IMG/VR virus record: IMGVR_UViG_3300034110_000714
Span: 1-21,853 of that record
Source of the DNA: a virus
DNA length: 21,853 nucleotides
Direction: 5' to 3' (one strand)
Below the pieces are notes generated by a model. It saw only the letters and a list, made by a program, of their open reading frames with translations, made no database searches and was not told the DNA's origin. Of this stretch, positions 1 through 21,853 are shown in pieces. The position numbers were made by a program, and so were the translations under genes. The number at the start of each line of letters is the position of its first letter. Within the stretch, counting starts at the first letter, position 1.

Positions 1-763
1 CTTTCATGCCCGCCTCAAGAATCATGTACTTCCCAGCGTTTTCAGGAAGGCTAAAACTAGCCAAGCCTTTGCGCATTTTTAAACGCTGCTCATCAGTTAA
101 GGTTCTCTCACCAGTTTCAAGAAATCCACCAACTTTCAAACCATTCTTGAACCAGTCCTGTGCCTGATTGTTGGCATCAAACTGCATACCAATCGTCTGA
201 GCAAAGAATTGAATCGCCGATAACCCCACATATCCATCCAAGGTAAATCCCTTAAAATGTAGAATTTCATCATCGGTATAGATTTTAACTTTGCCGTTTT
301 CCGTGTAATGGTATTCAAAGCTTCCGTCTTTCAGGCGCTTTTTAACCATTTCACTAGGAAACAATGGCTCTAAGGAGATAACACTGCGATTATTGCGGCG
401 AGCAATATAACTATACGCATTACCCCATAAATCCAGACACGCTGACTGAATCTGCCAAAATTCACTGGCACACATGTCTGCATTGGGTGAGTCATGCAAG
501 ATTCGATATAGTTCGTGGTCTTTAGCAATCTTTTTATCAGTGTCGTATAAGTGAAGTGGCAAGGTTGAAATAGTTTCAGCGCGTAGTTTTACACATGCCC
601 AAACTGCCGATAACTTCAGAGAGGTTTCGGGACTGACCACTGCACCACCAGAAGACATGTAGTTATCTACCGGATAGGAAGTATCCCCTTTCTTTAATTG
701 AGTTTTTCCAGTCAATCGTGACCAGAAGCGAGACCAGAATCCCGTGTCTTGTAAGTCGCTCAT
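1..763 (-). CDS. Phage portal protein, HK97-type (partial, C-terminus outside window)
   Basis: The reading frame is open from the start at 763 to the window edge, giving the first 254 residues. Portal proteins form the dodecameric ring at the head vertex through which the terminase pumps DNA and to which the tail attaches. Family-like features are an N-terminal region leading into a conserved stretch at residues 50-73 (SAVWACVKLRAE, then TLPLHLY), the WGNAY segment at 113-117, and FKGFTLDGYVGLSAI at 170-184. The start overlaps the terminase stop by four bases (ATGA), so the two are probably translationally coupled. Portal directly downstream of the large terminase is the standard HK97-like order. 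The rest of the protein and the head protease/capsid genes should lie to the left. Identification rests on remembered family sequence and context. Confidence 0.88.
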   Translation of the reverse strand, partial: MSDLQDTGFWSRFWSRLTGKTQLKKGDTSYPVDNYMSSGGAVVSPETSLKLSAVWACVKLRAETISTLPLHLYDTDKKIAKDHELYRILHDSPNADMCASEFWQIQSACLDLWGNAYSYIARRNNRSVISLEPLFPSEMVKKRLKDGSFEYHYTENGKVKIYTDDEILHFKGFTLDGYVGLSAIQFFAQTIGMQFDANNQAQDWFKNGLKVGGFLETGERTLTDEQRLKMRKGLASFSLPENAGKYMILEAGMK

Positions 764-2448
764 GCTATCACGATGTCCTCTAAATATCCGTCAATGTCAT
801 AGTTTTTAACTTCCGGTGCCAGACTCATAAGCGCCACAGCGTTAAACGTGGCAATCAATGGGTCAATCTTCCCAACACCAGACTCCTGTTTGCTGATCAT
901 CATGCCGTTACCCTTCACGACTGCACGCGCATTACCAACACACCAAGTCATTAAGCCTTGGCCTGCATGGTAAAGATTACCTTCGGCAAGTTTTCGTTCT
1001 GTAGTGAGAATATAGCCCATCAGCTTAAAGCCCTGCTGGACCGCAATAAGCCTATCTTCAGGAATGCCAGCATCAAGTAAGCCATCTAAAAGACCACCCA
1101 AACCCAATGGATCCAGTCCAATTTTGTCGAGCTTGCCAGAGTCGAAGCATTTCTTTGCAATGGCTGCCAACTGATCAATGTCATCACCGATACGCTCGAC
1201 AATGGTTAGGCTTTTTTCCTTCTCATAATCAGCGTACTTTGGCGCATTCTCTTTACGTCGCTCAACTGCAGTTTTATTGCACCAAGCGTGATTCCAAAGC
1301 CACCATTTACGGCTTTTTGCGTGCCGACCAAGTACAGCAAAGCCAAGCAAGTCATCCAGACCACCACCATCAATACCGCAGGTAATAACGTCTGATTGCT
1401 CGATCAGCTTATCCAGGGTGAATTCTTTGGATTGTTGCAACCAATATTCAGCACCAGCCCATCGGTTAGCACGCAGGTTTAGGCCAATTGGTACGTTTAA
1501 GTGTTTTGCAAGAAAGTCACGAAGTGACGCCTCGTCTGCCTCTTTTACCTTTTCAAATTCGTTAATCAGATAATCCAGGTCAACTGATGCACCTAAATTT
1601 GGGTTGGTGACATAGAAGTTTTCAGTCTTTAAATGTTCACCTGCTTCAAGCATCCATTCAGGAAACTCGTAAATCAGCGGCAAGAACTGAGGGTTGATCT
1701 TAATGCCGTCTCGAACATCCCGAGCATAGTCCAGCAACTGCTTAAATACACCGCATGGCGTTTCATCTGACATGGTAGACAGGTAGATAACACAACCTTC
1801 GGGCCGTGATGCCAGACCACCTTTTGCTTCACGAAACATCGATTCGGCGTTTGATCTTTTACCAAACAGCCAAACCTCATCAATCAGGATAATTGAAGCC
1901 TTTTTACCTGCAGCAGCGTTACTTTCCGCAGCAATCACTTTTAAGGTCGCATTGGTGCCCAAGTGGGTGACTGTTTTGGTGTGCTCAGACACATTGAACA
2001 TTTCCTGAAGCTCAGGATCAGCTCGAATGAAGTCTCGAATTGGATTAAAACTATTATCTGCGACCTCTTTCGTGGGCGCTAACAGGATGAGCTCAGCCGA
2101 CATACGATCATTTAAGATCAAGGCCACCATCATGATTCCAGCTGCAATCGTTGACTTGGTGTTTTTCTTGGAGATCAGTAGGAAGAATTCACGGATTAAA
2201 CGCTTCTTCTGTTCTGGATCGTAAGCACCAAAGATTGCCCGGACAAATTCTATCACCCATGGCAATGTGACTTCGCCCATTTTTGGGCTACCCATCACAT
2301 CGACCAGGATTAATTCTTTAAAAATCCGCTCTGCTACATCGGCCACTTCTGGGAAAAGCGGTTCACATGGCATGAGTGACTTTTTAGCGACAATACGTTC
2401 CTCCCAGTCTGGGCAGGATGTTGTCCATTCTGGGAGCATTGCTGACAT
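760..2448 (-). CDS. Terminase large subunit (packaging ATPase/nuclease, Terminase_1 type)
   Basis: This is the motor that cuts concatemeric phage DNA and drives it into the prohead; at 562 aa it has the usual length. The N-terminal ATPase has a Walker-A-like segment SKKNTKST at residues 93-100 (compare RKNGKS in relatives) and a Walker B strand ending in D190-E191 (IILIDEVW). A coupling-type STMS segment follows near 224-227. The C-terminal RNase-H-like nuclease domain shows candidate metal-binding acids D360 (CGIDGGG), D446 (IGLDPLG) and D529 (KIDPLIA). The gene precedes the portal gene with an ATGA overlap. Upstream lie a terminator and an inserted gene instead of the usual adjacent small subunit, so expression probably depends on antitermination from the late promoter. 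The ribosome-binding site before the start at 2448 is weak; Met4 is an alternative. Confidence 0.95.
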   Translation of the reverse strand: MSAMLPEWTTSCPDWEERIVAKKSLMPCEPLFPEVADVAERIFKELILVDVMGSPKMGEVTLPWVIEFVRAIFGAYDPEQKKRLIREFFLLISKKNTKSTIAAGIMMVALILNDRMSAELILLAPTKEVADNSFNPIRDFIRADPELQEMFNVSEHTKTVTHLGTNATLKVIAAESNAAAGKKASIILIDEVWLFGKRSNAESMFREAKGGLASRPEGCVIYLSTMSDETPCGVFKQLLDYARDVRDGIKINPQFLPLIYEFPEWMLEAGEHLKTENFYVTNPNLGASVDLDYLINEFEKVKEADEASLRDFLAKHLNVPIGLNLRANRWAGAEYWLQQSKEFTLDKLIEQSDVITCGIDGGGLDDLLGFAVLGRHAKSRKWWLWNHAWCNKTAVERRKENAPKYADYEKEKSLTIVERIGDDIDQLAAIAKKCFDSGKLDKIGLDPLGLGGLLDGLLDAGIPEDRLIAVQQGFKLMGYILTTERKLAEGNLYHAGQGLMTWCVGNARAVVKGNGMMISKQESGVGKIDPLIATFNAVALMSLAPEVKNYDIDGYLEDIVIA

Positions 2449-2462
2449 AAATTTAACTCATT

Positions 2463-2485
2463 AAAAAACCGCCTCGATGGGCGGT
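2463..2485 (-). terminator. Intrinsic terminator after the inserted zinc-ribbon gene
   Basis: On the minus strand a 6-bp GC-rich stem (ACCGCC at 2485-2480, GGCGGT at 2473-2468, loop CATCGA) is followed by a run of T residues. It sits between the stop of the inserted gene (2491) and the start of the terminase large subunit (2448). Late transcription must pass it to reach terminase, which fits a Q-antiterminated operon. Confidence 0.72.
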
Positions 2486-2490
2486 ATATT

Positions 2491-3300
2491 TCATCGTTTA
2501 CGCAAAGAGCTTAATCTGCTCTTAAACTCTTCCCTGTTTTTTTTATGAGCCGCAAGCTCACTAATTAAAAATTCTAAACATGCTTGCAGATCTTGAGCTT
2601 TATCTAAACATTCTTCATCTGGCAAAGAATGTACACCATCGCTCAATAGTCCATAAATTTGACCTAATGGGTTAAAACCATCTGGCTTCAGATAATCTGG
2701 TAATACATAGTTTGCTACTTCAATTTTGTCACTCATTGGACTAGTAGTTTTTAATTTAGCCAAGCTTTCTGCTAATCTTGAATCGGGTTCAGCGCTTTCT
2801 GCAATCAAATCCAGTAAACCATGTATGTTTTTTTCTACCACTCTCCGCATATATGCAAATGCAGCAACCCCATAACCATTGGCTAGACATACTACAGCCT
2901 TATTATATTCCTGCTTGTCTTCCGCAAAGAACTTACTCAATGCTTTGCTTCTAGGTAATTCTTTCTGTGGGAATTCACCAATCTTATTGATTCCTAAAAT
3001 ATTATTTTCAATTTTCAGGACGTGTAGTAAATACGTTTTACTAAACTTCCCGCAGGTAACACAAGTAAACTCAACAAAATTCATGGTCTCCTTCTTTGAT
3101 GAATCAATGCTAATGACCAAATTGTTTCTATCAGTATTGTGAAGGGGTTTTAAGCCATTACAAAGTACACAATCATACTCAATTTCCTTTAACTTCAGAG
3201 TTGTATCGTTAACTGCTGGAAAAACCTTAGAGCAAATGAATTGCTTATATAAAGGGTAGTTTTCAAGAAATTGTTTTAGTTGGGTTTGTTCAGCATTCAT
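2491..3300 (-). CDS. Zinc-ribbon protein with DUF4145/HEPN-like C-terminal region, inserted between terminase subunits
   Basis: This 269-aa protein of unknown function has two CxxC pairs (C44/C47 and C80/C83) about 33 residues apart, as expected for one zinc ribbon. A helical C-terminal half follows. The segment YGVAAFAYMRRVVEK (143-157) and the later YGLLSDGVHS (216-225) look like DUF4145 proteins, a HEPN-like helical family common in restriction and defence contexts; this is a resemblance by eye. R153-x6-H160 fits the spacing of the HEPN RNase motif, but its position in the fold cannot be confirmed. The gene looks AT-richer than terminase, has its own terminator (2485-2463) and interrupts the normally adjacent small and large terminase genes. 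That is the pattern of a moron, an accessory gene acquired by the phage. A TTGACT lies about 35 bases upstream with only a poor -10. A lysogenic-conversion or anti-phage role is inference. Confidence 0.7.
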   Translation of the reverse strand: MNAEQTQLKQFLENYPLYKQFICSKVFPAVNDTTLKLKEIEYDCVLCNGLKPLHNTDRNNLVISIDSSKKETMNFVEFTCVTCGKFSKTYLLHVLKIENNILGINKIGEFPQKELPRSKALSKFFAEDKQEYNKAVVCLANGYGVAAFAYMRRVVEKNIHGLLDLIAESAEPDSRLAESLAKLKTTSPMSDKIEVANYVLPDYLKPDGFNPLGQIYGLLSDGVHSLPDEECLDKAQDLQACLEFLISELAAHKKNREEFKSRLSSLRKR

Positions 3301-3336
3301 ATTCTAGTTCAAGTTATTTAAACTTTTATTCTACAG

Positions 3337-3807
3337 TCAACTAGGCTTTAATTGCGAACCCAAAGTACCAAACTTTCCGCCTTGAGTTGCGGTTTTCGCA
3401 GCGTCCGCCTTTGATTCTTTCTTGCCTTTTTCAGCAACTTTACCGTGCACATAGGGCAAAGCAGCTTTTGCGGCATTGAATCGCAAGAACATATCGTCAC
3501 TTTTATTCATGACATCAATTAGGAATTGCAACGGATCATCTTTTGCATAATCCCTATCATCCAATGGGTTATCATCTTCATGTGTGCTGGTTGATTTAAC
3601 TTTCGGTTTTTCAGAAGTTAAACTTCGACCTTCTTTGTCGGCCTTTAACTTTTCGATATGAACAATAATTTCAGGATCTTTTCTTAATTTAGAGCCTGCC
3701 TGTGATGCTGTCTTTTCTGCATAACCTGCTGAAATTGCAGCTTCTTTGTTGCTTAAGCCGTCAACAACGGCCTGAGCAAACTTTTTCATTTTTTCGCTTA
3801 GTGCCAT
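3337..3807 (-). CDS. Terminase small subunit (Terminase_2 type)
   Basis: This is the DNA-recognition subunit of the packaging enzyme. It binds the packaging site and recruits the large subunit. The N-terminal third carries the typical helix-turn-helix segment of the family: FAQAVVDGLSNKEAA, then ISAGYAEKTASQAGSKL and RKDPEI, at about residues 10-46. A charged linker follows (about 55-90), then a second helical part with FNAAKAALPYVHGK (about 108-121), which in this family belongs to oligomerisation. The 156-aa length is normal. The start at 3807 is supported by AAAGG eight bases upstream. Two 11-bp direct repeats lie directly upstream and could be its DNA target. Confidence 0.9.
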   Translation of the reverse strand: MALSEKMKKFAQAVVDGLSNKEAAISAGYAEKTASQAGSKLRKDPEIIVHIEKLKADKEGRSLTSEKPKVKSTSTHEDDNPLDDRDYAKDDPLQFLIDVMNKSDDMFLRFNAAKAALPYVHGKVAEKGKKESKADAAKTATQGGKFGTLGSQLKPS

Positions 3808-3925
3808 TGGTTAACCTTTAACTTTTCGCTTTAACTTTTGCTGAAAGGGGAAATTTTTTTATAAGTGAGAGGGTGGGCGGTGTCCGCTGGCTCAGGGTTT
3901 CAAACTTTTTGACTCCCCCCGCCAT
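3808..3925. other. Intergenic region with direct repeats and a small dyad; candidate packaging (cos) region
   Basis: This 118-bp gap lies between the terminase small subunit and a small upstream gene, near an HNH endonuclease gene, where cos sites of HK97-like phages are usually found. Visible structure: CTTTAACTTTT occurs twice (3816-3826 and 3829-3839, 13-bp period). A GCGG-TGT-CCGC dyad lies at 3877-3887 in a GC-rich patch. A run of six C lies near 3916-3921. A possible minus-strand promoter (CGGACA at 3886-3881, 17-bp spacer, TATAAA at 3863-3858) could serve the small subunit gene. None of this proves a cos site. Confidence 0.35.
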
Positions 3926-4117
3926 TTACACAGACAGCTCAACACTTTTCACTTTTTTCCAAATATTTTGATTTTCTGTTGGTCTTACCCAGTTAATAGG
4001 AGCAAGCCACTTACCACCATCAGGTAGCACACCTACAGCAGCATAAGAATACTCACCAGTCTTCCAATAGATTTTATAAAGACCAGGGCTTAGTTCTCGC
4101 ACTTCCTGCCTATTCAT
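3926..4117 (-). CDS. Small phage protein of unknown function (63 aa)
   Basis: The protein reads as a compact beta-rich domain: ELSPGLYKIYWKTGEYSYAAVG, then DGGKWLAPINWV. It has five tryptophan or tyrosine residues in the core and no membrane segment or cysteine motif. Its start overlaps the stop of the upstream HNH gene by four bases (ATGA), which supports translation. I do not recognise a family. Its place between the HNH endonuclease and terminase suggests a late or packaging-associated accessory role at most. Confidence 0.6.
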   Translation of the reverse strand: MNRQEVRELSPGLYKIYWKTGEYSYAAVGVLPDGGKWLAPINWVRPTENQNIWKKVKSVELSV

Positions 4118-4404
4118 GTCCGACTCTCCTTGCTCGTCTTCTTCTTATGACAAGGCACACACAGGCTTTGCAGATTCTTCTCATCATCCGTACCACCTTG
4201 AGCCACATTAACGATATGGTCCAACTCAAGCTCCATAGTCACACGACCACATGAACAACAGGTCCACTCATCACGTGTATGAATCTTCTGTTTGAGTCTG
4301 CGCCACGGTCTGCCACCACGACCTTGACCCCAATTGTTCTTAGGCGGTCTCGGTGCCTTCGGTGTCATCGCTTGCAGTTTGCTTTGCAGTCTCGGTAGTT
4401 TCAT
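4114..4404 (-). CDS. HNH endonuclease, packaging-associated
   Basis: This is a small phage HNH nuclease of the kind encoded beside terminase, where it assists the specific cut at cos in HK97-like phages. The domain is complete. Numbered from the upstream GTG at 4407, it has a CxxC-type pair around C50/C53, the HNH core L-D63-H64-I, N78 in NLQSLC, and a second zinc pair C83-x2-C86 followed by H87-KKKT. The basic N-terminus (RPPKNNWGQGRGGRPWRRLKQ) is typical. The ATG at 4404 is preferred over the GTG at 4407, and Met14 at 4368 would reduce the overlap with the upstream gene. Its last four bases overlap the next gene. A general HNH homing role is less likely given its place in the packaging cluster. 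Confidence 0.88.
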   Translation of the reverse strand: MKLPRLQSKLQAMTPKAPRPPKNNWGQGRGGRPWRRLKQKIHTRDEWTCCSCGRVTMELELDHIVNVAQGGTDDEKNLQSLCVPCHKKKTSKESRT

Positions 4405-4621
4405 CACTAATCTCGATTACAATATTGCCGTGTAGAACTTCAGTCTCAATATCGTCACGCTTCCGATTGATCACAAACACACCATCAACCTTCTTGAATC
4501 GCTTGATATATCCCTCTTCCTCATCAGCAACGACTACATCCCGAACATACTCACCATTAAGCTTGACTTTAACCTTGCCGAGCAACCCACGATCTATAGC
4601 TTCATCTACTGTTAGTTTCAT
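4340..4621 (-). CDS. Small phage protein of unknown function (93 aa)
   Basis: The protein is acidic. Residues 1-70 look like alternating beta strands (KVKVKLNGEYVRDVVVADEE, VDGVFVINRK). The tail is rich in Thr, Glu and Asp (ETTETAKQTASDDTEGTETA) and is probably disordered. Its 3' end overlaps the HNH gene by about 65 bases in another frame, and that overlap encodes the tail. The start at 4621 overlaps the upstream gene by four bases. I do not recognise a family. Confidence 0.6.
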   Translation of the reverse strand: MKLTVDEAIDRGLLGKVKVKLNGEYVRDVVVADEEEGYIKRFKKVDGVFVINRKRDDIETEVLHGNIVIEISDETTETAKQTASDDTEGTETA

Positions 4622-4881
4622 GCTTGCCCTTCCTTAATGCGAACCAACCCAATAGATTTAAGTTGCTCATCACTCATCTGTTCAAGTTTCACACCTGGAC
4701 AAAGAACCACAGCCTTAGACTCACAAAACTCTGGCCATTGTTCCTTGATAGCCTCCGCAATCTCAGGAGTAATAGGTCTTTCTGTTCTCAGTACATTGAT
4801 TGCTGCATCTGGTGCTAAAGACTCAACCATGAAATTAATAACGATTGGTCGCTTTAACCACTTCTTAATTAGCTCAAACAT
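4618..4881 (-). CDS. Small phage protein of unknown function (87 aa)
   Basis: The N-terminus has a short basic-hydrophobic stretch (FELIKKWLKRPIVINFMVES). A helical region follows (TPEIAEAIKEQWPEF), and the C-terminus ends in LVRIKEGQA. Two cysteines (around C53 and C61) do not form a clear zinc motif. It is coupled to the downstream gene through an ATGA overlap and starts two bases after the upstream stop. I do not recognise a family. Confidence 0.55.
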   Translation of the reverse strand: MFELIKKWLKRPIVINFMVESLAPDAAINVLRTERPITPEIAEAIKEQWPEFCESKAVVLCPGVKLEQMSDEQLKSIGLVRIKEGQA

Positions 4882-4883
4882 AT

Positions 4884-5084
4884 CTAACCATCCAAATACT
4901 GTGACTCAGGCTCTTCCTCATCACCACCTTCCAACTGAATCAATAGCTCATTGATCTGAGCATTCTGTTCATTGTTGATCTGGATGACTTGGGTCACTTG
5001 GTTTATTAGTTGGTTGTTCTGTTCGAGTAGCTTTAGAAGTAAGTCGTTCGATGCACAACCGCATTCTTTCTTTTGATCGTTCAT
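4884..5084 (-). CDS. Small coiled-coil phage protein (66 aa), overlapping another small frame
   Basis: A Cys-containing N-terminus (ECGCASND) is followed by a long helix rich in Leu, Ile, Gln and Asn (residues about 14-52) with heptad-like hydrophobic spacing. It ends in an acidic tail (GGDEEEPESQY), so it is probably a small oligomeric coiled coil. GAGA lies about ten bases upstream of the ATG. The first 116 bases overlap in another frame with the 54-aa frame at 4969-5133, which starts by ATGA coupling. Both may be real, or only one. I do not recognise a family. Confidence 0.5.
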   Translation of the reverse strand: MNDQKKECGCASNDLLLKLLEQNNQLINQVTQVIQINNEQNAQINELLIQLEGGDEEEPESQYLDG

Positions 5085-5133
5085 ATTGTTTCTCTATCCA
5101 TTTACGTCGTGCTTCACAGCCTTGGCATGTCAT
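4969..5133 (-). CDS. Small CxxC protein (54 aa), start coupled to the NinB-like gene
   Basis: The frame starts at the ATG at 5133, which overlaps the stop of the NinB-like gene as ATGA, the usual coupling in this operon. The protein starts MTCQGCEARRKWIEKQYERS. It has one CxxC pair (C3/C6), a charged helix and a Pro/Asn/Gln-rich tail (TNKPSDPSHPDQQ). Similar short CxxC-helix proteins are common in phage nin-like regions. It shares 116 bases with the coiled-coil gene at 4884-5084 in a different frame. Confidence 0.5.
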   Translation of the reverse strand: MTCQGCEARRKWIEKQYERSKERMRLCIERLTSKATRTEQPTNKPSDPSHPDQQ

Positions 5134-5624
5134 TGCTTTATCTCCCAGGCATACATCAGATCATCAGGCGTATGCAGATAGCACCCATGTTTATTACAGA
5201 ATGCATGAATGTCATTCAGGTACTCAGTGAATTGATCCACCGTTGCATCTGTAGTGCTGATTAATTCATTCAATCCATCTGCCACAGCCTGATATTGCGG
5301 ATGCTTTTGTTCTTTTAATACTCTGACTGCTGCAAATGTCTGCTTGTACTGCCCAACCTCATCACGATCATAGATGCGTGATAAGAATTGCTTCTTGAAA
5401 AACAGATGCTCTGAATCTTTATCTGTGCCTTGGCGCTTAGACCATTGCGACATCCACATCCAATACAATCTATTCTGTGCAGTGGATCTATCATCTTGTT
5501 TTTGATCAATCACCACCCTTAACGGCTTACCCTCATTAATCGCTTGAGTGTAATTGGTGTGCATGTAGTTAATGGCTTTAGTGATGTCGGCATGACTCTG
5601 GATAGGAAACACGGCTTTTTGCAT
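5130..5624 (-). CDS. NinB/Orf-like recombination protein
   Basis: The 164-aa protein resembles lambda NinB (Orf), a recombination mediator that binds single-stranded DNA and SSB and can replace RecFOR for phage recombination. Shared by eye are a hydrophobic strand before a basic helix (PLRVVIDQKQDDRSTAQNRLYW, compare the SLDQNRKLW region of NinB). Then come Trp-rich helices (MWMSQWSKRQ) and a C-terminal FTEYLNDIHAFCNKHG segment like the terminal helices of that family. The start at 5624 is supported by AGGAG about ten bases upstream. The gene lies in a region of DNA-processing genes (Ref-like nuclease, RuvC-like resolvase), equivalent to the lambda nin region. The match is moderate; an unrelated phage protein with a similar layout is possible. 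Confidence 0.6.
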   Translation of the reverse strand: MQKAVFPIQSHADITKAINYMHTNYTQAINEGKPLRVVIDQKQDDRSTAQNRLYWMWMSQWSKRQGTDKDSEHLFFKKQFLSRIYDRDEVGQYKQTFAAVRVLKEQKHPQYQAVADGLNELISTTDATVDQFTEYLNDIHAFCNKHGCYLHTPDDLMYAWEIKQ

Positions 5625-5657
5625 TTCCTGCTCCTGAAACTTCGTACGATAATGTTT

Positions 5658-5990
5658 TCAATTATTTAGCTTAGGCATAACACTGATATCTAAAGCAGCA
5701 CCACTGCCAACTATAACCAGCCAAGCCAATCGACCATGAGGTTTGATCTCTGGATCCTGCTGGTATATTCCCGTGCCAAACTCTTGGCCAGTTAGCAAAT
5801 TACAACGATCAGCTATTAACTCGATTAAATCTTCCGGCTCAATTGCCTGATCTGTCCAAGGTATGGCAACTAAATCAAAATCAAGATTCATGGTGCCGTG
5901 GACTGTTAGTGCATAGCCGTTATTTCTGGCAATGTCACATAGGCCGCAATACATTGATGCAAATACCGGTGAAAACGTAGCTTGCTTCAT
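5658..5990 (-). CDS. Nucleotidyltransferase-like small phage protein (110 aa)
   Basis: This is a compact phage protein that I recall as a recurrent unnamed family in proteobacterial prophages (VFASMYCGLCDIARNNGYAL, then DFDLVAIPWTD, KPHGRLAW, ALDISVMP). The arrangement G32-T33 and D37-F-D39-L, with a later hydrophobic-flanked D101 (AALDISV), resembles the metal-binding triad of minimal pol-beta-type nucleotidyltransferases. The G-T to D-x-D spacing is shorter than usual. The ATG at 5990 is preferred over TTG at 5993; it overlaps the upstream stop by one base (TGATG). Activity and substrate are unknown, and the NTase call is inference from motif spacing. Confidence 0.6.
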   Translation of the reverse strand: MKQATFSPVFASMYCGLCDIARNNGYALTVHGTMNLDFDLVAIPWTDQAIEPEDLIELIADRCNLLTGQEFGTGIYQQDPEIKPHGRLAWLVIVGSGAALDISVMPKLNN

Positions 5991-6265
5991 CAAAACACCT
6001 CTTTATCTTCCATCACCAACATCCGATTCACTCTCACCAGCCACTGATCAAACATGGTTTCACTCTCTGCCCGATTACCTAGCTGGAAAGTATCGAACTG
6101 AAAATGACAGGAATGGCATAGCGGAATAGTGAACTGATCTGAACTTTTGATCGATCTACCCTTACCGTGCTTCGCTGAATTTGAATGAGCAGCCTGACTA
6201 TTTGGATTGCCGCATCGGATGCATGGCAGCTTTCTGATTGCTTCGAGTCTTTTGGGGTTGCGCAT
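5990..6265 (-). CDS. Ref/HNH-like zinc nuclease (putative)
   Basis: The 91-aa protein carries the layout of small phage nucleases related to P1 Ref (RecA-dependent nuclease) and DUF968-type HNH enzymes. A zinc pair C15-x2-C18 (PCIRCG) is followed by A-A-H27 (the DH-like position of HNH), a basic segment KHGKGRSIKSSD (32-43) and TIPLC50-x2-C53-H54. A helical tail follows. Ref cuts DNA at RecA-made D-loops; the role here is probably DNA processing during phage recombination. The gene sits among NinB-like and RuvC-like genes. Its 5' 68 bases overlap the upstream gene in another frame. The nuclease class is fairly secure from the cysteine/histidine pattern, and the Ref assignment is less so. Confidence 0.68.
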   Translation of the reverse strand: MRNPKRLEAIRKLPCIRCGNPNSQAAHSNSAKHGKGRSIKSSDQFTIPLCHSCHFQFDTFQLGNRAESETMFDQWLVRVNRMLVMEDKEVF

Positions 6266-6428
6266 TTAATTGTTCTTCTATGCCGTGGATCTGCTTGTTT
6301 ACCTTACGAAGTTCAGCACCGCACATTTCTTTAAATGCATAGCTTGAATACAGATGGTTGTAATTCATCAATCGGCTGCGGTTCTTTTCTAGAACTTCTA
6401 AATTCCGTTTTGCTTCTACGATGTCCAT
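6198..6428 (-). CDS. Small helical phage protein (76 aa)
   Basis: An open frame extends upstream to 6464, but that extension would run through a terminator-like hairpin, so the ATG at 6428 (MDIVEAKRNLEVLEK) is chosen. A weak GGTGGTG lies upstream. The protein is mostly charged helix (AKRNLEVLEKNRSRL, then CGAELRKVNKQIHGIEEQL), so a coiled coil is likely, with a basic disordered tail. Its last 68 bases overlap the Ref-like gene. The family is unknown to me. Confidence 0.5.
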   Translation of the reverse strand: MDIVEAKRNLEVLEKNRSRLMNYNHLYSSYAFKEMCGAELRKVNKQIHGIEEQLNAQPQKTRSNQKAAMHPMRQSK

Positions 6429-6445
6429 GATCACCACCAATAAGA

Positions 6446-6479
6446 AAAGAAAACCCCTCAACATCTAGAATGCGAGGGG
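6446..6479 (-). terminator. Intrinsic terminator in the late operon
   Basis: On the minus strand the stem CCCCTC (6479-6474) pairs with GAGGGG (6459-6454). A short inner CAT/ATG pairing lies in the 14-base loop, and TTTTCTTTT follows. It lies between the 37-aa gene ending at 6529 and the gene starting at 6428. As with the one at 2463-2485, late transcription must read through it. Confidence 0.65.
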
Positions 6480-6528
6480 CTTTGTTTGCCGTAATACGTC
6501 CGGCGAGTATCACCGAAGTGACAAGGGT

Positions 6529-6642
6529 TTATTTAACTTCTTTCAAACAATCCCGACACACCTTGATTTCTTCATCATCAACCGTGTAATCGATCTCGGT
6601 CACACCATGAAGGCCGAATAAGCAAAGGAAAAATTGGAGCAT
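6529..6642 (-). CDS. Tiny CxxC phage protein (37 aa)
   Basis: The ATG at 6642 overlaps the upstream stop by one base (TGATG). The protein begins MLQFFLCLFGLHG, has an acidic middle (TVDDEEIK) and ends CRDCLKEVK, with C29/C32 forming one CxxC pair; C7 and H12 could complete a zinc site. Short proteins of this form (hydrophobic start, CxxC end) occur in many phages. The function is unknown. Confidence 0.55.
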   Translation of the reverse strand: MLQFFLCLFGLHGVTEIDYTVDDEEIKVCRDCLKEVK

Positions 6643-6962
6643 CACAGCACCTCGAATTGATCTCCCTCATACACAAACTGGAAGCCCATACAACGAGCAT
6701 CGTCAGTTAATGATGGGAACATTGGTGATCTTTCTTTTGAGCAGATAATGGCAATACATTCAGCCTTGCACTTATCTTCACGATCTACAGCCAAAATCAT
6801 TTCGTTATTATCTTCATCTGGTAGCGACTCAATAACACATGGAGCCAAATAACCAAACTCATCAGCAATACCCCAGGCGTAATCCCATGCTTTGTCACCA
6901 GTTTTGGCAATATGCACATCATTAAACTGGAATTCATTGTTTTGGTATTTGATTGTTTTCAT
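6642..6962 (-). CDS. Phage protein of unknown function (106 aa), first gene after the late leader
   Basis: The protein is acidic, with an N-terminal beta strand (TIKYQNNEFQFNDVHIA), an Asp/Glu-rich centre (ESLPDEDNNEMILAVDREDK) and four cysteines in the second half (about 42, 64, 68, 74 and 90 are candidates) without a clear metal motif. It is the first gene downstream of the structured leader and tR'-like terminator. It is therefore the first gene that depends on late antitermination, if that reading is right. The ribosome site before 6962 is weak. The family is unknown to me. Confidence 0.58.
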   Translation of the reverse strand: MKTIKYQNNEFQFNDVHIAKTGDKAWDYAWGIADEFGYLAPCVIESLPDEDNNEMILAVDREDKCKAECIAIICSKERSPMFPSLTDDARCMGFQFVYEGDQFEVL

Positions 6963-6991
6963 GATTGGCTCGGTTATTTTTAGAATCTGGG

Positions 6992-7077
6992 TGGCGGCAT
7001 TAATTTAAAAACCACTAGAAATTAATAGGACCGCCATTGGTGCCCTGATATTGCTTACACCAACATTTCTCAGGGCA
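6992..7077 (-). repeat. Two strong hairpins in the late-operon leader
   Basis: Directly downstream (on the minus strand) of the tR'-like terminator there is a perfect 8-bp inverted repeat, TGCCCTGA/TCAGGGCA (7077-7070 with 7048-7041, 21-base loop). A longer hairpin follows, pairing 7036-7031 with 6997-6992 (TGGCGG/CCGCCA) and 7026-7019 with 7006-6999 (ATTAATTT/AAATTAAT) around a small internal loop. No gene lies here. The structures may be RNA elements of the late leader; the function is unknown. Confidence 0.55.
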
Positions 7078-7105
7078 TTAAAAAAGCCCACCATTTGGCG
7101 AGCTT
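7078..7105 (-). terminator. tR'-like intrinsic terminator downstream of the late promoter
   Basis: On the minus strand AAGCTCGCC (7105-7097) pairs with GGTGGGCTT (7092-7084) in a nine-pair stem with two G-U pairs and the loop AAAT, followed by a run of T. It lies about 40-70 bases after the predicted start of the late transcript and before all packaging genes, like lambda tR'. It also ends transcripts that run on from the Q-like gene. Confidence 0.78.
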
Positions 7106-7141
7106 TTAAATCAATCTAGTGCCTTAACGTACACTTCGATC

Positions 7142-7181
7142 ACTATAACAGAAATATGCCATATCTTGTCCGGACAGTCAA
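7142..7181 (-). promoter_or_regulatory. Probable Q-dependent late promoter (pR'-like) with palindromes and a -10-like pause element
   Basis: The minus strand has TTGACT (7181-7176), a 17-base spacer and CATATT (7158-7153). The spacer contains the perfect palindrome TGTCCGGACA (7176-7167). ATATG-C-CATAT (7164-7154), a second dyad, covers the -10. TATAGT with an upstream TG (7147-7142) begins 11 bases after the -10 start, where lambdoid late promoters carry the second -10-like sequence that causes a sigma-dependent pause. The promoter sits directly after the Q-like gene and before the tR'-like terminator. Confidence 0.6.
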
Positions 7182-7189
7182 ATACTTAA

Positions 7190-7630
7190 TCAATCTAATT
7201 TCAAACGCTTATCGTGACCGGCTAAATAGAACTTTCCAGCGTACACCATGCCTTCTATTGAAGTTTTGCCCATGCCACGCTCATATGCCAACTGACGCAA
7301 AGACATTCCGCGCACACACTTGTCAATGAATATCTCAACCGCCACTTTCGCCGAAGCACAAACCGAACTCGACTTATTAAAATCAACAATCAACTTCCGC
7401 ACCTGCTCAGCTTCAAAATCACTAATCTGGCAAATGACCTGATCCTTACGTGGCGCCACCCCTTTGTTATTTTCAAGAATCAGCCAGTAGATCTGATTTA
7501 CCCCAAGTGAGTCCGGCTCATTACCCGACTTCATGCGTGAAATCTGGATGTATGCCCCATACTGCTTAAGCCAATCTTCAATACTAAAACGATCCCAGTT
7601 CATCACTTCCGCTTTAACCATCGCATTCAT
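7190..7630 (-). CDS. Q-like late-gene antiterminator
   Basis: The 146-aa protein matches the layout of phage antitermination Q proteins of the Phage_antitermQ type. An N-terminal W-x3-G-A segment (DWLKQYGAYIQISRMKSG, about 19-36) resembles the ERWGAWA start of that family. A central acidic helix follows (ISDFEAEQVRKLIVDF). A C-terminal sigma-4-like helix-turn-helix reads IDKCVRGMSLRQLAYERGMG, then KTSIEGMVYAGKFYLAG (about 102-138), compared with Y-x-GxSxRxIAxxLG in relatives. Such proteins bind at the late promoter, join RNA polymerase and make it ignore terminators. Position supports this: it is the last gene of the early operon, followed at once by a promoter and a terminator, then all packaging genes. 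GAGGGAATAGGG precedes the start. Confidence 0.72.
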   Translation of the reverse strand: MNAMVKAEVMNWDRFSIEDWLKQYGAYIQISRMKSGNEPDSLGVNQIYWLILENNKGVAPRKDQVICQISDFEAEQVRKLIVDFNKSSSVCASAKVAVEIFIDKCVRGMSLRQLAYERGMGKTSIEGMVYAGKFYLAGHDKRLKLD

Positions 7631-7642
7631 CCCTATTCCCTC

Positions 7643-7780
7643 TTAAATCTTCTCTAGTGCTACTGCACAGGCATAGCAACCAACCGTAATAATCGCTAAA
7701 GCAATGTTGTGCCCTGTTGACTTATCTTTTCCGCCACTAAATGTAGCCAATGTTCCAATTATTAAAAATAGGCTCAGCAT
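7643..7780 (-). CDS. Small membrane protein (45 aa)
   Basis: The ATG at 7780 overlaps the stop of the RuvC-like gene by one base (TGATG). The protein has two hydrophobic segments, LSLFLIIGTLATF (residues 2-14) and IALAIITVGCYACAVAL (26-42), separated by a short polar loop (SGGKDKSTGHN), so it is a probable two-pass inner-membrane protein. It lies between the resolvase and Q-like genes. The function is unknown. Confidence 0.5.
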   Translation of the reverse strand: MLSLFLIIGTLATFSGGKDKSTGHNIALAIITVGCYACAVALEKI

Positions 7781-8196
7781 CACTTCATCCCCACAATCAG
7801 CATCGCAGCATCCCGTTGCTCTTGATTCGTTCTGCCTTGCCAGCCTGTAATTCGATTAAAATCTTCTGCCTTCAACTTTGTACGTGTAGGCTTTACCAAT
7901 ACCACCGCTAAACCGCATTCTTTTGCCATTTCTGCGAGCAATTTACCTGTTGCGTGGTTCTCCCCTACATTCTTGGCAATCTTCTCTCCTGCGGTCTTAG
8001 AGTGACCAAAACGGAAGTTTGATTTTTTGTTCAACCAACCCGCTTCAATCACCACCTTCTTAATTTCATCCTGATGAGTGCGGAATAGCTCTACAGTTTC
8101 AGGAAGGGTTAAGTTTTTAAGTTCCAGTGACTGCCCTAAGACAGCCACTCCTGATTTTTCCAAGTCTGGATCGATGCCGATAATTAAGTCAGTCAT
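7780..8196 (-). CDS. RuvC-like Holliday junction resolvase (RNase H fold)
   Basis: This is a probable structure-specific endonuclease that resolves branched recombination intermediates before packaging. Numbered from the upstream GTG at 8202, the acidic residues of the RuvC/RNase-H fold are in place: D11 on the first strand (IIGIDPDLEKSGVAV), E53 on the next core strand (KVVIEAGW) and D131 in the C-terminal helix (EQRDAAMLIVG). The NHATGKLLAEMAKECGL and VKPTRTKLKAEDF segments match the middle of phage RuvC-like proteins. The ATG at 8196, with GAGG five bases upstream, is preferred over GTG at 8202. Cellular RuvC is longer (about 170 aa); this is the compact phage form, equivalent in role to lambda Rap. 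Confidence 0.8.
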   Translation of the reverse strand: MTDLIIGIDPDLEKSGVAVLGQSLELKNLTLPETVELFRTHQDEIKKVVIEAGWLNKKSNFRFGHSKTAGEKIAKNVGENHATGKLLAEMAKECGLAVVLVKPTRTKLKAEDFNRITGWQGRTNQEQRDAAMLIVGMK

Positions 8197-8488
8197 TGGC
8201 ACCTCGCTTCACTGGCGACATGCGTTCAAGTAGTTCCTTTTTAGCTTTTTCATGAGCTTCTTTGGCTTCACGCTCCCACTTAATGCGAAGATAAGTAGCC
8301 AAGGGCAAGGCAAGTACCACCAAACACAAAGAAAACAACCAGACAGTAATTACGAATACAGCTTTTGCGAAAACCTTGATTACACCCCGCAAGTCTTCAA
8401 GAGCATCCAAGACATCACAGCGCAAGTCTGAAAAAATACTTCTAGTACCGTTTTTAAATCCAACTATAGTTTTTAAGTGCTTATTCAT
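8189..8488 (-). CDS. Single-pass membrane protein of unknown function (99 aa)
   Basis: A soluble N-terminus (about 1-40) is followed by one long hydrophobic segment, FVITVWLFSLCLVVLALPLA (about 45-64). The charged helical tail (RIKWEREAKEAHEKAKKELLERM) is probably a coiled coil. There is no signal-peptide cleavage site; the topology looks like an internal anchor. It is coupled to its upstream neighbour by ATGA. The function is unknown. Confidence 0.6.
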   Translation of the reverse strand: MNKHLKTIVGFKNGTRSIFSDLRCDVLDALEDLRGVIKVFAKAVFVITVWLFSLCLVVLALPLATYLRIKWEREAKEAHEKAKKELLERMSPVKRGAND

Positions 8489-8832
8489 GACTCACCTCGC
8501 AGGGCTTGCTTCACATATCTAGCGAAATCACTCAAGCTATCAATATCACCATCTTCATAAATATCGATCACGCGCTGAACCTCACTTAATTTGGCTTTAA
8601 GCTCATCAATCTCACCCTGGCGAGCATTCCAGCCTTTGGTGTGCCATTCTTGAGTGATAGCAACAAATTCATCCTTAGAGAGCTGACGTTGTGTGTTCCA
8701 ACCCTGATAAGTCATCTGAACCGGCAGCACCCGATAAACATCACCATCCTTATCAAACAGCTTGTCACCATGGATGAATCGCATGTTTGTGTAGAAGTCC
8801 TGATCCTCAAACCACTTTTCAAAATCATTCAT
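8485..8832 (-). CDS. Phage protein of unknown function (115 aa)
   Basis: The protein begins MNDFEKWFEDQDFYTNMRF, of a form common in small phage proteins annotated only as hypothetical. Trp-rich strands follow (YRVLPVQMTYQGWNTQRQL, EWHTKGWNARQGEID), then a helix that may coil (IDELKAKLSEVQRVID). The ATG at 8832, with AAGGTGA upstream, is preferred over TTG at 8838. It overlaps the downstream gene by four bases and is part of the same coupled string. No function is assigned. Confidence 0.62.
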   Translation of the reverse strand: MNDFEKWFEDQDFYTNMRFIHGDKLFDKDGDVYRVLPVQMTYQGWNTQRQLSKDEFVAITQEWHTKGWNARQGEIDELKAKLSEVQRVIDIYEDGDIDSLSDFARYVKQALRGES

Positions 8833-9049
8833 GCTCAATCACCTTCGTATTCGGGCTAATGTGGTTTTTGATGTCACTACAATGGTCAGTTTCCTCATCC
8901 GACCACCGCTGCGCATTTAGCTCAAAAGGCTCTGTTTTTTGTTCTGAGCAGCAAGTGCAGATAAGTTGACGTTTGGTGTCCCCAATTTTGGAAATATTTT
9001 CCCAACCATGGTCACATTCCTTTAATTCTGTTTTTTCGATTAAGTTCAT
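8825..9049 (-). CDS. Small zinc-binding-type protein (74 aa)
   Basis: C12-x-H14 in ECDHGWENI and a C31-x-CC cluster in LICTCCSEQK form a short zinc-ribbon-like pattern (two ligands, about 16 residues, two ligands). The C-terminal half is polar (ETDHCSDIKNHISPNTKVIEHE). The start overlaps the upstream stop by ATGA. The family is unknown, though zinc-ribbon phage proteins of this size are frequent in early operons. Confidence 0.55.
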   Translation of the reverse strand: MNLIEKTELKECDHGWENISKIGDTKRQLICTCCSEQKTEPFELNAQRWSDEETDHCSDIKNHISPNTKVIEHE

Positions 9050-9558
9050 GCTGCTTTCCTTTTTTGATATCTTCTTTTTTGTATTGTTTTTTCTTTAAGC
9101 ACCTTCCTTTTAAGCACTTCATCGTCGCGCAATTTCTGCAATTCTTCGGCCTTCGATATCACCGCACAGATTTGCTTGTACTCACCCCGAGTTAAGCGGT
9201 TGCTATGACCCATCACCGTGGTATGTCTAATTCGTTGAAGCGAAATACCAGTTAATTCAGACAAAATATTGCGCCTCGGGTTCGAATGTCCGCCCGAATT
9301 ACACCAGTTCGCCAGGCGCGTTTTCTGGTACTGGGAAATATATCCATTTTCACTGCTTTCCACTGTTGACCGCTGTGGACGTGGTTTAAATTCCGTACCT
9401 GGTAACTGCTCAACCTGACCACCACTCTTAAGAAACTTCTTAACGTCACGGTTTAGCTGTTTACGCAGCTTTTCTCTCTCAGTCGGAACCGCTGTTGATT
9501 TACGCGCTACGCTTTCAGCTTTTACGAGTTCTAAAAATTCTGATTTATTGATGTTCAT
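9046..9558 (-). CDS. Basic DNA-binding-like phage protein (170 aa)
   Basis: The protein is strongly basic. Residues 25-65 are charged and Pro-rich. A possible helix-turn-helix region lies at about 95-135 (RRNILSELTGISLQRIRHTT, then GEYKQICAVI). The tail at 148-170 is a run of Lys and Arg (LKRKVLKEKTIQKRRYQKRK), suited to nucleic-acid contact. It is coupled by ATGA overlaps to both neighbours. I do not recognise a named family. Context beside a winged-helix protein and replication genes suggests a regulatory or DNA-binding role, which is inference. Confidence 0.58.
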   Translation of the reverse strand: MNINKSEFLELVKAESVARKSTAVPTEREKLRKQLNRDVKKFLKSGGQVEQLPGTEFKPRPQRSTVESSENGYISQYQKTRLANWCNSGGHSNPRRNILSELTGISLQRIRHTTVMGHSNRLTRGEYKQICAVISKAEELQKLRDDEVLKRKVLKEKTIQKRRYQKRKAA

Positions 9559-9818
9559 CCCTGTACTCCAAATAACTGTTTAGCCTTACCTGTCAGGTAG
9601 TATCTGTACTCTTCGCCACTCTTGGCTTTGGCATACAAAAGACCAATCTGAACAAGGTTTTTTAAATATCGCTGTACTGCACGTTTCGTCACATCTGGCA
9701 TAACTTGCTGCTGAATTTCAGATGCCGTTGCTACTGGGGTGTTTTTGATAGCCAGGAGAACATCAATTCCACGTTCCAGAACGGCAGCACTATTGAGCTT
9801 TGATAATGATTGGTTCAT
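9555..9818 (-). CDS. Small winged-helix protein (87 aa)
   Basis: The frame is open to 9947, but the ATG at 9818 overlaps the methyltransferase stop as ATGA and removes a long overlap, so that start is chosen. The protein reads as a winged helix-turn-helix like IclR/MarR N-terminal domains: VLERGIDVLLAIKNTP (helix 1), TASEIQQQVM (helix 2), KRAVQRYLKNLVQIGLL (recognition helix), then the wing AKAKSGEEYRYYLT. It is probably a DNA-binding regulator or accessory factor. There is no effector domain. Confidence 0.68.
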   Translation of the reverse strand: MNQSLSKLNSAAVLERGIDVLLAIKNTPVATASEIQQQVMPDVTKRAVQRYLKNLVQIGLLYAKAKSGEEYRYYLTGKAKQLFGVQG

Positions 9819-10579
9819 GCGGCACCTCCGAATAAATCTGGTTGACGATCTTTTTCGGTACCAGCCAAAGCAATTCGCTCTTGTGCTACCAGAAAGTATT
9901 TTTCTTCTTTCTCGATCCCAATGAAGTGACGGCCAGTATTTACACAAGCAACACCAGTGGTACCGCTGCCCATGGTGTTGTCGAGTACTGTTTCACCTTC
10001 ATTGGTATATGTGCGAATTAAGTGTTCACAAAGCTCAACTGGTTTTTGAGTTGGGTGAAAAGCTTGTTTTTGCTTATCAGAACTAAATACCTGAACTGAT
10101 CTCGGGTACCGTTCAGTTGAGTCGTAATCCTTAATATTTAGTTGTTTTCCATAGTGCTCAGAACCTACTAATTTCTTCTTGGCAGTTTTACGCTCATGGC
10201 CATAAGTTTTTTGAGGGTTGTAGGTTGGCTGTGACTTATAGAAAACCAGAATATTTTCATGAGCACGTAACGGCTGCTTTCTAGCATTCAAGAAACCGGT
10301 TGCATTAGGCTTTTCCCAGATCCACTCATAGCGGAACAATTTCAGGTTTGAGCATGCGAGTACTGCGGTAAATGGCTGTGCACCAAACAAAACAATTGCG
10401 CCATTTTCTTTGATGACTCGCTCATACTCAGGCCATAATTTTTCAAACGGAATGACAGCATCCCAGCTGCAGCAAGTGGTACCGTAAGGCAAATCACAAA
10501 GAATCATGTCCACGGTACCGCTTTCGATTTCCTTCATGCGCTCAAGGCAGTCACCGAGCATTAAGTTGAATTCCTTCAC
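9815..10579 (-). CDS. Orphan DNA methyltransferase (beta-class N6-adenine/N4-cytosine)
   Basis: This S-adenosylmethionine-dependent DNA methylase has motif order IV-X-I, as in the beta class. The catalytic motif is DLPYG at residues 29-33, a DPPY variant. The AdoMet-binding part is at the C-terminus, with HPTQKPVELCEHLIRTYT (175-192) and D200-NTMGSGTTG, then FIGIE. The 254-aa length is usual for phage enzymes of the SAM-dependent DNA modification type. It has no partner restriction gene beside it. The likely role is protection of phage DNA from host restriction or control of replication/packaging; the target sequence cannot be read from the gene. It starts at GTG (10579), overlapping the P-like gene stop by four bases. 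Confidence 0.9.
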   Translation of the reverse strand: MKEFNLMLGDCLERMKEIESGTVDMILCDLPYGTTCCSWDAVIPFEKLWPEYERVIKENGAIVLFGAQPFTAVLACSNLKLFRYEWIWEKPNATGFLNARKQPLRAHENILVFYKSQPTYNPQKTYGHERKTAKKKLVGSEHYGKQLNIKDYDSTERYPRSVQVFSSDKQKQAFHPTQKPVELCEHLIRTYTNEGETVLDNTMGSGTTGVACVNTGRHFIGIEKEEKYFLVAQERIALAGTEKDRQPDLFGGAA

Positions 10580-11277
10580 ACCCCACCCCCTGCGCTTTGC
10601 CCTACACGCTTAATTTTCTGCTTGGCTTCTTCCAGGTACTTTTTAAGCTCATCACCTTGAAGTGGCTTGCCAAGCACTGGTGCAGGCCCATGACCCCAAT
10701 CACCAAGATCAACCACCATCTTTTTCTCAATAGCGACTGGTTTAACCCAGATTGCTTGCTGTTGCCCTTGTTCGGCATATTCCTTAACTACGTCCACATA
10801 GTTATCTTTAAACGCCTCATACGCTAAATAAGAGGCTCTATCGACGTTCTTTGCCCACTGGATATCAGCAAACATTTCATAGCAGCGGTCATACGCCTCT
10901 TTTTCGGCATTCGTAATCGGGTGGTTGTTATCACCAAGCCATTTCACGATATTGCCCAGTGCTGCATGCTTCCCTTTGAATGAATCCACAACACGTTGCT
11001 GCTCAGTACCAAAACCTGTAATCCCAAGGCACCATTTGCGGAACATTGCCGGATCTGGACAAAAGCCGTTATCACGAACCATGCGAAGGCCTAGATCAAT
11101 TTCCTCTCTGGAGAGCCCTTCGATACAGATTTTCATTGCCTGACCAATTGCTTCAATCGGCATACCTTCAAATGTTTTTTCAAAAGAGCGCGGCGCAATT
11201 GCTTTGAAGATTCCAACCAGTTGACCAGTCTTGATTGGCTGAACCGCAGTTTGTTGATTAGTAACCATAGCTGTCAT
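10576..11277 (-). CDS. Replication protein P-like helicase loader
   Basis: The 233-aa protein follows the O-like initiator, the place of lambda P, which brings the host DnaB helicase to the origin. The region FKAIAPRSFEKTF through GLRMVRDNGFCPDPAMFRKWC (about 24-83) resembles phage P-type proteins, which share a pFlPsPgqFvaWC signature there. The middle is helical (ITNAEKEAYDRCYEMF). The C-terminal part holds a GDWGHGPAPVLGKPL segment and a basic tail. GAGGAG seven bases upstream supports the start at 11277. Twenty bases overlap the O-like gene. There is no Walker motif, so a DnaC-type ATPase loader is unlikely. Confidence 0.65.
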   Translation of the reverse strand: MTAMVTNQQTAVQPIKTGQLVGIFKAIAPRSFEKTFEGMPIEAIGQAMKICIEGLSREEIDLGLRMVRDNGFCPDPAMFRKWCLGITGFGTEQQRVVDSFKGKHAALGNIVKWLGDNNHPITNAEKEAYDRCYEMFADIQWAKNVDRASYLAYEAFKDNYVDVVKEYAEQGQQQAIWVKPVAIEKKMVVDLGDWGHGPAPVLGKPLQGDELKKYLEEAKQKIKRVGQSAGGGV

Positions 11278-12217
11278 TGCCCTGCTCCTCTTTTGCGATC
11301 AACTGTTGGATTTCATCCCAGCGAGATGGTTTGTTTTGTTGTCCAGGTGTGAATTGCTGCTTTGGTGCAAACAAACCTTGATAGTTGCCAGTGATTGAAG
11401 TTTTTAAAGACTCATTGCTGCCATCAAATCCCCATTTCTGGAAATCTTTGTAAATCGCATTTAGGGCATTTTTGGTCAGTTTGGTTTTTGCTGTTTGAGA
11501 GCGACTAGAAACGTATTGCTCCCAAAGAGAGAAATCACAGAGAAGTGAAAATCTTTCTGAAGTCAGTTTGATCACTTCGTCATAAGATAATTTACGAGCC
11601 TTGTCTTTGCGCTCAGCTTCGGCTTTTGCTTTTTCCTGTTTTTCAAGAAATAGGCTGTTGTTAAAAATAATGATTAACTTTTTAGAGCGAAGCGGGCTTA
11701 TATAAATATCTATATTTAAATATCTATAAGTAATATCTATTGAGTGTTCAGTTGGTGAACTAGGTTGCGGTTCACTTTCTGAACTAGTGCGGTTCACTTC
11801 CTGAACTAGTTTAGATTTTGAACTAGTCTTTTTGCTGAACTTCTCAACCAGAGAAACCTCATTTAAAAGATACTTATTTCCAAACTTTGGATGGCTCCCA
11901 ATGATGCTAATAACCCCAAGTTCAGTCAGCTCTTTAAGGCCTTTTGCAACAGTTGCCCGCCCAAGAGTGCGAGATCCAACAAGGTTTTTGTTGCCTTGCA
12001 GTTGAGAGTAACTAACGTAATCAGATTCCTTATTAAATCCAGTTAGGTAATTCTCCAATCGCGCATAGATCCGCATTGCCGCATCACTCAAGAAAGGCTC
12101 AACTTCATTGCGGTAAAGGCGGCTTGACATGACATAACCCTTGTCAAATTTGTCGGCCATTTTTTTACCTTTGCTGAAAGGGACAATGTTGTCCTCATGT
12201 TTTTTTAGGGCTGTCAT
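11258..12217 (-). CDS. Replication initiator O-like protein containing the origin in its gene
   Basis: The 319-aa protein is a probable origin-binding initiator. Residues about 28-120 form a winged-helix domain like phage O/RepA-type N-termini (GYVMSSRLYRNEVEPFLSDA, then TLGRATVAKGLKELTELGVI). Residues about 125-175 are a Ser/Pro/Glu-rich linker encoded by the iteron and AT-rich repeats of the origin. The C-terminal part (LSYDEVIKLTSERF, then LWEQYVSSRSQ and LTKNALNAIYKDFQKWG) is like replication proteins that contact P. The ATG at 12217 has a perfect AAGGAG seven bases upstream and overlaps the preceding stop (ATGA), so it is better than the more upstream codon at 12241. Order O then P then methylase fits a lambda-like replication module. 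Confidence 0.8.
   Translation of the reverse strand: MTALKKHEDNIVPFSKGKKMADKFDKGYVMSSRLYRNEVEPFLSDAAMRIYARLENYLTGFNKESDYVSYSQLQGNKNLVGSRTLGRATVAKGLKELTELGVISIIGSHPKFGNKYLLNEVSLVEKFSKKTSSKSKLVQEVNRTSSESEPQPSSPTEHSIDITYRYLNIDIYISPLRSKKLIIIFNNSLFLEKQEKAKAEAERKDKARKLSYDEVIKLTSERFSLLCDFSLWEQYVSSRSQTAKTKLTKNALNAIYKDFQKWGFDGSNESLKTSITGNYQGLFAPKQQFTPGQQNKPSRWDEIQQLIAKEEQGNDSYGY
11705..11840. other. Phage replication origin: iterons plus AT-rich repeats inside the O-like gene
   Basis: Three perfect 15-bp dyads GTTCA-N5-TGAAC stand at 11746-11760, 11770-11784 and 11792-11806. A degenerate copy (GTTTA-N5-TGAAC) is at 11809-11823, and an isolated TGAAC lies at 11836-11840. Immediately to one side is a very AT-rich tract with three direct repeats AATATCTAT at 11705, 11719 and 11732 (13-14-bp spacing). 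Initiator-binding iterons next to an AT-rich unwinding region inside the initiator gene are the architecture of the lambda origin. Confidence 0.8.
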
Positions 12218-12954
12218 GCGGCTACTCCTTGCTCTAACCACTTCGCAATGCGAGTAATCAATTTTTGAGTAAGTTTTACCTGTGTGAATACCTTTTCACC
12301 CGACTCAAATAAGCGGGGTGCGGAAGTCACAACATGAATAAGCTTTTGATCAATAGATTTTTGATAGGCTTGAATTTTCCCGTACTGGTCGCGGTATACA
12401 ACCTTGTGGTCAATAAGGTATTGAACCAATTGATTTTGACCAACCTTGAGAACTTTTGCGGATTCACGAATACCAAGCACATTGGTGCAGTCAGCAATGC
12501 GATCTAGACCTTTGGCTTTTGGCTCCAGTACTGCTACTTTTTGAGTAAGCTCAATATTAAGCTTGGCTTGAACTTCGATTGCTTGGAGTAGGTGTGCTGG
12601 ATTAGTGATGTCAAAGCTATTTTTAGCCTTAAGTGCTTCTTCCATTGCGGTCATGCGGTCAAACACTTGAGCTTGTAGCTCATAGCTATATGACATTGCC
12701 ATCAAGCAAGCTTCGCGTTTTGGGAAGTGGTAGCAAGGATAAGTGCGACCTTTAGGGTCTTTGTAATCTCCCAAAAAAATGGGAGATTGATTTTCACCTA
12801 AAACCTTCGGCACTTTTGCCATAAAGTGGTCATGGCGAAGTTGCACTGGGTTGCTTTCGTTTTTAGCGCGGTATTCGTTAATAAAGTCAACAATCTCAAG
12901 TGATGACATTGTTACTTCGTTTATGTTAAAATTTCCTTGTGTTAACATATTCAT
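12214..12954 (-). CDS. Rha family regulatory protein with KilAC/ANT C-terminal domain
   Basis: The protein has two domains. Residues about 16-105 match the phage Rha regulatory domain: SSLEIVDFINEYR, LRHDHFMAKVPKVLG, YPCYHFPKREACLMAMSYS, VFDRMTAMEE. Residues about 120-240 match the KilAC/ANT domain found in phage antirepressors: KLNIELTQKVAVLEPKAKGLDRIADCTN, SAKVLKVGQNQLVQYL, IDHKVVYRD, then KLTQKLITRIAKWL. The ANT domain binds DNA; such proteins act as antirepressors or early regulators, and Rha affects growth in IHF-deficient hosts. AGGAAA upstream supports the start at 12954. It lies downstream of a terminator that separates it from the CII-like gene, so its expression needs readthrough. 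Confidence 0.85.
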   Translation of the reverse strand: MNMLTQGNFNINEVTMSSLEIVDFINEYRAKNESNPVQLRHDHFMAKVPKVLGENQSPIFLGDYKDPKGRTYPCYHFPKREACLMAMSYSYELQAQVFDRMTAMEEALKAKNSFDITNPAHLLQAIEVQAKLNIELTQKVAVLEPKAKGLDRIADCTNVLGIRESAKVLKVGQNQLVQYLIDHKVVYRDQYGKIQAYQKSIDQKLIHVVTSAPRLFESGEKVFTQVKLTQKLITRIAKWLEQGVAA

Positions 12955-12986
12955 GTTTACTTTCCTGTCAGTTAGTGAACAACCGG

Positions 12987-13015
12987 AAAAGCCTGATCTC
13001 GTAAATCAGGCTTTT
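12987..13015 (-). terminator. tR1-like terminator between the CII-like and Rha genes
   Basis: There is a perfect 11-bp inverted repeat, AAAAGCCTGAT/ATCAGGCTTTT, with a 7-base loop. The U-tract is part of the stem, so it could work in both directions. The stop codon of the CII-like gene lies inside the stem. It separates the regulators from the replication genes, the position of a lambda tR1-type terminator. Confidence 0.8.
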
Positions 13016-13470
13016 TCTGTTTCTGGGTTATCAATACAAGCTTGGATTTGTTTATCCAGCTCAGCTAATGCAATGTGCATCTGGTGAATCACTTTAGACA
13101 TGTCGCGCACTTCACCTTGAGTGATACGGCCATCTGCCATAATTTCGCGGAACATGCTCATCACATCACCGCCCTTCATGCCGATGCACAGCACTTTGTC
13201 TGTCAGCGACATATCACGGCATTCAGGAATCTCAGGTAAATCAATTGCCACCTTCTCGTGTTCAGCAGACAAAGCTTGCAAAATACGGAAATCACCAGTC
13301 AGCGCCATAAGCTTTGAAGCTTCAGCAAGTGTTAAGTGATGGGTGTCTGTATTTGGATTTACCTTGCTGTTTAGTACGGCTGGGCTTTTGATCCCCATCC
13401 GTGGGGCTAATGCTGATGCACCGCCTGGGTGATCGTGCACTGTGTTGTATGCTGCGTCCGTTATGTTCAT
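13006..13470 (-). CDS. CII-like phage regulatory protein (CP76 family)
   Basis: The 154-aa protein fits the Phage_CP76/CII family. The N-terminal region NITDAAYNTVHDHPGGASALAPRMG (about 2-26), then SPAVLNSKVNPNTDTHHLTL and EASKLMALTGDFRIL, is the helix-turn-helix domain with its usual signature. The C-terminal half is helical (DVMSMFREIMADGRIT, then MHIALAELDKQI) and probably multimerises. Such proteins act as transcription activators or regulators of the lysis-lysogeny choice. It is the second gene of the rightward operon after the Cro-like gene. AAAGGA upstream supports the start. Confidence 0.83.
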   Translation of the reverse strand: MNITDAAYNTVHDHPGGASALAPRMGIKSPAVLNSKVNPNTDTHHLTLAEASKLMALTGDFRILQALSAEHEKVAIDLPEIPECRDMSLTDKVLCIGMKGGDVMSMFREIMADGRITQGEVRDMSKVIHQMHIALAELDKQIQACIDNPETEKA

Positions 13471-13521
13471 TTATGATTCCTTTGAACGTATTTGTTTAAA
13501 TTCAAATGCTTAATAATTGGT

Positions 13522-13731
13522 TTAAGCGGTTAAGAGCGATTGCGTGGGAACTTCTCGAACAATCCTGTAGGAAATTCCCGGTATAACAGCCATGATTTTT
13601 CCAACAGAGGGATCTGGAACGTATTCACCCCACTGATTAATCGCTTGAGGGGTAATGCCAATTTCTTCAGCTAGGCGCGATGCATTTTTAAAATGATCAA
13701 GAGCGTCGCTGGTTTTGATAAGTACTCTCAT
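13522..13731 (-). CDS. Cro-like repressor
   Basis: The 69-aa protein is mainly one helix-turn-helix domain: SDALDHFKNASRLAEEIGIT, then PQAINQWGEYVP (about 8-39). This has the DALxxFG-xxxxLAxxLGIxxxAVxxWG form of Cro/YdaS-type phage repressors. It is the first gene leftward from the operator region and divergent from the CI gene, the position of cro. It would bind the dyad operators at 13743-13839 to shut off CI and early transcription. The start at 13731 lacks a strong ribosome site. Confidence 0.85.
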   Translation of the reverse strand: MRVLIKTSDALDHFKNASRLAEEIGITPQAINQWGEYVPDPSVGKIMAVIPGISYRIVREVPTQSLLTA

Positions 13732-13742
13732 GCCTAATCTCG

Positions 13743-13839
13743 AAAGTATGCTTTATTATTAAAGTGTACTTTAATACATTTTTGCAAGCAAGCTTTATTA
13801 ATATTGTTGTAAGCTGGCTTTAAATTTAAAGTGAATTTT
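13743..13839. promoter_or_regulatory. CI/Cro operator region with five dyads and divergent promoters
   Basis: Copies of AAAG-N4-CTTT stand at 13743-13754 (perfect), 13761-13772 (perfect, extended to ATTAAAG-TGTA-CTTTAAT), 13785-13796 and 13810-13821 (each one mismatch) and 13828-13839 (degenerate). Steps between starts are 18, 24, 25 and 18 bases, so the set is nearly symmetric about its centre. A minus-strand promoter for the Cro-like gene is likely: TTGCAA at 13787-13782, 18-base spacer, TTTAAT at 13763-13758 overlapping the second dyad. The CI promoter is not clear. Confidence 0.78.
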
Positions 13840-13842
13840 AAT

Positions 13843-14544
13843 ATGAGCACTCTTGAGGATCGGATTAATCAAGCCATATCCCACTTCTTGTCCAAAAATA
13901 AACTTAAGAAGTTGGACAGAGCTGCTATGGCCAAGTATTGCGAGGCATCTGTGGCTGCTGTTGGCCAATGGATCAATGGCAAAACAAAGTCGCTCGATAG
14001 CTTTAAGAATGCTAAAGCTGCCCAGTTTCTAGGTGTGAATCCTCACTGGTTGGCTGGTGATCCAAAATACGGAATGCTTGATGCATCAAGTGATCAAAAA
14101 CTTGATAACAATATCGACTTATCTCAAAAAATCCCTCTTGAGGGTCGCCCTGTGCCTGTTATTTCTTGGGTTGCGGCTGGATCGTTTGAGTCTATTGAAA
14201 CTGTCTTGAAAGATGTGGAGGTAGAGGAATATTTACCACCAATTAAAGAGTGTGGGAAAAATGGCTACGGTTTGGTTGTAGTTGGGAACTCCATGAAACC
14301 AGACTTTAAGCCAGGTGATCGTATTTATGTAAATCCAGATATTCAGACATTCGATTTACAGACAGATGACTTGGTAATTATTGCTTGCTGTGGTGAAACC
14401 GAGGCGACATTTAAAAAGTTAATTATTGAAGGTGGTGATAAGTATCTTCAACCACTTAACCCTGATTGGCCTGAGCAAATTATTAAGCTAACAGAAGATT
14501 GTCGCTTGGTGGGCAAAGTTGTCGGGCTATATAGAAAACTTTAA
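13843..14544 (+). CDS. CI-type LexA-like repressor (self-cleaving, S24 family)
   Basis: This is the master repressor of the lysogenic state. With the ATG at 13843 it has 233 residues. A helix-turn-helix DNA-binding domain lies at about 25-65 (RAAMAKYCEASVAAVGQWIN). The C-terminal S24 peptidase-like domain has the cleavage site A112-G113 (SWVAAGSF), catalytic S150 (GNSMKPDFKPGD) and K191 (EATFKKLI). These residues imply RecA-stimulated self-cleavage, hence SOS induction. The frame could begin at GTG 13831, but neither start has a ribosome site; the leader may be very short. It is divergent from the Cro-like gene across the operators and co-directional with the HsdR-N gene 51 bases downstream, with no terminator between. 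Confidence 0.93.
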   Translation: MSTLEDRINQAISHFLSKNKLKKLDRAAMAKYCEASVAAVGQWINGKTKSLDSFKNAKAAQFLGVNPHWLAGDPKYGMLDASSDQKLDNNIDLSQKIPLEGRPVPVISWVAAGSFESIETVLKDVEVEEYLPPIKECGKNGYGLVVVGNSMKPDFKPGDRIYVNPDIQTFDLQTDDLVIIACCGETEATFKKLIIEGGDKYLQPLNPDWPEQIIKLTEDCRLVGKVVGLYRKL

Positions 14545-14595
14545 TTAAAAAGTAATTTGCCAATTAAGGTAAAGATAATATCCCAGGGGGAAACT

Positions 14596-15765
14596 ATGGA
14601 TAATTTTGTACAACGATTAAAAAACCATATCGAGCATGTAAAAAAAGTAGGTGTCCACTGCTCAACGGAAGAGACAACGAAGCAAGCGCTGATATTACCT
14701 TTATTGGATATTTTGGGTTTTAATCCATATGACCCCACAAAAGTTCTTGCGGAATTTGCAGCTGATTTCCCGGGAGTTAAGGCAACTGAGCGTGTAGATT
14801 ACGCGCTATATTGCAATGGTCAGCCTGTAATGTTTATTGAAGCCAAGCCTTATGTTGCAAATCTAACCAATCATGCGCCACAACTATCAAGGTATTTTAA
14901 CAGCAGCCTGGGTGTAACTATTGGTGCTATTACAAATGGTCGTGAGTGGAGATTTTTTACAGATCTAATCAACACTAATGTTATGGATGAAAAGCCATTT
15001 CTAACAATTGATTTTACAAAAGCTGACCCTGAAGATCTGACACAGTTAGCGGAATTTAAACATGACAACTTTCATGCGGAAAAGTTAAGATTTTTTGCAG
15101 AAGAAAATCAATATATCCAGCAATTTAAAACTGTAATTAAGAAAAGTATTAATGAAGTTGATATTGATTTTGTAAGATATGTTGCACAACAAGCAAGCAT
15201 ACAACGCCAATTGAATACTAAGTTTCTTGAATCCATACAACCATTTGTTCAGCAAGCGGTACAGCAGGCTATTAGTGATACAGTCGTTAAAGGCCTATCC
15301 TCACCAACAATTATTACCGCACAGCCAATTGAGCAGAAACCGACTGAAAATCAACCTGAAGTGAATCAGGTAATACCAGAGTCCGATTTTATTGTGCATC
15401 CCGACAATGAAAAAATCATCACCACAAAGGATGAGCAAGATTTACTGCGTATTGTGACGGAGTTATTCCCAGGAGTTGAGATTGAAGGGCGTGATACTGA
15501 GAGCTATTACTCTGTTCTATATCAAAATAAAAATAATAGATGGTTGTTTAGATATGACGTGAATCGCAAGCGTCCTACTATTCAGTTTAATGTGTCGGTT
15601 GATGAAGCGCGCAAAACTGAACTGGAACGCGCTGGCCTGGAGGTTCAAAACAATGGTCAAATCTTTATAGAAAAGCCAGAACACATTTATCGAATGGTAG
15701 GCATTCTAAGGGATAGTCTTGAATATTGCATGAATGATGAAAATTTCAAACGCGCTTCTAGTTAG
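14596..15765 (+). CDS. Standalone type I restriction HsdR N-terminal-domain protein (PD-(D/E)XK nuclease fold)
   Basis: The 389-aa protein has the HsdR N-terminal nuclease domain without the helicase motor. Residues 25-100 show E26, LILPLLDILGF, E53, then the core V-D68-YAL-x-E82-A-K84 (the PD-(D/E)XK signature) and Q96-LSRY100 (the QxxxY motif of RecB/HsdR-type nucleases), followed by AITNGREWRFF. A helical region (about 185-240), a Pro/Gln-rich linker (about 250-280) and a separate C-terminal alpha/beta domain (about 290-385) follow. GGGGGAA before the ATG at 14596 decides the start. It shares the CI transcript, so it should be made in the lysogen, where accessory exclusion or defence genes are often placed. 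No HsdM or HsdS is present. Its target is unknown and the defence role is inference. Confidence 0.85.
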   Translation: MDNFVQRLKNHIEHVKKVGVHCSTEETTKQALILPLLDILGFNPYDPTKVLAEFAADFPGVKATERVDYALYCNGQPVMFIEAKPYVANLTNHAPQLSRYFNSSLGVTIGAITNGREWRFFTDLINTNVMDEKPFLTIDFTKADPEDLTQLAEFKHDNFHAEKLRFFAEENQYIQQFKTVIKKSINEVDIDFVRYVAQQASIQRQLNTKFLESIQPFVQQAVQQAISDTVVKGLSSPTIITAQPIEQKPTENQPEVNQVIPESDFIVHPDNEKIITTKDEQDLLRIVTELFPGVEIEGRDTESYYSVLYQNKNNRWLFRYDVNRKRPTIQFNVSVDEARKTELERAGLEVQNNGQIFIEKPEHIYRMVGILRDSLEYCMNDENFKRASS

Positions 15766-15789
15766 TAACTGTTAATAATAAGCTTTACC

Positions 15790-15816
15790 AAACCCGCTAT
15801 ATGCGGGTTTTCTTTT
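15790..15816 (+). terminator. Intrinsic terminator of the CI-HsdR-N operon
   Basis: AAACCCGC (15790-15797) pairs with GCGGGTTT (15803-15810) with a five-base loop, followed by TCTTTT. It stands 25 bases after the HsdR-N gene stop. Confidence 0.9.
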
Positions 15817-15835
15817 ATCTATCAAATCACAAATT

Positions 15836-15899
15836 AAAGCAAAGTTTATAAATATAATTAAAGTGTGCTTTACATAATCTATTTATTAAAGTATGCTTT
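15836..15899 (+). promoter_or_regulatory. Second operator set and early promoter of the recombination operon (pL-like)
   Basis: The same dyad as at the CI/Cro region appears at 15836-15847 (one mismatch), 15860-15871 and 15888-15899 (both perfect AAAG-N4-CTTT). A plus-strand promoter TTTACA (15869-15874), 17-base spacer, TATGCT (15892-15897) overlaps the last two, so bound repressor would block it. This places the RecT/exonuclease operon under CI/Cro control, as in lambda pL. Confidence 0.78.
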
Positions 15900-15910
15900 A
15901 ATCATCAAGT

Positions 15911-15946
15911 AAAAAAAGCCCCAGCGTAGCGCGAACTACCTGAGGC
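15911..15946 (-). terminator. Hairpin in the early leader; terminator-like on the minus strand
   Basis: On the minus strand GCCTCAG-GTAG pairs with CTAC-G-CTGGGGC (11 pairs, one bulge, loop TTCGCG), followed by seven T. One pair is G-U on the minus-strand RNA but a C-A mismatch on the plus-strand RNA, so the minus-strand transcript forms the better stem. It would stop antisense transcription coming from the early operon. A role of the plus-strand version in the leader cannot be excluded. Confidence 0.6.
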
Positions 15947-15979
15947 GTGACCCACACTCTCTCTGTGAGTAAAGAAATT

Positions 15980-16306
15980 ATGAATATAAAACCAATATTA
16001 ATCAATACAGCTTTAGCCCTCGCGCTATCAGGCTGCTTTGCCCAAGCTGAATCTATTGAAGATCAGCCGCAAATCGATATCGCTGCACAGCAATACGAAG
16101 TTCAAAGCGTGAATTGCAATCAGATCTGTGTCGCTACTGTCAAAGCTGACGAATACAACATCTATGTCGAGTATGCGCTGGATGATGGCTCGGTAGAGTT
16201 TCTAGACATTCTTAATGTTGTGCGTCATGAGGAAGCGGTTAATGCGTACGTTGATCGTTATGAGATTGAAAAGATTAATGCTGCGATTGCTGGGGGTGCT
16301 AAATGA
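15980..16306 (+). CDS. Small predicted lipoprotein, first gene of the recombination operon
   Basis: With the ATG at 15980 the protein has 108 residues and starts with a signal peptide: NIKP, then the hydrophobic ILINTALALAL, then the lipobox L16-S-G-C19. An AQA-E sequence just after could instead be a signal peptidase I site. The mature part is small and acidic with two cysteines (VNCNQICVATV) and a beta-rich core (YNIYVEYALDDGSVEFL). The in-frame GTG at 15947 would hide the signal and lies in the hairpin leader, so it is rejected. An exported protein at the head of an early operon could modify the envelope or exclude other phages; that is inference. Confidence 0.62.
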   Translation: MNIKPILINTALALALSGCFAQAESIEDQPQIDIAAQQYEVQSVNCNQICVATVKADEYNIYVEYALDDGSVEFLDILNVVRHEEAVNAYVDRYEIEKINAAIAGGAK

Positions 16307-16563
16307 ACATCATGCTTGGAAACCTAAGTGTTTCAGAAATTGAAGCAAGACTTGGAGTTAAATTCCCTCAAGATATTGCTGACTTCATGAGCGATAACCA
16401 TCAGGCAAGTGCTCAAAATGTTCTGCCTGGTAAATGGCACTGCTTTGATATTCCTTTCAATTTGGTGTGTGGGGATGTTGAGACGGCAAAGAAGATTTAT
16501 GGCGCACTAAAAGAGAAATCGGGCGAATGTAAAGAATCTCTCCGCATTTCGGTTAATGGTTAA
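16303..16563 (+). CDS. Phage protein of unknown function (86 aa)
   Basis: The protein is coupled to the lipoprotein gene by an ATGA overlap. The first half looks helical (SVSEIEARLGVKFPQDIADFM), and the second half has a WHCFDIPFNLVC segment and a helix (VETAKKIYGALKEKSG). The SEIEARLG-x-KFP start is somewhat like the beginning of small SMI1-type or phage accessory proteins, but I would not assign a family. There is no membrane segment. Confidence 0.6.
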   Translation: MNIMLGNLSVSEIEARLGVKFPQDIADFMSDNHQASAQNVLPGKWHCFDIPFNLVCGDVETAKKIYGALKEKSGECKESLRISVNG

Positions 16564-16572
16564 GGGGGAATC

Positions 16573-17079
16573 ATGAACACTTACGCTCAATTCTGTGGAT
16601 GTGGTGCGGCAATGCGACCTATCACCCACATCGGAAACCAGTCTTTGTTCCTGTGCCGTGATGGTCATAGCACCAAAGTAATTGACTGCAAGGTAAATGA
16701 AGATTTTACCCGCGATTTGTACTTTTCAGACCTGCCGAGCTTTCAAGTGGATCTGGATATTTCGATTGAAGATAACGTGCTGACCTTTGGTTTGTATCGC
16801 CAGATTGGTGAAAACCTGTATGCAACGGCTGATTGTTCAATGGCTGTATTGCCACACACGATGACGCAAATGCGTAGCTCGAATGGTGATATGCGATTTG
16901 CAGAACCAGTGGATATTGATTCATGGGTGGTGGTGAAAGATACACCTGTGACCTTGCTGGATGTTTGGAATTTTGAAGCTGAGGAAGGTCAGACATTTGC
17001 ACTGGCGGATGAGCAGATTAAGGCTGTGCAGCGCTATGTAGATGAACGTGCGGAACAACTATTTGAAGAGGTGGTTTGA
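16573..17079 (+). CDS. Phage protein with N-terminal zinc-finger-like motif (168 aa)
   Basis: GGGGGAA precedes the ATG. The N-terminus carries C8-x-C10 and C28 (YAQFCGCGAAMRP, then LFLCRDGHSTK), a short zinc-ribbon-like region. The long middle part is beta-rich (FQVDLDISIEDNVLTFGLYR, ATADCSMAVLP), and the end is a charged helix (DEQIKAVQRYVDERAEQLF). It lies directly before recT with one base between the stop and the next start, suggesting a helper of the recombination module. No function is known to me. Confidence 0.6.
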   Translation: MNTYAQFCGCGAAMRPITHIGNQSLFLCRDGHSTKVIDCKVNEDFTRDLYFSDLPSFQVDLDISIEDNVLTFGLYRQIGENLYATADCSMAVLPHTMTQMRSSNGDMRFAEPVDIDSWVVVKDTPVTLLDVWNFEAEEGQTFALADEQIKAVQRYVDERAEQLFEEVV

Positions 17080-17080
17080 G

Positions 17081-18025
17081 ATGAATGCACCAGTGAAAAC
17101 AGAAAATCAGGTTGCTGCCGTAAACCCTGTTCAGCAGTACTTTCAGGATCAAGGTGCTCTAAGAAAAATTAAGAGCATCTTGGGTGAAAAGGCCAAAAGT
17201 TTTGTTACTACGGTTTTGCAGCTCACAGCAACAAATAGTCAACTGGCGAATGCAAATCCTGAAACCGTTTATGCGGCAGCTGTAACAGCGGCAACTCTTG
17301 ATTTGCCTGTAAACCCTAACTTTGGCTTTGCTTATATTTTGCCGTACAACGTCAACAAAAAGTGCAAAGCAAATAACTGGAAGGATGATTGGCAGATTGA
17401 GGCTCAACTTCAAATTGGGTACAAGGGATTCATTCAATTAGCACTGCGCTCAGGAAAATTTAAATCAATTAATGTTTGCCCTGTCTATCTGGATGATACG
17501 GATGAAGCAATCATGAATCGCCTTACATCCCTATTCCCTGCTCGCGTAGTGAACAAGCCAATCGTTGGTTATGTGGCATGGTTTAAGTTGCTGGACGGTT
17601 TTGAGGCTCACGAAAACATGGATATGGAAGAGCTAAAAGAACATGCCTACAACTACAGCAAAACCTACAAAAAAGCAGTGGATGACAAGAAAGATTACAG
17701 CACCTGGCATCAAAACTATGACGCGATGTGCAGTAAGACCGTACTTAAAAAACTATTAACGCACTGGGCACCACTTTCGGTTGATCTGCAAAAAGCAATT
17801 GATTCTGATCAGGCAGTTATGCGCACGGTGAATGGTGAGCAGACTCCAGATTATGTGGACAACAAGCCGCAGCTTGAAGCCCCTGTGCAGCATCTAGATC
17901 AAGCTATGTTTGATCAGGTTAGAGCATCAATCAGTAGTGGTGATCTGGATAAGGCTTTTGTTTTAAGTGGTGAGGCTGGCTATCAGCTTTCTGAACAACA
18001 ACATGCTGAAATTGTGGGGCTGTAA
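17081..18025 (+). CDS. recT: RecT-family single-strand annealing recombinase
   Basis: The protein anneals complementary single strands produced by the partner exonuclease, giving RecA-independent recombination of phage DNA. The 314-aa length fits the family. Typical parts are the N-terminal QYFQDQGALRKIKSILGEKA, the TVYAAAVTAATLDLPVNPN segment, FAYILPYN with the following Lys-rich loop, and the highly conserved QLQIGYKGFIQLALRSG (about residues 115-131), then PVYLDD. The C-terminal quarter is less conserved. The ATG at 17081, with AGAGGTGG upstream, is chosen over an earlier in-frame codon at 17042 that overlaps the previous gene. The exonuclease gene follows two bases after the stop. Confidence 0.95.
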   Translation: MNAPVKTENQVAAVNPVQQYFQDQGALRKIKSILGEKAKSFVTTVLQLTATNSQLANANPETVYAAAVTAATLDLPVNPNFGFAYILPYNVNKKCKANNWKDDWQIEAQLQIGYKGFIQLALRSGKFKSINVCPVYLDDTDEAIMNRLTSLFPARVVNKPIVGYVAWFKLLDGFEAHENMDMEELKEHAYNYSKTYKKAVDDKKDYSTWHQNYDAMCSKTVLKKLLTHWAPLSVDLQKAIDSDQAVMRTVNGEQTPDYVDNKPQLEAPVQHLDQAMFDQVRASISSGDLDKAFVLSGEAGYQLSEQQHAEIVGL

Positions 18026-18027
18026 TC

Positions 18028-18840
18028 ATGATTAAAGTTAGACCACATGCCCTGCACCGCATTATGGGTGAGCCTAAGTCGATTGATCCTAGATTAATCA
18101 CGGATGGAGTTGCAGCCATCCTAAGACGCACAAAGCGCACCGATGAGGAAAAGGCTTTAATCCAAAGCCTTAAAAACCGCACTCTTTCAGAGGGTGCAAA
18201 AACTGCTGTTGAAGAATGGGTTATTGAGCGCGCTTATGGTTTTAAGGACTTTGCTGGCAACAAGTACACAGAAAAAGGCTTAACGCTTGAAGATCATGCC
18301 ATTAAGACCGTTCAAATGAATAGCCTGTTCACCATGGGTCAGTATGTACACATGAATAAAAATGAGCAGACATTTGAAAACCAGTGGCTTCGTGGCACAC
18401 CCGACATCATTAATCCAACCCATGGCCGTGACACTAAGTGTTCATGGTCTGGGGTTCAGCATCCATGGGGTAATCGCAAGGCTAACCAGAAGGTCAAAGA
18501 TGCTGGTTATGACGTTCAGTGCCAAGCCTACATGGACCTAACTGATAAACCTGATTGGTACGTGGATTTTGTATTGCTACCTACCCCTGCTGAATTGGTT
18601 TGGGGTGAGGATCAGCGCGAACAACAAGTTGTATTGGTTGAAGCTATTCCACTGCACAAGCGTATCAAAACCGTTCATATCCCGCGTGATCAAGCCTTCA
18701 TTGATTTGATGCATATCAAGTGTGAATTGGTTCAGGAATACGCAGCTATATATGCGGATGAAATTGGCGTGCTGGATGTTATTCAAGATCGCGCTAAGGA
18801 ATACAAGGTGCCATTCACCAAGGGAGTGAAAGCAGCATGA
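18028..18840 (+). CDS. YqaJ/RecE-type viral 5'-3' exonuclease (PD-(D/E)XK)
   Basis: This is the partner exonuclease of RecT; it resects double-strand ends to give the strands RecT anneals. The PD-(D/E)XK core is visible: an upstream acidic helix KGLTLEDHAIKT (83-94, E88), then RGT-P125-D126 and D135-T-K137, and the Q164-x3-Y168 motif in VQCQAYMDL. This is the layout of YqaJ-like recombinases. The basic segment NRKANQKVKDAGYD (149-162) lies between the last two. The 270-aa length is normal. It forms a unit with recT and ends overlapping the next gene by four bases (ATGA). Confidence 0.88.
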   Translation: MIKVRPHALHRIMGEPKSIDPRLITDGVAAILRRTKRTDEEKALIQSLKNRTLSEGAKTAVEEWVIERAYGFKDFAGNKYTEKGLTLEDHAIKTVQMNSLFTMGQYVHMNKNEQTFENQWLRGTPDIINPTHGRDTKCSWSGVQHPWGNRKANQKVKDAGYDVQCQAYMDLTDKPDWYVDFVLLPTPAELVWGEDQREQQVVLVEAIPLHKRIKTVHIPRDQAFIDLMHIKCELVQEYAAIYADEIGVLDVIQDRAKEYKVPFTKGVKAA

Positions 18841-18860
18841 AAATTAAAGAAGGTGGCGTG

Positions 18861-19247
18861 ATGGAAGATAACAAATTGTGGTGCGTAGGAATCTGCCCTG
18901 AAGATGATAGTCCTCATGAGCAGTCACCTGCTGCATCAAAAGAAATTGCCGAACGTGCAGTGGCTCGATACAGAGCCATGACTAAAGCTGAAGGTAACGA
19001 GTTCATGATCGAATCATTTGATGAATACTTTCAGGTTCAAGAGTGGGAAGGCACAGCTGAAGAACACCAGGAACAAATGTTTTATACAGAAGACTGGTTT
19101 AAAGAGCCGATGTACCAGTGCTTTGACCTACCAACAGCATGCAAAGTTTTTGAATATGGTGAGATTGTTAAATGCTACAAAAAAGGCTCATCACCACTTA
19201 CCACATCAAATTTTGAAGAAGCCAAGCGCTTCTATGAGGTGGCGTGA
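18861..19247 (+). CDS. Phage protein of unknown function (128 aa)
   Basis: The frame opens with an ATG at 18837 that overlaps the exonuclease stop (ATGA). The second ATG at 18861 has a much better GAAGGTGG upstream, so it is preferred; the longer form remains possible. The protein is acidic with repeated aromatic-rich segments (KLWCVGICPEDD, FDEYFQVQEWEG, FYTEDWFKEPMYQCFDL) and ends in NFEEAKRFYEVA. There is no membrane segment or known motif. It is an early-operon accessory protein of unknown role. Confidence 0.58.
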   Translation: MEDNKLWCVGICPEDDSPHEQSPAASKEIAERAVARYRAMTKAEGNEFMIESFDEYFQVQEWEGTAEEHQEQMFYTEDWFKEPMYQCFDLPTACKVFEYGEIVKCYKKGSSPLTTSNFEEAKRFYEVA

Positions 19248-19576
19248 TGGATGTTCAAGAAAAGAAAGCTTTTGAGATTGCCTTCGACAATAAATTAGGC
19301 GCTCGTGGCTGCCAGTTTGATCTTGATGAAGATGGTAATTATGAAGATCGTGAAACTTTATGTGGTTGGCATATGTGGCTTGAAGTCAAAGCCCAAGCAG
19401 TGCCGGAAGGGTTTGTTTTGGTGCCGAAAGAGCCGACGGATAAAACGATTGCCCACATGATCAACACACCCATTGAGGTTAATTTGCTTTGCGATCATGC
19501 AGATGTTTTTCTTTCTGAGGGTGAGGCTTATATAGCTTACCAAGCCATGATCGAAGCACAGGAGCCAAGCCAATGA
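19247..19576 (+). CDS. Phage protein of unknown function with VPEGFVLVPK motif (109 aa)
   Basis: The ATG at 19247 overlaps the previous stop by one base (TGATG); a GTG three bases before is less likely. A helical, acidic N-terminus (KKAFEIAFDNKLG, DLDEDGNYEDRETL) is followed by WHMWLEVKAQ and then VPEGFVLVPKEPT (about 53-65). This segment recurs in many small phage proteins of unknown function. The C-terminus is helical (EGEAYIAYQAMIEA). It probably belongs to the group of short modular phage early proteins. Confidence 0.62.
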   Translation: MDVQEKKAFEIAFDNKLGARGCQFDLDEDGNYEDRETLCGWHMWLEVKAQAVPEGFVLVPKEPTDKTIAHMINTPIEVNLLCDHADVFLSEGEAYIAYQAMIEAQEPSQ

Positions 19577-19938
19577 CTGAAATTCAACAAACAAACATTG
19601 CTGTGGCGAACTACATCATTGACGAGTTGTACAAAGAGAAGCCGTTCGATCTAATTCTCACGCCTCAACAGTATTCATCATTTTTGAATATCGTAGAGAA
19701 TTCGCCTGCTGTTAGCTTTGGCTACCGATCTTGGCAAGAGGGTGAATATATTTTAGTGGGCATGGATGAGTCCAATGTTGATCAGATTTACCACAAGTTG
19801 AGCAGCTACATCGCAAAGAACCAGAAGCCTGAAAACTGCATTGATCAATTCATTGCAAGCGGTGAATTTGATAAGGCATTCCGTGAAGTATTTGGGTTGC
19901 CGGAAAGTGTGGTGAAGGCTTTGGGAGAAATATCGTGA
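19573..19938 (+). CDS. Phage protein of unknown function (121 aa)
   Basis: The protein is mixed alpha/beta and acidic: NIAVANYIIDELYKEKPFDLIL (helix then strand), WQEGEYILVGMDESNVDQIYHKL (strand then helix) and a helical C-terminus (DQFIASGEFDKAFREVFGL). It is coupled by four-base overlaps on both sides. I do not recognise a family. Confidence 0.58.
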   Translation: MTEIQQTNIAVANYIIDELYKEKPFDLILTPQQYSSFLNIVENSPAVSFGYRSWQEGEYILVGMDESNVDQIYHKLSSYIAKNQKPENCIDQFIASGEFDKAFREVFGLPESVVKALGEIS

Positions 19939-20324
19939 ATCTAATTGAACAGTTGGGTAGGTATGAAGATGCTAAAACAAAAAGAGATCAAATCAATAGC
20001 ACTTTGGAAAACTCTGAGTTATTAGGTGGCGGTGATGCCAAAGAAGGTCTTTATGAAAGACTTGAATCCATCGAGCAAGCCCTTCTCGAATACCGCCGCC
20101 AGCACAATATTTTTGAGGTTGGGGATTATTTTTGCTATGAAAGCAAATATCTCAGTAATGATCCTTTGGATGGAGATGCCTACAAAAAATTAAATCAGCT
20201 CGATAGTATTGATTTTGAATGTGGTTTTGTTGAGTCGGCACTAAAGCGTGGTGGAATTATTCGACACGCGACAGATGCAGAAATCAAAGCAGGTAAAAGA
20301 TTGGAGGTGAAAAGTGAAAATTAA
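19935..20324 (+). CDS. Phage protein of unknown function (129 aa)
   Basis: It starts at GTG, overlapping the previous stop as GTGA. The first 55 residues form a probable coiled coil (EQLGRYEDAKTKRDQIN, YERLESIEQALLEYRRQ). The second part is a compact domain (FEVGDYFCYESKYL, FECGFVESALKRGG) ending in IRHATDAEIKAGKRLEVK. This ending resembles the HATxxEIxAGRRL tail seen in assorted small phage proteins, which suggests shuffled phage modules. The last 11 bases overlap the excisionase-like gene. Confidence 0.6.
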   Translation: MNLIEQLGRYEDAKTKRDQINSTLENSELLGGGDAKEGLYERLESIEQALLEYRRQHNIFEVGDYFCYESKYLSNDPLDGDAYKKLNQLDSIDFECGFVESALKRGGIIRHATDAEIKAGKRLEVKSEN

Positions 20325-20580
20325 GCTAAATGAAATGTCGCAGCAAGATAAAGATATGCGTTTAGATCGCTTCCTTGCTGCATCAGATCAACAGTTGTTT
20401 CCGCAGGAAGATGTGGCAATTTACCTCTCCTGCTCCATCCACACCTTGCAGCGTTTGCGCTGTGTAGGTGGTGGAATCCCTTACACTAAGGTGGGCCGAT
20501 GTGTTACCTACAAGAAGTCAGATGTTCTGGCCTACCAAGAGCGACAAACCGTAATGAATACAGCTCAACTCGCCTCTTAA
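20314..20580 (+). CDS. Excisionase/AlpA-like DNA-binding protein
   Basis: The 88-aa protein starts at GTG with GGAGGT six bases upstream. Residues about 30-75 form a MerR/AlpA-like winged helix: FPQEDVAIYLSCSIHTLQRL, then GGGIPYTKVGRCVTYKKSDVLAYQER. This is the usual layout of excisionases and small AlpA regulators, with the conserved P-Y-x-K-x-G-R-x-V-x-Y segment. It is the last gene before the integrase, whose gene is convergent and shares four bases at the stop codons. A role in directing integrase to excision is the likely one; a regulator of integrase is the alternative. Confidence 0.78.
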   Translation: MKIKLNEMSQQDKDMRLDRFLAASDQQLFPQEDVAIYLSCSIHTLQRLRCVGGGIPYTKVGRCVTYKKSDVLAYQERQTVMNTAQLAS

Positions 20581-21782
20581 TCAAAGCAGTTGAGCTTACC
20601 CTGATACACGGCTTCAATGTCATTCATTGCAAGCCGTAATTTTTTGAGTGATACCTGCACATAGCCACCAGTAACATCATTTTTGGCGCCGGATCTATGG
20701 TTGAGTAATCGCTTAATCGTATATGGCCCATAGTCCAAATTATTGCATATTGTCGCAAAGGTTCGACGTAGATCGTGCAATGAGATTTGAATGCCAGTTT
20801 GCTCACCAATAGTTCTTAGTAAACCCTGAGCACCCGCAATATGCTTTGCATTTGATGTCATATTGGAACCCGGAAAAACATAGTCATTTCTTCGCAGCTC
20901 ATAACGTTGCTTGATAATTTCAAATAAGTGGTCACCCATTGGCAACAAGTGGTCATCACCGTTCTTTGGGTCCTTGAATACAAATAAGCCCTTCTCGATA
21001 TCTACATTTTCCCACTTCAAGGTTTGAGCCTCATTTCTACGGCACCCGGTATACATGATGAATAGAACAAGGTCGCGCGTAGCATTCTTGGAGGCATCTT
21101 CATATAAAGAACGCTCAGTAAAGTAATTCAGAACTGCATTGTAAAAAGTATGGATATTACTTTCATCTAGGTGGCGTGTACGTGCTTTGGTTTTATTCCA
21201 GCCACGTTTTGCAGGAATCACATCAACCGGGTTTTGTTTGAGAATTGGATTTTCATCAGTTGAACAGTGGATTTGAGCAAAGCGCCAGATAGACCCGAAC
21301 ATTTTTAAAGTAAGGTTGGCTTGAGTGGGGCTATATTCGGTCAGCTTAATGAACCGGTCAAATACATCCTTTTTATTGATTTCAAATATAGGCCGTTCTT
21401 TCCAGTCTGGAAGGAAGGTATTGATGCAGTGATTGTAGGTATTCACAGAAAGCGGTTTTAATTTTCTTTGCTTTAGGTACAGGTCGAAAGCCTGGCTTAA
21501 GGTTATCTCGTTATTTAAGGCATCTTTCTTTTTCTCAAAAACGCCATTGGCAATATCAGCCAAAATAGACTGAGCCTTTTTTCTGGCTTCTGCAGGTGTA
21601 ATCTCATTAGTCTTGCCCAGCGTCACACGGAATAACTTTCCAGCATGTCTACGTTCGACAATATAAGATTTGCTTTTTGTGGTAGCTCGGACCGCAAAAC
21701 CAATCAGGTCTGAGTCACGATAGATAGCTTGCCCTTTTTCGGTCAATGCAATAGCATCAACATTAGATTTGTTGAGTTTCAT
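20577..21782 (-). CDS. int: Tyrosine-type phage integrase
   Basis: The 401-aa site-specific recombinase inserts and removes the phage genome. An N-terminal arm-binding domain of the DUF4102 type (GFAVRATTKSKSYIVERR, KLFRVTLGKTNEITPAEARKKA, residues 28-70) is followed by a SAM-like core-binding domain (TLSQAFDLYLKQRKLKP, about 94-170). The catalytic domain has R248 (TGCRRNEA), a Lys near 270-273, H336-x2-R339 (HDLRRTFAT), H362 (LLNHRS) and Y374 (GGYVQV). All catalytic residues are present. It runs opposite to the early operon, and its mRNA 3' end overlaps that of the excisionase-like gene. It resembles integrases of P4/Mu-like island type more than lambda Int. Confidence 0.95.
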   Translation of the reverse strand: MKLNKSNVDAIALTEKGQAIYRDSDLIGFAVRATTKSKSYIVERRHAGKLFRVTLGKTNEITPAEARKKAQSILADIANGVFEKKKDALNNEITLSQAFDLYLKQRKLKPLSVNTYNHCINTFLPDWKERPIFEINKKDVFDRFIKLTEYSPTQANLTLKMFGSIWRFAQIHCSTDENPILKQNPVDVIPAKRGWNKTKARTRHLDESNIHTFYNAVLNYFTERSLYEDASKNATRDLVLFIMYTGCRRNEAQTLKWENVDIEKGLFVFKDPKNGDDHLLPMGDHLFEIIKQRYELRRNDYVFPGSNMTSNAKHIAGAQGLLRTIGEQTGIQISLHDLRRTFATICNNLDYGPYTIKRLLNHRSGAKNDVTGGYVQVSLKKLRLAMNDIEAVYQGKLNCFD

Positions 21783-21853
21783 TTCAAGCTTAATTTACAA
21801 ATTCGACACTTGCATTTTAAGCCTGAAATTACTCAACAGTCTACATATAGTCT
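21783..21853. other. Region upstream of integrase; possible edge of the attachment region
   Basis: These 71 bases lie between the integrase start and the window end. AGTCT occurs at 21838-21842 and again at 21849-21853, which might be part of arm-type sites. No tRNA 3' end or clear att core repeat can be seen, and the other prophage end is outside the window, so attP/attL/attR cannot be fixed. Confidence 0.25.

Follow-up and report, generated by a model that had tools for sequence, protein, structure and literature searches.

Is the short palindrome in the promoter behind this phage Q gene the site that Q reads, and how might it be read? Q-promoter recognition has been seen directly for few proteins, and their architectures differ: a direct repeat, a single site, a palindrome. 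The initial annotation of the window (the whole 21,853-nt stretch of viral DNA analysed here) had proposed a Q / pR' / tR' late switch with a -10-like pause element and a palindrome at the promoter. Sequence comparison supports this arrangement, with the palindrome as the Q site. The locus is very probably the late-gene switch of an Acinetobacter (pro)phage, in which Q would read the palindrome and override tR'.

The late-switch locus and its Q protein

All elements of the switch follow one another closely on the minus strand (Table 1). TTGACT begins 9 bases past the Q stop codon, close behind the gene as annotated, and a 17-bp spacer separates it from the -10. TATAGT begins at 7147, 11 bases after the start of CATATT; across 39 Q representatives, no other block of the promoter is as well conserved. 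The 10-bp palindrome is present, although it does not lie wholly inside the spacer as had been described: its first base is also the last base of the -35. The terminator lies at about +40 to +67, ahead of the packaging genes; the first ORF of the late operon starts at 6962, and the terminase and portal ORFs follow further on. The late operon downstream of pR' also carries a NinB/Orf recombination mediator and a DUF968-type HNH protein (5130-5624 and 5990-6265, minus strand). Upstream of the Q region, a 170-aa phage ORF (9046-9558, minus strand) contains a SutA RNAP-binding domain (PF20661, E 1.7e-8) and is a possible second RNA-polymerase-binding phage protein.

Table 1. Features of the predicted late switch in the window, in order of transcription.
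Feature	Position	Strand	Basis or remark
Q-type antiterminator gene, 146 aa	7190..7630	-	PHROG 79 / QuuD class
Predicted C-terminal helix-turn-helix of Q, residues 111-139	7214..7300	-	model helices 111-118, 122-139
Predicted specificity residues of the helix-turn-helix: R112, S124, E126, G127	within 7214..7300	-	
Q stop codon TGA	7192-7190	-	read from sequence
-35 TTGACT of late promoter pR'	7176..7181	-	sequence; TTGAC columns 79-92% conserved, 39 Q representatives
Candidate Q-binding element, palindrome TGTCC/GGACA (TGTCCGGACA)	7167..7176	-	-30 to -21; covariation, fixed position
Extended -10 TG ahead of CATATT	7161-7160	-	sequence
-10 CATATT	7153..7158	-	sequence; most A/T columns 85-97% conserved
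-10-like (putative sigma-dependent pause) element TATAGT	7142..7147	-	-1 to +5; 90-100% conserved per column
Predicted transcription start A	7146	-	from -35/-10 spacing
Leader hairpin, 5' end of late RNA	7117..7145	-	arms UAGUG 7145-7141 and CACUA 7121-7117; arm pairing score
Late-leader terminator tR'	7080..7107	-	11-bp stem 7107-7082, 4-nt loop, T tail ending about 7080
First ORF beyond tR', phrog_1453 (function unassigned)	6642..6962	-	late operon start

The window Q is not kin of lambda Q, to which the initial annotation had called it distantly similar. Profile searches placed it in phrog_79, 'anti-termination protein Q-like' (E 1.3e-19, residues 2-144), the profile that QuuD of the E. coli DLP12 prophage also matches (E 1e-52), whereas lambda Q and YdfT of Qin belong to another family, PF03589/phrog_127. 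The window Q gave no profile match to PF03589/phrog_127, and nothing in its sequence could be linked to lambda Q. The companion suggestion, a separate Q type with its own site, stood up: the protein belongs to phrog_79, and the site covaries with Q type in relatives. Against PF06530 (Phage_antitermQ; gathering cut-off 26 bits) the window Q had no match at E<=0.1; relatives that pass include P0003 (37 bits), L343 (35.1) and L339 (35). NCBIfam and Pfam searches with the window Q returned nothing informative, and a PDB profile search with 20 Qs as queries returned zero matches.

Structure prediction points weakly to phage 21 Q. An AlphaFold2 model of the window Q, built on 46 sequences (pLDDT 77, pTM 0.71), has six helices, with a low-confidence loop at residues 35-47 between H1 and H2. 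Comparison with Q folds, which the annotation had proposed as a check, gave phage 21 Q in its RNAP complex (6JNX_P) as the best full-length Foldseek match in the PDB by probability, a weak one (rank 2, probability 0.92, E 0.18, TM 0.43). The other matches were mostly sigma region 4 domains. The modelled fold agrees with the described 21Q fold, an agreement that is suggestive only and weak on its own.

Covariation, spacing and the leader RNA

The window alone could not distinguish promoter from chance. It contains 4 promoter-like sites against 4.5 expected, and simple arithmetic predicts about 21 perfect 10-bp palindromes in 21.9 kb; the exact palindrome TGTCCGGACA occurs once. Scanning GTDB genomes, IMG/VR, phage records and 176 Acinetobacter genomes yielded more than 300 related loci. 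Most carry the same promoter behind Q, usually no more than 20 bp away, and nearly all have a palindrome directly 3' of TTGAC whose sequence varies between types. These types include TGTCCGGACA, CGTGCGCACG, TGGCATGCCA, CGTTTAAACG, CATTTAAATG and CACTTAAGTG, as well as TGTCTAGACG, TGGTCGACCG, TGGTATACCG, CACGCGCGTG, TGTGTACACA and TGTGCGCACG, among others. A Gln-type clade has the odd-centred sites GTGC-A-GCAC and TGGC-A-GCCA. By the search pattern used, about 35-40 loci had no convincing promoter, including a Gln-like 'GVGKDTVRKE' clade.

The two halves of the palindrome covary far beyond chance. We located promoters without reference to the palindrome and reshuffled right halves among loci for 20,000 rounds, leaving out one representative (L136) whose automatic promoter call was false. 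Among 31 Q representatives sharing less than 85% identity, the paired half-site positions were complementary in 142 of 155 cases, against 76.8 +/- 6.3 after shuffling (0 of 20,000 rounds). Because shuffles ignore relatedness, we repeated the comparison on stricter sets: 18 distinct sites gave 80 of 90 complementary pairs (40.9 +/- 4.8 shuffled), and 9 Q representatives below 65% identity gave 41 of 45 (22.2 +/- 3.9). A scan blind to both Q and palindrome, using only the promoter core TATGGCATATTTCTGTTATAGTG across 2.9 million IMG/VR viral contigs, recovered 34 stretches with 15 distinct sites; at the shared centre, each of the 34 had no fewer than 4 of its 5 pairs complementary, for which the random expectation is 1.6% per stretch. 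On these comparisons, 142 of 155 pairs and 34 of 34 Q-blind promoters, we regard pR' and its palindrome as real. A second symmetry peak, at the extended -10 (ATATGGCATAT), reflected mainly conservation with far less covariation, and we set it aside.

Since the halves change together, both are probably read by one and the same protein. A single Q protomer might be enough, loading on the -25 to -21 half while the upstream half served otherwise, for example by letting a Q dimer damp pR' through covering its -35 end. AlpA of Pseudomonas aeruginosa loads in this way, as one molecule on its ABE at -25 to -20, GGGACG (PMC9371919), and the upstream half-site here overlaps the -35 hexamer by one base. 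However, both halves change together in nearly every type, and 21Q, whose site is a tandem direct repeat bound by two protomers, requires both subsites (PMC6606751). We consider loading by one protomer unlikely and favor a pair of Q protomers, one per half-site.

What the palindrome keeps constant is its distance to the pause element, not those to the promoter hexamers. Its centre lies 24.5 bp upstream of the -10-like element, and when all centres from 7 to 34.5 bp were scanned, the covariation excess peaked at 24.5 (z 10; next best 4). Some types depart from the usual layout, with 10 or 12 rather than 11 between the -10 and the pause element, or with a -35 spacing of 16. In these the palindrome stays 24.5 bp from the pause element (28 of 31 representatives, automatic centre call), whereas its distances to the -35 and -10 shift (22 of 31 modal). 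A fixed distance of this kind is what a protein meeting polymerase held at the pause would need. The downstream half-site, -25 to -21, coincides with the ABE of AlpA and with the subsite 1 region of 21Q, which has C:G at -21 (PMC6606751).

The leader RNA bears on where transcription begins. It folds at -22.2 kcal/mol (z -3.9), and its tR' stem varies among relatives. Its 5' end is predicted to form a hairpin whose first arm shares bases with the pause element, and the two arms covary: UAGUG/CACUA, CAGUG/CACUG, UAAGUG/CACUUG, UGGUG/CACCA and UAGUA/UACUA. A MAFFT alignment misplaced the 3' arm in several rows, so we compared the arms directly; own-arm stems scored 5.23 against 4.52 +/- 0.10 for shuffled partners (0 of 20,000). 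This covarying stem favors a start near 7146 over one downstream of TATAGT. TGTTATAGT could instead be the true extended -10, with no pause element and an incidental CATATT: TGnTATAGT agrees with the consensus for an extended -10, and no block is more conserved. But TATAGT stands 28 bp from the -35, compared with 17 bp for CATATT, and a covarying hairpin with one arm over TATAGT needs, as an RNA stem, a start upstream. That assignment is therefore quite improbable, and we retain CATATT as the -10 and TATAGT as the putative pause element.

The leader hairpin might make it harder for polymerase to backtrack to the pause, or it might shield the 5' end of the RNA. Rfam matches of the leader to amino-acid operon leaders were sub-threshold (E 0.14-0.72), and we attribute them to chance or to a generic hairpin-terminator shape.

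The recognition-helix code and exchange of helix with site

The identity of the half-site tracks the recognition helix of Q. The annotation had asked whether the palindrome and -10-like element are conserved in relatives, and with Q type: both are strongly conserved, and the half-site follows the recognition helix across relatives. Residues 119, 126 and 124 have among the highest mutual information with the half-site, and residues 126 and 124 together predict it with zero exceptions across 59 window-type Qs. At residue 126, E or D goes with TCC, K with TGC, N with TTT, A with TCT, and H with GTC or GTA. Proteins with R126 split by residue 124: V or C124 goes with GCA, Q124 with CGC, and S124 with CTT. 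One protein with a GCA half-site combines K126 with C124. Two clades that share about 40% identity both combine Asn126 with TTT/AAA, and near relatives of one of them have Ala126 and TGTCT/AGACG. Distances between helices account for distances between sites over and above what the remainder of the protein accounts for (partial Mantel r 0.35, 0 of 2,000 permutations). By this comparison, the half-sites fall into at least nine types that track the recognition helix of Q. That the palindrome is instead the operator of another regulator, a repressor or host factor, is hardly credible: short palindromes over a -35 are typical of operators, but exact TGTCCGGACA occurs only once in the window, its letters track the Q recognition helix without exception, and its fixed distance is to the pause element, not to the -35.

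Helix and site also appear to move together. We built a maximum-likelihood tree from Q residues 1-105, leaving out the helix-turn-helix, and site type required 18 changes on it where the minimum is 8. Well-supported branches force at least 3-4 changes each for TCC, GCA, TGC and TTT. Independent pairs on the tree agree in 3 of 3, 4 of 4, 4 of 4 and 2-3 of 3 cases with none opposed, so few that no type taken singly gives a significant sign test. Pairs that are 93-94% identical in the N-terminal part and 54-57% in the helix-turn-helix have different palindromes; two such loci share one genome (L055 and L077; 94% N-terminal, 57% helix-turn-helix) and have CGTGC and TGGCA sites. Downstream, identical 40-nt leaders occur behind two to four different palindromes. 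Because of these tree changes, N-terminally similar pairs with different sites and shared leaders, the DNA that runs from the codons of the helix-turn-helix to the end of the palindrome behaves, as judged from sequence, as one exchangeable cassette flanked by a conserved N-terminal domain and a conserved leader/tR'.

Particular loci illustrate the variety of these arrangements. Identical leader/terminator modules accompany different Q sites in L011/L026, L012/L027/L065, L014/L018/L024, L020/L032 and L021/L029, placing recombination joints at the -10/pause core. In L041, L042, L045 and L079, about 640 bp separate Q from pR', which still carries a CGTTTAAACG-type palindrome; within the intervening DNA are a small ORF, a long hairpin and a separate promoter with an extended -10. 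pR' cores at 7384-7406 of L402 and 266-288 of L407 (minus strand) have the new palindromes CCTGATCAAG and CTTGCGCAAG, respectively. No recognised phrog_79 Q was found near either core, and L407 has a 72-aa ORF just upstream instead.

Pseudomonadales phrog_79 loci outside Acinetobacter are mixed and too few to generalise. L343 has AGTTC/GAACC at the same centre, L339 has CGTG-TCC-CACG and L350 a longer palindrome. Downstream of the Q-like ORF of L346, the promoter spacer carries what looks like a direct repeat, TGTCCGGC-TGTCCGGC, a 21Q-like architecture inside the family.

A proposed switch among known antiterminators

The elements, their fixed geometry, the symmetric covariation, the recognition-helix code and the cassette exchange come from sequence comparison; binding of Q to the palindrome as two protomers, pausing and antitermination we infer. 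RNA polymerase would start constitutively at pR', near 7146, and sigma would hold it just after initiation, on the -10-like TATAGT that spans the earliest transcribed positions. Without Q, transcription would stop at tR' after about 65-70 nt. Q produced from the early operon would read the -30 to -21 palindrome through its C-terminal, sigma-region-4-like helix-turn-helix, most likely as two protomers, one per half-site of the inverted repeat. The protomer on -25 to -21 would hand its N-terminal part (H1, flexible loop and H2) to the RNA exit channel, and polymerase would become terminator-resistant, turning on the terminase-portal operon. We lean toward regarding Acinetobacter phrog_79 Qs as a separate antiterminator architecture, a symmetric pair on an inverted repeat, in which helix-turn-helix and palindrome form a mobile specificity cassette with a residue-to-base code and at least nine distinct pairs.

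The locus shares its general plan with the phage 21 and L systems and differs from them in the site. As in 21 and L, the candidate Q site lies between -35 and -10, a terminator and a putative -10-like pause element go with it, and the protein would read it through a sigma-region-4-like helix-turn-helix; the six helices of the model, less certain around H2, also resemble 21 Q. Unlike the direct repeats of 21 and L, with their 8-bp period, the site here is a contiguous 10-bp inverted repeat shifted upstream over the -35. gp23 of Salmonella phage L and 21 Q are themselves similar Qs with divergent helix-turn-helix regions and different sites (PMC8022706). AlpA likewise has a helix-turn-helix-read site in the spacer and a -10-like pause, and its K138, S139, T140 and H142 align by eye with K122, T123, S124 and E126 of the window Q; 21Q and AlpA contact DNA through the matching part of their recognition helices. 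AlpA differs in acting as a single molecule on a single non-palindromic site.

Other antiterminators are related by family or by layout. QuuD (PHROG 79, PF06530) belongs to the same family by the phrog_79 profile, the window Q falling below PF06530 detection. In coliphage QuuD-type loci (L368-L375, L366) a pR' beside Q was not recognisable by eye, and porin or lipocalin genes often lie downstream of Q. Lambda pR' has the same order of elements, with a Q of an unrelated family. By reading of J02459, its TTGAC is directly followed by TTATT-G-AATAA, an inverted repeat with an odd centre, and AACGA..UCGUU can pair across its pause element, comparable to the leader hairpin here.

Palindromic antiterminator sites have a precedent in the Caulobacter gene transfer agent: the antiterminator GafZ has a near-perfect palindrome between -35 and -10 and no longer binds once this is mutated (PMC11150451). 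GafZ differs in acting with GafY, IHF and NusAEG at a cellular GTA promoter, and it is a single example without a specificity series. In the papers covered by a search on palindromic Q sites and Acinetobacter phage sites, it was the only palindromic site found; an inverted QBE may have been described elsewhere, in the primary lambda, 82 and phi80 QBE papers. Within the literature searched, and as far as shown, the new features are a family-wide inverted repeat with fixed pause spacing, a residue-coded specificity series and the exchange of helix with site.

The phrog_79 family thus offers at least nine natural specificities, with matched changes in protein and DNA and sisters that are near-identical outside the reading helix. 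The recognition code, protomer number and site-to-pause spacing are testable by small swaps in a reporter, and if the proposal is true, the family would supply, ready for use, nine or more antiterminator/promoter pairs that are all distinct from one another. It presents a clear case in which a protein's DNA-reading end and its DNA target are inherited and exchanged as one piece. Swapping both together may prevent co-resident prophages from activating each other's late genes.
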